From positions 13,203-77,202 of the forward strand of contig NZ_JH417835.1 of NCBI RefSeq assembly GCF_000239295.1: a stretch of 64,000 bases of DNA. Direction: 5' to 3'. How positions within the stretch are numbered: position 1 is the stretch's first letter; each line of letters begins with the position of its first letter. The DNA comes from Flavonifractor plautii ATCC 29863 (GTDB lineage Bacteria > Bacillota > Clostridia > Oscillospirales > Oscillospiraceae). Below are positions 1-64,000 of the stretch, piece by piece. Made by a program: the position numbers and the translations under genes. Below the pieces are notes generated by a model. That model was given only the letters and a program-made list of their open reading frames with translations, made no database searches and was not told the DNA's origin.

Positions 1-11
1 AGGAAGCTTGC

Positions 12-603
12 ATGAAGATCTTCGCTACAGGCGATACCCACTGGAATTTTGAGCGGTTTCGCCCGGAATACTTCCCGGAGGGCCAAGAGCTCACCAAGAA
101 AGATGTGGTACTCCAGCTGGGAGACTTCGGCGGCGTGTGGTTCGGGGATAAACGGGATGACGAGGCCCTGGACACCCTGCTGCAAACCGAACTGCCGGAG
201 GCGGAATTGTACCTTGAGATTGGCAGGGCCATCTGTGCTCGCCCGGAGAAGGGCGCGGCGGTAATGGCCGCTGAGTATCTCCAGGCCAACTACCCCGAGT
301 GCGGGGGCTTCTCCCCCAGAAACCTGCGCCGGATGAGGGAGTTCTACCGAGCCTACGCAGATAGCCGGGGACTGCGGGCGCTGGCCCTAAAGCTGGGCTG
401 GACGCAGAATGTGGCCATTCTGGAGGGCTGTGAAGGCAGCCAGGAACGCACATGGTATCTCCGGGCCGCTCTGGAGCACCGCTGGACCAAGTCCGAGCTG
501 CTGGAACAGATCCAGGCTGGGGCATGGCTGCAATCCACACTCGACGAACAGACGGATTCCTGCTATACTGAAGAAAATACAGAGAGTGTGGAGTGTCTGG
601 AGC
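12..603 (+). pseudogene. Metallophosphoesterase N-terminus joined to a DUF1016 (YhcG-like) N-domain; remnant or chimera
   Basis: The frame opens at ATG 12 behind AGGAAG at 1-6. Residues 1 to about 59 read like the start of a calcineurin-like metallophosphoesterase, with GDTH and LGDFGGVW metal-site motifs. Residues about 64-175 then read like a DUF1016 N-terminal domain (LYLEIGRAI, GFSPRNLRRMREFY, WTQNVAILEGC, WYLRAALEH). Neither domain is complete: the phosphoesterase lacks its later metal-binding motifs, and the DUF1016 protein lacks its nuclease-like C-terminus. The same frame stays open to 998, but from about 604 it runs out of frame through the phosphatase gene, so that tail is not credited. 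I read it as a fusion relic. A real short chimeric protein is possible. Confidence 0.55.
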
Positions 604-1056
604 ATGAAGAAAATCCTTTTTGTGTGTCACGGCAATATTTGTCGGAGCCCGATGGCCGAGTATGTCATGAAAGATCTGGTGAAAAAAGCGGGCCTGGAGG
701 CCGAGTTTCAAATCGCCTCGGCGGCTACCAGCCGGGAGGAGATCGGCAACCCGGTCTACCCGCCGGCCCAGCGGAAGCTGGCGGAGCACGGCATATCCTG
801 CGAGGGCCACGCCGCCCGGCAGCTCTGCAACCGCGACTACGAGGAGTACGACCTGCTCATTGGGATGGACAAGGCCAACCTCCACAATATGTTCCGCATC
901 TGCGGCGGCGATTTCAACAACAAGATGCATCTCCTGCTGGAGTACGCCGGCCGACCGGATCAAGAGGTGGCGGACCCCTGGTATACGGGAGACTTTGATT
1001 CCACCTGGCAGGATGTGCTGGAGGGGTGTGAGGGACTTTTAGACAATTTAATGTAA
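604..1056 (+). CDS. Low-molecular-weight protein tyrosine phosphatase
   Basis: This 150-residue protein matches the usual length of the LMW-PTP/arsenate-reductase fold. The N-terminal loop FVCHGNICRSP gives the CX5R active site (Cys8, Arg14), and the late DPW motif carries the general-acid Asp. It would dephosphorylate tyrosine-phosphorylated proteins in the cytoplasm. ATG 604 fits because the signature loop must start within about 10 residues of the N-terminus. No strong Shine-Dalgarno site precedes it, and it lies inside the upstream open frame, so translation may be coupled to that frame. The partner tyrosine kinase is not in the window. Confidence 0.9.
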   Translation: MKKILFVCHGNICRSPMAEYVMKDLVKKAGLEAEFQIASAATSREEIGNPVYPPAQRKLAEHGISCEGHAARQLCNRDYEEYDLLIGMDKANLHNMFRICGGDFNNKMHLLLEYAGRPDQEVADPWYTGDFDSTWQDVLEGCEGLLDNLM

Positions 1057-1309
1057 AAAGGTTGAACCAAAGTCGATGAACTGATTGTCTGCGAAGCAAA
1101 AGTCGGTATCCAATGGAAAATGGAACGGGACAACTATGCCAGCCTGAGATATTGCAAATGTAGAGGGTCATCAAAAAAACTGAACACCGTTATATTGCTG
1201 GCATTAAGGTTTCTCCTACGCCAAAACGTTCGTACAGCATAAAAGTATCGTCAATCAAAAGGAAAGGTATGTCCTAATAAAAATATTTAGATTGGAGTTT
1301 TTCCTGGAG

Positions 1310-1346
1310 CCCGCCGGAGTCCATAGATTCCGGCGGGTATTTTTTG
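1310..1346 (+). terminator. Rho-independent terminator
   Basis: Perfect 9-bp stem CCCGCCGGA/TCCGGCGGG with a 10-nt loop, followed by TATTTTTTG. It lies 250 bp after the phosphatase stop and would end rightward transcription. Confidence 0.7.
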
Positions 1347-1370
1347 CAGTTCCCACACTCTGGGAACTGC
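1346..1370. repeat. Second perfect hairpin abutting the terminator
   Basis: GCAGTTCCC, a 7-nt spacer, then GGGAACTGC gives a perfect 9-bp inverted repeat starting where the preceding terminator ends. It has no T-run, so it is not a terminator itself. Its role is unknown. Confidence 0.5.
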
Positions 1371-1607
1371 TGGAGAGCATACTCATAATGTCCCTGATCA
1401 CCGGAGTTGAGTCCTGGACTCGGCAATTATGCTTGTACTGGAGAGTGCTGGTTAGCAGTAAGAAGCCATGCATGGCTGGAATGGGAAGACAAAAATTATG
1501 CATACTATGGCAGAAAAATAGGGTGACAGGACGAAATATTCCATTGTGGCAGCGCCGGTTCGGTGCTATTTTGATAACAGCACACATAAAACGGGGGTGA
1601 TACGCAG

Positions 1608-2840
1608 ATGTGGATTTTGGAGGAAGGACAGATTTTGCCCTATCTGCGCAGCCATTACCCTGTGTTTGACCAATCGGGACCGGTTGATATCCAGTGCATA
1701 GGCGCACTGGAAGGAGAGGAGAAGCCTCGGGAACCGGATGAAGGCGGGCTGATCAACTATATATTTCGGGTTTCCAACGGGAAGCAGTCTGTCATCGTGA
1801 AGCAGGGGCGTTCCGCCAGCCGGAAGAACGACAAAATAGTTCTGCCCATATGGCGGAATCGTCAGGAATATGAGACGCTCCGGCTTCGCCATGCCATTGT
1901 ACCCCAGTACACGCCGGAGACCTATTATGTGGACTGGGAGAACGCAATTTTTCTGATGGAGGATGTGTCTGATCTCGCTCAGGTTCGGAAGCTGCTCTGC
2001 TCGGGAGTCATGCTACCCAGACTGGCGGAGCAGGTGGGGGAATTTGTTGCGGCGAGCACCTTTTACTGCTCGGAGTTTTATCTGGAAGCAGACCTGTTTC
2101 GAAGACTTTCTGCACGCTTCCGCAACAGCGATATGCGGTCCATCATGGAAGACTGGGTGTTCCTGCGGGATGCACCCTACCTCACCCATAATGGAAACCC
2201 GGTGCTCAAACAGCTTATTGACCGGGATGAGAGCATCAGGGTTTGCTGCTACGAGCTGCGCCACAAATTTATGACCCGGGGAGAGGCTCTGATACATGGG
2301 GATCTGCATACGTCCAACGTGTTTGCAGACGAGGAGCGGCTCAAGGTTATTGACATGGAGTATACCTTTGCCGGACCGCTCTGCTATGATATCGGATACT
2401 TTGCGGCCAGCCTGCTGACCCAGTACTGCACAGCGTGTTTCCGGCCGTTCCCATCGGAAGGGGCGCGCCGTACCTTTCTCTCCTATCTCCTCTCCAGCCT
2501 GCTGGAGCTCTACTACTCCTTTGTGGAGCACTTTACGGAGTTTTGGAGAGAGGATGCAAAGCCGATTTATCAGAGATCGGGCGGGTTTTGTGAGCACCTA
2601 GCCCGTGGGTTTCTGCCGGATGTGCTTGGGTTTGCGGCGGTGCCCTGTTTCCCCCAGATTACAACATCTCTGCCCCCGGAGTTCGCTCAGTTGGACGGGA
2701 AGGCCAGAGGACAGGCGCATGAGCTCTGCCTGGTGCTCAGCCGGTACCTTCTGCTTGAGCGGGAGCGGTGGGATACGATGGAGGATGCGGTTCAGGCCAT
2801 CGGAGCGGTTACGCAAATTTACCTGGATTGCCTGGAATAA
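1608..2840 (+). CDS. MtnK-like sugar kinase (S-methyl-5-thioribose / 5-deoxyribose kinase family)
   Basis: This 410-residue protein belongs to the aminoglycoside-phosphotransferase/choline-kinase fold and is closest by eye to methylthioribose kinase (about 400 residues). The catalytic loop is HGDLHTSN at about residue 230, and the metal-binding DFG-equivalent region reads VIDMEYTFAGPLCYDIG. MtnK enzymes phosphorylate methylthioribose. Related proteins phosphorylate 5-deoxyribose, the sugar released from 5'-deoxyadenosine. A good Shine-Dalgarno site (GGGGTGAT) precedes ATG 1608. It is a single-gene unit ended by a strong terminator, just upstream of the diol-dehydratase microcompartment locus. 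No mtnA isomerase is present here. The exact substrate is an inference. Confidence 0.7.
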   Translation: MWILEEGQILPYLRSHYPVFDQSGPVDIQCIGALEGEEKPREPDEGGLINYIFRVSNGKQSVIVKQGRSASRKNDKIVLPIWRNRQEYETLRLRHAIVPQYTPETYYVDWENAIFLMEDVSDLAQVRKLLCSGVMLPRLAEQVGEFVAASTFYCSEFYLEADLFRRLSARFRNSDMRSIMEDWVFLRDAPYLTHNGNPVLKQLIDRDESIRVCCYELRHKFMTRGEALIHGDLHTSNVFADEERLKVIDMEYTFAGPLCYDIGYFAASLLTQYCTACFRPFPSEGARRTFLSYLLSSLLELYYSFVEHFTEFWREDAKPIYQRSGGFCEHLARGFLPDVLGFAAVPCFPQITTSLPPEFAQLDGKARGQAHELCLVLSRYLLLERERWDTMEDAVQAIGAVTQIYLDCLE

Positions 2841-2855
2841 ACGCAGCAAATTAAG

Positions 2856-2885
2856 ACACATGGCGGGCTTGCCATGTGTTTTTTT
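2856..2885 (+). terminator. Rho-independent terminator
   Basis: ACACATGGC, a 6-nt loop, then GCCATGTGT and a run of seven T. It closes the kinase transcript and insulates the sensor operon that follows. Confidence 0.9.
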
Positions 2886-2917
2886 CTCAAAAAAGTAATT
2901 ATTTGGATAAAGTGGTG

Positions 2918-2945
2918 TTGCTCAAATGGACTTTTTTGTTATAAT
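2918..2945 (+). promoter_or_regulatory. Sigma-A promoter of the sensor/regulator/pduQ operon
   Basis: The -35 TTGCTC (2918-2923), a 16-bp spacer and a perfect -10 TATAAT (2940-2945) point right, about 120 bp upstream of the PocR-kinase start. Confidence 0.75.
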
Positions 2946-2965
2946 AGAGAAAAAACATGGCTGGT

Positions 2966-2989
2966 GCGCAAGTGGGTACCCACTTGCGC
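2966..2989. promoter_or_regulatory. 24-bp perfect palindrome in the 5' leader
   Basis: Each half is GCGCAAGTGGGT followed by its exact complement, so the site has perfect dyad symmetry. It begins 20 bp after the -10 and would lie about 10-35 nt into the transcript. It could be an operator for a dimeric regulator or an mRNA hairpin. No T-run follows, so a terminator is unlikely. Confidence 0.6.
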
Positions 2990-3073
2990 TACCGGATATC
3001 TGGTAGAGTAAAACCCTTTGTCTGCGCCGGGAGATGGGGCGGAACGGAAAATTGAGAAGGAGGATAGAGGGGC

Positions 3074-4297
3074 ATGGAGGACGCAAGAAAATTGTCCGAT
3101 TTTATTGATCTGGACCTGCTGCAGAACATCCAGGATAATTGCTCAAAAGCGATGGGCCTTGCATTTATCACGGTGGATTACAAAGGCATACCCATTACCA
3201 AATACAGCGGCTTCACATCTCACTGCATGCTGGGGAGACAGGCAAAGGGATTTGCAGAGATGTGTGAGCAATGCGACGCGCACGGCGGACTTCACGCCGC
3301 GATCACCGGACAGCCGTACATTTACCGCTGCCACGCCGATCTGGTGGATTTCGCGGTTCCTCTCATTGTCAATGGAAGCTATATGGGAGCGGTGCTGGGC
3401 GGGCAGGTGCGGCTACAGGAGGAGAGCGAGCGGGAGCTGGAGCACATCCTCCCACAGCGTCCCAATTGGAAACGGGATAAGGAATGGGAGGAGGCTTACC
3501 AGAAGCTGGAGGTCGTCACCTATGAAAAAGTGGAGGCATCTGTAAAGCTGCTGCGCGACATCATCGTGACATTTGTGGAAAGGCGGACTGGAAAGGGGGC
3601 GGATGGAGTCCTGAGAGAGAAGGAAAAGCAGCTCTCGGAGGAGCGGGCGGCCCGTCTGGACCTGGAAAAGCAGGTACAGAAGCAGGAGAGCAATACGGCC
3701 CGCCGCAGGACAGAGCTCCACTACTTCTTTTTTGTCATGAACATTATCTCAAAGTTAGCCTATGAGGAGAAGGCGGCCAAAACAGAGGCGGTTTCATACG
3801 ATTTTGCAGACATGATGCGTTATGCAGCGGGGGCAGAGCAAAAAATTTCCACCTTGGGGGAAGAACTGAACTATATCGGGGCGCTTCTTCGGATACGGAA
3901 GGCTTGGGTTCGGGACAAGTTAGCCTATACTATTTCTGTCCCGGAGCAGTATCATCAGGTATCCTGTCCCTTTATGGTATTGCAGCCCATTGTGGAGTGC
4001 GCTCTGGAGGGGGCCGAAACGGAGGCTGCGGAGCCCAGAAAGCTGGATTTCTATGCGGAGGAGGAGAACGGCAGGCTGCTGTTTCAGATTCTCAGCAATG
4101 ACACCAGCCGCTCGGTGGAGGAGCTGACGGAGGAGTTATCCGGGGCGGCGGAAGAGGGATACTTTCATACAGGCGGTGTGGACCGCCTGTTGAAGCAGAC
4201 GCTGGGAGGGGGATACCGCCTGATGGTCAACCGGCGGAGAGACGGGCGGGCCGGTGCAGCGGTCAGCTTTTACCTGCCGCTGGAGCGGAACGGATAG
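3074..4297 (+). CDS. PocR-domain sensor histidine kinase (LytS/YehU class)
   Basis: 407 residues. Residues about 1-170 form a PocR ligand-binding domain with clustered Cys (C51, C64, C67, C86); this domain family is tied to 1,2-propanediol and glycerol responses. Residues about 175-215 look like a coiled coil. H216 in ELHYFFFVMN corresponds to the phospho-accepting His of LytS-type kinases, whose usual NPHF is altered. The ATPase part is unusual: the N-box reads IVECA where VENA is expected (Cys at 309), and the last G-box is poor. No membrane segment is seen, so it is cytosolic. It is 38 bp from its likely partner regulator and probably controls the adjacent pdu genes. Kinase activity is uncertain. 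Confidence 0.8.
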   Translation: MEDARKLSDFIDLDLLQNIQDNCSKAMGLAFITVDYKGIPITKYSGFTSHCMLGRQAKGFAEMCEQCDAHGGLHAAITGQPYIYRCHADLVDFAVPLIVNGSYMGAVLGGQVRLQEESERELEHILPQRPNWKRDKEWEEAYQKLEVVTYEKVEASVKLLRDIIVTFVERRTGKGADGVLREKEKQLSEERAARLDLEKQVQKQESNTARRRTELHYFFFVMNIISKLAYEEKAAKTEAVSYDFADMMRYAAGAEQKISTLGEELNYIGALLRIRKAWVRDKLAYTISVPEQYHQVSCPFMVLQPIVECALEGAETEAAEPRKLDFYAEEENGRLLFQILSNDTSRSVEELTEELSGAAEEGYFHTGGVDRLLKQTLGGGYRLMVNRRRDGRAGAAVSFYLPLERNG

Positions 4298-4335
4298 CCG
4301 GCTCAAGAGTGCTGTAAACGGGAAGGAGCTGCCGC

Positions 4336-5403
4336 ATGAAGCAGATTCTGGTTTTGATTGAAAACGAGTTGGAGCAGAGCATTACAGGGGATATTCTGCG
4401 CTCCGGGCTGGGGGCTGAGGCGGAAATCACCCTCACAGCCGGGGCGGAGCAGGCCATCCAGCAGCTTCAGAGCGGAGCGGTGGATCTCTTCATTGCGGAT
4501 GTTGAACGGTTTGACGTGGCCCACTGCAATATGGTCACCACGGCGCGAAAGACGGCCCCGGACACTCCGATCCTGGTTACATCGGTGGGGACGCAGGAGG
4601 AAATCGCAGGGTATGTCTGGCGCCTCGGCGTCCGGGACTATCTGCTCAAGCCGTACCGGCCCACGTGGTTGTTGGCCGCGGTGCGCGCCTTGGTGCGTAA
4701 GGAGCGCAGCGGCGGATGCGCCGCCGACCAGCAGGAGATTTACCTGAGGCGCCTGACGGAGCACCTGCAGAGATTCCAGTATAAAAAGTGCACCGATGCC
4801 GCAAGAGAATACCTTGATTTGCTCTATCAAAGTACTGATAATAAGGGTGTTATCCGCACGAGTGCAGTCCGCTTTGCGGAGGGAGTGGCGAAAGCCGGAA
4901 TCCCGTTCAGCAGGACCACCCAGTGGAAGCTGTCGGGAAGCCTGGAGCACTTTCGGGTCCGCTTTGACCAGCAGGAGCGGAAATATGCAACCTATGAGTT
5001 TATTGTTCGGATGCTGGACACGATCTTTGACGCCATAGAGAAGAGCGGGCTGTACGAGGTAGACAGCGAGCAGAAGATTCTGAATTACATTGACCGGAAT
5101 ATCCGGCGGGGGGTCAGCCTGGATGAGGCGGCGGAGTACGCGAATATGAGCTCGTGCTATTTCAGCAAGCTCTTTAAGCGGATGACCGGGAAAAACTATA
5201 TTACTTATGTGACGGACAGCCGAATTGAAATGGCGAAGCGCATGCTGGTGGACACGGAAATGCCGGTCATCAATATCGCCTATGAGCTGTCCTATAACGA
5301 GACAAATTATTTCAGCAAGGCGTTCAAGAAAAAGGTGGGAGTGACACCCAGCGAATACCGGACAGCCCATTCCGAGCTGTTCAGGGAGCAGGGGGCGGGC
5401 TGA
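4336..5403 (+). CDS. YesN-type response regulator with AraC DNA-binding domain
   Basis: 355 residues: a receiver domain (about 1-118), a helical linker, and two AraC helix-turn-helices at about 250-350 ending GVTPSEYR. The receiver keeps Asp55 (IAD), the Thr (LVTS) and the Lys (LLKP), but the acidic pocket reads ENE instead of DDE. A Shine-Dalgarno site GGAAGGAG precedes ATG 4336. Paired with the PocR kinase in one operon, it is the likely activator of the BMC promoters, which have a good -10 but no -35. Phosphorylation control may be weakened by the altered pocket. Confidence 0.85.
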   Translation: MKQILVLIENELEQSITGDILRSGLGAEAEITLTAGAEQAIQQLQSGAVDLFIADVERFDVAHCNMVTTARKTAPDTPILVTSVGTQEEIAGYVWRLGVRDYLLKPYRPTWLLAAVRALVRKERSGGCAADQQEIYLRRLTEHLQRFQYKKCTDAAREYLDLLYQSTDNKGVIRTSAVRFAEGVAKAGIPFSRTTQWKLSGSLEHFRVRFDQQERKYATYEFIVRMLDTIFDAIEKSGLYEVDSEQKILNYIDRNIRRGVSLDEAAEYANMSSCYFSKLFKRMTGKNYITYVTDSRIEMAKRMLVDTEMPVINIAYELSYNETNYFSKAFKKKVGVTPSEYRTAHSELFREQGAG

Positions 5404-5449
5404 TACCGGCCGCGCAGACGCCTTGCAGCGCCGGAAAGGGTGGAGAAAC

Positions 5450-6592
5450 ATGGAGGAATTCAGCTTCAGCACCAGAATCTTTTTTGGTGAGGGCGCGCTG
5501 GAACGCCTGCGCCGGGTGCAGGACAAAAAAGTTATGATTGTGACCGACCGTTTTATGGCGGGTATCGGTGTGCCGGATAAGGTGGCGGGGCACCTGACCC
5601 GGTGCCAGGTATCTGTATTTGACGGCGTGGTGCCGGATCCCCCCATCGAGGTGGTGGCGGCCGGCGTCCAGGCCCTTCAGGACTGCGGTGCGGAGGTCAT
5701 GATCGCCGTGGGAGGCGGCTCCACCATTGACGCGGCCAAGGCCATCCGGGCGGTGGCGAAGGAGACTCTGCACATCGACACAGACCGGTGGGAGTGCTTT
5801 GCCGTGCCCACCACCAGCGGCACCGGCTCGGAGGTCACGGACTACGCCGTGATCACCGACCGGGCAAAGGGGATCAAGTATCCGCTGGACAGCCAGGCGT
5901 TGCGTCCGCCGGTCGCCATTCTGGACCCGGAGCTTACAGTTTCCGCCCCGGCCTCGGTAACGGCCGACGCAGGTATGGATGTGTTGACCCACGCGCTGGA
6001 GGCATACGTCTCCAAGGGAGCCAACGATTTCTCCGACGCGCTGTGTGAGAAAGCGGTTTCTCTGGTGTTTCGCTTCCTGCCGCTGGCCTTTCAGGACGGC
6101 ACAAACCTGCTGGCCCGGGAAAAGATGCACAACGCCTCCTGTATGGCGGGCCTGGCGTTCAACTCGGCGGGGCTGGGGCTGAACCACGGCATGGCCCACG
6201 CCATCGGCGCCAAGCTCCACATCGCCCATGGCCGTATCAATGCCATGCTGCTGCCGCATATCATTACGTTCAACGCCGACTTGGGACGGATTCGGAACGG
6301 CGAGTACGCCCTCGCAGCAAAAAAGTATCAGCGCATGGCAAAGGTTTTGGACCTGCCGGCCCCCAGTGTGCGGCTGGGCGTGACCAACCTTCTGCGGGAG
6401 GTGGAGCGCCTGAACCGCACCCTGAAGATCCCGGCCTCCCTGAAGGAGTGGGGAGCGGAGCCCTCCAAGGTGAAGGAGCTGCGCGGGGAGATTGTTTCCG
6501 CTGCCCTGGCGGATGCCACCACCGCCACCAATCCCAGACCGGCTGCGGCGGAGCATGTGGAGGCTCTTTTGAATAAGGTTATGGGGGGATAA
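5450..6592 (+). CDS. pduQ: Iron-containing 1-propanol dehydrogenase
   Basis: 380 residues, near the 370 of PduQ. It is a class III iron-dependent alcohol dehydrogenase with the NAD motif GGGSTIDAAKA. Iron ligands lie in GMDVLTHALEAY and GLNHGMAHAIGAKLHIAHG. It reduces propionaldehyde to 1-propanol and regenerates NAD+ for PduP inside the microcompartment. ATG 5450 is chosen over an in-frame TTG at 5423 because AAAGGGTGGAG precedes it. It ends the sensor operon and is followed by a strong terminator, so it is transcribed apart from the shell operon. In Salmonella pduQ lies inside the main operon. Confidence 0.87.
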   Translation: MEEFSFSTRIFFGEGALERLRRVQDKKVMIVTDRFMAGIGVPDKVAGHLTRCQVSVFDGVVPDPPIEVVAAGVQALQDCGAEVMIAVGGGSTIDAAKAIRAVAKETLHIDTDRWECFAVPTTSGTGSEVTDYAVITDRAKGIKYPLDSQALRPPVAILDPELTVSAPASVTADAGMDVLTHALEAYVSKGANDFSDALCEKAVSLVFRFLPLAFQDGTNLLAREKMHNASCMAGLAFNSAGLGLNHGMAHAIGAKLHIAHGRINAMLLPHIITFNADLGRIRNGEYALAAKKYQRMAKVLDLPAPSVRLGVTNLLREVERLNRTLKIPASLKEWGAEPSKVKELRGEIVSAALADATTATNPRPAAAEHVEALLNKVMGG

Positions 6593-6625
6593 TCCCGGAG
6601 CGAGAAGCGGCACCACTCTATTTAC

Positions 6626-6653
6626 AAAAAAGCACCCGAAGGGGTGCTTTTTT
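6626..6653. terminator. Rho-independent terminator
   Basis: A6-GCACCC, a GAAG loop, GGGTGC-T6. The symmetric A and T runs make it able to act on both strands. It separates pduQ from the shell operon. Confidence 0.9.
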
Positions 6654-6825
6654 GCGTTGTTTATAGGAAATGCAAACAAACAGGCTTTGAACAGGTGGAG
6701 GACTTCCGACAAAAAAGTATATATGGCAGCCAAGAAAACAGGGGAGGGTTTCCGGTATAATTTCGCCAGAAAGCGTGCGAATGCTGTTTCAGGCGCGCCG
6801 CGGACCACAATAAGGAGGTAGTAAT
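6654..6825 (+). promoter_or_regulatory. BMC operon promoter region
   Basis: A perfect -10 TATAAT at 6756-6761 has no recognisable -35 at the right distance, as expected for an activator-dependent promoter. Three near-copies of AAACAGG/GAACAGG lie between about 6678 and 6741 and could be activator half-sites; this is weak. AAGGAGG stands before pduA. I see no cobalamin riboswitch here. Confidence 0.5.
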
Positions 6826-7104
6826 ATGCAACAGGAAGCCCTCGGAATGGTAGAGACGAAGGGCCTGGTTGGCGCCATTGAGGCCGCCGATGCCATGGTC
6901 AAGTCCGCCAATGTCAGTCTGGTTGGCTACGAGAAGATCGGTTCCGGCTTGGTTACCGTGATGGTGCGCGGCGACGTGGGCGCCGTCAAGGCGGCCGTGG
7001 ACGCCGGGGCCTGCTCCGCCGAGAAGGTGGGCGAGGTCGTGGCCCAGCACGTCATCCCCAGACCCCACACCGACGTTGAGAAGATCCTTCCCAATATGGC
7101 GTAA
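6826..7104 (+). CDS. pduA: BMC hexameric shell protein
   Basis: A 92-residue single BMC domain (Pfam00936), the normal length of PduA/PduJ. It has [22 protein letters not shown] at the N-terminus, the pore-side [21 protein letters not shown], and the tail ARPH-type [14 protein letters not shown]. Hexamers tile the shell facets and form pores for substrate. It is the first gene of the operon with an ideal AAGGAGG site. Its paralogue at 13762 is nearly identical, as is usual for the PduA/PduJ pair. Confidence 0.95.
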
Positions 7105-7147
7105 CCGACATAACGGAAACTTAAATTAGAGTTCGGAGGGAACATAG

Positions 7148-7957
7148 ATGAAAGACGAACTGATCAGCAAGGTCATGGACGAGGTCATGAAGAAGATGGG
7201 CGCGTCCGACGCGACTTCCGCCCCCGCCGCCGCATGCTGCAACAATGGCAGCGCGAACTGCAACCTGACGGAGTTTGTGGGCACCGCCATCGGCCACACC
7301 ATCGGCCTGGTGATCGCCAACGTGGACCATCAGATCCACGAGAAGATGGACATCGACCCCAAGTACCGCTCCATCGGCATCATCGGTGACCGTACCGGCG
7401 CCGGTCCCCAGATTTTTGCCGCTGACGAGGCGGTGAAGGCCACCAACTGCGAGATCGTGAAGATCGAGCTGCCCCGTGATACCGAGGGCGGCGCCGGCCA
7501 CGGCTCCCTGATCATCTTCGGCGCCGAGGACGTGTCCGATGCCCGCCGCGCCGTTGAGGTCTGCCTGCGGGAGGTGGAGCGCACCATGGGCGACGTATAC
7601 GGCAGCCCCGCCGGCCACCTGGAGTTCCAGTACACCGCCCGCGCCAGCCACGCCCTGAACAAGGCCTTCGGCGCTCCCATCGGCAAGGCATTCGGCATCA
7701 CAGTCGGCGCTCCCGCCGCCATCGGCGTGCTGCTGGCCGATACCGCCGTGAAGGCCGCCACCGTGGACGTGGTGGGCTATAGCTCCCCTGCCAACGGCGG
7801 CACCAGCTTCTCCAACGAGGTCATCCTGACCTTCACCGGCGACTCCGGCGCCGTCAAGCAGGCCATCATCGCCGCCCGCGATGTGGGCATGCAGGTGCTG
7901 AAGACCCTGGAGCCCAGCGTGGAGCTCAAGTCCACCACCACCCCCTATATTCTGTAA
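7148..7957 (+). CDS. pduB: BMC trimeric shell protein with tandem domains
   Basis: 269 residues, matching PduB (270). An amphipathic N-terminal helix (residues 2-18, DELISKVMDEVMKKM) precedes a linker and two permuted BMC domains (about 40-150 and 150-262). Trimers are a major facet component, and the N-terminal extension of Salmonella PduB links cargo to the shell. Strong ribosome site TTCGGAGGG. It sits between pduA and pduC in the classical order. Confidence 0.93.
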   Translation: MKDELISKVMDEVMKKMGASDATSAPAAACCNNGSANCNLTEFVGTAIGHTIGLVIANVDHQIHEKMDIDPKYRSIGIIGDRTGAGPQIFAADEAVKATNCEIVKIELPRDTEGGAGHGSLIIFGAEDVSDARRAVEVCLREVERTMGDVYGSPAGHLEFQYTARASHALNKAFGAPIGKAFGITVGAPAAIGVLLADTAVKAATVDVVGYSSPANGGTSFSNEVILTFTGDSGAVKQAIIAARDVGMQVLKTLEPSVELKSTTTPYIL

Positions 7958-7981
7958 TTGCCGGGAAGGAGTCAGACAGCT

Positions 7982-9643
7982 ATGAAGTCAAAACGTTTTG
8001 AAGTTCTGGCCGCCCGTCCGGTCAATCAGGACGGCTACGTACAGGAGTGGCCTGAGGTGGGCCTGATCGCCATGAACAGCCCCTTCGACCCCAAGCCCAG
8101 CATCAAGATTGAGAACGGCGTCATCACCGAGATGGACGGCAAGTGCCGCGCCGATTTCGATATGCTCGATACCTTCATCGCCGACCACGCCATCCGCCTG
8201 GGCAACGCGGAGAAGGCCATGGCCATGGATTCCCTGGAGATCGCCCGCAAGATCGTGGACATCAACGTCTCCCGTGAGGAGATCCTGGACATCACCCTGT
8301 CCCTGACCCCCGCCAAGCTGACCGAGGTCGTAGGCAAGCTGAACATCGTGGAGATCATGATGGGCATGACCAAGATGCGCGCCCGCATGATGCCCGCCAA
8401 CCAGTGCCACGTCACCAACGTGCGCGACAACCCGGTTCAGATCGCGGCGGATGCCGCCGAGGCCGGCGTCCGCGGCTTCGCCGAGATGGAGACCACCGTG
8501 GCCGTCGCCCGTTACGCCCCCTTCAACGCCATGGCCCTGTTCGTGGGCGCCCAGGTGGGCCGCCCCGGTGTCATGACCCAGTGCGCCCTGGAGGAGGCCA
8601 CCGAGCTGCAGCTCGGCATGCGCGGCTTCACCACCTACGCGGAGACCATCTCCGTCTACGGCACCGAGCCCGTCTTCATGGACGGCGACGACACCCCCTA
8701 CTCCAAGGCGTTCCTGGCCAGCTGCTACGCCAGCCGCGGCCTGAAGATGCGCTTTACCTCCGGCACCGGCTCCGAGGTCCAGATGGGCTATGCCGAGGGC
8801 AAGAGCATGCTGTACCTGGAGGCCCGCTGCCTGGCTGTCACCAAGGGCGCCGGCGTGCAGGGTACGCAGAACGGCTCCGTGTCCTGCATCGGCGTGCCCG
8901 CCGGCGTACCCGGCGGCATCCGCGCCGTGGCCGCTGAGAACCTGATCGCCATGCTGCTGGATCTGGAGTCCACCACCTCCAACGACCAGACCTTTACCCA
9001 CTCCGACCTGCGCCGCGTGGCCCGTACCGTGCCTCAGCTCTTCTCCGGCACCGACTACATCTGCTCCGGCTACTCCGCCACCCCCAACTACGACAACATG
9101 TTCGCCGGTTCCAACTGGGACGCCGAGGACTACGACGACTGGACCATCATCCAGCGCGACATGAAGATCGACGGCGGCCTGCAGCCCGTCCGCGAGGAGG
9201 ACGTGCTCAAGGCCCGCAACAAGGCCGCCCGCGCCCTGCAGGGCATGTTCCGCGAGCTGGGCCTGCCCGAGATCACCGACGCCGAGGTGGAGGCCGCTAC
9301 CTATGCCAACGGCTCCAACGACATGCCCGAGCGCAACGTCAACGAGGATCTGAAGGCCATCGAGGACATGATGGCCCGCAAGGTGACCGGCGTTGACTTC
9401 GTGAAGGCGCTGGACCGCGCCGGCTTCCCCGATGTGGCTCACAACATCTACAACATGCTTCGCCAGAAGGTGGCCGGCGACTACCTGCACACCGCCTCCA
9501 TCTTCGACGAGCAGTTCCACGTGCTCTCCGCCGTCAATGTGCCCAACGAGTATCACGGGCCCATGACCGGCTACCAGATCAGCGAGGAGCGCTGGAACCA
9601 GCTGAAGAACATTCCCAACGCCATCCGTCCGGAAGATATCTAA
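7982..9643 (+). CDS. pduC: B12-dependent diol dehydratase large subunit
   Basis: 553 residues (Klebsiella PduC 554). By direct count the catalytic residues fall at the Klebsiella numbers: Q141 and H143 (QCHVTN), E170, E221, S301, D335 and Q336 ([10 protein letters not shown]). With adenosylcobalamin it converts 1,2-propanediol to propionaldehyde, or glycerol to 3-hydroxypropionaldehyde. I cannot tell from residues alone which substrate is preferred. ATG 7982, behind GGAAGGAG, is preferred over the upstream in-frame ATT/TTG-type start at 7958. Confidence 0.96.
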
Positions 9644-9659
9644 GAGGGGTGAAGCAGTC

Positions 9660-10322
9660 ATGACGTTTGATGAAAACACGCTGCGCAGTGTAATTGAAGA
9701 GGTCCTGAAGGAGATGGGCGAGGTGAGCGGCACCGCCGCCGCCCCCGCTGCGGCGCCTGTCGCCGCGGCCGCGGGCAAGCTGACCATCACCGAGAATGGC
9801 GAGGCCCGGAAGGGCACCGCCGCCGACGAGGTGGTCATCGGCCTGGCGCCCGCCTTCGGCACCAAGCAGGTTAAGACCATTATCGACCTGCCCCATGACA
9901 AGGTGCTCCGCGAGATCATCGCCGGCATCGAGGAGGAGGGCCTGAAGTGGCGCATCATCAAGGTGTACCACACCTCCGATGTTTCCTTCATCGCCCATGT
10001 GGCCGCCGAGTACTCCGGCTCCGGCATCGGTATCGGCATCCAGTCCAAGGGCACCACAGTTATCCACCAGAAGGACCTGCCCAACCTGTCCAATCTGGAG
10101 CTGTTCTCCCAGGCGCCTCTGATCGACCTGGACACCTACCGCAAGATCGGCAAGAACGCCGCCAAGTACGCCAAGGGCGAGTCCCCCACGCCGGTTCCCA
10201 CCAGGAACGACCAGATGGCCCGCCCCACCTATCAGGCGCTGTCCGCCCTGCTCCACATCAAGGAGACTGAGCTGGTGGACAACAACAAGAAGCCGCAGGC
10301 CGTTACGGTCTCGTTCCAGTAA
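9660..10322 (+). CDS. pduD: Diol dehydratase medium subunit
   Basis: 220 residues (PduD about 224). An N-terminal amphipathic helix (about 4-19, [14 protein letters not shown]) and an Ala/Pro linker form the encapsulation peptide. The core follows with [20 protein letters not shown] and a [19 protein letters not shown] cobalamin-contact region. It forms the alpha2beta2gamma2 enzyme with PduC and PduE, and its N-terminus targets the enzyme to the BMC lumen. It lies 16 bp after pduC with its own ribosome site. Confidence 0.95.
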
Positions 10323-10339
10323 AGGAGGCAGCACGTTTT

Positions 10340-10855
10340 ATGGATCAGGAACTTTTGATGAAGCAGATCGTGGAGCAGGTTATGGCCGCCATGAAGAACG
10401 GCACGCCCGCTTCCGCGCCCGCCGCCGCTTCCAGCTGCGGCTCCAAGGTCACCGCGGCCAACTATCCTCTGGCCGAGAGCATGGCCGACCAGATCAAGAC
10501 CCCCACCGGCAAGGACTTCACCTCTCTGAGCTATGAGAAGGTCATCAACGGCGAGCTCTCCGCCGACGACATGCGCATCGCGCCCGAAACCCTGGAGATG
10601 CAGGCCCAGGTGGCCGAGTCCGTCCACCGCGAGGCCTTTGCCGGCAACCTGCGCCGCGCAGCCGAGCTCATCGCCGTGCCCGACGACCGCCTGCTGGAGA
10701 TCTACAATGCCCTGCGTCCCTACCGCTCCACCAAGCAGGAGCTGCTGGACATCGCCGGCGAGCTGGACGGCAAGTACGGCGCCAAGACCGCCGCTTCCCT
10801 GGTGCGGGAGGCTGCCGAGGTTTATGAGAAGCGCGGCCGCCTGAAGAAGTTCTAA
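10340..10855 (+). CDS. pduE: Diol dehydratase small subunit
   Basis: 171 residues (PduE 173). Like PduD it starts with a short amphipathic helix (DQELLMKQIVEQVMAAM) and an Ala-rich linker. The conserved core follows with YPLAESMADQIKTPTGK and LIAVPDDRLLEIYNALRPYRST. It completes the dehydratase and has a second targeting-like peptide. Ribosome site AAAGGAGG. Confidence 0.95.
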   Translation: MDQELLMKQIVEQVMAAMKNGTPASAPAAASSCGSKVTAANYPLAESMADQIKTPTGKDFTSLSYEKVINGELSADDMRIAPETLEMQAQVAESVHREAFAGNLRRAAELIAVPDDRLLEIYNALRPYRSTKQELLDIAGELDGKYGAKTAASLVREAAEVYEKRGRLKKF

Positions 10856-10883
10856 TCATACTCCAGAGTCAGGAGGCCCCAGA

Positions 10884-12704
10884 ATGAAACTGGTCGCAGG
10901 CATTGACATCGGAAACGCGACAACAGAGACAGCATTGGCCCGCATCGAGGACGGTCACGCGGTCTTCCTGGCCAGCGGAACCGTCCCCACCACGGGCATC
11001 AAGGGGACCCGCCAGAACATCAACGGCATCTTTCACTCCCTGACCAACGCTTTGGAGAAGGCCGGGCTGGAGCTCAAGGAGCTGTCGGAGGTGCGCCTGA
11101 ATGAAGCCGCCCCCGTCATCGGCGATGTGGCCATGGAGACCATTACCGAGACCATCATCACCGAGTCCACCATGATCGGCCACAACCCCGCCACACCCGG
11201 CGGAATGGGCGTGGGCGTGGGAGAGACGGTTCTCATCACGGAGCTGGAACAGGCTCCGGTCGGGCGGGACTATATTGCAGTGGTGCCCGGGACGGTGGAC
11301 TTTGAGGTGGCGGCCCGGCTGATCAACCGGGCCACCGCCGGGGACCGCAAGGTCACCGCAGCCATTGTCCAGCGGGATGACGGCGTGCTGATTCACAACC
11401 GCCTGACCTGCAAGATCCCGATCGTGGACGAGGTGGCGCTGATTGACAAGGTGCCTATCGGCATGCGCTCCGCCGTGGAGGTGGCCGCCGTGGGCGGCGT
11501 GGTGGAGGTGCTCTCCAACCCCTACGGCATCGCCACTCTGTTTGGCCTGTCCTCTGACGAGACCCGGCAGGTGGTGCCCATCGCCCGGGCCCTGATTGGA
11601 AACCGCTCGGCGGTGGTGATCAAGACCCCGGCCGGAGACGTGAAGGAGCGAAAAATTCCGGCCGGCACGATTGAGCTGCTGGGGGAAAACCGCAGCGTCA
11701 AAGTGGATGTGGACGACGGGGCCGACAAGATCATGAAGGCCGTGGAGTCCATTCCCAGCCTGGAGGATGTGCGGGGAGAGCCGGGAACCAACGCCGGCGG
11801 CATGCTGGAGAAGGTGCGCCAGGTCATGGCGAATCTGACTAGCCAGCACCCCAGGGACATCAAGATTCAGGATCTGCTGGCGGTCGACACATTCACACCC
11901 CAGAAGGTTCAGGGCGGCCTGGCCAACGAGTTTTCCCAGGAGAACGCCGTGGGCATCGCCGCCATGGTCAAGGCGGACCGCCTCCAGATGGAGGCCATCG
12001 CCCGGGAATTTGCCCAGCAGATCGGCGTCCCGGTCGAGGTGGGCGGCGTGGAGGCCGACATGGCCATCCGCGGCGCCCTCACCACCCCGGGCACCAACAA
12101 GCCCCTGGCCATTCTGGACATGGGCGCCGGTTCGACGGACGCCTCCATCATCAACGCCGAGGGACAGATCCACTCCATCCACCTGGCCGGAGCGGGCAAC
12201 ATGGTCACACTCCTGATCCAGTCGGAGATGGGACTGCCCGACTTTGACACGGCGGAGGATGTGAAAAAGTACCCCTTGGCCAAGGTGGAGAGCTTGTTCC
12301 ACATCCGCCATGAAAACGGCACCGTGGAGTTCTTCCAGCAGCCGCTGGATCCCAACCTGTTTGCCAAGGTGGTCATTCTCAAGGAGGGCAAGCTGCTCCC
12401 CCTGGAGGGTGACTGGAGCATGGAGAAGATCCGGCTCATCCGGCAGCAGGCCAAGCAGAAGGTGTTCGTCACCAACGCGATCCGGGCCCTGACCCGGGTC
12501 AGCCCCACCGGCAATGTCCGGGATATTCAGTTCGTGGTGCTGGTGGGCGGCTCCGCGCTGGACTTCGAGGTTCCGCAGATGGTGACCGATGCACTTTCCC
12601 AGTACAAGGTTGTCGCGGGCCGCGGAAATATCCGCGGCACCGAAGGCCCCCGCAACGCGGTGGCCACCGGGCTGGTGCTCTCCCTGACGGAAGGGAGGGG
12701 CTGA
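10884..12704 (+). CDS. pduG: Diol dehydratase reactivase large subunit
   Basis: 606 residues (PduG 610). It has an actin/Hsp70-like ATPase fold: the N-terminal phosphate loop GIDIGNATTETALA and a second ATP motif LAILDMGAGSTDASII at about 410-425. With PduH it releases damaged cobalamin from inactivated dehydratase in an ATP-dependent way, so that PduO can supply fresh adenosylcobalamin. Shine-Dalgarno AGGAGG precedes ATG 10884. It is directly downstream of pduCDE as in other pdu loci. Confidence 0.95.
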   Translation: MKLVAGIDIGNATTETALARIEDGHAVFLASGTVPTTGIKGTRQNINGIFHSLTNALEKAGLELKELSEVRLNEAAPVIGDVAMETITETIITESTMIGHNPATPGGMGVGVGETVLITELEQAPVGRDYIAVVPGTVDFEVAARLINRATAGDRKVTAAIVQRDDGVLIHNRLTCKIPIVDEVALIDKVPIGMRSAVEVAAVGGVVEVLSNPYGIATLFGLSSDETRQVVPIARALIGNRSAVVIKTPAGDVKERKIPAGTIELLGENRSVKVDVDDGADKIMKAVESIPSLEDVRGEPGTNAGGMLEKVRQVMANLTSQHPRDIKIQDLLAVDTFTPQKVQGGLANEFSQENAVGIAAMVKADRLQMEAIAREFAQQIGVPVEVGGVEADMAIRGALTTPGTNKPLAILDMGAGSTDASIINAEGQIHSIHLAGAGNMVTLLIQSEMGLPDFDTAEDVKKYPLAKVESLFHIRHENGTVEFFQQPLDPNLFAKVVILKEGKLLPLEGDWSMEKIRLIRQQAKQKVFVTNAIRALTRVSPTGNVRDIQFVVLVGGSALDFEVPQMVTDALSQYKVVAGRGNIRGTEGPRNAVATGLVLSLTEGRG

Positions 12705-12705
12705 T

Positions 12706-13065
12706 ATGCCCGTAATCCAAGAAAGGATCAAGCCCACCGTCCATGTCCGCTGTGCAGAGGACACCCCGCAGGAGGTACTGCGGCAGCTCCAGTACGGCAT
12801 GGAGGAGGAGGGCATTCCCTGGGAGGCCGCAGCCGGGACGGGCGACGCCCTGTCCCTGGCCTGGGAGGCCGCCCGGAGCTCCCGGCTGGAGGTGGGAATC
12901 GGCCTGGACCGACAGGCGCTGGTTCTCCACTACTCCAAGCTGGAGCGCGAGCAGCCCCTGTTCCGTATTCCCGCCAATTCCGGTATGGAGACGGTGCGGG
13001 CGCTGGGGGCCAATGCGGCGCGGCTAGTGAAAAAGCTGCCGCTGAAGGCCCTGGACAGGAGGTGA
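12706..13065 (+). CDS. pduH: Diol dehydratase reactivase small subunit
   Basis: 119 residues (PduH about 125). It shares the PduE/DdrB fold ([37 protein letters not shown]). As partner of PduG it swaps with the dehydratase beta subunit during reactivation. It starts one base after the pduG stop, so the two are translationally coupled. Confidence 0.92.
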
Positions 13066-13069
13066 GAGC

Positions 13070-13699
13070 ATGCAGCAAAAAAGCCTGGGACTCATAGAGA
13101 CCCAAGGCCTGGCGGCCGGCATCGAGGCCGCCGATGCGGCGGTGAAGTCGGCCAATGTGGAGCTGGTGGGCTATGAGCTGACCAAAGGCGGAGGCTGGAC
13201 TACCATCAAGATCCTGGGCGATGTGGGCGCGGTGAAGGCGGCGGTAGACGCCGCGCGGATTGCCGCCGGCAAGGTGAGCCGGGTGGTAAGCACCCGGGTA
13301 ATCGCGCGGCCGTCCATGGGGCTGACCGGCCTGATCCACAACACCGACACGGTGGGAGATCAGCCGCCGGAGCCGCCTGCGCCGCCCGCTCCAACGGATC
13401 CGCCGGAGCCGCCGAAGTCTCCGGCAGACGTGCAGCCCGCAGAGGAGGGTGCTTCGGGGACGACGGAGTCTCCGGAGGAGGTACAGCCCGTTGAAGTGGA
13501 GCCTTCGGGGACGACGGAGTCTCTGGAGGAGGTACAGCCCGTTGAGGTGGAGCCTTCGGGGACGACGGAGTCTCCGGAGGAGGCGCAGCCCGCAGAGGAG
13601 GGCGCTTCGGAGGCGATGGAGTCTCCGAAGGAAGCCCCCTCTGAAAAGGCGAAGGAGACGCCCTCCAAACGGCGGGGGAAGAAGTCCGCAAAACGCTGA
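13070..13699 (+). CDS. pduK: BMC shell protein with long repeat-containing tail
   Basis: 209 residues. Residues 1-88 are one BMC domain, more divergent than PduA ([28 protein letters not shown]). Residues about 95-195 are Pro/Glu/Ser/Thr-rich, low in complexity, and include about 3.5 copies of a 17-residue repeat. The end is strongly basic ([10 protein letters not shown]). PduK of Salmonella also has a BMC domain plus an extension, but this acidic repeat tail differs. The tail probably faces one side of the shell and may bind cargo or a cellular partner. It starts 4 bp after pduH. Confidence 0.82.
13441..13622 (+). repeat. 51-bp tandem coding repeat
   Basis: The phrase GACGACGGAG recurs at 13459, 13510 and 13561, a period of exactly 51 bp (17 codons, unit [17 protein letters not shown]), inside the pduK tail. 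In-frame copy-number change would vary tail length without breaking the gene. Confidence 0.85.
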
Positions 13700-13761
13700 A
13701 CCGCGCAGAAAAGCGGGACGGCAGCACTGATTTTTCTGATATTTTCTAGGAGGTTATCACA

Positions 13762-14037
13762 ATGGGTGAAGCTCTGGGTATGATCGAGACAAAGGGTCTG
13801 GTCGGCGCGATCGAGGCGGCCGATGCCATGACCAAGTCCGCCAACGTTACGCTGATGGGCTATGAGAAGATCGGCTCCGGCCTGGTCACCGTCATGGTGC
13901 GCGGCGATGTGGGCGCGGTCAAGGCCGCGGTGGACGCCGGCGCCTGCGCCGCCGAGAAGGTGGGCGAGATCGTGGCGCAGCACGTCATCCCCCGTCCCCA
14001 CACCGACGTGGAGAAGATTCTGCCGAAGGGCCTGTAA
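13762..14037 (+). CDS. pduJ: BMC hexameric shell protein
   Basis: 91 residues, a single BMC domain nearly identical to the 6826 gene, with few substitutions and the same [15 protein letters not shown] end. PduJ is among the most abundant facet proteins and partly redundant with PduA. TAGGAGG precedes ATG 13762. The a/j assignment rests on gene order (after pduK) and could be swapped. Confidence 0.92.
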
Positions 14038-14052
14038 AAAGAGGCTTGAGGC

Positions 14053-14712
14053 ATGGACAAGAACAACGTGGTTTCAGCAGAGATTGTCCGCCAGATCACC
14101 CGCATGGTGGTGGAGGAGCTCCAGAAGCAGCAGCGGCTGGAGCGCTCCACCCCCATTGGGGTCTCCAACCGCCATGTCCATCTGGACCGGGCGGACATGG
14201 ACGCCCTGTTTGGTCCGGGCAGCGAGCTGACGGTCAAAAAAATGCTCGGCCAGCCGGGGCAGTACGCCTCGGAGGAGACCGTCACCATCCGCGGGCCCAA
14301 AGGGGAGCTCAGCCGCGTGCGCGTGCTGGGGCCCCTGCGCGCTCAGACGCAGGTAGAGATCTCCATCGCCGACGGCTTCACGCTGGGGGTCAAGCCCCCC
14401 GTGCGCGAGTCCGGTCAGTTGAAGGATACCCCGGGCATTGAGATCATCGGGCCCTGCGGGAGTGTAAAGAAGGACAGCGGCGTGATCGCGGCGCTGCGGC
14501 ATGTGCACATGACTCCGAAGGACGCGGCGCGCTTCGGCGTGAAGGATGGCCAGTATATCCAAACGGAGATCGACGGCCTGCGGGGCGCGATCCTCTGCAA
14601 TGTGCTGGTGCGCGTCTCCGACAAGTACGCGCTGGAAATGCACATTGATGTGGAAGAGGCCAATGCTCTGGGCGTCAAAAACGGCGACCGGGCCTTTTTC
14701 CTTGACGATTGA
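14053..14712 (+). CDS. pduL: Phosphate propanoyltransferase
   Basis: 219 residues (PduL 210). It has the two zinc-site signatures SNRHVHLD (about 38-45) and ALRHVHM (about 147-153) in duplicated barrels. It transfers the acyl group from propionyl-CoA to phosphate, recycling CoA in the lumen. The N-terminal helix (VVSAEIVRQITRMVVEELQKQ) fits an encapsulation peptide. No acyl kinase (pduW) is in the window, so the final ATP-forming step must be encoded elsewhere. Confidence 0.95.
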   Translation: MDKNNVVSAEIVRQITRMVVEELQKQQRLERSTPIGVSNRHVHLDRADMDALFGPGSELTVKKMLGQPGQYASEETVTIRGPKGELSRVRVLGPLRAQTQVEISIADGFTLGVKPPVRESGQLKDTPGIEIIGPCGSVKKDSGVIAALRHVHMTPKDAARFGVKDGQYIQTEIDGLRGAILCNVLVRVSDKYALEMHIDVEEANALGVKNGDRAFFLDD

Positions 14713-14735
14713 GCCGGGAAGGAGGCAGGGCAGAG

Positions 14736-15563
14736 GTGGGCCAGGAGCTGACGCAGGCCAATGAGACCCTTCTGGAATTTGAGCGGCTGATTCAATCCGG
14801 CGGCTGCAATGCCTGGGAGGGCACGCTGCGTACCGGGGTGGATCTGGGCACCGCCAACATCGTGCTGGCGGTGGTGGATGAGCAGAACCGGCCGGTGGCC
14901 GGGGCCTCTTATCCCTCCACAGTGGTGCGGGATGGCATCGTGGTGGACTATATGGGGGCGGTTCGGGCGGTCACACATCTGAAAGGACAGTTGGAGGAGC
15001 GCCTGGGCGTCATGCTGGACGCCGGAGCCTGCGCCATTCCGCCCGGCATCCTTGAGGGCAATGTGAAGGCCATCGGAAACGTCGTGGAGGCGGCGGGCTT
15101 CCGCCTGACCAACATCGTGGATGAACCCACGGCGGCCTCCTCCGTGCTGGGTATTTCCGACGGCGCGGTGGTGGACGTGGGCGGCGGCACCACAGGCATC
15201 AGCGTCCTGAAGGACGGAAAGGTGATCTTCACGGGCGACGAGCCCACAGGAGGCACCCACATGACACTGGTGCTGGCTGGCTTCCACGGCTGGAATACCC
15301 AGGAGGCCGAATTGGCCAAGCGGGATCCGGCGCAGGAGGCCAATGTGTTTCCTGTGATCAAGCCGGTTGTGGAGAAAATGGCGTCCATTGTCCGGAACTA
15401 CCTCCGGGAGTACCCGGTGGAGACGGTCTATGTGGTGGGCGGCGCGTGCTGCTTCACCCAATTTGAATCGGTATTTGAGAAATTTCTGGGTGTCCCCGTG
15501 GTCAAGCCGGCGGCTCCGCTGCTGGTGACGCCCCTGGGGATTGCCGTAAACTGCAAGCTGTAA
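14736..15563 (+). CDS. eutJ: EutJ-family Hsp70-like chaperone
   Basis: 275 residues from GTG 14736, which has AAGGAGG 10 bp upstream; an in-frame TTG at 14709 overlaps the pduL stop and has no ribosome site. It has the actin/Hsp70 ATPase motifs GVDLGTANIVLAVVD, DEPTAASSVLG, VVDVGGGTTGISVL and VVGGACCF. EutJ occurs in ethanolamine BMCs and is thought to help assembly or reactivation; its exact role is not established. Its presence in a diol-dehydratase operon shows the mixed pdu/eut character common in Firmicutes. Confidence 0.88.
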   Translation: MGQELTQANETLLEFERLIQSGGCNAWEGTLRTGVDLGTANIVLAVVDEQNRPVAGASYPSTVVRDGIVVDYMGAVRAVTHLKGQLEERLGVMLDAGACAIPPGILEGNVKAIGNVVEAAGFRLTNIVDEPTAASSVLGISDGAVVDVGGGTTGISVLKDGKVIFTGDEPTGGTHMTLVLAGFHGWNTQEAELAKRDPAQEANVFPVIKPVVEKMASIVRNYLREYPVETVYVVGGACCFTQFESVFEKFLGVPVVKPAAPLLVTPLGIAVNCKL

Positions 15564-15578
15564 AGTAGGTGAGGACCG

Positions 15579-16403
15579 TTGACGACGGAGCAACTGCGCG
15601 GGATGGCGGACGAGGCGTTTGTCCAGATCCTGGCCCAGCGCGTTGTGGAGAAGCTCCTGGCGCGGCAGAAGCAGGCGCTGGTAGTCTACACCGGTTCCAA
15701 CATCGGTGAGGCTGCCGCGCTGGAGGCCATGGGCCGTCTGCGCGGAGAGGGCTTCACGTTCCGGGTGCTCCTCTCCCGGGGGGCGTCCGGCCTGCTGGAC
15801 GTGGAACGGCTCCGCTCCGTTCTGGAGCCGGAGAAGCTGTGGGTGGAGGCTCCGGAGGAGACTCCGGAGGCGCTGACCGCCCGGTACGACACCATTTTGG
15901 TTCCGGCCATGACGGTACATACCGCCGCCCACGTGGCCGCCTGCATGGCGGATACACCGGCGTCGGCCGTCATCCTGGACGGCCTGATGCGGGGAAAGAA
16001 CGTTGTGGTGAACATCGACGGCTGCTGCCCGGATCACGCCGAGCGCCTGAAGCGCGGCTTCCATATGGCGGAGCCGCTGAAGCAGGCGCTTCGGAACAAT
16101 CTGGAGACCTTGCGCTCCTTCGGCGCGCGCCTGACCACCTCCGGCGGCCTCTATGACAAGGCGCTGCGGGCGGTTGGCGGGGCACAGGCCCGGACGGCGG
16201 CACCGGCTGCGAGGCCGGAGGCCGCGCCCCGGAAGCAGGAGGGGGCTGCCCGCATCCGGCTGGAGGGCCGGGTTTTGAGCGGACGCCACGTCCAGGGATG
16301 TCCGCCCCACAGCACCCTGTGGGTGCCGCGGGAGACCCTGATTACCCAACTGGCCGCCGATGAGGCGCGCCGCCGGGACATCTGCATCCGAAAAGAGACG
16401 TAA
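15579..16403 (+). CDS. BMC-associated flavoprotein (PF02441-like)
   Basis: 274 residues from TTG 15579 behind TAGGTGAGG. An N-terminal helix (EAFVQILAQRVVEKLLARQ) resembles a targeting peptide. Residues about 33-190 resemble the flavoprotein fold of phosphopantothenoylcysteine decarboxylases (VVYTGSNIGEAAALEAMG; ILVPAMTVHTAAHVAACMADT; ILDGLMRGKNVVVNIDG). An Ala/Pro linker leads to a small C-terminal module (LWVPRETLITQLAADEARRR) seen in other BMC proteins. Such genes are frequent in Firmicutes BMC loci, but the reaction is unknown. It occupies the place of pduM without resembling it. Confidence 0.72.
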   Translation: MTTEQLRGMADEAFVQILAQRVVEKLLARQKQALVVYTGSNIGEAAALEAMGRLRGEGFTFRVLLSRGASGLLDVERLRSVLEPEKLWVEAPEETPEALTARYDTILVPAMTVHTAAHVAACMADTPASAVILDGLMRGKNVVVNIDGCCPDHAERLKRGFHMAEPLKQALRNNLETLRSFGARLTTSGGLYDKALRAVGGAQARTAAPAARPEAAPRKQEGAARIRLEGRVLSGRHVQGCPPHSTLWVPRETLITQLAADEARRRDICIRKET

Positions 16404-16416
16404 AGCAGGTGGCAAA

Positions 16417-16683
16417 ATGTATTTGGGAAGAGTGATCGGGACGGTGGTTTCCACCAGCAAGAACGAGCATCTGGTGGGGATGAAGCTCCTGGTTGTGGAA
16501 AAGCTGACGGAGCGCCTGGAGCGGGAAGGCACCAGCGAGGTGGCCGTGGACTCCGTGGGAGCGGGCACCGGCGAGATTGTCATTGTCTGCAAGGGCAGCT
16601 CCGCGCGCTATGTGTTCGGCAAGGGTGACGCCCCGGTGGATACCTCCATCGTGGGCATTGTGGATACGGTAGAGGTGGGCTGA
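16417..16683 (+). CDS. pduN: BMC pentameric vertex protein
   Basis: 88 residues of the EutN/CcmL/PduN family (MYLGRVIGTVVSTSKNEHLVGMKLLVVE; VDSVGAGTGEIVIVCKGSSAR; DTSIVGIVDTVEV). Pentamers close the 12 vertices of the shell. ATG 16417 is chosen because the family starts with M-x-L-G-x-V; AGCAGGTGG lies upstream. Its stop overlaps the next start by one base. Confidence 0.94.
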   Translation: MYLGRVIGTVVSTSKNEHLVGMKLLVVEKLTERLEREGTSEVAVDSVGAGTGEIVIVCKGSSARYVFGKGDAPVDTSIVGIVDTVEVG

Positions 16684-17666
16684 TGGCGAATCTTTACACC
16701 AAAACCGGAGACAAGGGCCAGACCAGCCTGGTAGGCGGCTCCCGGGTGAGCAAGTCCAGCCTGCGGGTGGAGTGCTACGGCACCATTGACGAGGCCAACT
16801 CCATGCTGGGGCTGGCGTATGCCCAGACCGACCGGGAATATATCCGCACCACGGTCCACCGCATCCAGGGCCGGCTGTTCTCTCTGGGGGCGGAGCTGGC
16901 CAGCGACGAGCAGGGTGCGGCCGGGCTGACGGGAAAGATCTCGGAGGAGGACGTGGCCTTTCTGGAGGGCGTGGTGGACAAGTGCACCGAGACCACCGGG
17001 AAGCAGACCCACTTCGTCATTCCGGGCGTGGACCCCGCCTCGGCGGCGCTCCATGTGGCCCGTACCATTGTCCGCCGGGCGGAGCGCCATGTGGTGGCCC
17101 TGGCGGAGCACGAGCCGGTACGCGAGGTGCTGGCCCGCTACATCAACCGCCTGTCCGACGCGGTATACGCGCTGGCCAGGCTTCAAGAGGATCTGACGCA
17201 GGAGGAGCGCCTGAGGGCGCAGGTGACTGCGCTGGTCCGGAAACAGCTGTCCGCCCCGGAGGGCGGCCTGCCCCCTTTTAGCCTGGCATCGCTCCAGAGG
17301 ATGGCCCAGCGGGCCGTGGAGCGGGCCGGACAGCTCGGGGTTCCGGTGGTGTTCTCCGCGGTGGACAGCGGCGGCAATCTGGTCCTGCTCCAGAGAATGG
17401 AGGGCGCGCTGCTGGGCAGCGTGGACGTCTCGGCCGGAAAGGCCTATACCGCCAACGCCTTCCAGATGCCGACCCATGAGCTGGGCCAGGCGGCCCGGCC
17501 GGACGGCCCGCTCTACGGCATTGACGCTTCCGCTCCCGGAAAAATCGTGCTGTTCGGCGGCGGCTTCCCCTATGTGGTAAACGGGAAAGTCGTGGGCGGC
17601 ATCGGCGTATCCGGCGGTACGGTGGAACAGGATATGGACATCGCACGGTACGCGATGTCTCTCTAA
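16683..17666 (+). CDS. pduO: ATP:cob(I)alamin adenosyltransferase, two-domain PduO
   Basis: 327 residues (PduO 336). Residues 1 to about 185 are the adenosyltransferase (YTKTGDKGQTSLVGG; RVECYGTIDEANSMLG; RRAERHVVAL; YINRLSDAVYALAR). Residues about 195-327 are the HbpS/PduO-C domain (LQRMAQRAVERAGQLG; SAVDSGGNLVLLQRM; GGIGVSGG). It makes adenosylcobalamin for the dehydratase. Overlap with pduN (TGATG) implies coupling. Confidence 0.95.
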   Translation: MANLYTKTGDKGQTSLVGGSRVSKSSLRVECYGTIDEANSMLGLAYAQTDREYIRTTVHRIQGRLFSLGAELASDEQGAAGLTGKISEEDVAFLEGVVDKCTETTGKQTHFVIPGVDPASAALHVARTIVRRAERHVVALAEHEPVREVLARYINRLSDAVYALARLQEDLTQEERLRAQVTALVRKQLSAPEGGLPPFSLASLQRMAQRAVERAGQLGVPVVFSAVDSGGNLVLLQRMEGALLGSVDVSAGKAYTANAFQMPTHELGQAARPDGPLYGIDASAPGKIVLFGGGFPYVVNGKVVGGIGVSGGTVEQDMDIARYAMSL

Positions 17667-17679
17667 GGAGGAACAGCAA

Positions 17680-19095
17680 ATGAACATTGACGAGAATGTG
17701 GTCGAATCCATTGTGAAGCGGGTTGTATCCCAGCTGAGCACGGAGACCGCTTCCGCCCAGACCTGCCCGTCCGGCGGGGACTGGGGTGTATTTGAGAGCA
17801 TGAACGACGCGGTGGACGCGGCCGTGGAGGCCCAGCGGGAGTATCTGAACCGCTCCATGCACGACCGGGCCTGCTATGTCCAGGCCATCCGCGACGTGGT
17901 GCTGGACCAGGAGAATCTGGAGTACATCTCCCGCCTGGCCGTGGAGGAGACCGGCATGGGCGGCTATGAGTACAAGCTCATCAAGAACCGTCTGGCCGCG
18001 GTCAAGACGCCCGGCATCGAGGATCTGACCACCGACGCCATGAGCGGCGACGACGGCCTGACCCTGGTGGAGTACTCGCCCTTCGGGGTGATCGGCTCCA
18101 TCACCCCCACCACCAACCCCACGGAGACCATCATCTGCAACTCCATCGGCATGCTGGCGGCGGGGAACGCGGTGGTGTTCAGCCCCCACCCCCGGGCCAA
18201 GAAGGTGTCCCTGCACCTGATTCAGCTCATCAACAAGGCCCTCTGCAAGGCAGGCGCGCCCGCCAACCTGGTGGTCACCGTGTCCGCCCCCTCGATTGAG
18301 AACACCAACGCCATGATGAGCCACCCCAAGATCCGCATGCTGGTGGCTACCGGCGGCCCCGCCATCGTCAAAACGGTGCTCTCCAGCGGCAAGAAGGCCA
18401 TCGGCGCCGGCGCCGGCAATCCCCCCGTCGTGGTGGACGAGACCGCCGACATCGAGAAGGCCGCCAAGGATATCGTGGACGGCTGCTCCTTTGACAACAA
18501 CCTGCCCTGCATCGCCGAGAAGGAAGTCATCGCCGTGGACTCCGTGGCCGACTACCTGATCTTCAACATGAAGAAGAACGGTGCTTACGAGGTCAAGGAC
18601 CCCGCCGTGATCAGCCAGCTGGTGGAGCTGGTGACCAAGGAGGGCAAGAGCCCCAAGACCGAGTTTGTGGGCAAGAGCGCCAAGTACATCCTGGACAAGA
18701 TCGGCATTACCGTGGGCGATGACGTGAAAGTGATCCTCATGGAGGCCAAGGAGGACCACCCCTTCGTGCAGGTGGAGCTCATGATGCCCATCCTGCCTCT
18801 GGTGCGGGTTCCCGACGTGGACCAGGCCATTGAGATGGCCGTCCGGGTGGAGCACGGCAACCGCCACACCGCCATGATGCACTCCCGCAATGTGGAGAAG
18901 CTGACCAAGATGGCCAAGCTCATCCAGACCACGATTTTTGTGAAAAACGGCCCCTCTTACGCCGGCATCGGCGTAGGCGGCGAGGGCTATACCACGTTTA
19001 CCATCGCCGGTCCCACCGGAGAGGGCCTGACTTCGGCCAAATCCTTTGCCCGGCGCCGCAGATGCGTGCTCGTCGGAGGGATGGACGTCAGATAA
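17680..19095 (+). CDS. pduP: CoA-acylating propionaldehyde dehydrogenase
   Basis: 471 residues (PduP 464). The N-terminal helix IDENVVESIVKRVVSQL is the classic encapsulation peptide. The aldehyde-dehydrogenase core has the catalytic Cys277 in NLPCIAEKEV and the coenzyme loop SITPTTNPTETI. It oxidises propionaldehyde with NAD+ and CoA to propionyl-CoA. Strong AAGGAGG site. It pairs with PduQ, which reduces the other half of the aldehyde. Confidence 0.96.
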   Translation: MNIDENVVESIVKRVVSQLSTETASAQTCPSGGDWGVFESMNDAVDAAVEAQREYLNRSMHDRACYVQAIRDVVLDQENLEYISRLAVEETGMGGYEYKLIKNRLAAVKTPGIEDLTTDAMSGDDGLTLVEYSPFGVIGSITPTTNPTETIICNSIGMLAAGNAVVFSPHPRAKKVSLHLIQLINKALCKAGAPANLVVTVSAPSIENTNAMMSHPKIRMLVATGGPAIVKTVLSSGKKAIGAGAGNPPVVVDETADIEKAAKDIVDGCSFDNNLPCIAEKEVIAVDSVADYLIFNMKKNGAYEVKDPAVISQLVELVTKEGKSPKTEFVGKSAKYILDKIGITVGDDVKVILMEAKEDHPFVQVELMMPILPLVRVPDVDQAIEMAVRVEHGNRHTAMMHSRNVEKLTKMAKLIQTTIFVKNGPSYAGIGVGGEGYTTFTIAGPTGEGLTSAKSFARRRRCVLVGGMDVR

Positions 19096-19113
19096 ACGGA
19101 GGTTTGGGCCATT

Positions 19114-20439
19114 ATGCAAGAGAATCTGCTCGGCCTGGTGGAACAGGCCGGTGTGGTGGGCGCCGGCGGCGCCGGATTTCCCACCCATGTGAAGCTCAAG
19201 GCCCAGGCGGACACCGTCATCATCAACGGAGCGGAGTGTGAACCGCTGCTCCGGGTGGATCAGCAGCTGATGGCCCTCCAGGCCGGCGACCTGCTGGACG
19301 CCCTCGATCTGCTCGTGGAGCAGGTCGGGGCGTCCCAGGGCGTGGTGGCGCTCAAGGAGCACTACCACGCGGCGGTGGAGGCGCTGGAGCGGGAGCTGTC
19401 CAGGCATCCCAGGCTGAGGATTCACCGGATGGGCGCATTTTATCCCGCCGGTGACGAACAGGTGATCGTCTACGAGGTGACCGGACGCGTGGTCCCGGAG
19501 GGGGGCATCCCCCTGAATGTGGGCGTGGTGGTCAGCAATGTGGAGACGGCCCTCAATGTGCTGGCGGCCGTCCGCCATCAGGCCCCGGTGATTGAGAAGT
19601 ATGTCACGCTGACCGGTGCGGTGCGCACCCCCAAGACCGTGAAGGTGCCCCTGGGCATCACAGTGGCGGAGGCGCTGGCCCTGGCGGGCGGCCCCACCGT
19701 GGAGCACTATGAGGTCATCAACGGCGGGCCCATGATGGGGCGTGTGGTGAGCACCGGAAGCGCTATTACCAAGACCACAAAGGGACTCATCGTAGTCCCG
19801 GAGGGCCATTCCCTCCTCCAGAGCCTGAACCGGCCCGTGCCGCGGATGCTCCAGGATGCCCGGGTGGCCTGTATGCAGTGCTCCCTGTGCTCCGAGGTCT
19901 GCCCGCGGGGCCTGCTGGGGCACCGCATCCAGCCGCACAAGATGATGCGCCTGGCCGCCTATGGCGCCCTCTGCGACCCGGAGTATACCCCCATGAACGC
20001 CTTCCTGTGCTGCGGCTGCCGCCTGTGCGAGTACGCCTGCGTGATGGGGCTTCAGCCCTGGAAACTGAACGGGATGCTCAAGGGCGAGATGGGAAAGAAG
20101 GGTGTCCGCAATGCGCTGCACAACCAGCCGGAGGCGGCCGCGCCGTTCCGGCAGTACAAGCGATACCCGGTTCACAAGCTGATTCACCAGTTGGGGCTGG
20201 ACGGCTATGATGTCCCCGCCCCGATGGAGGACAGCTCCTGCGACTATCAAATGGTGACCCTGCCGCTGAGCCAGGGGGTGGGCGCACCCGCCCAGCCTGT
20301 GGTGCGCGCAGGGGACAGAGTGGAGAAGGGAGCCCTGATTGCGGCGGCCCCAGAGGGAAAGCTGGGGGCAAACCTTCACGCGAGCATCGCGGGAACGGTG
20401 ACCGCGGTGACCGAGAGAGAGATTACCATCCAACAATAA
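19114..20439 (+). CDS. pduS: Cobalamin reductase, RnfC-like
   Basis: 441 residues (PduS 451). It has an N-terminal flavin/NADH Rossmann motif (GVVGAGGAGFPTHVK), an SLBB domain in the middle, two 4Fe-4S motifs (CMQCSLCSEVCP; CCGCRLCEYACV), and a C-terminal sandwich-hybrid domain. It reduces cob(II)alamin for PduO inside the BMC. It is paralogous in fold to the membrane-operon RnfC at 50676. Confidence 0.94.
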   Translation: MQENLLGLVEQAGVVGAGGAGFPTHVKLKAQADTVIINGAECEPLLRVDQQLMALQAGDLLDALDLLVEQVGASQGVVALKEHYHAAVEALERELSRHPRLRIHRMGAFYPAGDEQVIVYEVTGRVVPEGGIPLNVGVVVSNVETALNVLAAVRHQAPVIEKYVTLTGAVRTPKTVKVPLGITVAEALALAGGPTVEHYEVINGGPMMGRVVSTGSAITKTTKGLIVVPEGHSLLQSLNRPVPRMLQDARVACMQCSLCSEVCPRGLLGHRIQPHKMMRLAAYGALCDPEYTPMNAFLCCGCRLCEYACVMGLQPWKLNGMLKGEMGKKGVRNALHNQPEAAAPFRQYKRYPVHKLIHQLGLDGYDVPAPMEDSSCDYQMVTLPLSQGVGAPAQPVVRAGDRVEKGALIAAAPEGKLGANLHASIAGTVTAVTEREITIQQ

Positions 20440-20460
20440 AGATTGGAGAGGAACTGATTT

Positions 20461-21375
20461 ATGGATATCTTGGCTCTGATCGCCGCATTTGGCGGCGGCA
20501 TTATCGGCGCTTACATGGGCGCCCTTCCCGCCTTTATTATGACTGGTATCTACGCCCTGGTGGGCGGAGTCCTGACGGCTGCCGGCGTGGGCGGCGATGT
20601 TGCAGTCAACTACCTCGCCTTTGGTTCCTTTGTCGGCCCCCACATCGCCTTTGCCGGCGGCGTGGCCGCCGCCGGCTATGCGGGCCGCAAGGGCAAGCTG
20701 GCCTCCGGCACCGACATCCTGTTCTCCCTCAACGGCCTGGGTGAGCCCGACGTGCTCCTGGTGGGCGGCATCTTCGGCGTGCTGGGCTTCCTGATCCACT
20801 ACTGCATCGGACTGCTGCCCGTCATCGGCAGCGCCGGCCCCGCCACCACCGACCTGCCCGGCATCACCGTCTTCATTCTGGCGGTTGTCACTCGTCTGGC
20901 CTTCGGCAAGACCGGCCTGACCGGCAAGTACACCGGCTCCGGAAAGCGCGAGTGGTTCGCCACCGGGAAGGGCTTCGTCTATAACGTGGTACTGGGCGGC
21001 GGCATCGGCATTGTGGTGAGCTTCATCGCCGCGTTCCTGTACGAGAATGAGTTTACCGCTGCGTTCAGCATCTTCCCGATCGTGTGCTTCGGCTTTGCGG
21101 CGATCACGCTGATCTTCACCCAGACCGGCTTCGCCACGCCCGCGACTCACCACATTTTCCTGCCCTCCGGGCTGGCTGCCGTGGCCGGCATCACCGCCTG
21201 GGGCCCTGCGGGCGCTCTGCTGGGCGTGCTCTTCGGCATCCTGGGCTCCCTGCTGGGCGACCTGGTGGGCAAGAGCTTGAACAGCCACTGCGACACCCAC
21301 ATCGACCCCCCTGCTACCACGATCTTTATCCTGACGATTGTGATCAACGCTGTCAGCAGCGTGATCAATGCCTGA
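20461..21375 (+). CDS. Polytopic membrane protein of the BMC operon
   Basis: 304 residues, strongly hydrophobic, about 7-9 membrane spans with Gly-rich helices (GGGIIGAYMGALPAFIMTG; GPAGALLGVLFGILGSLLGDLVG). Conserved-looking polar spots are THHIF (about 228) and HCDTHIDPP near the C-terminus. It has no signal peptide and I do not recognise a characterised family. Its place between pduS and pduT and its strong ribosome site suggest a role in diol, aldehyde or cofactor movement across the cell membrane; pduF is absent from the window. That function is an inference. Confidence 0.6.
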   Translation: MDILALIAAFGGGIIGAYMGALPAFIMTGIYALVGGVLTAAGVGGDVAVNYLAFGSFVGPHIAFAGGVAAAGYAGRKGKLASGTDILFSLNGLGEPDVLLVGGIFGVLGFLIHYCIGLLPVIGSAGPATTDLPGITVFILAVVTRLAFGKTGLTGKYTGSGKREWFATGKGFVYNVVLGGGIGIVVSFIAAFLYENEFTAAFSIFPIVCFGFAAITLIFTQTGFATPATHHIFLPSGLAAVAGITAWGPAGALLGVLFGILGSLLGDLVGKSLNSHCDTHIDPPATTIFILTIVINAVSSVINA

Positions 21376-21410
21376 GCCAACAGAGGAATCCATAGGAAAA
21401 GAGGCCAGTT

Positions 21411-21962
21411 ATGGGAAAGTCCATCGGATTACTGGAATTGAAAAGCATCCCCGTCGGCATTGAAACCGCCGATGCGGTGCTGAAGGCCGCCAATGTGGAG
21501 CTGCTGACCGCGACCCCCACCTGTCCGGGTAAATATGTCATTATCATCTGCGGCGCGGTAGGCGCTGTGAAGAGCGCCATGGAGAGCGGCCGCCAGACAG
21601 CGGGCATCTATCTGGTCGGGCACCACACCATCAACAACGTGCACGCTTCCGTCCCGGAGGCGATCGTGGGCACGTCGGAGGTGGGACACATCGCCTCCAT
21701 CGGCGTGATCGAGACCATGACGGCTTTGACTGCCGTTGAGGCGGGGGACTATGCCGCCAAGGCGGCGAACGTCCGCCTGATGGAGATCCGCATTGCCCGC
21801 GGCCTGGGCGGCAAGGGCTTTGTTATTCTCACCGGCGAGGTTTCCGCGGTTCGCTCTGCGGTTAAGGCCGCGATGAATCAACTGGAGGAGACTGGGGATA
21901 TTACAAGCAGCAGCGTGATCGCATCGCCCCATCCGGGATTGATTGACAAGCTGACGAACTAA
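21411..21962 (+). CDS. pduT: BMC tandem-domain shell protein with Fe-S pore Cys
   Basis: 183 residues (PduT 184) with two BMC domains, about 1-90 and 95-183. Cys38 lies in TPTCPGKY, the same number and context as the Cys that holds a 4Fe-4S cluster at the three-fold pore of Salmonella PduT. It is thought to pass electrons across the shell, possibly with PduS, which lies two genes upstream. Confidence 0.94.
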   Translation: MGKSIGLLELKSIPVGIETADAVLKAANVELLTATPTCPGKYVIIICGAVGAVKSAMESGRQTAGIYLVGHHTINNVHASVPEAIVGTSEVGHIASIGVIETMTALTAVEAGDYAAKAANVRLMEIRIARGLGGKGFVILTGEVSAVRSAVKAAMNQLEETGDITSSSVIASPHPGLIDKLTN

Positions 21963-22000
21963 GGGAAACAGGAACAGACGCGGAAAGGAGGGCCATCAGT

Positions 22001-22273
22001 ATGGCTTCACAGGATTGCCCCAACTGCCACTATCCAGCGCCCAACCGCAAAAAGCCTGGGGAGGGGGAGCGCGTGCCCCAGGGTATGTACCACGCCCCCG
22101 ACAGGAGCGGTGAGCCGGAAGAGTGCCCCCAGTGCTTTTACCAGCCGGAGGCAGTGGAGGAAAGGCCGGAGGAGGAGTGTCCCCAGTGCTTCTACCAGCC
22201 CGAGGACGGGCAGAAGCGGGAGGAGGCCAAGGAGGACGACTGCTCTCAGTGCTTCTATAAGCCGGATAAATAA
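22001..22273 (+). CDS. Small four-CxxC protein of unknown function
   Basis: 90 residues, acidic, with a GGAAAGGAGG ribosome site. Four CxxC pairs (C6/C9, C42/C45, C60/C63, C81/C84) come as CPNCHYP, CPQCFYQP twice and CSQCFYKP, so the motif C-x-Q-C-F-Y-x-P is repeated three times, joined by charged Pro/Glu linkers with no predicted core. Eight Cys suit two zinc or iron sites or reversible disulfides. I recognise no family. It sits between pduT (Fe-S) and a peroxiredoxin-glutaredoxin fusion, which suggests a redox or metal role in the BMC. Confidence 0.72.
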   Translation: MASQDCPNCHYPAPNRKKPGEGERVPQGMYHAPDRSGEPEECPQCFYQPEAVEERPEEECPQCFYQPEDGQKREEAKEDDCSQCFYKPDK

Positions 22274-22301
22274 GAATTGGTAAGAAAGGATTGTGAGCTC
22301 T

Positions 22302-23114
22302 GTGGAACGACTCATTGGAAAGCAGGCGCCCTATTTTTCCATGGAGGCGCTGTCGGCGGACGGAGAACATTTTGTGCGCGTTGCGCTGCCGGACTATGCC
22401 GGGAAATGGCTGGTGCTGTTCTTCTACCCCATGGACTTCACCTTTGTCTGTCCCACAGAGCTCACAGCCTTCTCAGAGCACCGGGAGGCCTTCCGTGCGG
22501 CCGGAGCGGAGCTGCTCAGCGTGAGCACGGACAGCGTCTACACCCATCAGGCCTGGCAGCGCAACGGCCTGGGCGGGCTGGGTTACCCCATGGCGGCGGA
22601 TCAGACTCTGCGGGTCTGCGCCGATTACGGGGTGCTGCTGGAGGAGGAGGGGGTGGCCCTGCGTGGGCTGTTCCTGATTGACCCGGAGCAAAAAGTGCGC
22701 TACAGCGTAATCCACGACAACAACATCGGCCGCAATCCGGAGGAGGTGCTCCGGGTATTGGCCGCGCTGAAAACCGGCGGCCTGTGCGCAGCTGGCTGGA
22801 AGGCCGGGGAGGAAAACCTCCGCCCGGACATATCGGAACGCGAGGCTCCGGTGCTGGCGGGTACGGCACCCGTGCGCATCTATACGATGCCCGGTTGCAG
22901 CTACTGCCGCAGCGTAAAGGAGTTTTTGAGACAGGGCGGGATCTCCTATGAGGAGATCAACCTCGCGGAGGATAAGGCCGGGCAGGCCTTTATGGAGAGC
23001 CGCGGCTATACGGGCCTGCCGGTCACGGTGATCGGCGCGGAGGAGATTGTAGGCTATAATATGCCCAGAATCAAGGCGGCGCTGGGCCTGAGCGGAGCAA
23101 ACGAGGTGAAATAG
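22302..23114 (+). CDS. Peroxiredoxin-glutaredoxin fusion
   Basis: 270 residues. Residues 1 to about 172 are an AhpC-type 2-Cys peroxiredoxin with peroxidatic Cys50 (FTFVCPTELTAF) and resolving Cys162 (GLCAAGWKAGE). Residues about 190-265 are a glutaredoxin domain with C199-S-Y-C202, cis-Pro240 (TGLPVTVIG) and the EEIVGYN end. It would reduce peroxides and be recharged by its own glutaredoxin domain. GTG 22302 is preferred because AAGAAAGGA sits 11 bp upstream; GTG 22293 would be only 2 bp from it. It overlaps nothing and precedes pduU by one base, so it is a true operon member. Confidence 0.88.
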   Translation: MERLIGKQAPYFSMEALSADGEHFVRVALPDYAGKWLVLFFYPMDFTFVCPTELTAFSEHREAFRAAGAELLSVSTDSVYTHQAWQRNGLGGLGYPMAADQTLRVCADYGVLLEEEGVALRGLFLIDPEQKVRYSVIHDNNIGRNPEEVLRVLAALKTGGLCAAGWKAGEENLRPDISEREAPVLAGTAPVRIYTMPGCSYCRSVKEFLRQGGISYEEINLAEDKAGQAFMESRGYTGLPVTVIGAEEIVGYNMPRIKAALGLSGANEVK

Positions 23115-23115
23115 G

Positions 23116-23496
23116 ATGGACTTAATGGACTTTGGAACCGTGCAGGAGGGGAAGATGCGGCTTGTTCAGGAGATGGTGCCCGGCAAGCAGGTCACTCTGG
23201 CCCATATTATTGCAAGCCCGGATGAGATTATCTATCAGAAGCTGGGCCTCAATCCCAATGTGGACTACCAGCAGGCCGCCATCGGAATTTTGAGCATGAC
23301 GCCCTCTGAAATTTCCGTAATCGCGGGCGATATTGCGACCAAGACCTCCAAGGTGGAGATGGGGTTTATTGACCGCTTCAGCGGAACCCTCATTTTTACC
23401 GGACGCATTTCAAACGTACAGGCCGCAGTGTCCAGTATCCTGACCTATCTGAAGAATCACCTGGGGTTTACCATCTGTGAAATTACGAGGACATGA
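23116..23496 (+). CDS. pduU: BMC shell protein, circularly permuted hexamer
   Basis: 126 residues (PduU 116, EutS about 111). EutS/PduU signature: MVPGKQVTLAHIIASPDEIIYQKLG and AIGILSMTPSEISVIAGDIATK. It forms hexamers with a beta-barrel cap over the pore. It may start at ATG 23125 instead. Its last codons overlap the next gene by 4 bp. Confidence 0.92.
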   Translation: MDLMDFGTVQEGKMRLVQEMVPGKQVTLAHIIASPDEIIYQKLGLNPNVDYQQAAIGILSMTPSEISVIAGDIATKTSKVEMGFIDRFSGTLIFTGRISNVQAAVSSILTYLKNHLGFTICEITRT

Positions 23497-24032
23497 AGAA
23501 AATTATTTTAATGGGCCGGAGCGAATGCGGAAAGACCACCCTCACGCAGGCGCTGAAGGGCGATGTGATCCACTATCACAAGACACAGTACATAAACCAT
23601 TATGATGTGGTGATTGACACGCCGGGGGAGTATGCAGAAAACGCCAGCCTGGCGAAGGCGCTGGCGCTCTATACCTATGAGGCCGACGTGGTGGGGCTGC
23701 TGCTGAGCTCCACCGAGCCGTACTCGCTCTACCCACCCTGTGTGACGGCCTGCTGCAACCGCCCGGTGATCGGCATTGTGACCCAGATTGACCATCCGGA
23801 CGGTGATCCGGACCGGGCGCAGGGCTGGCTGGAGCTGGCGGGATGCCACCCGATTTTTCGGGTCAGCTCCTATACCGGGGAGGGGATCTGGCAGATCCTC
23901 AACTATCTCCGGGAGCCGGGAGACATCCTGCCCTGGGATTCGGAACAGGCGGCGGAGCGTCCCCGGGTGGTTCTCTCGAACAAATATGGGAGGCTGCCCG
24001 AAGAGGGCGGCGGACACCCGCAAACAGTTTAG
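23493..24032 (+). CDS. pduV: Ras-like GTPase of the EutP/PduV family
   Basis: 179 residues. P-loop GRSECGKTTL (8-17), switch II DTPGEY, base motif TQID, and a family-typical SSYTGEGI. PduV localises to BMCs in Salmonella and is linked to their movement or positioning. ATG 23493 overlaps the pduU stop (ATGA). It is the last gene of the BMC operon, followed by a hairpin. Confidence 0.93.
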   Translation: MKKIILMGRSECGKTTLTQALKGDVIHYHKTQYINHYDVVIDTPGEYAENASLAKALALYTYEADVVGLLLSSTEPYSLYPPCVTACCNRPVIGIVTQIDHPDGDPDRAQGWLELAGCHPIFRVSSYTGEGIWQILNYLREPGDILPWDSEQAAERPRVVLSNKYGRLPEEGGGHPQTV

Positions 24033-24046
24033 GAAAAAACAGGAGT

Positions 24047-24088
24047 GCTCCTGCCGCGGGAGAGACTGCGGTGGGAGCTTTGCTGTTA
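24047..24088 (+). terminator. Probable terminator after pduV
   Basis: GCTCCTGCCGC (24047-24057) pairs with GCGGTGGGAGC (24068-24078) apart from a TG/TG internal loop, then TTTGCTGTT. The T-run is weak, so some read-through to the next gene is possible. Confidence 0.5.
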
Positions 24089-24129
24089 TGATACGTTAGG
24101 CGATACAATTTGCAGAAGGAGGGCTGTCC

Positions 24130-25047
24130 ATGGAAGCGTTGACCTTTTTTTCCGCGATGAACCGGGGACAGTTCCGGGAGGAACAGGGGATTGAGGGCAG
24201 CTCTTACTGTATCTTTTTTGCCCCGATGGAGGAGCTGGTCACCAAGGACCGTATGACCGGAAGAGAGGACCGGGTCGTGCTGGAGCTGCTCTACGGCGAT
24301 GAAATGCTGCCCGGGGCCCTGCGGGTGAGGCAGGTGGGGAGCAATGCGGTCGTTGAGGAGTCCACACAGGGGGCGTTTCGCGCCTTCCTGGAGGAGAAGC
24401 CAGTCAAGTACATCGGACAACTGCTGATGTACGCGCTTCAGTTCAAAATACAGGATCTCTCCCTGCGCATTGAGGGCTGCACAGGCGAGATGAAGCAGTT
24501 GGAGGACGCCCTGGACAACTGCATCGACAACAGCGGCACCTATCGTCTGCTGGATTTCCGCAGGCGCTACACCGAGTGCGGGAATATGGTGCTGGCGGTG
24601 AAGGAGATCCTGTCGCGGATCGACAAGGGCTACTATCCGATGCAGATGCAGAACAGCTATGTGCTTCAGGGCGAGGTGCTGATGGAGTTCCGCTTCCTGG
24701 AGGAGCGGTATGAGCTCATCAAGAGCACGGTTCTCAAGGACTTTGATACCTATACCTCCATCATCAATAACAATATCAACCGGAATGCCCGGCTGCTGAG
24801 CATCATCTCGCTGGTGGGGGTGGTTCTCAACTTCATGTTCGGAAGTCTGCTGGCCGCCAATCCACTTCTGGGAATCATCGGCGGCCTGTCGGTTGCGGGC
24901 TTGTCTGTGGGGGCCACGGCGGTCTACCATGTCAGCCGCCGCGGCAATGCGCTGCTTCCCTCCGGGCGCGGTCCGCTTCAGGCGTTTCCCTCCCTGCCGA
25001 AATTCCACAGGAAAGAGAAGCGGGAGCGGGATCAGTGGGAAAAATGA
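24130..25047 (+). CDS. CorA-like membrane protein lacking the GMN motif
   Basis: 305 residues: a soluble alpha/beta then helical N-terminal part (1 to about 215), then two membrane spans (about 222-245 and 250-270) and a basic tail. The helix before the first span (DFDTYTSIINNNINRNARLLSIISLVGVV) resembles the CorA stalk, but the pore signature GMN is replaced by FGSLLAANP. CorA proteins carry Mg2+, Co2+ or Ni2+. Without GMN the activity is doubtful. It has a good ribosome site (AGAAGGAGGG) and lies just after the BMC operon. Cobalt supply for B12 is an attractive but unproved link. Confidence 0.55.
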   Translation: MEALTFFSAMNRGQFREEQGIEGSSYCIFFAPMEELVTKDRMTGREDRVVLELLYGDEMLPGALRVRQVGSNAVVEESTQGAFRAFLEEKPVKYIGQLLMYALQFKIQDLSLRIEGCTGEMKQLEDALDNCIDNSGTYRLLDFRRRYTECGNMVLAVKEILSRIDKGYYPMQMQNSYVLQGEVLMEFRFLEERYELIKSTVLKDFDTYTSIINNNINRNARLLSIISLVGVVLNFMFGSLLAANPLLGIIGGLSVAGLSVGATAVYHVSRRGNALLPSGRGPLQAFPSLPKFHRKEKRERDQWEK

Positions 25048-25099
25048 ATATGGAGCGGTGACAGAGAGGGTGTGCCGAACCCGTGCCGCCAAAGACCGG

Positions 25100-25140
25100 A
25101 ATGGGCCGGAGAGGACGAATGTCCTCTCCGGCCCATTTTG
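25100..25140. terminator. Strong terminator between convergent genes
   Basis: A perfect 17-bp stem (25100-25116 with 25121-25137), loop GAAT, then TTTTGGTTT on the plus strand. It ends the CorA-like gene and lies 54 bp past the stop of the minus-strand surface gene, so it may serve both. Confidence 0.9.
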
Positions 25141-25190
25141 GTTTCACTAGGAAGCAGATGTTCCGGATTGCCGCCGTTTTTCCGGCGGCC

Positions 25191-28100
25191 TCAGCCCATC
25201 ACCTCGCCGCCGGGCGCATCATGGGCGTCGGACCAGACTCGCTCAAGAGCGGCCCAATCGCGCTCCGTCAGCCTGCCGGTCCACGCCTCCGTGTCTTCCC
25301 CTTCTGTCCAGATATAGTCATGGGAGTTGGTGGCTTCCTGCATGGCTGCGTAGTACCAGGCGGAGGTATTGTTGTCCGGCCAGGTGAGCATCTCTCCGCG
25401 GGGCAGCAGGTGTGCTTCATGAGGGGCCCGGCCCAGGGTGCGGTTGACGATGGTGCACGCCTCGGCCCGGGTGATGTTGTCCAGCGGGTGGAAGGTGCCG
25501 TCGGGCATGCCCTCAATTAGTCCGTACTCCACCGCTGCGGCCAGGAAGGTCACATACCACTCGGTTCCCTCCACATCGGAGAATCGGCCGTCGTATGTGA
25601 AGTCCCCTTCGGTAAACTCGAAAAAGCTCACTGCAATTTTGGTAAACTCAGACCGTGTGATGGGTTCGGTAGGGCGGAAGGTGCCGTCCGGATAGCCGTC
25701 CAGAATACCCATGCTGGTCAAGGTGGATATGGCGTTGTTGTACCAGTCGCCGGAGGCCACGTCGGAGTATGGATTGGTCTGACTCCAATAGGCCTCCCTG
25801 GCCTCGTCGGTGAGCAGACGGAAAAAGATAGTGGCCACCTCGCTGCGGGCGATATCGCCCTCCGGCCGCACAGTGCCGTCCGTATAGCCGATGATATAGG
25901 CCACGTGGTCCTCGGTATTCAGAGACTCAGGCTCGTCGTCGCGGTCCGGGCGGTGGGAGGGGCGGCCGGGGTCGGGACGGCTGGTCTGAATGGTGTAGGA
26001 CACGGTTGGCCTGCGGAAGTTCTCCGGCTGGCCGGGCCGGCTGTTGCTGTCCACCGGGTACAGGGTCGCGCTGTTGTTGGTGTAAAGGCCGCTGTAGTTC
26101 TCGCTGCCGTCCGCATCGTACTGGCCGTAAGTCCCCTCGGCGGTCTGGGGATTCGTCAGCTTCACGGTGTAGGTCAACTGAACAGGGGCAAAGTTGGAGA
26201 CCGGGACGTTGATCTCCCACACAAAGCACTCGTCGGACGCACCGTCCTGGCCTTTGGCGTAGTATTTGAGCACAAAGTCATAGGCTGATTCGTCCGCGTT
26301 TGCCGCGTCGTTGAAGCCGAAGCCATAGGCGCTGGTGATATAGGGATCATTGAACGAAGGGTCAATCAATTCGGTCTTGTCGAGAACCTCTCCGTCCACG
26401 GTCAGGGCCAGCCGGTCTATGTCGTTGACAAAATCAAAGTCGTACCCGTTGCTTTTGTTGTCGGTGCCGGAGCCAATTTCATCCACCACATAGCTGCCTT
26501 TATCAAGTAGGTAGTAGATGTCGTTCTGGATGTCGGCAAAATCAACGGTTTCGCCGCCGGCCAGGTAGTCCATGAAACTGATGCCAAAGCCATAACTGTC
26601 GACACCGCTCTCAGCTTTCAGCGCATAACAATGGTACTCTTTGCTCATTTCCTGATAGAGCGCATTACTATTGTAGAGAGACAGATCAACGTTGATTGGA
26701 TAGCCGTTCCTATTTACATAAGGGATGGAGCCTTCAGAATCCAAATCACTTGTTTTTGGACGATTCGGATCGTTCAAAGAATATTCGTATTTGGTGTATT
26801 CACTATCCAATACGCCTTTTACTGCATCAAAGTAGCTGGCCCAATTTTCCGGGACATAATCAGAGGAATACTTACATTCCCACGCGGACAATCCATCATT
26901 TGGCTGCTCGTTCCTTCCGCCCGTTCCGGTATCACCACCGTTTCTGGAAGAAATTGTGTATGCCTGATCGTAGTTTCCGCCTTTGCAATAATAATACGTT
27001 AAACCATCACTGACAAGGATTAAATATTTCCGAGAGCTATCAACACTTGTATCTGCATCCAGCATTGCCTTGCCAGCCAGCAGTCCGGCGTGCATATTGG
27101 TTCCACTCTTTAGTGTCTGCTGGATCGCGGCTTCAATGTCCGCATATTCGGTAGCCAGATCAAAGAATTCACCATTATTGGCGACATTGGCAACCGCATT
27201 AAAAATAACTACACCGACATTGATCTTCGCGCCAGTGTTCTCAAGCTGATCCTTTAGGGAACGAAGCATCTCCAGAGACTTGGCCTCAACCGTTGCACTC
27301 GTAGATTTGTCCAATACAAAGACCACATCTGTAACGAGCTGTTCCTCTGCCGCGGGCAGGGACAGGGTCACGTCGGACTCAAAATTGCTGTCCAGATTGG
27401 TTGCGGTCTTGGATTTGGAGGTGTCCCATCCGGTTTCTTCGCCGGGCTCCAGAGGGCTCAGGCCATGGGCTGCTTTCAGCGCCGTAAGTCCGGTTGCAGA
27501 GGCAAACCCGGTCAGCGGCTCAAAATCCGTGAACTCCACCGCGTGATAGGGCTCCTCATGCGCCTCCCAGCGGGCGCCCTCGCTGTCGTCGTACCAGCCG
27601 TCTATGGCGTCGATGCAGTCTCCCTCCCCTCCGTCAAGGGTCCAGCCGGAGCCCACTTTTCCGAAGGTGAGAGAGGGCCCGCTGACACCTTCGGAAACAT
27701 AGATATCATCGCCTGCAACAAGTGCATGATTGTTGCAGATTATGGCATCGGCGGGCAGAATTACAGCCGGGTCATAGTTATCGCCATAGCCGACATAAAT
27801 TCCGCCGCCGTAGCCATCCAGCAGGCTGTGCGAAACCTTGTTGCCGGTGATCTTGAGGACAGCCCCGTCCTCTACCGTCAGATTGCCTTGCCGCACATAC
27901 AGTCCGGTGTTGTTGTTATCCTCAATATAAAGCTCGCTGGTACTGTCCACTGTGAATGGATAGTTGTTGTAGAGCCGTACAGCGGCATAACCATAGCTGG
28001 AATTCCCGGCGTTTCCGGTCACAGTAACAATGGAACCGTTCTCGACGGTAAAGGCGTTGTTTACGGTAATCCCCATACCGTTGTTATTTTTTGTGTTAAC

Positions 28101-29012
28101 GGTGGAGTTATCGATACTCAGTTCACCGGCAGAAAGGCCATGGGAACCGTTGTTGTTGAAATCAACGTCAGAATTTTTAATTATAAAATGAGATCCGTTA
28201 GAGCCGTTTCCACGGCTGTTGATAACTTTGACCTTGGAATTTGTTATGTTGACATCAAAGGTACCAGTAAACCCGGAACGGTTTCCGTCGGAAACAAAGG
28301 TAGAGTCAACTATATTGGTAATACATTCATTTCCTTCGTTCCAAGACAAAGCGTTATGGGGATAATTTTGAATGGTTAGGTTAGAACCATTCAAAATATT
28401 TAACTCATTGCCGCCGCAAAAGTAAATAGCTTGGGTATTGTCTTTGGACACCCCGGTACCGTCCATGGTCATCTTGACATTATCCAGAGTAATTTTTGCG
28501 CCGTTACCAGCACAGATGGTCATCCAGTTCCACTCGCCAGTAGCCGGGGTAGAACCGATACCAGTCATCACAATATTGACATCTTTAAAGGTCAAGGGAG
28601 CACCTGCGGCACCATACCCCATCGCAATACCGTTCTTTATAAATGTAATAGTAGGCTTTTTATTGAGCCCATTTGCGGCCTGGATTACTAATTTCTTGCT
28701 CAAGAACATACCCTCACTGGTGGCATCGGCCAGAAGTTCGATGGTTGCACCGTCCTCCGCTACGTTCACCGCCTCGTCCAGTGTGGCATAGGACGTAGCC
28801 CCGATCTGTGCCACAGTACCCTCGGCGGAGGTGGAGACCTCCTCCTCCGGTTCCGGCGTGTCCGCGTCCTCCGGGGGCTGGGTGGTGGTCTCCGTTTCCT
28901 CCGCCGTCTGGTCCACGGGTAGCTCTGTCGCCAGCGCGGAAACCGGCAGCAGGGACAGGCACAGGGCCAGCACACAGAACAAACCCGTGAATCGCTTCAA
29001 AATTCTTCGCAT
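25191..29012 (-). CDS. Large secreted SLH-anchored VWA surface protein
   Basis: 1273 residues. A signal peptide (1-28) is followed by an acidic Thr/Pro linker. Residues about 60-470 are Asn-rich short repeats typical of a right-handed beta-helix (NNNGMGITVNN, NNNGSHGLSAG). A VWA domain follows with MIDAS DKSTS at Asp568 and a SGTNMHAG Thr loop. Three SLH modules (about 1020-1190; GYTDGTVRPEG, GYPDGTFRPTE, GMPDGTFHPLD) anchor it to the cell wall. Strong ribosome site AAAAAAGGAGG. It is likely an adhesin or matrix-binding protein. No strong fixed promoter is seen upstream; a recombinase-linked invertible cassette is there instead. Confidence 0.9.
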   Translation of the reverse strand: MRRILKRFTGLFCVLALCLSLLPVSALATELPVDQTAEETETTTQPPEDADTPEPEEEVSTSAEGTVAQIGATSYATLDEAVNVAEDGATIELLADATSEGMFLSKKLVIQAANGLNKKPTITFIKNGIAMGYGAAGAPLTFKDVNIVMTGIGSTPATGEWNWMTICAGNGAKITLDNVKMTMDGTGVSKDNTQAIYFCGGNELNILNGSNLTIQNYPHNALSWNEGNECITNIVDSTFVSDGNRSGFTGTFDVNITNSKVKVINSRGNGSNGSHFIIKNSDVDFNNNGSHGLSAGELSIDNSTVNTKNNNGMGITVNNAFTVENGSIVTVTGNAGNSSYGYAAVRLYNNYPFTVDSTSELYIEDNNNTGLYVRQGNLTVEDGAVLKITGNKVSHSLLDGYGGGIYVGYGDNYDPAVILPADAIICNNHALVAGDDIYVSEGVSGPSLTFGKVGSGWTLDGGEGDCIDAIDGWYDDSEGARWEAHEEPYHAVEFTDFEPLTGFASATGLTALKAAHGLSPLEPGEETGWDTSKSKTATNLDSNFESDVTLSLPAAEEQLVTDVVFVLDKSTSATVEAKSLEMLRSLKDQLENTGAKINVGVVIFNAVANVANNGEFFDLATEYADIEAAIQQTLKSGTNMHAGLLAGKAMLDADTSVDSSRKYLILVSDGLTYYYCKGGNYDQAYTISSRNGGDTGTGGRNEQPNDGLSAWECKYSSDYVPENWASYFDAVKGVLDSEYTKYEYSLNDPNRPKTSDLDSEGSIPYVNRNGYPINVDLSLYNSNALYQEMSKEYHCYALKAESGVDSYGFGISFMDYLAGGETVDFADIQNDIYYLLDKGSYVVDEIGSGTDNKSNGYDFDFVNDIDRLALTVDGEVLDKTELIDPSFNDPYITSAYGFGFNDAANADESAYDFVLKYYAKGQDGASDECFVWEINVPVSNFAPVQLTYTVKLTNPQTAEGTYGQYDADGSENYSGLYTNNSATLYPVDSNSRPGQPENFRRPTVSYTIQTSRPDPGRPSHRPDRDDEPESLNTEDHVAYIIGYTDGTVRPEGDIARSEVATIFFRLLTDEAREAYWSQTNPYSDVASGDWYNNAISTLTSMGILDGYPDGTFRPTEPITRSEFTKIAVSFFEFTEGDFTYDGRFSDVEGTEWYVTFLAAAVEYGLIEGMPDGTFHPLDNITRAEACTIVNRTLGRAPHEAHLLPRGEMLTWPDNNTSAWYYAAMQEATNSHDYIWTEGEDTEAWTGRLTERDWAALERVWSDAHDAPGGEVMG

Positions 29013-29087
29013 ACTTATCCTCCTTTTTTCAAATATGCTGGGACTCTATTGTTCAAAAAGACCTGCTGCAATCACCTCGCTTTGTAT

Positions 29088-29110
29088 GGCAAAATAAATC
29101 TTTTGTCCTA
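29088..29110 (-). repeat. Left inverted repeat of the invertible cassette
   Basis: A 23-bp sequence whose reverse complement is identical, base for base, to 29340-29362. Outer end GGCAAAATAAA, inner end TTTTGTCCTA. The match stops abruptly on both sides, as expected for recombinase sites. Confidence 0.85.
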
Positions 29111-29153
29111 GGTTCACCTGTGTGTTCCGGCAGGATGCGGCATAAAGGGCGAT

Positions 29154-29182
29154 AAAAAAAGCCCCGTGCCGAGGCACGGGGC
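29154..29182 (-). terminator. Terminator inside the invertible cassette
   Basis: GCCCCGTGC/GCACGGGGC stem with CGAG loop. Seven A at 29154-29160 give a T7 run on the minus strand. It stops leftward transcripts in the present orientation and would face the other way after inversion. Confidence 0.9.
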
Positions 29183-29266
29183 TAAAAATGGGCGCAGAAG
29201 ATGGGCCGGTGAAGCATAATTGCTTGCCCCGGTCTGCTTTTCCATGTCCAAAACAGGCTGCACTTC

Positions 29267-29295
29267 TTGAAAGAGAGCAAAAGATGTGGTAAAAT
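29267..29295 (+). promoter_or_regulatory. Strong promoter inside the invertible cassette
   Basis: -35 TTGAAA (29267-29272), a 17-bp spacer, -10 TAAAAT (29290-29295), pointing right. No plus-strand gene starts within about 1 kb downstream, so in this orientation it only drives antisense RNA to the recombinase. Confidence 0.8.
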
Positions 29296-29339
29296 GAATA
29301 CCGTTCTATGTACTGAACATTTGCTTTTCAAGCCGTATA

Positions 29340-29362
29340 TAGGACAAAAGATTTATTTTGCC
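29340..29362 (+). repeat. Right inverted repeat of the invertible cassette
   Basis: 23 bp, starting TAGGACAAAAG and ending ATTTATTTTGCC; exact inverted copy of 29088-29110. It abuts the recombinase stop codon. Confidence 0.85.
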
Positions 29363-29363
29363 G

Positions 29364-30209
29364 CTATGATATCAGCCCCAGACGGGCAAGCTGGCGGGCG
29401 TGCTCCGCGCCGGTGGAGAGCAGGTAGATCCGGGTGGTCTCGATGGAGGAGTGGCCCAGTACATCGGCCAGCTTGACCACATCCCGGCTGGCCTGGTAGA
29501 AGGCTCTGGCAAACAGGTGGCGCAGGTTATGGGGAAACACCTTGCTGTCTGCCACTCCGGCCTTCCGGCACACCGCTTTCATCTCCGCCCACACCTGCTT
29601 TCTGGATATGCCTCTGCCGCTTCTAGTGAGAAAGATCTCGCCGGAGGCGATTTTTTGTGCCCGCCCGTATTGCAGCAGCTTGCGGCACAGCTTACCGGGG
29701 ATCAGGATCGTGCGGATTTTCCCCTTCAGCGACACCTCCGCCCGGCCGCGGCGGGCGGCCTCCATGGTCAGGTATTTCACCTCACTCACCCGGATTCCGG
29801 TGGAGCAGATGGCCTCCATGAGCAGGCCCAGACGCTCCCGGCCCAGTCCCCGGGCGGCGGAGAGCAGGCGGCCGTACTCGGCCCGGCTCAGCTCCCGGTC
29901 GGGGGGGCGAAAAAGCCGCCGCTGGAGCCGCAGTGGTTTGACCGTGCAGTCCATCCAGCCCAGGAAACGAAAAAAACGGTTCAGCCCGGCCAGCTTGCTG
30001 TTAACTGTGGCAGGGGAGAGGCCCCGGCGCAGCAGCTCGGCCTTCCAGCCGCCCGCCGAACCGGCGGCCACGGTCTCCGGCGCCAGCCAGGCGGCAAACT
30101 GACGCACCGACCGCGTGTACTGTTTGATGGTCTCTGTGCAGCGCTCCTCTGCCCGGAGCGCCTGGGCGAATGCAGCCAGCGTTTCCACGGTAATGCTTCG
30201 CAGTTCCAT
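29364..30209 (-). CDS. Tyrosine site-specific recombinase, likely DNA invertase
   Basis: 281 residues (XerC/D and phage-integrase class, about 300). An N-terminal SAM-like core-binding domain (about 5-95) precedes the catalytic domain, with the full set R140 (STGIRVSEV), Lys162/164, H227-x-x-R230 (HNLRHLF), H253 (LGHSS) and Tyr262. No att-like tRNA end or phage genes are nearby, but a 23-bp inverted-repeat pair flanks a promoter cassette right beside its 3' end. It is therefore best read as the dedicated inverter of that cassette. A GGGGGG stretch precedes ATG 30209. Confidence 0.88.
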   Translation of the reverse strand: MELRSITVETLAAFAQALRAEERCTETIKQYTRSVRQFAAWLAPETVAAGSAGGWKAELLRRGLSPATVNSKLAGLNRFFRFLGWMDCTVKPLRLQRRLFRPPDRELSRAEYGRLLSAARGLGRERLGLLMEAICSTGIRVSEVKYLTMEAARRGRAEVSLKGKIRTILIPGKLCRKLLQYGRAQKIASGEIFLTRSGRGISRKQVWAEMKAVCRKAGVADSKVFPHNLRHLFARAFYQASRDVVKLADVLGHSSIETTRIYLLSTGAEHARQLARLGLIS

Positions 30210-30319
30210 ATGGTTCTGCCCCCCATTGAATCAAATATTTTTTATTTTACCCAACTACGCGGGATGATATGAAGCGGCGGAGGCGGGTTCGGGAGAAGGG
30301 GGGGCCGCTGCCGCGGGAA

Positions 30320-30348
30320 TTGTGTGCCGGAACATTTTATGGTATAGT
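30320..30348 (+). promoter_or_regulatory. Promoter of the sigma-54 activator gene
   Basis: -35 TTGTGT (30320-30325), 17-bp spacer, -10 TATAGT (30343-30348). It starts about 55 bp upstream of the coding region. Confidence 0.6.
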
Positions 30349-30407
30349 TGTAAAATAGAAAAAACAGGTGTGCCGGCGGAGCGCTCCCGAGGAGAGCAGG
30401 CTGGCGC

Positions 30408-31796
30408 GTGATTTCCGGCGAGGTGATGCCTGTGATAGGGAAATGGCTCAACTACATGTCCAGACTGCACGATGGTGTGGATGCGATTCTGATCGCAGAC
30501 CGGCATGGGACCATCGAATACTCCGCCATGTTCTCCGAGCAGGAAAACGGGCTGGCCGACGAGGGCTTTATCGGGAAGAATATCCTCGAAGCCTATCCGC
30601 AACTGACCGAGGAGACCTCCAGCCACTTCCGGGTCATGCGGACGGGGGCGCCGGTGCTCAATGAAAAGCAGGAATTGACGGACTTTTATGGCCGGCGGAC
30701 CATCTTGGTCAGCTCCACCTTTCCGCTGGAGTACAGCGGCGAGCTGATTGGGACGATGGAGACCTCGGTTTTCTACCACAAGGACGCTCAGTTGGATGGG
30801 AAAAACCACTGGCTGGCCAATCCGCACAAGGGGCTGTTCCGGCTGGACGACATCATTACCCAAAACCCGGAGATGCTGACGCTCAAGGATACCGTTCAGC
30901 GGGTGGCGGCCAACACCTCTCCCGTGCTCATTTGGGGAGAGACCGGCACGGGGAAGGAACTCTTTGCCCAGTCACTCCATAGCCACAGCTCCAGGGCCAG
31001 GGGGCCGTTTGTGGCGCAAAACTGCGCGGCCATCCCAACCACCTTGCTGGAGAGCACCCTGTTCGGCACTACGCGTGGGAGCTATACCGGGGCGGAAAAC
31101 CGGAAGGGACTGCTGAAACAGGCTGATGGAGGCACTCTGTTCTTGGACGAAGTGAACTCCATGGATCTGTCCCTCCAGGCCAAGATTCTCAAGGCGATTG
31201 AGGAGAAGCGGTTCCGCCCTGTGGGCGGGGAACAGGATGTGCACAGCGATGTGCGTATTGTCTCCGCCATGAATGTGGATCCTATCACCGCAGTACGGGA
31301 GGGGCTGCTGCGGCGTGACCTGTTCTACCGGCTGGGTGTGGTGCAGTTGGCGCTGCCACCCCTGCGGAAGCGGCCGGAGGACATTCCGCTGCTCACCGAT
31401 TTCTATGTGGAGCAGTACAACCGGAACATGGGGCGGGCGATCTCCGGCGTGAGCGAGCTGGTGCGCAATGCCCTGCTGGCCTATGACTGGCCGGGCAATG
31501 TACGGGAGCTGCGCAATGCGGTGGAGTCGGCGTTCAACCTCTGTACCGGGGCCACGGTACAGCTCAATGATATTCCCCGCTATATCTTTTACCACGAGGA
31601 GGAGGCGGGGGAGAGGCAGGAGCCGTGGCCTATGCCGGAACATATGGGGCTTCAGGAGGCGGTCCGCCGCTACGAGAAGGGGTTGATTGTCCGTGCGCTG
31701 GAGCAGAGCCGGACGGTTACGGAGGCCGCGGAGAAGCTGAGGCTGACCCGGCAGGCACTTCAATACAAGATGATGAAGTACCATCTCAACGGATAG
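30408..31796 (+). CDS. Sigma-54-dependent activator with PAS sensor (RocR-like)
   Basis: 462 residues from GTG 30408. In-frame ATG 30426 and GTG 30432 (behind GAGGTGAT) are also possible starts. A PAS domain (about 15-130) is followed by an AAA+ domain (about 145-385) with Walker A GETGTGKE and Walker B GGTLFLDEVNSM. The sigma-54 contact loop reads GSYTGA instead of GAFTGA. A Fis-type HTH (about 425-460, VTEAAEKLRLTRQALQYKM) ends the protein. It resembles RocR-type regulators of arginine or ornithine use. A sigma-54 promoter lies 143 bp after its stop, in front of a transporter/hydrolase/ureohydrolase operon, its likely target. Confidence 0.88.
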   Translation: MISGEVMPVIGKWLNYMSRLHDGVDAILIADRHGTIEYSAMFSEQENGLADEGFIGKNILEAYPQLTEETSSHFRVMRTGAPVLNEKQELTDFYGRRTILVSSTFPLEYSGELIGTMETSVFYHKDAQLDGKNHWLANPHKGLFRLDDIITQNPEMLTLKDTVQRVAANTSPVLIWGETGTGKELFAQSLHSHSSRARGPFVAQNCAAIPTTLLESTLFGTTRGSYTGAENRKGLLKQADGGTLFLDEVNSMDLSLQAKILKAIEEKRFRPVGGEQDVHSDVRIVSAMNVDPITAVREGLLRRDLFYRLGVVQLALPPLRKRPEDIPLLTDFYVEQYNRNMGRAISGVSELVRNALLAYDWPGNVRELRNAVESAFNLCTGATVQLNDIPRYIFYHEEEAGERQEPWPMPEHMGLQEAVRRYEKGLIVRALEQSRTVTEAAEKLRLTRQALQYKMMKYHLNG

Positions 31797-31804
31797 GACT
31801 GTAG

Positions 31805-31852
31805 AAAGCAAGAATTTTTGCATTTTGCGCAAAAATTCTTGCTTTCTTTTTG
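31805..31852 (+). terminator. Rho-independent terminator
   Basis: Perfect 17-bp stem (31805-31821 with 31829-31845) and 7-nt loop, then CTTTTTG. It closes the activator gene. Confidence 0.9.
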
Positions 31853-31881
31853 CCGGGCCTGTCCCGCGAGGCGGCCGCGTT

Positions 31882-31904
31882 CTGCGCAACCCCTGGCAGC
31901 GCAG
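31882..31904. promoter_or_regulatory. Candidate activator binding site
   Basis: CTGCGC, 11 bp, GCGCAG: an interrupted dyad about 35 bp upstream of the sigma-54 promoter. It is short, and is proposed only because enhancer-binding proteins need an upstream site. Confidence 0.3.
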
Positions 31905-31938
31905 GCAGTTCTAACTATGTTTGCCTCTTTTGACAAGC

Positions 31939-31954
31939 TGGCATCCGGCTTGCT
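31939..31954 (+). promoter_or_regulatory. Sigma-54 (-24/-12) promoter
   Basis: TGGCATCCGGCTTGCT keeps the essential GG and GC at the exact 12-bp register of the consensus TGGCAC-N5-TTGCW. The start point would be near 31966, 48 bp before the transporter ATG. Confidence 0.85.
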
Positions 31955-32013
31955 TATTCTAGGGGCAGTGGTTATGCGTGGACCACATATCTGAAGTTAG
32001 GAGAGGGTTAAAG

Positions 32014-33411
32014 ATGGCACCAAAGAAAAAAGGTATCCGTATCCCCCACATGTTCACGCTGCTCCTGCTCATCATCGCGGTATGTACCATTCTGACCTAT
32101 GTGATTCCTGCGGGCCAGTACGAAACCTACGTGGATGAGAACGGCGTGGAGATGCTGGTGGACGGCAGCTACCACCGCATCGAGCAGACCCCGGTGACCC
32201 CGATGAAGGCTTTGATGGCCGTACAGGAGGGCCTGATCGAAACCGCTTATATTTCCGCCTTTATCTTCATCATTGGCGGCGCCTTCGGAGTTGTGGCGGA
32301 GACCAAGGCCATTGAGGCGGGCATCGGACGCATCATCAAGAAAACCTCCAAACGGCAGGAGCTGCTGATCCCCATCATGATCTTTGTGGTGGGCTTCGGC
32401 GCCGGCTCCTTTGGCATGTTTGAGGAGTGCCTGGTCTTCATCCCCTTCCTGGTACCCATCTGCATCGCTATGGGCTACGACTCCATCACCGGCCTGGCGG
32501 TGGCCATCGTGGGCAGCTCCAGCGGCTACGCAGGCTCCTTTGTCCAGGCCGCCAACGTGGGGGTTTCCCAGAGCATCGCGGGTCTGCCCATGTACTCGGC
32601 CATGTGGTACCGCCTCATCATCCTGGTGGTCATGCTGACCATCGCGGCGGTGTATATCTATTTGTATGCCCAGCGCATCAAGCGGGACCCGACCCGCAGC
32701 CTGATGTACGAGTTCGACCGCCAGCGGGAGGAGAAGGTGGATCTGAACGATCTTCCGGAGCTGACGGGCACCCGGAAGCTGGTCCTGCTGGTCATGGGCG
32801 CCACCTTCGCCCTGCTGATCGTGGGCGTGCTCAAGTGGGGCTGGTATATCAACGAGCTTTCTGCCCTGTTCCTGGGCATGGGCATCGTCGTGGGCTTTGT
32901 GGCCCGGGTGGGCTTCGACGGCTTTGGCCGCCTGTTCAGCCGCGGCGTGGCCGACTTCGCGGCCGGCGCGCTGGCGGTGGGCTTTGCCCGCGGCATCCTC
33001 ATCGTGCTGGAGGGCGGCAACATTCTCCACACCATCCTGTACGGCGCCTCCGGCCTGCTGACCTCGCTGCCCTCCTCTCTGACGGTGCTGGGTATGTACG
33101 TATTCCAAAACTTCCTTAACCTCCTGATTCCCTCGGCCAGTGGGCAGGCGGCCACCTCTCTGCCCATCCTGCTCCCCATGGGCGACATGGCCGACATTAC
33201 CCGACAGACCACCTGCATCATCTTCCAGATCGGCAATGGCCTGTCCAACATCCTGGTGCCCACCTCGGGCACCTTCATGGTGGCCCTGACCATGGCAAAG
33301 GTTCCCTACGGCAAGTGGGCCAAGTGGTTTATTCCCCTGCTGGGCCTCCAGTTCGCGGCGGGCGCGGTGCTGGTGCTGATCGCCAACGCCATCCGCCTCG
33401 GGCCAATGTGA
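32014..33411 (+). CDS. YfcC/DcuC-family membrane transporter
   Basis: 465 residues and about 11-12 membrane spans. The start RIPHMFTLLLLIIAVCTILTYVIPAGQY and the motifs GAGSFGMFEE and PSASGQAATSLPILLPM are typical of the YfcC (PF03606) family, which includes amino-acid antiporters and C4-dicarboxylate carriers. ATG 32014 follows AGGAGAGGG; a GTG at 31978 is in frame but lies where the sigma-54 transcript has barely begun. As first gene of a sigma-54 operon with an M20 hydrolase and a ureohydrolase, it probably imports an arginine- or agmatine-related compound. The exact substrate is not known. Confidence 0.85.
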   Translation: MAPKKKGIRIPHMFTLLLLIIAVCTILTYVIPAGQYETYVDENGVEMLVDGSYHRIEQTPVTPMKALMAVQEGLIETAYISAFIFIIGGAFGVVAETKAIEAGIGRIIKKTSKRQELLIPIMIFVVGFGAGSFGMFEECLVFIPFLVPICIAMGYDSITGLAVAIVGSSSGYAGSFVQAANVGVSQSIAGLPMYSAMWYRLIILVVMLTIAAVYIYLYAQRIKRDPTRSLMYEFDRQREEKVDLNDLPELTGTRKLVLLVMGATFALLIVGVLKWGWYINELSALFLGMGIVVGFVARVGFDGFGRLFSRGVADFAAGALAVGFARGILIVLEGGNILHTILYGASGLLTSLPSSLTVLGMYVFQNFLNLLIPSASGQAATSLPILLPMGDMADITRQTTCIIFQIGNGLSNILVPTSGTFMVALTMAKVPYGKWAKWFIPLLGLQFAAGAVLVLIANAIRLGPM

Positions 33412-33430
33412 GCAGAAAGAAGGTATTTCG

Positions 33431-34624
33431 ATGAAAGAGACAATACAAACAGCGGCGGAGAGCTTCCTCCCCGCGCTCTGGGCCATGTCCCGTGCGATGT
33501 ACGACCACCCTGAGCTGGGGCTGGAGGAGGTCAACTCCTCCCGCATGCTGCGTGAGTGGCTGGCGGAGCAGGGCTTCAAGGTGGAGGAGAACTTCCACGG
33601 CCTGCCCACCGCCTTCCGGGCAGTCTACGGCTCCGGCAGGCCGGTGCTGGGCTTCCTGTGCGAGTACGATGCGCTGCCCGAGGTGGGCCACGGCTGCGGC
33701 CACGACCTCATTGGCGCCGTCTCGGCGGGAGCTGCGGCTGCCCTGCGGCAGACGGTGGACGCCGTCGGCGGCACCCTGATTGTCTACGGTACGCCCGACG
33801 AGGAGGTCACCTGTACCAAAGTACAGCTCACCGACGAAGGGGCCTTTGACGAGCTGGATGTGGCCCTCATGCTACACCCCTATCAAAAGACCTGCGGCCG
33901 GATGGGGAGCATCGGCATCTATCCGGTGCAGTACGAGTTTTTCGGAAAGAAGTGCCATGCCAACGAGGCCGGGCCGGGCAGCGACTGCATCAACGCCCTG
34001 GACGCCGCCGTTGCCGCCTACCTCAGCGTCAACCAGGTCAAGCAGTACCTGGACGCCAACATCTACGGTATCCTCAACAGCGGCGGCACCCTGCCCAACA
34101 TCATCCCCGACTATGCCAGCCTGCGCTACTACATCCGCTGTGACCAGGAGTGGAAGACCCGTCGGGCGGTGGAGCGCATCAACCGCTGTGTCCAGGGGGC
34201 GGCGGACAGCATGGGGGCGGAGCTGAAGATCACCCAGTACCTGTGTCCCACCCAGCCGCTGCTGCTCAACGAGCCGCTGCTGGATGCCTATGAGGCGAAC
34301 ATGGCGGCGCTGGGTGAGCCGGTCGTGGTGGAGGAGGCCAACCGCCTATCTACCGACGCGGGCAACGTGAGCTTCCGGATACCCACCCTCCACGCGATGC
34401 TCGGCATTCACGGATGTGGGGGTGTCGATCTGCATACAGAGGAGTTCGCCGCCCGAACCGTGACCGAGGAGGGCCGGGAGGCCACCCGGCTGGGGGTCTG
34501 TGCCCTGGCGGGCGTGGGATACGACCTGCTCACCCGGCCTGAGCTGCTGGAGGCTGTCCGGGCCGACTTCCAGCGGGGCATCCGGGAACAGGACGAGAAA
34601 GGAGTTTCATCATCATGCTATTGA
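33431..34624 (+). CDS. M20 family amidohydrolase
   Basis: 397 residues, the normal size of M20D hydrolases (AbgB / ACY1L2 / hippurate-hydrolase group). Metal-binding GHGCGHD at about 93, acidic PDEEVT at about 122, and HEEFAA-type HTEEFAARTVTEEG near the end. It cleaves an N-acyl or peptide-like amide bond. The neighbours suggest it releases an amino acid or amine that is then handled by the ureohydrolase. It overlaps the next gene by 10 bp. Confidence 0.85.
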   Translation: MKETIQTAAESFLPALWAMSRAMYDHPELGLEEVNSSRMLREWLAEQGFKVEENFHGLPTAFRAVYGSGRPVLGFLCEYDALPEVGHGCGHDLIGAVSAGAAAALRQTVDAVGGTLIVYGTPDEEVTCTKVQLTDEGAFDELDVALMLHPYQKTCGRMGSIGIYPVQYEFFGKKCHANEAGPGSDCINALDAAVAAYLSVNQVKQYLDANIYGILNSGGTLPNIIPDYASLRYYIRCDQEWKTRRAVERINRCVQGAADSMGAELKITQYLCPTQPLLLNEPLLDAYEANMAALGEPVVVEEANRLSTDAGNVSFRIPTLHAMLGIHGCGGVDLHTEEFAARTVTEEGREATRLGVCALAGVGYDLLTRPELLEAVRADFQRGIREQDEKGVSSSCY

Positions 34625-35541
34625 AAAATTCTATCACGGAGGACAAGACTATCTGGGCTGGCCTGAACCACCCGGAGCTCCCCCTGGAGGAGGCCGACAT
34701 AGCTGTGTTCGGTATCCCCTACGACGGCGGGGTCAGCTTCCGCTCCGGCACTTGTGAGGCGCCCCAGGAGCTGCGGAAAATCACCCACACCATCTCGCCC
34801 ACCACCGAGGATTTCCGGGATATCTCCCCTGTGAAGGTCAAGGATCTGGGTGACTGCGTGGGGAAGGACCGGGACGAGATGTTCGCCGAGGCGGAGGAGC
34901 TGGCCTATCAGGCCGTGAAGGCGGGAAAGTTCTTTACCATGATCGGCGGCGACCACTCGGTGACGATCCCCGTCCACCGGGGCGTCAACCGGGCGGTGGA
35001 GGAGGACTTCGGTATCATCCACATCGACGCCCACTTCGATCTCTGCCACGAGATGCACGGGGACATTCTGTCCCACGGCTCCACCGAGCGGCGGGCCACC
35101 GAGCTGTCCCACGTGGGGGACAGTGACCACCTCTACTTCCTCGGCATCCGCTCCATCGAGTCCGACGAGCTGGAGTTCTACCAGAACAACAAGATCAACG
35201 TCCTCTCCGCCGCTGATGTGGACCACCTGGGGGTGCCGGCGGCACTGGAGCGGATGGTGTCCCACATGAAGCGGTTCTCCAAAGTCTATATCACTCTGGA
35301 TATTGACTGCCTGGACCCCGCCTATGCCGCCGGTACCGGCACGCCCCAATTCGGCGGCCTCACCGCCCGGCAGCTCCTGGACCTGCTGAAGGGCCTTTTT
35401 GACGGCCTCAACATCATCGGCATGGACGTGGTGGAGGTGGCCCCCAGACTGGACCCCTCTCTGGCGGCGCTGTTCGCGGCCCGGAAAATTATTACCGAGT
35501 GCTGGGCCCACCACTACTTCAAAAACCTCGCCCGTGCGTAA
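34615..35541 (+). CDS. speB: Agmatinase-like ureohydrolase
   Basis: 308 residues (agmatinase about 300). The binuclear Mn motifs are all present: GGDHSVT, DAHFDLCHE and DIDCLDPAYAAGTGTP. Ureohydrolases split a guanidino group to give urea (or formamide from formiminoglutamate). The substrate cannot be read directly; agmatine or a guanidino acid is likely. ATG 34615 lies behind AAAGGAG within the end of the hydrolase gene. Last gene of the sigma-54 operon. Confidence 0.82.
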   Translation: MLLKNSITEDKTIWAGLNHPELPLEEADIAVFGIPYDGGVSFRSGTCEAPQELRKITHTISPTTEDFRDISPVKVKDLGDCVGKDRDEMFAEAEELAYQAVKAGKFFTMIGGDHSVTIPVHRGVNRAVEEDFGIIHIDAHFDLCHEMHGDILSHGSTERRATELSHVGDSDHLYFLGIRSIESDELEFYQNNKINVLSAADVDHLGVPAALERMVSHMKRFSKVYITLDIDCLDPAYAAGTGTPQFGGLTARQLLDLLKGLFDGLNIIGMDVVEVAPRLDPSLAALFAARKIITECWAHHYFKNLARA

Positions 35542-35560
35542 GCAGAGAGAAGAAGACCAA

Positions 35561-35609
35561 GCGCATAAAACACGGCCTCCGGTTCAGGCGGAGGCCGTGT
35601 TTTATGCGC
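35561..35609 (+). terminator. Terminator of the sigma-54 operon
   Basis: A perfect 21-bp stem (35561-35581 with 35589-35609) with a 7-nt loop. The T-rich part (TTTTAT) lies in the 3' arm and is followed by CAGAAAAACTTTT. Confidence 0.85.
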
Positions 35610-35690
35610 TCAGAAAAACTTTTCAGACCGTTCATCCGTCCAATGTTTAACAGCCACTGCGGCGGTATACGTTTGGATGAGGTGAGCTTA

Positions 35691-38600
35691 ATGAAGCGGA
35701 TAGGTGCGCTGCTGCTCTGCGGTATTCTGCTGCTCCCGGCCGCCGGAGCTTCCGGCACCCCTTGGCCGGCCTGGGCAGCCGAGGCGCTGGCCTGGGGACG
35801 GGAAAAGTCGGTCAGCCGGGCATTTCTGGCCTCGCCGGGACAGCGTTTGACCCGCGGAGCGGTGGCCCGGCTGCTCTATGAGTCGGCAGGGCAGCCCGCT
35901 GCGCATGAGGAGTGCCCTTTCTCTGATGTGTCTGAAAAGGATGCCGTAGCCGTGGGCTGGGCAGCAGGGCAGGGCTATCTCACTGGCGTGGGAGATGGAA
36001 CCTATGAGCCAGGCCGCCCTGTCACCCGGCAGGAATTTGCCGCTATCCTCTGGAGACAGGCGGGAACACCCGAGGTACCGGTCCAAGGACTCGAGCGTTT
36101 TGGGGACGCCGGCACTGTGTCGGAATGGGCGAGGGATGCTGTGCTCTGGTGCCAGCAGGCCGGGGTAATGGCAGGCCGGAGCGGGGATAAACTGGCCCCA
36201 GAGGATACCATCACCACAGCGGAGGCGTTGGTCATGCTGGAGCGGGCCGCCGGGCTGCCCGATGTCGGGCAGCTCCGGGACGATCTGGAGATCCTTGCCG
36301 CACACCACCGGCCGGTGGGCTCCCAGGGGGAGGCCGATGCAGTCCGGTATCTGAGGGACCGCTTTGAGGAAATGGGGTACAGCGTCACTCTCCAGCCCTA
36401 TACCGACGGCCAGGGCCGCACCGGGCACAATGTCGCCGCGGTAAAGGCGGCCTCTGTTCCCGATGCGGATATCTTGGTGCTGTCCGCCCATCACGACAGT
36501 GTGCCCACTGCCTATGGGGCAAATGATAATGCCTCGGGTGTGGCTGCCCTGCTCTATACGGCGGAGGCGCTGAGGAATGTACCGACTGATACGGAGGTGC
36601 GCTTCCTCAGCTTCACCGATGAAGAGAACGGTAAGAATGGATCCCGGACCTACACCGCCTCTCTGACAGAGGAGGAGCGGACTCGGATAGTCGGTGCGAT
36701 CCAGTTCGATATGCTGGGCGGACTCGGTTCCACAGGGACTTTGGTGTGTACTGTAGACGGGGAGGCGAACTGGGTCAGCGACCTGCTTCAGAAAAAGAAT
36801 CCGGGGTTGGAGAGCGGAGTGGAGACCGCCAGCGACCATACCTCGTTTCAGCTCTCCGGAATACCTGCTGTCCTGCTGATGCAGAGGGGGCGGGGCTACC
36901 TGTACCACTCGGCGGCGGATACGGCGGAACAGCTGGATCTGTATGCCATTGCGGCTGCCGCTGACAGCGCAGCAGCCGCGGCGGAGGAGATCTGCTCGGC
37001 CGATACCCCCTCCTACCGGGCTCTGGCCCGGGAGCAGGGAGAGAGAAGCGCCTACCGCCAGACCAGACAGAATATGATCTATTTCGGCAGTTCCAGAGCG
37101 GATACTGAGGCGTACATCGGAGCGGCGGGAGAGCCCGTAGGCGCCAGTGAGATATCCGGGGAGGGGTGGACCGACACCTATGAGACCTACCACTACTCCA
37201 TGCGCTGGTTTGACAGCAAAGTTCCTATGAGTACCTATTACCAGTACCGCAACGGTTTTCTAGAGCGCATTGAGCTGCGGCCGGAGGAAACCGGCTATAC
37301 AGGGGAACAGGTACGGGAACTCATTGAGGCGATGTATGGCTCCCCCGTATCAGAGGAGGGGGGACAGACCGGCTGGTCCGACCCCATTTACAGCAAATAT
37401 ATCACGCTGTCCCGTGACGAGGAGGGGTGTCTCGTTACGGTGGGAAATTACTCCGTGGGCATCACCAATGTGCTGGCCTCCTATCCGGTGAGCGGCGGTC
37501 AAGCCGTCATCAGCGATCCGGAGGATGCGGCGGTATGGAACTATCTGTGTTCGATCCTCCCGCTGGAGGCCAGACAGAAGTTGGCCGAGTTCAACCTGTT
37601 TACGGACGGTACCAGTAATGTCCTGGCCTATACCTCTCCCATTCGGGAGGAGGGCGTTACGGACAACACCCGCTTTTCCATCAGCATTGACTACTTCGAT
37701 GTGTATGATGAAAACGGGGAGAAGCGGGACTGGAGCAAACTGACCTACACGATTTTACACGAGTATGGCCACGTCCTGCTGGAGGACGAGACACAGATAG
37801 ACCTGACCGTGGGCAGGGACACTCATGACCCGGCGGGATTTGTGGAGGGGGCCTTCCGCAGAGCGTTTTACGATGCGTTTTGGAGGGAGCTTGGAGTCAG
37901 CGGCGCAGGTGATTACGACAGATCGCCTACTCACTATGTGAGCCGTTACGGGGCCAACTACTTCCATGAGGATATCGCCGACACCTTTGCCGTCTTTGTG
38001 TTGGGTGGGGAGCCTGGAAAAAACACTGTGGCAGAGGAGAAGCTGCGCTTTTTCTGGAGGGACCCAGATATGACGGCGCTGCGGTCCGCTGTCCGGGAAA
38101 ACCTGGGGTTGGAGTGGCCGGAGCGAGCTGACACCAGCAGTTCCAGCCCCACGCCGCCGGTGGCCGCTGCTCTGGAGGAATTGGAACAGAAGCTGATGGA
38201 AGCGATTGTAGCGGTGGAGCAGCCGCCCGCCTTAGCATGTGCGGCACCGGTCGGTTCGGCGGAGCTGCCCATGGCTGTTAAAAACCTGTACTACAGCATC
38301 TTATCCGACCATCCGGAGTACAAGTATGCCTATGATCTCACTTCAGAGGTAGGGGAGGACGGACTGCTCCGCTGTAAAGTGTCCTATATGCCCTACCGTA
38401 CCGGCGCGTATCCCGCCGGATTTCAGGGAATAGAGGTGGATGGCCTGGATCGTCTGGTGGAGGTGGCGCGGGGTGGACTGTCACAGGAGAGTATTCCCAT
38501 CCGGATTACCGAGCCCACTCTGACAGTGGATGCCATGAACCGGGCGCTTCAGCAGGTGGGCGGAGGTTGGCTGTTGTGCCAGCTCAGCCGTGACGGCACC

Positions 38601-39119
38601 GCTATCACGGTCACGCCCCAGGGCGGCCTGAGCCGAGAGGAGGCCCTGAACCGGCTGGCTCAGTCAGAGTGCCTGGCAAGGCAGGTTTATGAGGAAATCG
38701 TCACGGCGGAGATGGGGAAGGCTGCACAGGCTGAGGCGCTGTATGCTTACTTGACGGAACAGGTACGTTACGACTTCCGATACTACAGCCAGCCCGGTGA
38801 GATGCCCTACAGCGCTACCACCGCATACGGGGCGCTCCATGACCATCTAGCCATCTGCGGCGGCTATGCCCAGGCGTTCCAGATGCTTTTACAACAGGCG
38901 GAGATTCCCTGTATTACCGTCAGTGGGAAGATGGGTGGAGAGAACCACATGTGGGTTCTGGCCCAGGTGGACGGCCAGTGGCTCTATTTTGATCCCACCA
39001 GCGACCGGGGCAGGGTTGATTACGGTTTTCAGTACTTCGGAGTGGGAGAGGATGCTCTGTTCCGCTATACCTGGGACCGGGAGGGGGCGCGCAGTTTAAC
39101 GGAGGCGCTGTTTCCCTAA
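35691..39119 (+). CDS. Secreted multidomain protein: SLH, M28 peptidase, HEXGH peptidase and transglutaminase-like domain
   Basis: 1142 residues from ATG 35691, behind GATGAGGTGAG; a signal peptide (about 1-22) fixes this start. Residues about 35-195 are SLH-like modules (GYLTGVGDGTYEPGRPVTRQEFA). Residues about 200-440 are an M28 aminopeptidase-like domain (LSAHHDS with His267/268 and Asp269, GANDNASGVAALL, TDEENGKNGS, SDHTSF). A zincin motif HEYGH lies at 690-694, with the likely third ligand Glu760 in HEDIADTFA. The C-terminus (about 990-1120) is transglutaminase-like with Cys1056, His1086 and Asp1101. It would act on peptides or proteins at the cell surface. I know no standard family with this combination. 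Confidence 0.83.
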   Translation: MKRIGALLLCGILLLPAAGASGTPWPAWAAEALAWGREKSVSRAFLASPGQRLTRGAVARLLYESAGQPAAHEECPFSDVSEKDAVAVGWAAGQGYLTGVGDGTYEPGRPVTRQEFAAILWRQAGTPEVPVQGLERFGDAGTVSEWARDAVLWCQQAGVMAGRSGDKLAPEDTITTAEALVMLERAAGLPDVGQLRDDLEILAAHHRPVGSQGEADAVRYLRDRFEEMGYSVTLQPYTDGQGRTGHNVAAVKAASVPDADILVLSAHHDSVPTAYGANDNASGVAALLYTAEALRNVPTDTEVRFLSFTDEENGKNGSRTYTASLTEEERTRIVGAIQFDMLGGLGSTGTLVCTVDGEANWVSDLLQKKNPGLESGVETASDHTSFQLSGIPAVLLMQRGRGYLYHSAADTAEQLDLYAIAAAADSAAAAAEEICSADTPSYRALAREQGERSAYRQTRQNMIYFGSSRADTEAYIGAAGEPVGASEISGEGWTDTYETYHYSMRWFDSKVPMSTYYQYRNGFLERIELRPEETGYTGEQVRELIEAMYGSPVSEEGGQTGWSDPIYSKYITLSRDEEGCLVTVGNYSVGITNVLASYPVSGGQAVISDPEDAAVWNYLCSILPLEARQKLAEFNLFTDGTSNVLAYTSPIREEGVTDNTRFSISIDYFDVYDENGEKRDWSKLTYTILHEYGHVLLEDETQIDLTVGRDTHDPAGFVEGAFRRAFYDAFWRELGVSGAGDYDRSPTHYVSRYGANYFHEDIADTFAVFVLGGEPGKNTVAEEKLRFFWRDPDMTALRSAVRENLGLEWPERADTSSSSPTPPVAAALEELEQKLMEAIVAVEQPPALACAAPVGSAELPMAVKNLYYSILSDHPEYKYAYDLTSEVGEDGLLRCKVSYMPYRTGAYPAGFQGIEVDGLDRLVEVARGGLSQESIPIRITEPTLTVDAMNRALQQVGGGWLLCQLSRDGTAITVTPQGGLSREEALNRLAQSECLARQVYEEIVTAEMGKAAQAEALYAYLTEQVRYDFRYYSQPGEMPYSATTAYGALHDHLAICGGYAQAFQMLLQQAEIPCITVSGKMGGENHMWVLAQVDGQWLYFDPTSDRGRVDYGFQYFGVGEDALFRYTWDREGARSLTEALFP

Positions 39120-39131
39120 TCGGGAAAATTG

Positions 39132-39177
39132 GAAAACGGCAGTGACGCATACCCCTGTATACGTCACTGCCGTTTTC
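39132..39177 (+). terminator. Rho-independent terminator
   Basis: A 16-bp stem (39132-39147 with 39162-39177) starting GAAAACGGC and ending GCCGTTTTC. The loop holds a further short ATAC/GTAT pairing. Confidence 0.85.
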
Positions 39178-39606
39178 GGCTGCCCGGCGAATCATCGTCA
39201 TGGCCTCGGCGCAGATGATAGGCATCGCATTGGGCAGGCGAAAGAAGCGTGTGGCGGTTTCTGCTTGGATGATGTTGTCCAGAGCGCGTACTGCGCCGCC
39301 CCATCAGCCGGGCTGAGGGCTTGTCTCCCGAAGGGATCAGCGCATGCCTGCTGTGCAATATGCAGATATGTGGAATCACCATTTTGACTTCCCCACTGGG
39401 ACAGTGCTCTCCGCCGGACTCTATATTGATCACACCCGGGGCAAAACGCAGCCAAATTTCTGATTTTGGGTATGCAAATTAAGACCGAGACGTTTGCTCT
39501 ATCCCGGCCCCTGTCCTTCTGCATCCCGGCAGTCCTCCCAATCCGGGAGACGAAATAGGCGGTTGAGGACGGTCCGCGTCTGCCGAGAGAGTCAAGCTGC
39601 CATGGC
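39178..39606. other. Gene-poor interval, possible gene remnant
   Basis: No frame has a start, ribosome site and recognisable domain. Short minus-strand peptide stretches around 39190-39270 (helix-like, QAETATRFFRLPNAMPIICAEA-type composition) could be the tail of a decayed gene. No terminator for the ogt gene is evident. I see no RNA gene. Confidence 0.35.
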
Positions 39607-40146
39607 TCAAAGCGCCGTGCCCCTCTTGGGGACGGACAGGCGGGAGAGCTCCACGCCCTCGTGCTCCAGCAGCCGGAGCTTGGCGGCGATGCCGCCGGCA
39701 TACCCGGTGAGGCTGCCGCCGGAGCCCACGACCCGGTGGCAGGGAATGATGATGGAGATGGGGTTGTGGCCCACCGCGCCGCCCACTGCCTGGCTGGACA
39801 TGGAGGGCCTTCCCATCTGCGCCGCCAGCGCCCGGGCAAGAGCTCCATAGGTCGTGGTTTCTCCGTAGGGTATTTGGCACAGCAGCCTCCATACCCGCTG
39901 TCGGAACTCCCCGCCAATGGGGCACAGGGGCAGTTCGGAGGGCATCGGCTTTTCTCCAGCAAAATACCGGGCCAGCCAGTCCCGCGCCGCGTCAAAGACG
40001 GGAAGCCCGTCCCGCTCCTCCAGCGCCTCCCGCACGGCTCCGCCGAAATACTTCTGCCCCTCCAGCCAAAGGCCGATCAGGTGCTCCCCATCGCTGCCCA
40101 GCGTGAGCATCCCCAGCGGGGATGGGCAGACCGCAGAATAGTACAT
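39607..40146 (-). CDS. ogt: Methylated-DNA-protein cysteine methyltransferase
   Basis: 179 residues (Ogt about 170). It has the suicide-Cys motif IIIPCHRVVGSGG, the DNA-binding helix region GETTTYGALARALAAQMGRP and the Asn hinge GHNPI. It removes alkyl groups from O6-guanine, one turnover per molecule. AAAAAGGAGG precedes ATG 40146. It stands alone, divergent from the histidine operon. Confidence 0.93.
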   Translation of the reverse strand: MYYSAVCPSPLGMLTLGSDGEHLIGLWLEGQKYFGGAVREALEERDGLPVFDAARDWLARYFAGEKPMPSELPLCPIGGEFRQRVWRLLCQIPYGETTTYGALARALAAQMGRPSMSSQAVGGAVGHNPISIIIPCHRVVGSGGSLTGYAGGIAAKLRLLEHEGVELSRLSVPKRGTAL

Positions 40147-40271
40147 CCAATTCCTCCTTTTTGATCAATCAGATGGATTTCACAGCGGCACCGCAGGCCG
40201 CCTGTCAATGAGATCATAGCACAAAACGCACCGATTTTCTCCTATGAACGTTCCAAGCCAACAAAAGGGGG

Positions 40272-40300
40272 TTGACAGGAGCGGGGAATATGTGTATCAT
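40272..40300 (+). promoter_or_regulatory. Promoter of the histidine operon
   Basis: Perfect -35 TTGACA (40272-40277), 17-bp spacer, -10 TATCAT (40295-40300). The start point would be near 40307. Confidence 0.85.
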
Positions 40301-40304
40301 TACA

Positions 40305-40324
40305 CTAACGCTTTAATTCGTTAG
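40305..40324. promoter_or_regulatory. Candidate histidine operator
   Basis: CTAACG, 8 AT-rich bases, CGTTAG: a 20-bp dyad placed on the transcription start point, the normal place for a repressor. No T-box or leader peptide is seen, so a TrpR-like (YerC/HisR) repressor is a reasonable guess. Confidence 0.55.
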
Positions 40325-40343
40325 CGAGATAGAAGGTGATTCA

Positions 40344-41399
40344 ATGTCGCAGTTTCTAAACGGGGCGCTCCGGCGGCTCACCCCCTATACGCCGGGGGAA
40401 CAGCCCCGGAATCAGGCATACATCAAGCTGAACACCAATGAATCTCCCTATCCCCCGTCGCCGGGGGTACTGGCGGCGCTGAACCGGGCGGAGGGGGAGA
40501 ACCTGCGCCTCTACTCCGACCCGGAAGCGGTGGAGCTGAGGGAGGCGCTGGCGGCCCGGTACGGGGTGGAGCGTGAGAATGTGTTTGTCGCCAACGGCTC
40601 CGACGAGGCCCTCAGCTTCGCCTTTCTGGCCTATGCCGCCGACGGCCGGGGGGTGGCCTTTCCCGACATCAGCTACGGGTTTTACGCCGTGTTCGCCCGC
40701 CTGTACGGCATACCAGTCCGGCAGGTGCCCCTGCGGGCGGACTTCCGCCTGGTGCCGGAGGACTACAATCACCTGCATCGAACCATTGTGCTCGCCAACC
40801 CCAACGCCCCCACCGGCCTGGCCCTGAGTCGGGACGAGGTAGAGGGGATTGTCCGGGCCAACCCGGATGCGGTGGTGGTGGTGGACGAGGCCTATGTGGA
40901 CTTCGGCGGGGAGAGCGCGGTGCCCCTCACCGCCCGCTATCCCAACCTGCTGGTGGTGCAGACCTTTTCCAAGTCCCGCTCCATGGCGGGAGCCCGGCTG
41001 GGCTACGCCATCGGGGATGCGGCCCTGATTCAGGATCTGGAGGCCATCCGCTTCTCCACCAATCCCTACAACGTCAACCGCCTGACCCTGCGGGCAGGGG
41101 CCGCGGCCCTGGCGGAGCAGGACTACTACGACGCCAACTGCGCGGCCATCGTGGACACCCGCGCCGATACCAAGCGGCGGCTGGAGGCGCTTGGCTTCAC
41201 CTGCACCGACTCCAGGGCGAACTTCCTCTTTGCCCGCCATCCGGCAGCGGACGGCGGGGACCTCTACCGGAGGCTCAAGGAGCGCGGGGTGCTGGTGCGC
41301 CGCTTCGACGCCCCCCGCATCGGGGACTATATCCGCATCACCATCGGTACCAGGGCCCAGATGGACGCCCTGCTGGAACGGCTGGAGGGACTGCTATGA
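40344..41399 (+). CDS. hisC: Histidinol-phosphate aminotransferase
   Basis: 351 residues (HisC about 350). Fold-type I PLP enzyme with NTNESPYPPSP near the N-terminus, VFVANGSDEAL, NPNAPTG, the DEAY Asp, and the PLP Lys at about residue 210 in TFSKSRSMAGARLGY. It converts imidazole acetol phosphate to histidinol phosphate. First gene of the operon; AGAAGGTGAT precedes ATG 40344. Confidence 0.95.
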   Translation: MSQFLNGALRRLTPYTPGEQPRNQAYIKLNTNESPYPPSPGVLAALNRAEGENLRLYSDPEAVELREALAARYGVERENVFVANGSDEALSFAFLAYAADGRGVAFPDISYGFYAVFARLYGIPVRQVPLRADFRLVPEDYNHLHRTIVLANPNAPTGLALSRDEVEGIVRANPDAVVVVDEAYVDFGGESAVPLTARYPNLLVVQTFSKSRSMAGARLGYAIGDAALIQDLEAIRFSTNPYNVNRLTLRAGAAALAEQDYYDANCAAIVDTRADTKRRLEALGFTCTDSRANFLFARHPAADGGDLYRRLKERGVLVRRFDAPRIGDYIRITIGTRAQMDALLERLEGLL

Positions 41400-41983
41400 G
41401 AACCGCCCGCATTGCGCGCAAGACCAATGAGACCGACATCACCCTCACCATTTGTCTGGACGGCCGGGGGGTGAGCGCCATTCAGAGCGGCGTGGGCTTT
41501 CTTGACCACATGCTCACCCTGCTGGCCCGCCACGGGCGGCTGGATTTGGAGCTCACCTGCCGGGGAGACACTCAGGTGGACGACCACCACAGCGTGGAGG
41601 ATATCGGCATCGCTCTGGGGGACGCCGTGGCCCAGGCCCTGGGGGAAAAGCGGGGGGTGCGCCGGTACGCCTCCCTCCACCTGCCCATGGACGAGGCGCT
41701 GATTCTGTGCGCGGTGGATCTGTCCGGCCGGGGGGGCTATTACGATGCCCTGGACATCCCGGCCCAGAAGATCGGGCGCTTCGACACCGAGCTGGTGTAC
41801 GAGTTCATGAACGCCTTCGCCGTCCACGCCGGCCTCACCCTCCACCTGCGGAGGGTGTGCGGCCGCAACTCCCACCACATCGTGGAGGGGGCCTTCAAGG
41901 CCCTGGGCCGGGCCCTGCGGGAGGCGGCGGCCATTGATCCAGAGGGCCGGGACGAAATTCCATCCACAAAGGGGATGCTTTGA
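41396..41983 (+). CDS. hisB: Imidazoleglycerol-phosphate dehydratase
   Basis: 195 residues, the monofunctional form. Duplicated metal motifs: DDHHSVEDIG and GRNSHHIVEGAFKALGRALREA, plus GFLDHMLTLLARHG. It makes imidazole acetol phosphate. It overlaps hisC by 4 bp. The phosphatase half of enterobacterial HisB is absent, and no histidinol phosphatase is encoded in the operon. Confidence 0.96.
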   Translation: MRTARIARKTNETDITLTICLDGRGVSAIQSGVGFLDHMLTLLARHGRLDLELTCRGDTQVDDHHSVEDIGIALGDAVAQALGEKRGVRRYASLHLPMDEALILCAVDLSGRGGYYDALDIPAQKIGRFDTELVYEFMNAFAVHAGLTLHLRRVCGRNSHHIVEGAFKALGRALREAAAIDPEGRDEIPSTKGML

Positions 41984-41985
41984 CC

Positions 41986-43056
41986 ATGCAGGAGCGGCTG
42001 AACCGGCTCTATGAGCAGTACGGCTACCGAAAATTCAAAATGTCCCGGTTTGAGGATTACGACCTCTACGCCCAGAACCGGGATTTTCTGCGGCAAGACC
42101 GCATTATCACCTTTACCGACGCCGACGGCGCCCTCAAGGCCCTCAAGCCGGACATCACCCTGTCCATCATGAAGAGCAACGGAGGAGACAGCGAAAAGGT
42201 GTACTACAACGAGAACGTCTGCCGGGAGGTGGGGGGCGCCTTCCGGGAGATCCTCCAGGTGGGGGTGGAGTCGGTGGGGCAGATTGACCCCTATGCCGAG
42301 GCAGAGGTCATCGCCTTGGCCGCCCGCTCCCTGGAGCAGCTCTCCCCGAAGTACGTGCTGGCTCTGTCCGACGTGAGCTTCGTGGGCAGCCTGCTGGACC
42401 AGATGGGGCTGTCCGCCCCCGTGCGGGGGAAGGTGCTGGGCCTCGTTGCCCGAAAGAACGTCCCAGGCTTGTGCGTCCTGGCGGAGCGGGGGGAGCTGAC
42501 CGGGGAGCAGGCTGACGGCCTGCGGGAGCTGGTGGAGCTGTACGCCCCTCTCAAGGAGGGGATTGGCCGGGTGGGGCGGCTGGCCAAGAGCAACGCCGCC
42601 TGGGAGGCCCTGCGGCAGCTCTCCCTCACCGCCGGACTGCTGGAGTCGTTTGGGCTGGAGGAGCGGGTGCGGCTGGATTTCTCCCTGGTGAACAGCATGG
42701 ACTACTACAATGGGGTGATCTTCCAGGGCTTTCTGCCCGGCCTCCACACCCCGGTGCTCTCCGGCGGGCGGTACGACAACCTGCCCCGTAAGATGGGCAA
42801 GCAGGTGGGGGCCATCGGCTTTGCCCTGTCCATGGGCTTGCTGGAGGAAAGGGCGGACGGCGGACGGTTTGACGCCGACGTGCTGCTCACCTATGGGCCC
42901 GACGCGGAGCTGGCCGGGCTGGCAGCCTTTGCCGAGGCCCTGCGGGCCTCCGGCCGCTCCGTCCGCTGTGAGCGGGCGGGGGGCTCCGCCCAGCTCCGCT
43001 GTCGGACTGAGCTGCGCTACCGCAGCGGCATGACACCGGAGGAGGTGGGACTATGA
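41986..43056 (+). CDS. hisZ: ATP phosphoribosyltransferase regulatory subunit
   Basis: 356 residues from ATG 41986. It is a histidyl-tRNA-synthetase-like protein with the class II fold (KFKMSRFEDYDLY, LKPDITLSIM, GGRYDNL, GAIGFALSM) but no tRNA-binding C-terminal domain. HisZ is required by short HisG and senses histidine. AAAGGGG lies 11 bp upstream. A TTG at 41980 is also in frame. Confidence 0.93.
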   Translation: MQERLNRLYEQYGYRKFKMSRFEDYDLYAQNRDFLRQDRIITFTDADGALKALKPDITLSIMKSNGGDSEKVYYNENVCREVGGAFREILQVGVESVGQIDPYAEAEVIALAARSLEQLSPKYVLALSDVSFVGSLLDQMGLSAPVRGKVLGLVARKNVPGLCVLAERGELTGEQADGLRELVELYAPLKEGIGRVGRLAKSNAAWEALRQLSLTAGLLESFGLEERVRLDFSLVNSMDYYNGVIFQGFLPGLHTPVLSGGRYDNLPRKMGKQVGAIGFALSMGLLEERADGGRFDADVLLTYGPDAELAGLAAFAEALRASGRSVRCERAGGSAQLRCRTELRYRSGMTPEEVGL

Positions 43057-43670
43057 TCAATGTGGCGCTGCCCAAGGGGCGGCTGGGGGAGAGGGCCTAC
43101 GAGGCCTTTGCCTCCGCCGGGTACGACTGCCCCGCGATTTTGGAGAAAAACCGCAGGCTGACCTTTGAAAACAGGGAGAAGGGAGTGCGGTATTTCTGGG
43201 TGAAGCCCTCCGACGTGAGCATCTATGTGGAGCGGGGGGCGGCCGACGTGGGGGTGGCCGGCCGGGATATCCTGCTGGAGTACGAGCCCGACGTGTACGA
43301 GCTGCTGGATCTGGGCATCGGCCGGTGCCGTATGTGCGTGGCCGGGCCAGAAAACTTCTACGACGCGCCCGGCCGAACCCTCCGGGTGGCCACCAAATTC
43401 CCCCACATCACGGCAGAGCACTACACGGCCAAGTCCCGCGACATCGACATCATCAAGCTCAACGGCTCCATCGAGCTGGCTCCCATCCTGGGCCTGTCCG
43501 ACGTGATTGTGGACATTGTAGAGACGGGCAAGACCCTGCTGGAAAACCACCTGGCGCCTTTGGAGACCATTGTGGACATCAGCGCGTGGCTGATCAGCAG
43601 CCGGGTGAGCTATCAATTCAAGCATCAGGAGATCGCCGCGATGCAGGCGGCCCTGGCGCGGAAGCTGTGA
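43053..43670 (+). CDS. hisG: ATP phosphoribosyltransferase, short form
   Basis: 205 residues, the short type that works with HisZ. It has INVALPKGRLGE, DVGVAGRDILLEY, VATKFPHITAEHY and the phosphate loop DVIVDIVETGKTL. It starts histidine synthesis by joining ATP and PRPP. It overlaps hisZ by 4 bp, matching their physical partnership. Confidence 0.96.
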   Translation: MINVALPKGRLGERAYEAFASAGYDCPAILEKNRRLTFENREKGVRYFWVKPSDVSIYVERGAADVGVAGRDILLEYEPDVYELLDLGIGRCRMCVAGPENFYDAPGRTLRVATKFPHITAEHYTAKSRDIDIIKLNGSIELAPILGLSDVIVDIVETGKTLLENHLAPLETIVDISAWLISSRVSYQFKHQEIAAMQAALARKL

Positions 43671-43677
43671 GGCGGTC

Positions 43678-44961
43678 ATGATCAAAATATATGATATCGA
43701 AACGCTGGAGGAGCGGGAGATCCTGTTCCGCGGCGGAAGCGGGGCGGACGTGTCCGCCCCGGTGGCGGAGATCCTCCGGGCCGTGCAGGAGCGGGGGGAC
43801 GCGGCCCTGCGGGAGTATACCCTCCGCTTTGACGGCGCAGCGCCGGACGCCCTGGCGGTGACGGCGGAGGAGGTGGACCAGGCGGCGGCGCAGGTGGAGC
43901 CGGCCTTCCTGGCCGTGCTGGAGGAGGCCGCGGAGCACATCCGGGCCTACCACGCCCGGCAGAAGCGGGAGAGCTTCGTGATGACCGAGCGGGAGGGCGT
44001 GGTGCTGGGCCAGCGGATCATCCCCTTGGCGCGGGTGGGTATCTATGTGCCCGGCGGCACCGCCGCCTACCCTTCCACCGTGCTGATGAATGCCATTCCC
44101 GCCCGGATCGCCGGAGTGGGGGAGATCATTATGGTGACGCCGCCGGGGCGGGACGGGGCGGTGAACCCCCACATCCTGGCTGCAGCCAAAATCGCCGGCG
44201 TGACCCGGATCTACAAGGTGGGCGGCGCCCAGGCGGTGGCCGCCCTGGCCTACGGCACCGGGACCATCCCTCAGGTGGACAAGATCGTGGGCCCCGGAAA
44301 CGCCTACGTGGCGGAGGCCAAGCGCCAGGTCTTCGGCCGGGTGAACATCGACATGATCGCCGGGCCCTCCGAGGTGCTGGTACTGGCCGACGGCCGCTCC
44401 AATCCCGCCTGGGTGGCGGCGGATCTGCTGAGCCAGGCGGAGCACGACCGGATGGCCGCCGCCGTGCTGGTCACTGACTCCCGCCCCCTGGCCGAGGCGG
44501 TGGCTCATGAGCTGGAGCGGCAGTTGGCCGCCCTGCCCCGGGCAGAGACCGCCCGGGCCTCCCTGGAGGCCAACGGCAAGCTCATCGTCTGCCGGGATCT
44601 CCGGGAGGGCATCGCGGTAGCCAACCGCATCGCCCCGGAGCACCTGGAGCTGTGCGTGGACAACCCCTTCGACTACCTGGGGGAGATTCAGAACGCCGGC
44701 TCCGTCTTCCTGGGCCGTTATAACCCGGAGCCCATGGGGGACTACTTTGCCGGGCCCAACCACACTCTGCCTACCATGGGCACCGCCCGGTTCTACAGTC
44801 CCCTGTCGGTGGATGACTTCGTAAAGAAGTCCCAGTTCAGCTACTACACCCGGGACGCCCTGGCCAGGGACTACCGGAAGGTGAGCCTGTTCGCCCGCAA
44901 GGAGGGCCTGGACGCCCACGCCAGGGCGGTGGATATCCGGTTTGAGGGGGGAGAGGCATGA
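43678..44961 (+). CDS. hisD: Histidinol dehydrogenase
   Basis: 427 residues (HisD about 430). It has the zinc and catalytic motifs YVPGGTAAYPSTVLM, KIVGPGNAYVAEAKR, DMIAGPSEVLVLAD, LSQAEHD, NRIAPEHLEL and NHTLPTMGTARF. It oxidises histidinol to histidine in two NAD+ steps. GAGGCGG precedes ATG 43678. Confidence 0.97.
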   Translation: MIKIYDIETLEEREILFRGGSGADVSAPVAEILRAVQERGDAALREYTLRFDGAAPDALAVTAEEVDQAAAQVEPAFLAVLEEAAEHIRAYHARQKRESFVMTEREGVVLGQRIIPLARVGIYVPGGTAAYPSTVLMNAIPARIAGVGEIIMVTPPGRDGAVNPHILAAAKIAGVTRIYKVGGAQAVAALAYGTGTIPQVDKIVGPGNAYVAEAKRQVFGRVNIDMIAGPSEVLVLADGRSNPAWVAADLLSQAEHDRMAAAVLVTDSRPLAEAVAHELERQLAALPRAETARASLEANGKLIVCRDLREGIAVANRIAPEHLELCVDNPFDYLGEIQNAGSVFLGRYNPEPMGDYFAGPNHTLPTMGTARFYSPLSVDDFVKKSQFSYYTRDALARDYRKVSLFARKEGLDAHARAVDIRFEGGEA

Positions 44962-45587
44962 TCGCCATCATCGACTACGGGGTGGGCAACCTGTTCTCCC
45001 TCAAGAGCTCCCTGGCGGCCATCGGCCGGGAGGCCGTGGTCACCGGGGACCGAGCGGTCCTCCGGGCGGCCAGCCACGTGATCCTCCCCGGCGTGGGGGC
45101 TTTCGGCGACGCGGCGGCCCGGCTGCGGGCCGTCGGCATGGCGGAGGCGGTACTGGAGGCCGCTGCCGCAGGCAAGCCCGTCCTGGGCATCTGCCTGGGG
45201 ATGCAGCTCCTCCTGGAGCGCTCCTTTGAGTACGGGGAGCACCCCGGCCTGGGCCTCATTCCGGGGGAGGTGCGCCCCATCCGGGACGTGATTCCGGCGG
45301 GGCTGGCCGTGCCCCACATGGGCTGGAACGCCCTCCGCTTCCCGGCGGAGCGGCCCCGCAGCCCCATTTTCGCGGCTCTGGAGGAGGGGGAGCACGTCTA
45401 TTTCGTCCACTCCTACGCGGGCTTTGCCTGCGGAGAGGGGCTCACCGCCTGGACCGAGTACGGCGCGCCTCTGACGGCGGCGGTGCAGAGAGGAAACGTG
45501 TACGGAACCCAGTTCCACCCGGAGAAGAGCGGGGATGTGGGACTGCGGATTCTCAAGGCATTCTGCGGATTGGAGGGTGAAGCATGA
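44958..45587 (+). CDS. hisH: Imidazole glycerol phosphate synthase, glutaminase subunit
   Basis: 209 residues. Class I glutamine amidotransferase with the nucleophile Cys in GICLGMQLLLE (about residue 79), VPHMGWN, and the His/Glu pair in GTQFHPEKSG. It supplies ammonia to HisF. It overlaps hisD by 4 bp. Confidence 0.96.
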   Translation: MIAIIDYGVGNLFSLKSSLAAIGREAVVTGDRAVLRAASHVILPGVGAFGDAAARLRAVGMAEAVLEAAAAGKPVLGICLGMQLLLERSFEYGEHPGLGLIPGEVRPIRDVIPAGLAVPHMGWNALRFPAERPRSPIFAALEEGEHVYFVHSYAGFACGEGLTAWTEYGAPLTAAVQRGNVYGTQFHPEKSGDVGLRILKAFCGLEGEA

Positions 45588-46297
45588 TTCTGCTTCCGGC
45601 TATTGATCTCTATGAGGGAAAGGTAGTCCGCCTGACCAGGGGGGACTACAGCCGGATGACGGTCTACCGGGAGGACCCTCTGGACCAGGCGAGGGAGTTT
45701 GAGGCCGCCGGGGCGGCCTGGCTCCACACCGTGGATCTGGAGGGGGCCAGGGACGGCGCCACCCCCAATTTCCGGGTGGTAGCGGAGCTCTGCCGGTCCA
45801 CCGGCCTACAGGTGGAGGTGGGCGGCGGCATCCGCACGCTGGAGGCCGTGGCCCGCTACCTGGACGCGGGGGCGGCGCGGGTGATCCTGGGCACTGCCGC
45901 CGTCACCGACCCCGTTTTTCTCCGGACCGCACTGGACCGCTTCGGAGATCGGGTGGCGGTGGGGGTGGATCTGAAGGACGGGGCCATCGCTATCCAGGGC
46001 TGGCGGGAGACCGCTCCAGAGCCGGCGGAGGCCTTCTTCCAGCGCCTGGTGGACTGGGGGGTGCGGACCGTCATCTGCACCGATGTCTCCCGGGACGGTA
46101 TGCTGGGGGGGACCAACGTGGCGCTGTACCAGTCCCTGGCGGAGCGGCTTCCCCTGCAGCTCATCGCCTCTGGCGGCGTGTCCTCCCTGGAGGAGTTGAG
46201 GCGGCTGAAGGCGCTGGGCCTGTACGGCGCGATTCTGGGCAAGGCCCTTTACACCGGGGCCCTGTCGCTGCGCGACGCCCTGGGGGAGGTGGAGTGA
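45584..46297 (+). CDS. hisA: Phosphoribosylformimino-5-aminoimidazole carboxamide isomerase
   Basis: 237 residues, (beta/alpha)8 barrel. It has ILLPAIDLYEGKVVRL with Asp8, VGGGIRT, GVDLKDG with the second Asp, and TDVSRDGML, plus the phosphate loop IASGGVSS. It shares the duplicated half-barrel pattern with HisF. Overlaps hisH by 4 bp. Confidence 0.96.
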   Translation: MILLPAIDLYEGKVVRLTRGDYSRMTVYREDPLDQAREFEAAGAAWLHTVDLEGARDGATPNFRVVAELCRSTGLQVEVGGGIRTLEAVARYLDAGAARVILGTAAVTDPVFLRTALDRFGDRVAVGVDLKDGAIAIQGWRETAPEPAEAFFQRLVDWGVRTVICTDVSRDGMLGGTNVALYQSLAERLPLQLIASGGVSSLEELRRLKALGLYGAILGKALYTGALSLRDALGEVE

Positions 46298-46298
46298 C

Positions 46299-47057
46299 AT
46301 GGTGACCAAGCGTATCATCCCCTGCCTGGATGTACGGGACGGACGGGTGGTAAAGGGAGTCAATTTTCAGGGGCTCCGGGACGTGTCCGACCCGGTGGCT
46401 CTGGCGGAGCACTACTCCCGCTCCGGTGCCGACGAGCTGGTGTTCTACGACATCACTGCGTCCCATGAGGGGCGGAAGCTCTTTACCGATATTCTGACCA
46501 AGGTGGCCTCCGCCATTTTCATCCCCCTCACCGTGGGGGGCGGCATCCGGGGGCTGGACGACTTCGAGCGGGTGCTGGCCTGCGGGGCGGACAAGGTTTC
46601 GGTCAACTCCGGGGCTGTCCGGAACTCCGCTCTCATCGGGGAGGCGGCCAGGCGGTACGGCGACCAGTGCGTGGTGCTGTCGGTGGACGTGAAGCGGGTG
46701 GACGGGAGCTACCACGTATTTCTGAACGGCGGCCGGGTGGACACCGGACTGGATGCCCTGGAGTGGGTGCGCCGGGGAGTGGACGCCGGGGCCGGCGAGG
46801 TGGTGGTCAACTCCATGGACACCGACGGGGTGAAGGGCGGCTTCGATGTGGAGCTGCTGAGGGCCGTAAGCCGGGCGGTGTCCGTGCCGGTGGTGGCCTC
46901 CGGCGGCGCAGGGAGCGCCGCCGACTTCGCGGCCCTGTTCCGCGCCCTGCCGGAGCTGTCCGCCGGGCTGGCGGCCAGTATTTTCCACTTCGGCGAGGTG
47001 ACCATACCTGCGCTGAAGCGGGTACTGGCGGAGGAAGGGGTGTGCGTGCGGCTGTGA
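46299..47057 (+). CDS. hisF: Imidazole glycerol phosphate synthase, cyclase subunit
   Basis: 252 residues. Barrel enzyme with [19 protein letters not shown] (catalytic Asp11), [20 protein letters not shown] with the second Asp region, [13 protein letters not shown] and VASGGAGS. It closes the imidazole ring. It follows hisA by one base. Confidence 0.97.
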
Positions 47058-47392
47058 TTGATGTGCAGACGCTGAAATTTGACGAGAAGGGGCTCATACC
47101 CGCCATTGTGCAGGATGCGGAGACGGGGAGGGTGCTCACCCTGGCCTACATGAACCGGCAGTCCCTGGCCATTTCCCTGGAAAAGGGCCTGACCTGCTTC
47201 TGGTCCCGTTCCCGGCAGGAGCTGTGGCTTAAGGGGGAAACCAGCGGCAATTACCAGCACATTGTGGAGCTGCGGGCCGACTGTGACCGGGACGCCCTCC
47301 TGATCCGGGTGCGGAAGGAGGGGCCGGCCTGCCACCTGGGCACCGACTCCTGCTTCGACGGAGCGGTATTCTTTGCAAGGGAGGAGAGATGA
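47054..47392 (+). CDS. hisI: Phosphoribosyl-AMP cyclohydrolase
   Basis: 112 residues from GTG 47054, which overlaps the hisF stop (GTGA); GTG 47063 is a possible alternative. It has [17 protein letters not shown] and the metal residues in DCDRDALL and CHLGTDSCF. It hydrolyses phosphoribosyl-AMP. It is separate from HisE, not fused as in enterobacteria. Confidence 0.93.
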
Positions 47393-47393
47393 C

Positions 47394-47729
47394 ATGGACG
47401 AGCAGTTCAGCTATGAGGGGCTCTACCGCCTGCTGGAGGAGCGCCGGGCCAAGCGGCCGGAGGGCTCCTATACCACCTACCTGTTTGAAAAGGGCCTGGA
47501 CAAGATTTTGAAAAAGGTGGGCGAGGAGTGCACCGAGGTTATCATCGCGGCCAAGGACCGGGATCACAAGGAGACGGTCTATGAGCTGGCGGATCTGGCG
47601 TACCATGTTCTGGTGCTGATGGTGGAGGCGGGGATCTCCCTGGACGAGGTGAGGGCCGAGCTGGCCGGCCGCCACGTCATCGACCACAAGGTGAAGCAGG
47701 AGAAGATGGCCTCCGACCAGGCGGAGTGA
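47394..47729 (+). CDS. hisE: Phosphoribosyl-ATP diphosphatase
   Basis: 111 residues. MazG-like all-helical fold with [21 protein letters not shown] and the E-E-x-x-E/ELADLAYH metal residues. It removes pyrophosphate from phosphoribosyl-ATP. ATG 47394 lies behind GGAGGAGAG. Last gene of the operon, before a strong terminator. Confidence 0.95.
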
Positions 47730-47752
47730 GGAGAATTTGCACACAGAGCGAA

Positions 47753-47789
47753 GGAGCCCCTGGAGCCGCAAAGCGGCTCCAGGGGCTCC
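47753..47789. terminator. Terminator of the histidine operon
   Basis: A perfect 17-bp GC-rich stem (47753-47769 with 47773-47789) with an AAA loop, then GGTTCATTT. It lies between convergent hisE and the rRNA methyltransferase. Confidence 0.8.
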
Positions 47790-47792
47790 GGT

Positions 47793-48620
47793 TCATTTGT
47801 ACCGGCCCAACTGCCAGAAGGCCACGGCGCTGGCCGCCGCCACGTTAAGGGAATCCACGCCGCGGGCCATGGGGATGCAAACTGTATAGTCGCAGTGGGC
47901 CACCGTTCGGGGGGAAAGGCCGTCTCCCTCGGTGCCCAGGACGATGGCCAGCTTTTCTGCGGACACCAGCCGGGAGTCCTCGATGGAGAGGGCTTCGAGG
48001 CTCAGGGCCATGGCGGCGGTCTGAAAGCCCAGGGCCCGCAGACGGGCAAGTCCCGGCTGGGGCCAGTCGGCGGAGCGCGCCCCGATATAGGTCCACGGGA
48101 TCTGGAACACGGTGCCCATGCTGACCCGCACCGCCCGGCGATGGAGGGGGTCGCAGCAGGTGGGAGTGACCAGCACCCCGTCCATGTGGAGGGCTGCCGC
48201 CGAGCGGAAGATGGCCCCCACGTTGGTGGGGTCCACGATGCCCTCCAGCACGGCCACCCGCCTGGCGCCGGCGCACAGTTCCTCCACGGCGGGCAGGGAG
48301 GGGCGGCGCATAGCGCACAGTACCCCGCGGGTCAGCTCGTAGCCCGTCAGGGCGGCCAGGGTGTCCCGGCCGGCAGTGTAGAGGGGCACGTCCCCGCAGC
48401 GGGCGAGGATGTCCCGGGCGGGGCCCTCCAGTTGGCGGCGCTCCATCAGCAGGGAAACGGGCTCATATCCGGCGTCCAGGGCGTGGCCGACTTTGGGGCT
48501 CTCCGCGATGAACAGGGCCCTCTCCGGCGCGCGGCGGCTGCGGAGCTGGGCCTCGGTCAGGCGGGCGAATACGTCCAGTTCGGGGGCGGAGAGGTCGGTG
48601 ATCTCAATAATGTGGGGCAT
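47793..48620 (-). CDS. TrmH/SpoU-family RNA 2'-O-methyltransferase
   Basis: 275 residues. The C-terminal SPOUT domain has the three SpoU motifs: LEGIVDPTNVGAIFRSAAA, VLGTEGDGLS and IPMARGVDSLNVAAASAVAFWQ. The N-terminal part is an L30e-like RNA-binding domain. It methylates a ribose in rRNA or tRNA; the exact site cannot be read. ATG 48620 follows AAGCGAGGTG and is better than the GTG at 48629. Confidence 0.9.
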   Translation of the reverse strand: MPHIIEITDLSAPELDVFARLTEAQLRSRRAPERALFIAESPKVGHALDAGYEPVSLLMERRQLEGPARDILARCGDVPLYTAGRDTLAALTGYELTRGVLCAMRRPSLPAVEELCAGARRVAVLEGIVDPTNVGAIFRSAAALHMDGVLVTPTCCDPLHRRAVRVSMGTVFQIPWTYIGARSADWPQPGLARLRALGFQTAAMALSLEALSIEDSRLVSAEKLAIVLGTEGDGLSPRTVAHCDYTVCIPMARGVDSLNVAAASAVAFWQLGRYK

Positions 48621-48634
48621 GGCGTTCACCTCGC

Positions 48635-49165
48635 TTATTCTTGCTTGCCTTCATTATACCGCCGTCCGGGCGGAAGGGCAACGGAAAACAGCCGCGCCGC
48701 CTCCCAACATGGGAGGCGGCGCGTGGGGTACAGGAGCATCCCGGCAAAGCACTGGCAGGCCAGAAACAGGATGCCGGCGGTGACCAGGGGGGCCAGCCGT
48801 CCGGATGGGCCGGAGGCGAGGCGCTCCCGCAGGGAGGTAAACAGGAAGGTTAGAGCGCCGAAGGCCGCGCCGCCCACCACGGCAAAGCGCACGGCCTCTG
48901 TCCCGGCGGTGAGCCCGGCGGCCCAGGGGAGCAGGCCGAAGGTGAGGGCGCCCAGCAGGAGAGTAAGCCCCCAGTTCCGGCGGGGAACGCCCTTGGAGAG
49001 ATAGGCCTCTGCGGCCAGGGCCAGCAGGGAGCAGGCCGCCGCCGCGGGCAGGCCCACGGCAGGGAGCACGGCGGCGGGCAGGAAGACGCGGTAAAGAACC
49101 GCCGCCAGGCAGCCCAAGCCCACCACGGCGGCCAGGGCGGTATTCAGAGTATATTTCTCTTGCAT
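48635..49165 (-). CDS. Membrane protein of the Rnf-like operon, unknown family
   Basis: 176 residues with 4-6 membrane spans (about 8-30, 33-55, 65-85, 88-110, 125-150). It lacks the Cys and acidic motifs of RnfA or RnfE and shows no FMN or Fe-S motif. It follows rnfG by 3 bp and so is co-transcribed. It may replace a missing membrane subunit or be an accessory. I cannot name a family. Confidence 0.6.
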   Translation of the reverse strand: MQEKYTLNTALAAVVGLGCLAAVLYRVFLPAAVLPAVGLPAAAACSLLALAAEAYLSKGVPRRNWGLTLLLGALTFGLLPWAAGLTAGTEAVRFAVVGGAAFGALTFLFTSLRERLASGPSGRLAPLVTAGILFLACQCFAGMLLYPTRRLPCWEAARLFSVALPPGRRYNEGKQE

Positions 49166-49168
49166 GGC

Positions 49169-49708
49169 TTAACCTCCCCACTCGGTTGCGCTGGAGCTGA
49201 CGTCCGCGCCGGTGACAAAGGCGGAGGCGGAGTTGACCGCCTTGACCACCGCCTTGGAGGTGACGGTGGCGCCGGTGAGGGCGTCCACGTTGTCCCCTAC
49301 GGCCAGCTCGCCCCGGCTCCAGACGAGCTGGGAGAGAAAGCCTGCGTCGGACAGGGCTTCCGCCCCAAGGCCGAAGGTCTCCTCCATCTCCCGCACCACC
49401 GCACCCACCACGGCGCCGTCAAAGTCCACGGCCACCAGCATGGTGATATCTCCGGCGTAGCCGGCGGTGACGGTCTCGAGAATATAGCCGGTGGACCCCC
49501 GGTGGACAGCGGCGATGGCGGTGTCCTCACCGTTGTAGGCCTCCTCGGTGAAGGGAGCGCCGCCGGGGAGCAGGGTGTCGAAGAGCCTGGCCTGTTCGGC
49601 TGCGGCGTTCTCCGCCGCCGTGGGGGCCAGTCCCGCCGAAAGGGCCAACAGGAGCACAAAGACGGCGGCCAACACGGCCACGGGCTTGATCAGGGCTTTC
49701 ACATTCAT
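49169..49708 (-). CDS. rnfG: RnfG-like FMN-binding subunit
   Basis: 179 residues from ATG 49708. One N-terminal membrane anchor (about 5-28) is followed by an extracytoplasmic FMN_bind domain. The covalent flavin site lies in VDALTGATVTSKAVV, where the second Thr of GATVT is the expected attachment residue; the usual Ser before GAT is Thr here. It carries electrons across or outside the membrane. The ApbE encoded upstream would attach the flavin. It overlaps rnfD by 4 bp. Confidence 0.88.
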   Translation of the reverse strand: MNVKALIKPVAVLAAVFVLLLALSAGLAPTAAENAAAEQARLFDTLLPGGAPFTEEAYNGEDTAIAAVHRGSTGYILETVTAGYAGDITMLVAVDFDGAVVGAVVREMEETFGLGAEALSDAGFLSQLVWSRGELAVGDNVDALTGATVTSKAVVKAVNSASAFVTGADVSSSATEWGG

Positions 49709-50679
49709 CCGGCCTTTCCTCCTCTCACAGCGCCGAAGCGCACCGGCGGCAGGGCCTTGTCCAGCGCCCAGGCGCAGGCGTTCATCAGCAGAATGGCGTA
49801 GGTGACCCCCTCCGGGTAGAGCCCGAAGTAGCGGAACAGCACGGTCAGCGCGCCGCACCCCACGCCGTAAACCAATTGGGCCGCGGGCAGGGCGGGGGAG
49901 GTGGCGTAGTCGGTGGCCATGAACAGGGCGCCCAGCATCACACCGCCGCCCAGCAGGCTGTAGAGCATCCAGGCAACGGGGTCCTCCCCCTTATAAAATA
50001 CCAGGGTGAGGAAGGCTACAGTGCCCAGGTAGGCGGCGGGGATACGCCAGGAGATGACCTTCCGCCCAAGCAGGATGGCACCGCTGATCAGCAGGGCCAG
50101 GGCGGAAACCTCTCCGATGCAGCCGCCAATGTTCCCCAGGAGCATGTCGGCCGGGGAGGCCGCGGGCAGGGCGGGCATCACCATGTCGTGGAGAGGGGTG
50201 GCGGCGCTCACCACATCGGCGGTGGAGCCGAAGAGGGGCAGCTCCGCCCCGGCGGGGGCGTAGCGTACCAGCCAGGCGGGCCACAGCAGCATCAGGAAGG
50301 CCCGGGCGGCCAGCGCGGGGTTGAAGATGTTCTGGCCCAGGCCGCCGGACAGGCCCTTGACCACTACAATGGCGAATACGCCGCCCACCGCCGCCAGCCA
50401 GTAGGGGGCAGTGGCGGGGAGGGTGAGGGCCAGCAGCAGCCCGGTGACGGCGGCGGAGCCGTCCGCAATCGAGCCGGGGGACTTGGTGACGGCCCGGAAG
50501 GCCCACTCGGAGGCCACGCAGGAGGCCACGCTCACCAGGGTTAGCAGCAGGGCCCGGAGACCGAAGAACCATACCCCGGCCGCCAGGGTGGGCAGCAGGG
50601 CGAGGAGCACCGTGCCCATCAGGCGGCGGGTGGTCTCCCCGCTGCGGATGTGGGGGGAGGAGGATGTGATCAGCTTCAC
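49705..50679 (-). CDS. rnfD: RnfD-like membrane flavoprotein
   Basis: 324 residues from GTG 50679, behind AAGGAGGG. About 9-10 membrane spans. The NQR2/RnfD family motif GLGQNIFNPALAARAFLMLLWP is present, and the flavinylation Thr lies in VSAATPLHDM. It passes electrons from RnfC to RnfG through the membrane. Both ends overlap neighbouring genes by 3-4 bp. Confidence 0.92.
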   Translation of the reverse strand: MKLITSSSPHIRSGETTRRLMGTVLLALLPTLAAGVWFFGLRALLLTLVSVASCVASEWAFRAVTKSPGSIADGSAAVTGLLLALTLPATAPYWLAAVGGVFAIVVVKGLSGGLGQNIFNPALAARAFLMLLWPAWLVRYAPAGAELPLFGSTADVVSAATPLHDMVMPALPAASPADMLLGNIGGCIGEVSALALLISGAILLGRKVISWRIPAAYLGTVAFLTLVFYKGEDPVAWMLYSLLGGGVMLGALFMATDYATSPALPAAQLVYGVGCGALTVLFRYFGLYPEGVTYAILLMNACAWALDKALPPVRFGAVRGGKAG

Positions 50680-51983
50680 GGACGAATTCCCTCCTTTAAG
50701 GCTTGTTTCGCCGCCCGGAACCGCTCCGTCAGGGGGAGCTGGCCGGGACAGGTGTAGGAGCAGCAGCCGCACTCGATGCAGTCGGTGACGTGGAGGGCCT
50801 GGAGGGCGTCCAGATTCCCGGCGGCCTCGTAGCGGTAGAGGTACAGGGGCTGCAGGTGCATGGGGCAGACCTCCACACACTTGGAGCAGCGGATACACAC
50901 CGGCCGCTCCGGTGTGGGATTGGCGCTGGTGAGGCAGAGCACCGCGTTGGTACCCTTGAGCACCGGGGCGGCCAGTTCACCCTGGGCCGTACCCATCATG
51001 GGACCGCCGGAGAGCACCTTACAGGCGTCCTCCGTGAGGCCGCCTGCGGCCTCGATGACCTGGGCAAAGGGGGTGCCGATGCGGACAATCAGGTTTTTGG
51101 GCTCCTTTACGCCCTCGCCGGTGACGGTGACGATGCGCTTGGTTACCGGCTTGCCCTCGTACACCGCCCGGTAGACGGCGGCCACGGTGCCTGCGTTAAA
51201 CACGGCGCAGCCCACAGAGAAGGGCAGATGGCCCGGCGGCACCTGCCGGCCGGTAACGGCCTGGATGAGCTGTTTCTCCGCCCCCTGGGGGTAGCGGGTG
51301 GGCAGGACGGCCAGCTCCACTCCCGGCCAGTCGGGCAGGTGCCTGCGCAGGATGGCGATGGCCTCCGACTTGTTGTCCTCCACGGCGATCACCCGCCGGT
51401 CGGGATGGAGAGCGGCATCCAGCGCAGCCAGTCCCCGGAAAATCTGCTCCGGATAGCTGCACAGCAGGGCGTCGTCGGCGGTGATGTAGGGCTCGCACTC
51501 ACAGGCGTTCACCAGGATAGTGTCCACCCGCCCCTGGGCGGTGACGGCCTTGATGTCGGTGGGGAAGGTAGCGCCGCCCATGCCGACGATGCCCGCCTCC
51601 CGGATGATGGAGAGAATATCGTTGGGGGAGAGCCCCTCGTGGGTGGCGTGAGGCTCCAGTGCTTGGGCGGGGGTGTCCTGGTAGTCGTTGTCGATGACCA
51701 CCGACAGTACGGCCCGGCCGGAGGGGTGGGGGCGGGGCTCTACGGCGGCCACGGTGCCCGACACCGAGGCGTGGATGGTGGCGCTCAGGCCTTCGGCATC
51801 GCCGATCTTCTGGCCCAGCTTCACTGGCTCTCCCGCCTTGACCAGAGGGGTACAGGGCTTGCCGATGTGCTGAACCATTGGGATGACGACCTGGCTTGGA
51901 AGGGGGGCGGGGGTGGGGGCCGCGCCGCGGGAGAGCTCCTTGCGGCCGGCGGGATGTACGCCGCCCCAGAACAGATGTCTCAT
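50676..51983 (-). CDS. rnfC: RnfC-like NADH-binding Fe-S subunit
   Basis: 435 residues (RnfC about 440). N-terminal GGVHPAGRKELS, flavin/NADH region GIVGMGGATFPTDIK and NACECEPYITAD, an SLBB domain, and two 4Fe-4S motifs CIRCSKCVEVCP and CIECGCCSYTCP. It is the cytoplasmic entry subunit of Rnf. AAATGAGGTG precedes ATG 51983. The gene order C-D-G matches Rnf operons, but E, A and B do not follow. Confidence 0.93.
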   Translation of the reverse strand: MRHLFWGGVHPAGRKELSRGAAPTPAPLPSQVVIPMVQHIGKPCTPLVKAGEPVKLGQKIGDAEGLSATIHASVSGTVAAVEPRPHPSGRAVLSVVIDNDYQDTPAQALEPHATHEGLSPNDILSIIREAGIVGMGGATFPTDIKAVTAQGRVDTILVNACECEPYITADDALLCSYPEQIFRGLAALDAALHPDRRVIAVEDNKSEAIAILRRHLPDWPGVELAVLPTRYPQGAEKQLIQAVTGRQVPPGHLPFSVGCAVFNAGTVAAVYRAVYEGKPVTKRIVTVTGEGVKEPKNLIVRIGTPFAQVIEAAGGLTEDACKVLSGGPMMGTAQGELAAPVLKGTNAVLCLTSANPTPERPVCIRCSKCVEVCPMHLQPLYLYRYEAAGNLDALQALHVTDCIECGCCSYTCPGQLPLTERFRAAKQALKEGIRP

Positions 51984-52004
51984 GCTTTCACCTCATTTTT
52001 GAAG

Positions 52005-53036
52005 TCAGGTGCGGAGATAGGCGGAAAAACCGGGGCTGAATACCTCGCCGCCGGAGGCGTCCACCCACATGGCCTCAGCCCCATAGCGGTCCAGAAGGGC
52101 CTGCCCCTCCGCCTGGGGGAGGGTGAACAGGGCGGTGGAGAGGGCGTCGGCCAGGCCGGAATCGGCGCACAGCACGGTGACCGCCCGCCAGTAGGCGGCG
52201 GGGCGGCAGGTGGTGGGGTCGATGATGTGGTGGTAGCGCACGCCGCCCACGGTGTAGTAGCGCTGGTAGTCGCCGCTGGTGACTACCGACACATCGCGGA
52301 CGTAGAGGGTGTGGAGGAACGCTCCGCTCTCCCCACCGGGGGCCTGGATGCCAACTACCCAGTTCTCGCCTCCAGGCTTTGGGCCGGTGGCCCGGACGTT
52401 GCCCCCCACGCTGAGAAGCAGCCCATCCGGCGCGGCGCGGCATACCTGCTCCACGGCATAGCCCTTGGCAATGGCCCCAACGTCCAGCCGGAGGGCGGGA
52501 TCGGTGATCTGCACGGTGGAGGCGGCCTCATCAATGATGACAGAAGAGAAGTCGGCGTGGCGAGCGGCCTCCGCCAGAGCGGCGGCGTCGGGGAGGGCGG
52601 CGGAGGCGGGATCGCTGATGCCAGCCTCCCGGGCATCATGCCACAGGGCCAGCACGCCCCCCAGGGCGGCATTGACCTGGCCGCCGGTGCCCTCGCAGAG
52701 GTCCCGGCAGAAGAGAAGCAGGTCGATGATTTTGCGGTCCACAACCACGGGCGCCCCGCCGGCGGCGTCGTTTACCGCCTTGAGGTTGACCACGCCGTCA
52801 TAGTCGCTGTAGATGTCATAGAGCTGGTGGTACTCCAGCAGCGCGTCATGGAGGGACTGGGCGGTGGCCTGAAAGTCCTCCTCACTCTCCGCATAGCCCA
52901 CCACGGTGGTCACGGTGTCAAAGAGGGTGAGAAAGGTGGCCTCATACCGCTTCGCACCCTCCTCCTTCGGCGCGGCAGGGGATGCGCAGCCGGCCAGCAG
53001 GAGGACGGACAGAAGCAGGGGGAGCAGGCGACGCAT
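52005..53036 (-). CDS. apbE: FAD:protein FMN transferase, lipoprotein
   Basis: 343 residues. Signal peptide with lipobox LLAGC (Cys17). ApbE motifs: TLFDTVTTVVGYA, LDVGAIAKGYAVE, LLSVGGNVRATG, VVTSGDYQRYY and HIIDPTT. It attaches FMN through phosphate to Thr of RnfG and RnfD-type proteins outside the membrane. Its place directly before rnfCDG fits that role. Confidence 0.95.
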   Translation of the reverse strand: MRRLLPLLLSVLLLAGCASPAAPKEEGAKRYEATFLTLFDTVTTVVGYAESEEDFQATAQSLHDALLEYHQLYDIYSDYDGVVNLKAVNDAAGGAPVVVDRKIIDLLLFCRDLCEGTGGQVNAALGGVLALWHDAREAGISDPASAALPDAAALAEAARHADFSSVIIDEAASTVQITDPALRLDVGAIAKGYAVEQVCRAAPDGLLLSVGGNVRATGPKPGGENWVVGIQAPGGESGAFLHTLYVRDVSVVTSGDYQRYYTVGGVRYHHIIDPTTCRPAAYWRAVTVLCADSGLADALSTALFTLPQAEGQALLDRYGAEAMWVDASGGEVFSPGFSAYLRT

Positions 53037-53037
53037 C

Positions 53038-54114
53038 TCAGGCCCCTGCCTTTTCCACCAGGGTTAGGAAGTCGCCCACGCCGATGGTGACGGAGGCGGC
53101 GAGATCGGCATCGCCCGCATTGCCCTCCTCCGTGACGGCGATACCAGTGGCCTCGGCCACGGTCTTGCCGGTAACATAGGAGGCGAAGGCGGCGGCTTGC
53201 TCGTCCCACTCCTTGCCGATGGAGCTGACCTTCCCCATGCCGTAGTCGGCACCCAGTTCATTCTTGGAGGGCTGCGCAGCGGAGAGGTCGGTGGTAATGG
53301 TCCCGGCGGCGTTAAAATTCACGTTGGCCTGTACCGCGTCGATGACCATGCTGGTGATGGTGTCCCCGCTCAGGGTGAGGGCTCCCACGGTGGCGTAGGC
53401 CTGGGCCAGGCCATCGGCATCGCTGGTAGCGTCCGTGCTCTTGGCGGCATTGGTGGTGGTGGTCAGCACCAGCCGGTCGCCCTTGGAGGCCCCCAAATGG
53501 GAGGCATTGGCCGCAGCCTGCTCAATCGCGCTGATGTATCCTCCGATGGACATGGTGACGGAGGCGGTGAGGTCCGCGCCGGTGGGCTTGCCCTCTTCAC
53601 TAATGGAAATGCCTTTCACCTCAGGGATGGTCTTGCCAACCACATAGTCCGCCAGGGACTGGGCCTGCTCGTTCCACTCCCTGCCGATGGAGCTGATCTT
53701 CCCCATACCATAGTCGGCGCCCAGCTCGTTTTTGGAGGGGATCGTGAGGGTGAGGTCGGAGAGAAGCGCGCCAGAGGTGTCAAAATTGAGCTTGGACTGG
53801 ATGGAGTCGATAACGCAGTCGTAAATGATCCCGTCATCGCCCACCGTGACGGCCACCACAGTGATGTCCGCCTGGGCCAGGCCGTCGGCGTCGGCGGTAG
53901 CGTCCTTGCTGCTGGACACAGAGGTGAGAAGGGCCAGGCCGGTCTTGACGGGGACACCGCCGGGGACGGCGGCAGGGGGCGTCTCCGGGCTGGGGGTGGG
54001 GGTTTCGGCCTCCGGGGTGGGGGCGGGGACGGCCACCACCACTGTGGTGCCGCAGCCGGCCAGCAGGCCCAGGGCCAGCGTCAGGGTCAGGAGCAGGGCA
54101 AGCATTCGTTTCAT
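53038..54114 (-). CDS. Lipoprotein with duplicated FMN_bind-like domain
   Basis: 358 residues. Lipobox LLAGC (Cys21), a Pro/Thr linker, then two copies of a domain of about 150 residues. Both copies share SKNELGADYGMGK, SSIG-E-W and EQA and differ slightly. Each ends in a motif (DLTASVTMSIGGYISAI and DLAASVTIGVGDFLTLV) that resembles the end of FMN_bind domains (LTGATVTSKAVVKAV), but the flavin Thr context is degenerate. It may be an extracellular electron carrier or acceptor for the Rnf-like complex. It follows AGTTTCGGAGG and precedes apbE by 1 bp. Confidence 0.65.
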   Translation of the reverse strand: MKRMLALLLTLTLALGLLAGCGTTVVVAVPAPTPEAETPTPSPETPPAAVPGGVPVKTGLALLTSVSSSKDATADADGLAQADITVVAVTVGDDGIIYDCVIDSIQSKLNFDTSGALLSDLTLTIPSKNELGADYGMGKISSIGREWNEQAQSLADYVVGKTIPEVKGISISEEGKPTGADLTASVTMSIGGYISAIEQAAANASHLGASKGDRLVLTTTTNAAKSTDATSDADGLAQAYATVGALTLSGDTITSMVIDAVQANVNFNAAGTITTDLSAAQPSKNELGADYGMGKVSSIGKEWDEQAAAFASYVTGKTVAEATGIAVTEEGNAGDADLAASVTIGVGDFLTLVEKAGA

Positions 54115-54131
54115 GTCGATACCTCCGAAAC

Positions 54132-54458
54132 TTATTTAGGGGGATGGGTTCCTTTCATCTCAAAGTGGATCAGGAAGGAGAGCAGGGCCCGCAGCAGAAT
54201 GACGGCACCCAGCACCAGAAGCTCTTTGAGGTCCCGTACCAAGACGGTCTTGAGAATCTCGGCGGCCATTTTGAACTCCAGGCTGAGGGCCAGACCGTTG
54301 GCCAGGGCGAACTTGACGTCGCAGGGGGTGCGGGTGAACAGGCTTTTCAGGTAACGGCCAAAGGCGCTTAAGGCCGAGACCGCCACAATGAAGATACCCA
54401 TCAGCTCCAGCGCCGCAATGATAGTGGGCAGGATACGTTCAATCAGTTGTTCCAGCAT
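54132..54458 (-). CDS. DUF1622 membrane protein
   Basis: 108 residues with two or three membrane spans (about 10-33, 60-75, 78-98) and the DUF1622 pattern LELMGIFIVAVSALSAFGRYL and ALSLEFKMAAEILKTVLVRDLKEL. The function of the family is unknown. It overlaps the cytidylate-kinase-like gene by 20 bp. Confidence 0.8.
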   Translation of the reverse strand: MLEQLIERILPTIIAALELMGIFIVAVSALSAFGRYLKSLFTRTPCDVKFALANGLALSLEFKMAAEILKTVLVRDLKELLVLGAVILLRALLSFLIHFEMKGTHPPK

Positions 54459-54924
54459 GTGCGGCCTCCTTGCTTCGCCGGCGCATGGTTTTCAGGGCGA
54501 TGAACTGACTCAACAGCTCCACGGTACCGGATACCCCCAGGGGACCGCTGTCCACCGTCAGATCATACCGGCCCACCTCGCCCCACTTGGCTCCGGTATG
54601 CAGGCCATAGAGCCGGGCCCGTTCCCGATCCTGGCGCAGCGCCTCCCGGGCGGCCTCCGCCGGGGACAGGCCGCGCTCCCGCATCAGCCGCTCCACCCGC
54701 TGTTCCATGCCGCAGTGGATAAAAATCCTGTTCAGCCCCGGCTGGCCGGACAGAACATGGTCGGCGCACAGGCCCACCACCACGCAGGAGCCGCGTCCCG
54801 CCAGTGAGCGGACGGCCCCTTCGTCGGACTCCGCGTCGCCGCAGGGGATCTCCAGCCGGGCGGCCAGCCGCCGACCGATCTCCAAACCGCCGCTGCCATA
54901 GGTGTGCCCAATGGTAATCAGCAT
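54439..54924 (-). CDS. Cytidylate-kinase-like family protein
   Basis: 161 residues, shorter than the usual 200 or so. It has ITIGHTYGSGGLEIGRRLA, a P-loop-like start with YGSGG in place of GSGKS, and the family end RYDLTVDSG. Such proteins are common in Clostridia, and most have unknown substrates. It is the first gene of the Rnf-like operon, with AAAGGGGG before ATG 54924 and a Rex-like site just upstream. Confidence 0.8.
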   Translation of the reverse strand: MLITIGHTYGSGGLEIGRRLAARLEIPCGDAESDEGAVRSLAGRGSCVVVGLCADHVLSGQPGLNRIFIHCGMEQRVERLMRERGLSPAEAAREALRQDRERARLYGLHTGAKWGEVGRYDLTVDSGPLGVSGTVELLSQFIALKTMRRRSKEAAHAGTTD

Positions 54925-54945
54925 AGTATACCCCCTTTCCCACTG

Positions 54946-54965
54946 TTTGTTAAAAGAATAACAAA
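54946..54965 (-). promoter_or_regulatory. Rex-like operator
   Basis: TTTGTTA, 6 bp, TAACAAA. It matches the Clostridial Rex consensus TTGTTAA-N4-TTAACAA at all but one position. It lies 21 bp before the start codon, so bound protein would block transcription. Rex senses NADH/NAD+, which fits an NADH-oxidising complex. Confidence 0.65.
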
Positions 54966-54990
54966 TGAGCCTTAACAGGACATAGATAGA

Positions 54991-55010
54991 ACCTTAATAT
55001 TTGTTAAGGT
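54991..55010. promoter_or_regulatory. Second dyad upstream of the Rnf-like operon
   Basis: ACCTTAA, 6 bp, TTAAGGT: a perfect 7-bp-arm dyad. A related half (CCTTAAC) occurs at 54970. A weak minus-strand -35 (TTAACA) overlaps it. The binding protein is unknown. Confidence 0.45.
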
Positions 55011-55014
55011 ATAC

Positions 55015-55051
55015 ACAAAAAATACGCCCCCGCACGGTGCGGGGGCGTATT
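55015..55051 (-). terminator. Terminator of the sensor kinase gene
   Basis: A 14-bp stem (55021-55034 with 55038-55051) starting AATACGCCCCC. On the minus strand it is followed by TTTTTTG. It lies 6 bp after the kinase stop. Confidence 0.9.
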
Positions 55052-55056
55052 GGAGT

Positions 55057-56769
55057 TCAGGTATCCTCATCCGGAGGCGTGATGGTGGGGAAACGGAGGA
55101 GCATGGTGGTGCCCCGGCCTGGGGCGGTGTCGATGGCGATGGTCCCCTTGTGCTCCTCCATTACCTGCCGGACGATGGCCAGTCCCAGGCCGGTGCCCTT
55201 GCCACGCTCCTTGGTGGTAAAGAAGGGCTCAAAGATGTGGGGGAGCACCTCCGGCGAAATGCCGGAGCCGGTGTCGGAGACCTGGAAGCAGAGAAACTCC
55301 CCCTCCGGCCGGGTGGCCACGGTGAGGGTTCCGCCGCCGGGCTCCATGGCGTGGTAGGCATTGAGGATCAGGTTGAGCAGCATCTGGGAGAGCTGGATCT
55401 CGTTGCCCCGGAGCCACAGGTGGCGGCAGGCGAGATCGGTGCGCACCTCCACATGGGGCGGCCGGGCGGGGGAGGCTACGGCGAGCACCTTGCGTACCAG
55501 CTCATCGGGGGATACATACTGGAAGGTGAGAGAGGTGTTTTTGCGGGACAGGTCGGACAGCCGGGCGATGATCTCCTTGGCCTTGCGGGAGGAGTTGTAG
55601 ATCTCCAGCACGTTATCATACAGCTCCTCGGCATCAGAGGGCAGTTGCTCCAGCACCAGAATGGAGTAGCCCATGATGGGGGTGAGCAGATTATTAAACT
55701 CGTGGGCGATACTGGAGGTGAGTGTGCCGATGGTCTGGAGCCGGTCATGGTGGGCCAGCTCCTGATTCTTGCGGTTGAGGGCCTCCATGGCGGCGTTCTT
55801 TTCCTGGAGCAGGGCCAGCTCCCGCTGGGCGCGCTCGTTGCGCCGCCCGGAGCGAAGGTTGAGACCCGCCAGCAAAAGCACTCCGGCGATCACCAGTCCG
55901 CCGCCGGTGGTGAGCAGAAGGGCGGAGCGGCGGATGGGCCGCGATACTTAGTCGAAGTCTTCGGAAACGCCTACGGCGAAGATGCCGTTGTTTCCTGCGG
56001 CGGGGATCACCGCCATGCGGGCGGTGTAGCCCTCCGCCTCATAGAAGCAGGCTCCCTCCTGGCCCTCCCTCTGGCACTGGAGCAGAAAGCCCAGGCCAGG
56101 CTCCCCGGCGAGACCGTCCGCCGCCAGCTCCACACGTATCTCCTGACCGGTCTGGCGGAGCAGGACCTGGCCGCCCGCGTCCAGAAGGAGGATTTGATCC
56201 CGGGGAGAGGTGGTGAGGCCGCCGGCCACCTGCCGGTAAAAGAGAGAGAGGTCCACCAGCGCGGCGTACCACAGCCCCCGCTCCCCCTCCAGTTGGAAGG
56301 AGAGATAGACGGTGCCGTTCTCCGCCACGCAGGGGCGGACACGGTCCCGCCCGTCCAGGCTGCCCCCGACGGGAAACGTATAGCCGGTACGTCCAGAGGC
56401 GGAGAGCAGCACCCGCCCGTCCTGGAGACAGAGAAAGTCGGTGATAAGGGCCTCACGGATAAGAGGGTTGTTCTGGAGCAATTGAAGGAGCTCCTCCGGC
56501 TGCCCGGCGAGGCAATCGGCCTCCGCATCGGTAAAGTTCTCCAGCCGGATGAGGTAGTCCAGCTCCCCGATAAATTGCTCCAGGGCGCCCGAAACGCTGC
56601 GGTCCACCGAACGGGCCAGTCCGTAGAGCTGGCTGTCCGACTGCTCCAGCAGGAGGGTGTCGTAGCGGCCGAAGCTCTGTACGGCCAGGGCCAGGCCGCC
56701 AACGGTGAGGAAAAGAACCAGGATCATCAGAAGAAGAACAGGAGGCCGGCGCTTTTTTTGCCCCTCCAT
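55057..56769 (-). pseudogene. Sensor histidine kinase interrupted by an in-frame TAA
   Basis: The part 56769-55951 encodes a membrane span (about 12-32) and an extracytoplasmic sensor region. The part 55947-55057 encodes a second span, HisKA with SSIAHEFNNLL, and an ATPase with NLILNAYHAM, DTGSGIS, FEPFFTTK and GTGLGLAI. The two parts are in the same frame and are separated only by TAA at 55948-55950, where a single base change from Tyr codons (TAC/TAT) would explain it. Without readthrough, the sensor and kinase halves are separate. TAA rules out selenocysteine or pyrrolysine recoding. It is divergent from its partner regulator, which is also damaged. Confidence 0.85.
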
Positions 56770-56782
56770 ACCACACACCCCC

Positions 56783-56811
56783 TTGTCAAATTCCGGCAGA
56801 TTCTTTATACT
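56783..56811 (+). promoter_or_regulatory. Promoter of the response regulator gene
   Basis: -35 TTGTCA (56783-56788), 17-bp spacer, -10 TATACT (56806-56811). The spacer contains AAATTCCGGC, shared with the riboswitch-operon promoter. Confidence 0.75.
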
Positions 56812-56831
56812 GAAATCATACTGGATTTCAA
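56804..56831 (-). promoter_or_regulatory. Divergent kinase promoter with dyad
   Basis: On the minus strand, -35 TTGAAA (56826-56831), 16-bp spacer, -10 TATAAA (56804-56809). The -10 overlaps the regulator -10 on the other strand. The dyad GAAATC-N6-GATTTC (56812-56829) covers this promoter and the opposite start point, so one bound protein could control both genes. Confidence 0.6.
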
Positions 56832-56857
56832 ACCGGCTGTAAAGGGGGAGAAGCACA

Positions 56858-57542
56858 GTGGCGGATACGGTGCTGATTGTGGACGACGATGAAGCCGTCC
56901 TCACCATGCTCTATAAGGTCATCCGGAGCAACGGAATCGAGGCGGACACGGTGGCTTCCGGAGAGGAGGCCCTGGAGCGGACGGCGCAGCGGACGTACGA
57001 CCTGATCCTGCTGGACGTGAATCTAATGGGGATGGACGGTTTTCAGGTGGTACAGACCCTCCGGCAGCGGGGCGTCCGGACCCCCCATCATCATCGTCAG
57101 CGGACGCAAGGAGGACTATGATACTCTGTATGGCCTGGACATCGGGGCAGACGACTATGTGACCAAACCCTTCAACCCCGTCACTCTGGGGGCGAAGGTA
57201 AAGGCCCTTATCCGCCGTAGCCGCAACGGCCTGCCTGGGGCGGACAGCCTCATCACCGCCGGACCCTTCACCTACAACACCAGCACCCTGCGCTTTTATA
57301 AAAACGGGGTGGAAATTCTCCTCTCCGCAAAGGAGAACGCGATGATGAAGCTGTTTATCGACAATGTCAACCGCATTTTCTCCAAGGATATGCTCTACGA
57401 TCTGCTCTGGGGAGAGGCCATCATCGACGAGAACGCCATCATGGTCTATGTCAACCGCCTGCGGGCCAAGATTGAGGAGGACCCCGCCCGCCCCGCCTAC
57501 ATCCAGACGGTGCGGGGGCTGGGCTACCGCTTTGTGGTATAA
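56858..57542 (+). pseudogene. OmpR-family response regulator with a +1 frameshift
   Basis: GTG 56858 behind AAAGGGGGAG opens a receiver domain with VDDDEAVL and phospho-Asp in LLDVNLMGMDG. At the C6 run 57081-57086 the frame is lost. Dropping one C restores TPIIIVSGRKEDYDT, IGADDYVTKPF and then a complete winged-helix domain (AKENAMMKLF, YVNRLRAKIEEDP, VRGLGYRFVV) to 57542. The gene is therefore broken by one extra C in a homopolymer, either a real mutation, a slippage-prone switch or an assembly error. Confidence 0.87.
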
Positions 57543-57557
57543 AGAACCGTCTGCGGC

Positions 57558-57586
57558 TTGACAAATTCCGGCGAAAACGCTAGTCT
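57558..57586 (+). promoter_or_regulatory. Promoter of the riboswitch-controlled operon
   Basis: -35 TTGACA (57558-57563), 17-bp spacer, -10 TAGTCT (57581-57586). The spacer begins AATTCCGGC, giving an almost identical 15-bp block to the regulator promoter at 56783. Confidence 0.65.
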
Positions 57587-57603
57587 ATAGGTACAAATGT
57601 ATA

Positions 57604-57722
57604 CTGTTCCGAGTCCGTCCGCCTACGGGGTGACCTAGGGCTGGCGGACCGATGGCCCCGGCTGGGGCCGCAGGGTGCCGCGGGAAACGGCGGTGCCTTC
57701 CGTGTTTGAAAAGGAACGACAG
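57604..57722 (+). ncRNA. Moco/tungsten-cofactor riboswitch-like aptamer
   Basis: A structured leader starts about 12 nt after the predicted start point. Closing helix CTGTTCC (57604-57610) with GGAAC-G-ACAG (57713-57722). Inside are GTCCGCC/GGCGGAC, GGCCCC-GGCT-GGGGCC, and a GCCG...CGGC hairpin with GGGAAAC loop. Unpaired blocks GGGGTGACCTAGGG, CCGATGG and GGTGCCTTCC look like those I recall for the Moco RNA motif. A terminator follows at 57761. The class is from memory and needs a covariance search; a structured cis-RNA of some class is more certain. Confidence 0.65.
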
Positions 57723-57760
57723 TCCGCGGCGGCCCTCTGCACAGGGACCGCCCTGCGTTG

Positions 57761-57794
57761 CCGTATCCTTTTTTAGGATGCGGCGTTTTGTTTT
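57761..57794 (+). terminator. Expression-platform terminator of the leader
   Basis: CCGTATCC (57761-57768), loop TTTTTTA, GGATGCGG (57776-57783, one G-U pair), then CGTTTTGTTTT. It stands between the aptamer and the first gene, so ligand binding probably decides termination. Confidence 0.8.
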
Positions 57795-57821
57795 GCCCCA
57801 ATAAAGAGGAGATGCTGTGTG

Positions 57822-58307
57822 ATGCACATTTTTTTGACCGGCCCGCTCCAGAGCGGAAAGTCCACCGCCATCGCCCGCTATCTGGTGGGGCGGCCGGAGG
57901 CCCCCGGCGGGTTCCGTACCCACTGGGATCGGGCGGGCGGCCGGCTGACGCTGGAGCTGCTGGAGACGGGGGAGACCCTGAGCGTTGCCACGATGGAGCC
58001 CCATGGCGTGAGGGCCGACCGGGCCGCCTTCGACGCGGCGGGGGAGCGGCTGCTGTCCGCCCCGGCGGGGCGGCGCTCCCTGCTGCTGATGGACGAGCTG
58101 GGCTTTCTGGAGCGGTGCTCTCCGGTGTTCCAGCGGGCGGTCTTTACCCTGCTGGACGGCCCCACGCCGGTGCTGGGGGTGCTGCGCCGCCACGCAAAAA
58201 GCCCCTTCTGGGGCCCTGTTTCCCGCCGGGCGGATGTCCGGCTGCTCCCGCTGACGGTAGAGAACCGGGCGGAGATCCCCACTGAGCTGGCCCGTCTGCT
58301 GGGCTGA
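57822..58307 (+). CDS. P-loop NTPase (THEP1/NTPase_1-like)
   Basis: 161 residues. Walker A GPLQSGKST (7-15) and Walker B LLLMDELGFLE. It resembles small nucleoside-triphosphatases of the THEP1 group, and its size also fits MobB-like GTP-binding helpers of Mo-cofactor pathways. AAGAGGAG stands 10 bp before ATG 57822 (GTG 57819 also possible). First gene after the riboswitch-like leader. Confidence 0.75.
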   Translation: MHIFLTGPLQSGKSTAIARYLVGRPEAPGGFRTHWDRAGGRLTLELLETGETLSVATMEPHGVRADRAAFDAAGERLLSAPAGRRSLLLMDELGFLERCSPVFQRAVFTLLDGPTPVLGVLRRHAKSPFWGPVSRRADVRLLPLTVENRAEIPTELARLLG

Positions 58308-58330
58308 GGTGAGAGAGGAGGCGCAAGTCC

Positions 58331-59347
58331 TTGTCCAAGACAGAACACACCGGCGGCCGGGTGCTGCTGGCATTGGGCGTACTGCTGGCGGCGCTGTTCA
58401 TCCTCTCCTTCCGCCTGGGGCGGTATGGGGTGGACGCCGGCACCACCTGCCGGATTCTGCTCTCCCACCTCCTCCCCCTGGAGCAGACGTGGACGGGCAA
58501 CGAGTACACCGCCGTCCTGAACATCCGTCTGCCCCGCATCGTTCTGGCCTGCCTGGTGGGGTGCTGCCTGTCCAGCGCCGGGGCGGCCTACCAGGGGGTG
58601 TTTCAGAACCCCATGGCCTCCCCGGACGTGCTGGGGGCCTCCTCCGGCGCGTCCTTCGGGGCAGCGCTGGCCATTCTGGCGGGCCTGGGCAACCAGGGCA
58701 CCACCCTGTCCGCCTTTTTCTGGTCCCTGGCCACGGTGGTGCTGGTCTACCTGGTGGGACAGCGGGCGCCGGGAGACCGGGTGCTCAACCTGGTGCTGGC
58801 GGGCATGGTGATCAGCTCTCTGTTCACCGCGGCCACCTCCTACCTCAAGCTGGTGGCCGACCCCACCAACCAGCTCCCGGAGATCACCTACTGGCTCATG
58901 GGCAGCCTGTCGGGCACCCGGCTGGCCGATGTGGCCCGGATCCTGCCCGCCATGGCCGCCGGGCTGCTCCCCCTGTTCCTCCTGCGGTGGAAGCTCAACC
59001 TGCTCACCCTGGGGGACGATGAGGCCAGGGCCATGGGAGTGAACGCCCCCCGGCTGCGCTTTCTGACGGTGGTGTGCGCCACGCTGGTCACCGCCGCCTC
59101 CATCGCGGTCAGCGGCATGATCGGCTGGGTGGGACTGGTGGTGCCCCACCTGTGCCGCAAGCTGGTGGGGAGCAACTTCAAGGTGCTGCTGCCCTGCTCC
59201 ATGCTGGCGGGGGCGGCCTTCCTGCTGCTGGTGGACAACCTCTCCCGCAATCTGCTGGCCACCGAGATCCCCATCGGCATCCTCACCGCCTTCACGGGCG
59301 CGCCCTTCTTCCTCTATCTGATGCTGCGGAAAGGGGGTGCCCGGTGA
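58331..59347 (+). CDS. FecCD/BtuC-type ABC transporter permease
   Basis: 338 residues and about 9-10 spans. Family motifs RLPRIVLACLVGCCLSSAGAAYQGVFQNPMASPDVLGASSGASFGA and GMIGWVGLVVPHLCRKLVG. It pairs with the ATPase and binding protein that follow. The family moves siderophores, haem, B12, and in HI1470/71 (MolBC) molybdate. TTG start behind GAGAGGAGG. The leader suggests molybdate or tungstate here. Confidence 0.9.
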   Translation: MSKTEHTGGRVLLALGVLLAALFILSFRLGRYGVDAGTTCRILLSHLLPLEQTWTGNEYTAVLNIRLPRIVLACLVGCCLSSAGAAYQGVFQNPMASPDVLGASSGASFGAALAILAGLGNQGTTLSAFFWSLATVVLVYLVGQRAPGDRVLNLVLAGMVISSLFTAATSYLKLVADPTNQLPEITYWLMGSLSGTRLADVARILPAMAAGLLPLFLLRWKLNLLTLGDDEARAMGVNAPRLRFLTVVCATLVTAASIAVSGMIGWVGLVVPHLCRKLVGSNFKVLLPCSMLAGAAFLLLVDNLSRNLLATEIPIGILTAFTGAPFFLYLMLRKGGAR

Positions 59348-60831
59348 TGCTGGAGGTGGAACACCTGTGCTTCTCCTACGGAAAGCGGGAGGTACTGCGG
59401 GGGGTGGACCTGCGGGCGGAGCCGGGGGAGCTGGTCTTTGTCCTGGGGGCCAACGGGGCGGGAAAGACCACCCTGTTCCGCTGCATCCTGGGCCTGCTGC
59501 CCGGCTACCAGGGGTGCGTCCGGGTGGACGGCTGCGACGTGTCATCCCTGGCGCCCCGCGCCCTGGCCAAAAAAATCGCCTATATTCCCCAGACCAGCCA
59601 TATGATCTTTCCCTACACGGCGCTGGAGCTGGTGCTCATGGGCACCAACCACCGGCTGGGCCTCTTCTCCGCGCCGGGCCGCCGGGAGCGGGCCATCGCC
59701 ATGGAGGCCCTGGAGGAGCTGGGGATCGCGGATTACGCCCACCGGAGCTTCGCGGAGCTGTCCGGTGGAGAGCAGCAGCTTGTACTGGCGGCCCGGGCCC
59801 TGGCTCAGCAGGCCCGGCTGCTGCTGATGGACGAGCCCACCTCCGCCCTGGACTTCGGCAACCAGGTGAGGGTGCTGGAGCGGGTATCCGCCCTGACCCT
59901 GCGGGGGTACACCGTCCTGCTCTCCTGTCACAACCCACAGCATGCCATGCTCTATGCCCAGCGGGTGGTGGCCCTCCACGACGGTCGGGTGGCCGCCGAC
60001 GGCCCCCCTGACCAGGCCTTGGACGAGGCGCTGATGCGGAAGCTCTACGGCGTGCCCGCCCGCTTTGTCCGCACCGGCGACGGGGTACTCATCGCCCCGG
60101 TGCGCAAGTCCATTGTCCTGTGGACCCCCGACATGGTGCGCTTCATGGCCGACGCCATCCGGGTCAACGGGAGCTGTGCGGCCATGGCCGCGGCCCTGTC
60201 TCAGGTGCTCCCCCCGGGGGCGCGGGTGTGCGACGCGGGGTGCGGGCTCGGCGGGTTGAGTCTGGCGCTGGCCCACTACTGCGGCGCGGTGGTGGCGGCC
60301 GATCTGTCCGCCGAGGCCATCCGCCATCTGGAGGCACAGCCCCTGCCTCCCAACGTGGAGCCCCGGCGGTGCGATGTGCTGGCCGACACACCGGAGGAGC
60401 CCTACGACGCTATGGTGTTCTGCTTCTTCGGCCGCACGGATGAGATCCTCTCCGCCGCCCGTCGGCAGTGTACCGGCACGGTGGCGGTGCTCAAACGCTG
60501 CGGCCGGGATCACCGCTTTTCCAGGGGGAAGGACCACCCCCGGCAGGGCTTCGAGGAGCTGTGCCGGGCGCTGAAGGAGAGGGGCATCCCCTACCAGAGC
60601 CGGGTTTTAGAGCTGGATATGGGCCAGCCCTTCCGCTCCCTGGAGGACGCGGCGGTCTTTTTCCGCACCCACAGCCGGGACGATCCGGCGGAGCTGACCC
60701 CCGAGGCCCTGCAAAGCCGCCTTCAGCGGCGGGACGACCCGGAATTTCCGTGGTATTTCCCGGTGAACGAGCCCATCGGCCTGCTCTGGTTCCAGGCCTG
60801 CGAGATACCAGACAAAGAAAAGGAGAGATGA
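59347..60831 (+). CDS. ABC ATPase fused to a SAM methyltransferase
   Basis: 494 residues. Residues 1 to about 250 are an ABC ATPase with Walker A GANGAGKTT, signature LSGGEQQ and Walker B LLLMDEPTSAL. Residues about 260-494 are a class I methyltransferase with SAM motif VCDAGCGLGGLSLAL at about 293, AADLSAEAIRHL and a C-terminal substrate part. ATG 59347 overlaps the permease stop (TGATG). No stop or frameshift separates the halves, so one polypeptide is made. The methyl acceptor is unknown. The fusion ties the methylation step to uptake. Confidence 0.88.
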   Translation: MLEVEHLCFSYGKREVLRGVDLRAEPGELVFVLGANGAGKTTLFRCILGLLPGYQGCVRVDGCDVSSLAPRALAKKIAYIPQTSHMIFPYTALELVLMGTNHRLGLFSAPGRRERAIAMEALEELGIADYAHRSFAELSGGEQQLVLAARALAQQARLLLMDEPTSALDFGNQVRVLERVSALTLRGYTVLLSCHNPQHAMLYAQRVVALHDGRVAADGPPDQALDEALMRKLYGVPARFVRTGDGVLIAPVRKSIVLWTPDMVRFMADAIRVNGSCAAMAAALSQVLPPGARVCDAGCGLGGLSLALAHYCGAVVAADLSAEAIRHLEAQPLPPNVEPRRCDVLADTPEEPYDAMVFCFFGRTDEILSAARRQCTGTVAVLKRCGRDHRFSRGKDHPRQGFEELCRALKERGIPYQSRVLELDMGQPFRSLEDAAVFFRTHSRDDPAELTPEALQSRLQRRDDPEFPWYFPVNEPIGLLWFQACEIPDKEKER

Positions 60832-60835
60832 TACC

Positions 60836-61942
60836 ATGAAAAAGCTGCTCTGTACCCTCCTGGCCCTCAGTATGCTCCTGGGGCTGGCCGCCTGCGGCGG
60901 CCCCGCGCCCGCGGAGAGCCCCTCCGCAGACCCCGCGCCGGCGGTGTCCACCCCCGCCCAGCCCGAGGACGGCTCCGCCTCCTTCACCGACTCCGTGGGC
61001 CGCACCGTGGAGGTGCCCGCGGAGATCACCAGCGTGGCGGTCTCCGGCCCCCTGGCCCAGATGGTGCTCTTCGCCCTGTGCCCCGACAAGCTGGTAGGCA
61101 TTGCCGACGAGTGGGACGCGAGCGCCGAGCAGTACCTAGCTACCGAGTACTACAATCTGCCCCTGCTGGGCCAGCTCTACGGCGGCAAGGGTGAGCTGAA
61201 TCTGGAGACCCTCTTGGGCTCCGGAGCCCAGGTGGTCATCGACGTGGGCGAGCCCAAGGACACCATCGTGGAGGATCTGGATGCCCTCCAGGAGCAGACC
61301 GGCATCCCCTTCGTCCACGTGTCCGCCACCATTGAGACCATGGGCGACGCCTATCGGAAGCTGGGCGAGCTGCTGGGCATGGAGGAGGAGGCCGAGACGC
61401 TGGCCGCCTACTGCGACGAGACCTACGCCATGGTCAAGGACGTGGCGGAGCACGTGGAGAAGGCGAACCTGCTCTACATCACCGGCGACGCCGGCCTCAA
61501 CGTCATCGCCCAGGGGTCTTACCACGCCGAGATCATCGACCTGCTGTCCAACAACCTGGCGGTGGTGGACTCCCCCTCCTCCAAGGGTACCGGAAACGAG
61601 GTGGACATGGAACAGCTCATGCTGTGGAATCCCGACGTAATCCTCTTCGCTCCCGACAGCGTTTATGCCTCCGTGGGGGATGATCCGCTGTGGCAGAGCC
61701 TCACCGCCACCCAGAACGGCAGCTACTATGAGGCCCCCATGGGCCCCTACAACTGGATGGGCTTTCCGCCCTCCGTCCAGCGTTATCTGGGTATGCTGTG
61801 GATGGCAAAGCTCCTCTACCCCGACGCGGCGGATTACGACCTCCAGGCCGAGGTGACCGAATACTTCGACCTCTTCTACCACTGCGCGCTCACTGGAGAG
61901 CAGTACGAGGCCCTGATGGCCAACTCGATCGGGAAGCAATAA
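60836..61942 (+). CDS. ABC transporter substrate-binding lipoprotein
   Basis: 368 residues. Lipobox LAAC (Cys20) and a Pro/Ala linker, then a FecB/BtuF-type two-lobe domain (FTDSVGRTVEVPAEITSVAVSG; LNLETLLGSGAQVVIDVG; MLWNPDVILFAPDSVY). It captures the ligand outside the cell for the permease. It follows the fused ATPase by 4 bp. Confidence 0.9.
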   Translation: MKKLLCTLLALSMLLGLAACGGPAPAESPSADPAPAVSTPAQPEDGSASFTDSVGRTVEVPAEITSVAVSGPLAQMVLFALCPDKLVGIADEWDASAEQYLATEYYNLPLLGQLYGGKGELNLETLLGSGAQVVIDVGEPKDTIVEDLDALQEQTGIPFVHVSATIETMGDAYRKLGELLGMEEEAETLAAYCDETYAMVKDVAEHVEKANLLYITGDAGLNVIAQGSYHAEIIDLLSNNLAVVDSPSSKGTGNEVDMEQLMLWNPDVILFAPDSVYASVGDDPLWQSLTATQNGSYYEAPMGPYNWMGFPPSVQRYLGMLWMAKLLYPDAADYDLQAEVTEYFDLFYHCALTGEQYEALMANSIGKQ

Positions 61943-61949
61943 AATCACA

Positions 61950-61979
61950 CATCCCGGCCCCTTTTTGGAGGCCGGGATG
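61950..61979 (+). terminator. Probable terminator of the ABC operon
   Basis: CATCCCGGCC with GGCCGGGATG, a 10-nt loop. The following sequence CTTGCATAG has few T, so termination may be partial. Confidence 0.55.
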
Positions 61980-62031
61980 CTTGCATAGGGCGGTGGATTA
62001 CGCGTACAATAGGGAAAAAGGAGGGGAGCAC

Positions 62032-62796
62032 ATGAAAATTGCCATTGTGACCGGGGCCTCCTCCGGCCTGGGGGCGGCCTTTGTCCGGCGGCTGGACGCG
62101 CTGGGCGGGCTGGATGAGATTTGGGGTGTGGCCCGCCGGGGGGAGCGGATGGAGGCACTGGCGGCGGAGCTGCGCACCCCGATGCGGCCGCTGGCCCTGG
62201 ATCTGACCCGATTGGAGAGCGTGGAGAACCTGCGGGTTCTCATGAGAGCGGAGGCGCCGGAGGTGGCGGTGCTGGTTAACGCCGCCGGGTTCGGCAAATT
62301 CGGCACCTGCGCCGAACTCACCCTCCAGGAGACCTGCGGCATGATCGACCTGAACTGCCGGGCTGCCGCCGCACTCACTGCCGCCGTGCTCCCCTACATG
62401 GGGCGGGGAAGCCGGGTGCTGGAGATCTGCTCCTCCGCCGCCTTTCAGCCCCTGCCCGGCTTCAACGTCTATGCCGCCACCAAGGCTTTTCTGCTCCGGT
62501 ACAGCCGCGCCCTGCGCTGGGAGGCGGCTCCGCGGGGCATCCGGGTGACGGCGGTGTGCCCAGGGTGGATCAGAACCGATTTCATGGACGTGGCCAGGGA
62601 TACAAAAAACGGGCGCACCGTGCGGAGCTTTCCCTTCGCCCAGCGGCCGGAGACCGTGGCCCGGCGGGCCCTGCGGAACAGCCGCCTGCTGGCCGTCACC
62701 ACCTGCGGCCTGCCCGCCCTGGTCCAGCGTGTGGCCAGCAAGTTCCTGCCCCACTGCTTCATCATGGCCTGCTGGGAGGGCCTGCGAAGGGCATGA
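62032..62796 (+). CDS. Short-chain dehydrogenase/reductase
   Basis: 254 residues, classical SDR. Cofactor loop TGASSGLG, NAAG at about 84, catalytic Ser in CSSAAF, and YAATK (Tyr/Lys), then PGWIRTDF. It reduces or oxidises a carbonyl with NAD(P)H; the substrate is unknown. AAGGAGGGG precedes ATG 62032. It is a lone gene. Confidence 0.9.
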   Translation: MKIAIVTGASSGLGAAFVRRLDALGGLDEIWGVARRGERMEALAAELRTPMRPLALDLTRLESVENLRVLMRAEAPEVAVLVNAAGFGKFGTCAELTLQETCGMIDLNCRAAAALTAAVLPYMGRGSRVLEICSSAAFQPLPGFNVYAATKAFLLRYSRALRWEAAPRGIRVTAVCPGWIRTDFMDVARDTKNGRTVRSFPFAQRPETVARRALRNSRLLAVTTCGLPALVQRVASKFLPHCFIMACWEGLRRA

Positions 62797-62801
62797 TACA
62801 A

Positions 62802-62831
62802 AGCGCCCGGAACCAAACGGCTCCGGGCGCT
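62802..62831. terminator. Bidirectional terminator between convergent genes
   Basis: AGCGCCCGGA (62802-62811) pairs with TCCGGGCGCT (62822-62831). T-rich sequence follows on both sides (GCGTTTATTT on plus, TTTGTATC on minus). Confidence 0.75.
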
Positions 62832-62835
62832 GCGT

Positions 62836-63999
62836 TTATTTACGCGGCAGGGAGTTCAGGTAGTCGCCGACACCCCGTGCCACGCCCTCCATCAGCTTCT
62901 GCTGATAGGTCTCGTCGCACAGGCGGGTGAGTTCCTCTACGTTGGTCATAAAGCCGGTCTCCACCAGTACGGCGGCCATGTTGGTCTCCCGCAGGACCAC
63001 GAAGTTGGCCGAGGCGATACCGCGGTCTACCGCGCCGCTGGCCGCGCAGGCGGCGTCCTGCACGGCCTGGGCAAAGGCCTTGCTCCGGCTGCTGGTGGGG
63101 TAGTAATAGGTATAGAGCCCCTGGAAGGTGGGGACGGTGGGGGCGGAGTTGCAGTGAATGCTCACGAACAGGTCGGCGTTGACCCGGTTGGCCAGCTCGG
63201 AGCGCTCGTACAGGTCTCCGGCGGTCTCCCCGTCCCGGGTGAGCACCACGTTATAGCCTTCATTCAGAAGGATGTCCCGCAGCTTGTAGACCATGGACAG
63301 GGTGAGATCCTTCTCATAGATGTCCACCCCGTTGGCATCCGGATATACCGCGCCCAGCGTTTTCCCGTCGTGGCCGGCATCCAGTACGACGGTGTACTTG
63401 TTGGGGTCAATGGGGGGCAGCTCGGGGGAGACGGAGGGAGTGGCGGTAATGCGCACGCCGCTGCTGCCCGCCTCCACGGTGATATTTTTGGCGTAGCTGG
63501 CACCGCCCTTGAGGTCCAGCACCACCCGCAGGGTGTGGGGATAGCCATACCCCAAGTCGTTCCCGTGCTGGTTGTAACGCACCGAGGAGAACACATCGCT
63601 GTCCACCGGCAGGGCGGCCTCACCCTCCAGAGCGCCGGAAAACACCGCGCCCAGGAGGTCCACCGCTACCCGGTCTCCCAGATCCACCACCCGGTATTCC
63701 GGTATATGGTCGGTGGCGATGGTCACCACGTGGGAAGAGGCGTCCACCGAGATGCCGGTGACATACCCCTTGTCTCCGGCGGCGGGCGTGTCGGGCGTGG
63801 GCTCGGGGGTCGGCGTCGGTGTCGGCGTGGGCTCCGGCTCCGGGGTGCCGGGGGAGGTGAGGATAGCGGTAAAGGTATCGTTGTCCCAGTCCACGGTGGC
63901 GCCCAACTGCTCCGAGACAAAGCGCAGGGGGACCATGGTGCTCTCCCGGCCCTCCCACTTAACCACGCCAGCGGGCACACCACCGGGCAGCTCCATGGC
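62836..63999 (-). CDS. N-acetylmuramoyl-L-alanine amidase, N-terminus beyond the window
   Basis: At least 386 residues. The frame is open to the window edge, and no signal peptide is seen, so the real start lies beyond 64000. First part: end of a copper-amine-oxidase-N-like stalk (VPLRFVSEQLGATVDWDND), then a Pro/Thr linker and an AMIN-like beta domain (about 95-190). The C-terminal Amidase_3 domain has VLDAGHDGK, YEKDLTL, FVSIHCNS and the catalytic Glu in AVLVETGFMTN. It cleaves the amide bond between muramic acid and the peptide stem in the cell wall. Confidence 0.9.
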   Translation of the reverse strand, partial: AMELPGGVPAGVVKWEGRESTMVPLRFVSEQLGATVDWDNDTFTAILTSPGTPEPEPTPTPTPTPEPTPDTPAAGDKGYVTGISVDASSHVVTIATDHIPEYRVVDLGDRVAVDLLGAVFSGALEGEAALPVDSDVFSSVRYNQHGNDLGYGYPHTLRVVLDLKGGASYAKNITVEAGSSGVRITATPSVSPELPPIDPNKYTVVLDAGHDGKTLGAVYPDANGVDIYEKDLTLSMVYKLRDILLNEGYNVVLTRDGETAGDLYERSELANRVNADLFVSIHCNSAPTVPTFQGLYTYYYPTSSRSKAFAQAVQDAACAASGAVDRGIASANFVVLRETNMAAVLVETGFMTNVEELTRLCDETYQQKLMEGVARGVGDYLNSLPRK

Positions 64000-64000
64000 C

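Follow-up and report, generated by a model that had tools for sequence, protein, structure and literature searches.

The window, i.e. the whole 64-kb stretch of DNA analysed here, holds a short segment bounded by two inverted repeats and located between the gene of a large surface protein and that of a tyrosine recombinase (Table 1). Both genes are on the - strand, with 1 bp separating the recombinase stop codon from one repeat and 75 bp separating the surface-gene start from the other, in agreement with a preliminary description of this DNA that had placed them 2 bp to the right and 76 bp to the left of the repeats, respectively. The N-terminus of the surface protein is signal-peptide-like, as judged by eye.

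Table 1. Features of the cassette and the flanking genes (positions are those of the window).
Feature	Position	Strand	Description
Surface-protein gene	25191-29012	-	1273 aa; VWA domain and C-terminal SLH domains
AGGAGG	29019-29024		6 nt before the surface-gene ATG
Surface-gene-side inverted repeat	29088-29110	+	GGCAAAA-TAAATC-TTTTGTCC(TA)
Core, surface-gene-side repeat	29095-29100		6 bp
Cassette interior	29111-29339	none	229 bp
One-sided intrinsic terminator stem	29160-29183	-	T run towards the surface gene
Promoter	29267-29295	+	TTGAAA-N17-TAAAAT with TG before the -10 (extended -10), consensus match; -35 at 29267-29272, -10 at 29290-29295
Recombinase-side inverted repeat	29340-29362	-	Perfect reverse complement of the other arm
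Core, recombinase-side repeat	29350-29355		6 bp
Tyrosine recombinase gene	29364-30209	-	281 aa; complete ORF, full catalytic set
Weak promoter-like site upstream of the recombinase gene	30244-30273	-	9/12, consensus match only

In the recombinase, R140, K164, H227, R230, H253 and Y262, which from their motifs we take to be the catalytic R, K, H, R, H and Y, are all present. The protein matches the Pfam family Phage_integrase (PF00589, 4.6e-20) and the XerC-like PDB chain 4a8e_A (1.6e-20), and it belongs to the Xer-like tyrosine recombinase family. Equivalogue identity to XerD or XerC was rejected, as both NCBIfam scores are far under their cut-offs (107.7 against 329.6 and 100.7 against 335.15, respectively).

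The 23-nt arms are perfectly complementary at a spacing of 229 nt, and the repeat search thereby bore out the perfect inverted copies first noticed by inspection. When the window was searched throughout (seed 14, arms of at least 17 nt, spacing up to 2000 nt), seven further inverted pairs were detected, all of at most 22 nt; six of these, hairpins or a palindrome, have arms no more than 7 nt apart, which leaves one other spaced pair, 17 nt long at 94% identity. With up to 3 mismatches allowed, the 3.82-Mb genome contains exactly these two copies of the repeat, compared to none for the reversed-pattern control. A degenerate site scan of the genome (up to 2 mismatches) returned 10 places, versus 3 in the control, two being the window pair and the remaining eight each lying on a separate contig. 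Elsewhere in the window, a second large and probably secreted protein (1206 aa, 35499-39119) has an SLH-like N-terminus and a peptidase-like region, as judged by eye, and the repeats near it are hairpins, with no spaced pair.

As assembled, the promoter aims at the 3' end of the recombinase gene and away from the surface gene, an orientation that we call OFF and the only one available for this locus, from one assembly. The terminator stem comprises 10 pairs (-23 kcal/mol, z -5.5) with a T run only on the - strand, and in the hairpin scan across relatives described below the window cassette scores -20.4 in the OFF direction and -2.1 in the other. Mirroring the coordinates places the -10 at 29155-29160 and the start point, taken as 7 nt past the -10, near 29148, giving a leader of about 136 nt. 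On the surface-gene strand, no promoter-like site was detected between the repeat and the ATG at the scan threshold. A weak terminator-like hairpin on the + strand, within the recombinase gene at 29638-29650, could end an OFF-state antisense RNA, whose length would be about 350 nt. Scans and coordinates thus agree with the initial account of the promoter, its direction and the strong one-sided terminator inside the repeats, as well as with its leader of about 135 nt, the positions and numbers being correct within one or two bases.

Taken together, inverted repeats flank a short intergenic segment, as in invertons, and an adjacent site-specific recombinase retains its catalytic residues. A promoter facing the gene in one orientation only is likely present as well, because the consensus match sits at a place shared with relatives.

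Conservation and orientation of the cassette among relatives

Within the genus, 9 of 20 genomes, the window's own counted, encode a relative of the recombinase at E 1e-80 or better, and at E 1e-60 45 of 149 relatives do. The genome contig search yielded 16 named loci, including one from Pseudofrankia (L038) with a recombinase at 35% identity, distant from the rest. The host of the window belongs, by genome grouping, to the same genus as Flavonifractor sp. An112, whose locus (L025) is letter-for-letter identical, over the compared stretches, to that of genome G001, so that G001 is this strain. A second module is located in the same genome as the window (L047, G000:C60, about 1039-1315), with a recombinase 50% identical, the other of the two kinds of site described below, an OFF-facing promoter and directly behind it a flgB-like gene, as judged by eye.

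At 40% identity or above there are 83 distinct recombinases, of which 66 have at least 450 nt of downstream sequence, and inverted repeats starting at most 110 nt from the recombinase stop were identified in 56 of the 66, compared to 2 of 325 control regions taken from the same loci; the partial L037 and the Pseudofrankia locus were excluded from these counts. The search found no inverted pair in the other 10 relatives, and at 54% identity or more 4 of 35 were without detected repeats (L039, L077, L083 and L084), the repeats of L039, L077 and L083 being degenerate or missing. Each site is built of two arms with a core between them, for which 6 bp was assumed in most loci, and there are roughly two kinds of arms, GGACAAAA/TTTTGTCC, to which the window belongs, and CAACATAA/TTATGTTG.

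As the repeat search required a 10-base exact seed, favouring intact cores, a search with the arms only served as a check (67 rows, after exclusion of the identical L126, L129, L131 and L132 and of loci with less than 300 nt downstream). At a loose threshold 60 of 67 loci pass, with identical cores in 36 of the 60 as compared to a shuffle mean of 1.3, and with 24 mismatched pairs, many apparently at wrong sites. At stricter arm scores the cores match in 29 of 32 loci (22 different cores) and in 23 of 23 (19 cores). In matching site pairs the differences are mostly at outer arm positions. Such identity of the cores within a locus, with variation confined mostly to the outer arms, is what strand exchange within the core would demand.

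Several loci have unusual site arrangements. In G039, five 296-bp cassettes (L124, L126, L129, L131 and L132) are 100% identical, against about 93-96% for the longer stretches in which they lie, possibly through exchange between copies or as an assembly effect. Recombination sites are duplicated in L029 (7761-7842 and 8082-8102), with two copies on one side, and partly repeated on both sides in L027 (7846-8161), so that alternative inversions are possible at these loci.

When each cassette is read in the direction of its best promoter-like site, that site falls at a similar position in many of them. By consensus matches alone, 58 cassettes (four identical copies counted) were called as 33 OFF, 14 ON and 11 ambiguous; with a position rule derived from this rule-free survey, 54 different cassettes (the four identical ones excluded) gave 34 OFF, 15 ON and 5 uncalled. 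Both orientations are seen among relatives, the window locus being known in one only. On a tree of 49 recombinases the state changes 14 times, compared to a shuffled mean of 13.0, with at least 8 changes forced by well-supported branches. The orientation as called does not follow the tree, in line with rapid change, though miscalled states would be scattered likewise.

Collinear loci provide a comparison of the cassettes themselves. In L123 (G047), as in L083/L077 of G068, which belongs to a different genus of the same family, recombinase, cassette and recombinase-like paralogue follow one another on the same strand, the L123 recombinase being truncated by a contig end. A reverse alignment connects their intergenic segments over 189-191 nt at 64-66% identity (E 4e-15 and 2e-19), while the recombinase-side ends align in the same sense (22 nt at 95% for L123/L083; 19 nt at 89% for L123/L077), as does a 31-nt stretch at 77% on the other side, with L083 only; these same-sense end stretches include parts of the sites. 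Similarly, a 98-nt stretch of L121 (ON) of G039, comprising one of the arms, aligns in reverse with its OFF paralogues at 69%. Among the loci compared there was no same-species pair with opposite orientations, and L026 and L027, which are 90-95% alike, were both called OFF, L026 being ambiguous without the position rule. Contig ends are in excess near the 3' end of the recombinase gene (within 150 nt 12 of 71 versus 2 of 71 upstream; within 450 nt 14 versus 5, p 0.06; 71 among the matches listed), which is suggestive only as a sign of mixed orientation, as repeated copies in G039 and G096 could partly explain it.

Terminators, genes behind the cassette and dead paralogues

Terminator-like hairpins (no weaker than -10 kcal/mol and followed by a T run) were scanned in the 49 cassettes with a called orientation, the 5 uncalled ones being excluded. 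Hairpins blocking in the OFF direction were detected in 30 of the 49, and hairpins along the promoter in 12, with 7 cassettes having both; the discordant cases are split 23 to 5 (p 0.0009, to be taken only as a guide since the loci are related). Twelve rounds of dinucleotide shuffles gave far lower means of 1.6 (OFF-blocking) and 1.3 of 49, and the hairpins are therefore enriched in both directions, more so in the OFF-blocking one. Pairing the promoter with an opposing terminator that moves along with it thus looks like a frequent arrangement across the family. Such a terminator would shield the target gene from transcription arriving from the recombinase gene in the OFF state and do no harm in the ON state. 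We did not find the combination of an internal promoter and an opposing terminator in the available parts of the cwpV, pdcB and cmr accounts or in the titles and abstract openings among the matches listed for intrinsic terminators with invertible promoters, which does not prove its absence from print.

The genes behind the cassette differ. The surface protein has a match (E 1e-30) in 15 of 19 other genomes of the genus, and the matches listed all fall in its C-terminal part, about residues 996-1258; the surface gene is thus not conserved with the switch, whereas recombinase and repeats are kept. The preliminary description had named repeats lost while genes are kept as one pattern speaking against it, and the comparison gives the opposite, the gene behind differing between species while recombinase and repeats persist, the ten relatives without repeats aside. 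Genes behind cassettes were defined as the longest same-strand ORF starting at most 900 nt past the recombinase stop and subjected to a Pfam scan in 52 relatives (nine loci excluded, the window's own included). Among the best 25 of 51 families, 4 of the 52 ORFs match LRR_5, 3 N_methyl (pilin-type), 2 flagellar rod, 1 flagellin and 1 SLH families. The commonest of the families listed is the treble-clef zinc-finger family DUF4379, with 12 of 52.

A recombinase-like protein of about 285 aa is encoded by the first gene after the cassette in eight relatives; its tyrosine, its Arg I and both of its histidines have been lost. A search added ten more, and the tyrosine and both histidines are absent in all 18, Arg I is absent in 15 and Arg II is kept in 12 of 18. 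No in-frame stop was detected in the ten added stretches, while the genome search counted one TAA in its match for one of them; three broken or contig-edge copies (L049, L161 and L162) are not among the 18. The alignment of the 18 excluded 43 of the 83 active recombinases, whereas that of the catalytic residues had all 83, including L123, which is cut by a contig end and is without the Arg I column. An active recombinase directly precedes ten of the 18 (L123, L039, L044, L077, L083, L023, L025, L089, L172 and L176) and lies about 2 kb ahead of one more (L085), while for seven none was present within the stretch retrieved (L159, L160, L171, L173, L174, L175 and L177). The paralogues of L173, L174 and L177 adjoin flagellar-like genes, and surface proteins or dTDP-sugar/glycosyltransferase operons follow the dead paralogues, all as judged by eye.

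The window locus itself is without a dead paralogue. A tie between the dead paralogue and the ON state, suggested by first calls of 4 out of 4 (Fisher p 0.006), was rejected, as the ten loci in which the paralogue directly follows an active recombinase gave 4 ON, 4 OFF and 2 tied. Structure prediction from two paralogue sequences was uninformative (mean pLDDT 53), and among the matches listed in a literature search, in the parts of those sources available, we found no catalytically inactive tyrosine recombinase in phase variation.

Proposed mechanism and competing explanations

Based on the anatomy of the locus and the comparison with its relatives, we propose that 29088-29362 is very probably an invertible promoter cassette that the neighbouring tyrosine recombinase flips, thereby switching the SLH/VWA protein. 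The reading put forward in the preliminary description, a recombinase-linked invertible promoter captured in OFF with an insulating terminator, is supported by both lines of analysis, i.e. by the recurrence of the repeats, the called orientations, the inverted collinear loci and the opposing terminators, all at the level of sequence. In kind, this is the known invertible-promoter phase variation, of which the window likely holds a well-formed member, placed by family-level comparison.

The course of events that we propose is as follows. The recombinase would bind the two inverted sites, each with arms GGCAAAA / TTTTGTCC around an asymmetric 6-bp core, and strand exchange at the core would invert the 275-bp segment. 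In the OFF state, the promoter would fire towards the recombinase 3' end, while the one-sided terminator would halt leftward transcription of the recombinase gene ahead of the SLH/VWA gene. In the ON state, the promoter would face the SLH/VWA gene, providing a leader of about 136 nt with a good ribosome-binding site, and the terminator would face away. The cell would thereby display a large S-layer-anchored protein in a phase-variable manner. For the window itself, we infer catalysis by the recombinase, promoter activity, the switching of the surface protein and any benefit to the cell.

An extension that we hold tentatively, and consider rather doubtful, is that the cassette is a two-sided state device. 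In OFF, the promoter would produce antisense RNA over the recombinase 3' end while the terminator seals the surface gene; in ON, both effects would be lifted, so that the recombinase level and the flipping rate would depend on the state. In relatives, a dedicated regulator derived from the recombinase but deprived of its chemistry, as the missing tyrosine in all 18 paralogues suggests, would often be the first gene switched on, adjusting the switch or the operon behind it.

Alternatively, the element could be mainly a terminator switch resembling cwpV of C. difficile, in which read-through from the recombinase promoter is gated by the terminator and the internal promoter is minor. This shares the inversion with our favoured explanation, and the two are not exclusive. 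The strong one-sided terminator would block exactly such read-through in the assembled state, and recombinase and surface gene are on the same strand. However, a good extended -10 promoter is located inside the cassette, at a similar place to that in many relatives and in either orientation, the promoter-like site of the recombinase is weak, and the cwpV promoter lies, according to the available part of its description, outside the inverted segment (PMC2784873). We consider a switch worked mainly by the terminator improbable.

The window locus is known in one orientation and 10 of 66 relatives have degenerate or missing repeats, as might be seen if the switch were frozen in this lineage, a relic or a very slow element with intact repeats and recombinase behind which the surface gene is silent or otherwise driven. 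Yet the repeats of the window are perfect over 23 bp, its cores match and every catalytic residue is present, making a frozen switch very improbable. That the recombinase is instead the integrase of a mobile element, with the repeats as its ends or attachment sites and unrelated to gene control, is barely credible despite the match to Phage_integrase, considering that these form an inverted pair with 229 nt and no gene between them, that the arrangement recurs beside quite different genes, and that in viral contigs six stretches matched a pattern, none encoding a recombinase relative by tblastn and none being an exact match to the repeat.

If an invertible promoter is indeed worked by the neighbouring recombinase, a large VWA protein anchored to the S-layer joins the surface structures that are probably phase-variable. 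One recombinase and cassette module recurs across the order with interchangeable genes behind it, comprising surface proteins, pilins, flagellar genes, treble-clef zinc-finger proteins and polysaccharide operons. Their common geometry, with a site at the recombinase stop, a 6-bp core, the place of the promoter and an often opposing terminator, would make such switches predictable from sequence, and cassette orientation is testable in existing metagenome reads. The dead recombinase paralogues represent a specific new candidate regulator; if confirmed in that role, a conserved catalytically dead tyrosine recombinase regulating phase variation would be a new kind of part.

Relation to known switches

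E. coli fimS likewise is an invertible promoter with recombinase genes adjoining the switch, but it serves Gram-negative fimbriae and has two active recombinases. In C. difficile, pdcB and cmr resemble the cassette proposed here in that the invertible segment carries a promoter which, in one of its orientations, drives the gene next to it; they differ in that the targets are signalling genes and, for cmr, in that inversion needs RecV, which inverts several loci (PMC9286219, PMC8844915, as far as their accounts were available). In the available text of these papers, the sole passage of the cmr paper on an intrinsic terminator concerns cwpV, and the word terminator is absent from the main text of the pdcB paper (PMC9286219, PMC8844915).

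The cwpV switch, whose available account also mentions fimS with FimB/FimE, resembles the switch proposed for the window in controlling a cell-wall protein by phase variation and in a terminator acting in OFF; its 21-bp repeats are imperfect and 195 bp apart, its promoter position differs as described above, and recV is not near cwpV (PMC2784873). Membership of the cwpV type of terminator switch was rejected for the window, as a promoter-like site lies inside its cassette. The flg switch of C. difficile is a RecV-dependent inversion before flgB, as the G000:C60 module precedes a flgB-like gene, but there, according to the available part of the report, OFF is made by Rho acting on the leader and not by promoter direction (PMC7446863).

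The closest counterparts come from the hCom2 community, in which inverton group 139, together with the tyrosine-recombinase invertase group 35, draws 32 of 33 invertons from Clostridia, in the available portion of that study (PMC11892184). SLH, S-layer and Flavonifractor are absent from its main text as available, and terminators are mentioned once, as future work (PMC11892184). In Intestinimonas butyriciproducens, an inverton with 14-nt arms and a 227-nt interior by the printed coordinates shifts orientation with passage and growth on mucin carriers, and one of Clostridium sp. D5, with 26-nt arms and a 205-nt interior, likewise shows a shifting orientation in reads (PMC11892184, same portion). 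As in the window module, the inverted repeats of group 139 lie near a tyrosine recombinase, and there reads show both orientations (PMC11892184, likewise in part). By this analogy, in inverted repeats close to a tyrosine recombinase in Clostridia, the group 139 and group 35 invertons may well be of the same family as the module in the window.
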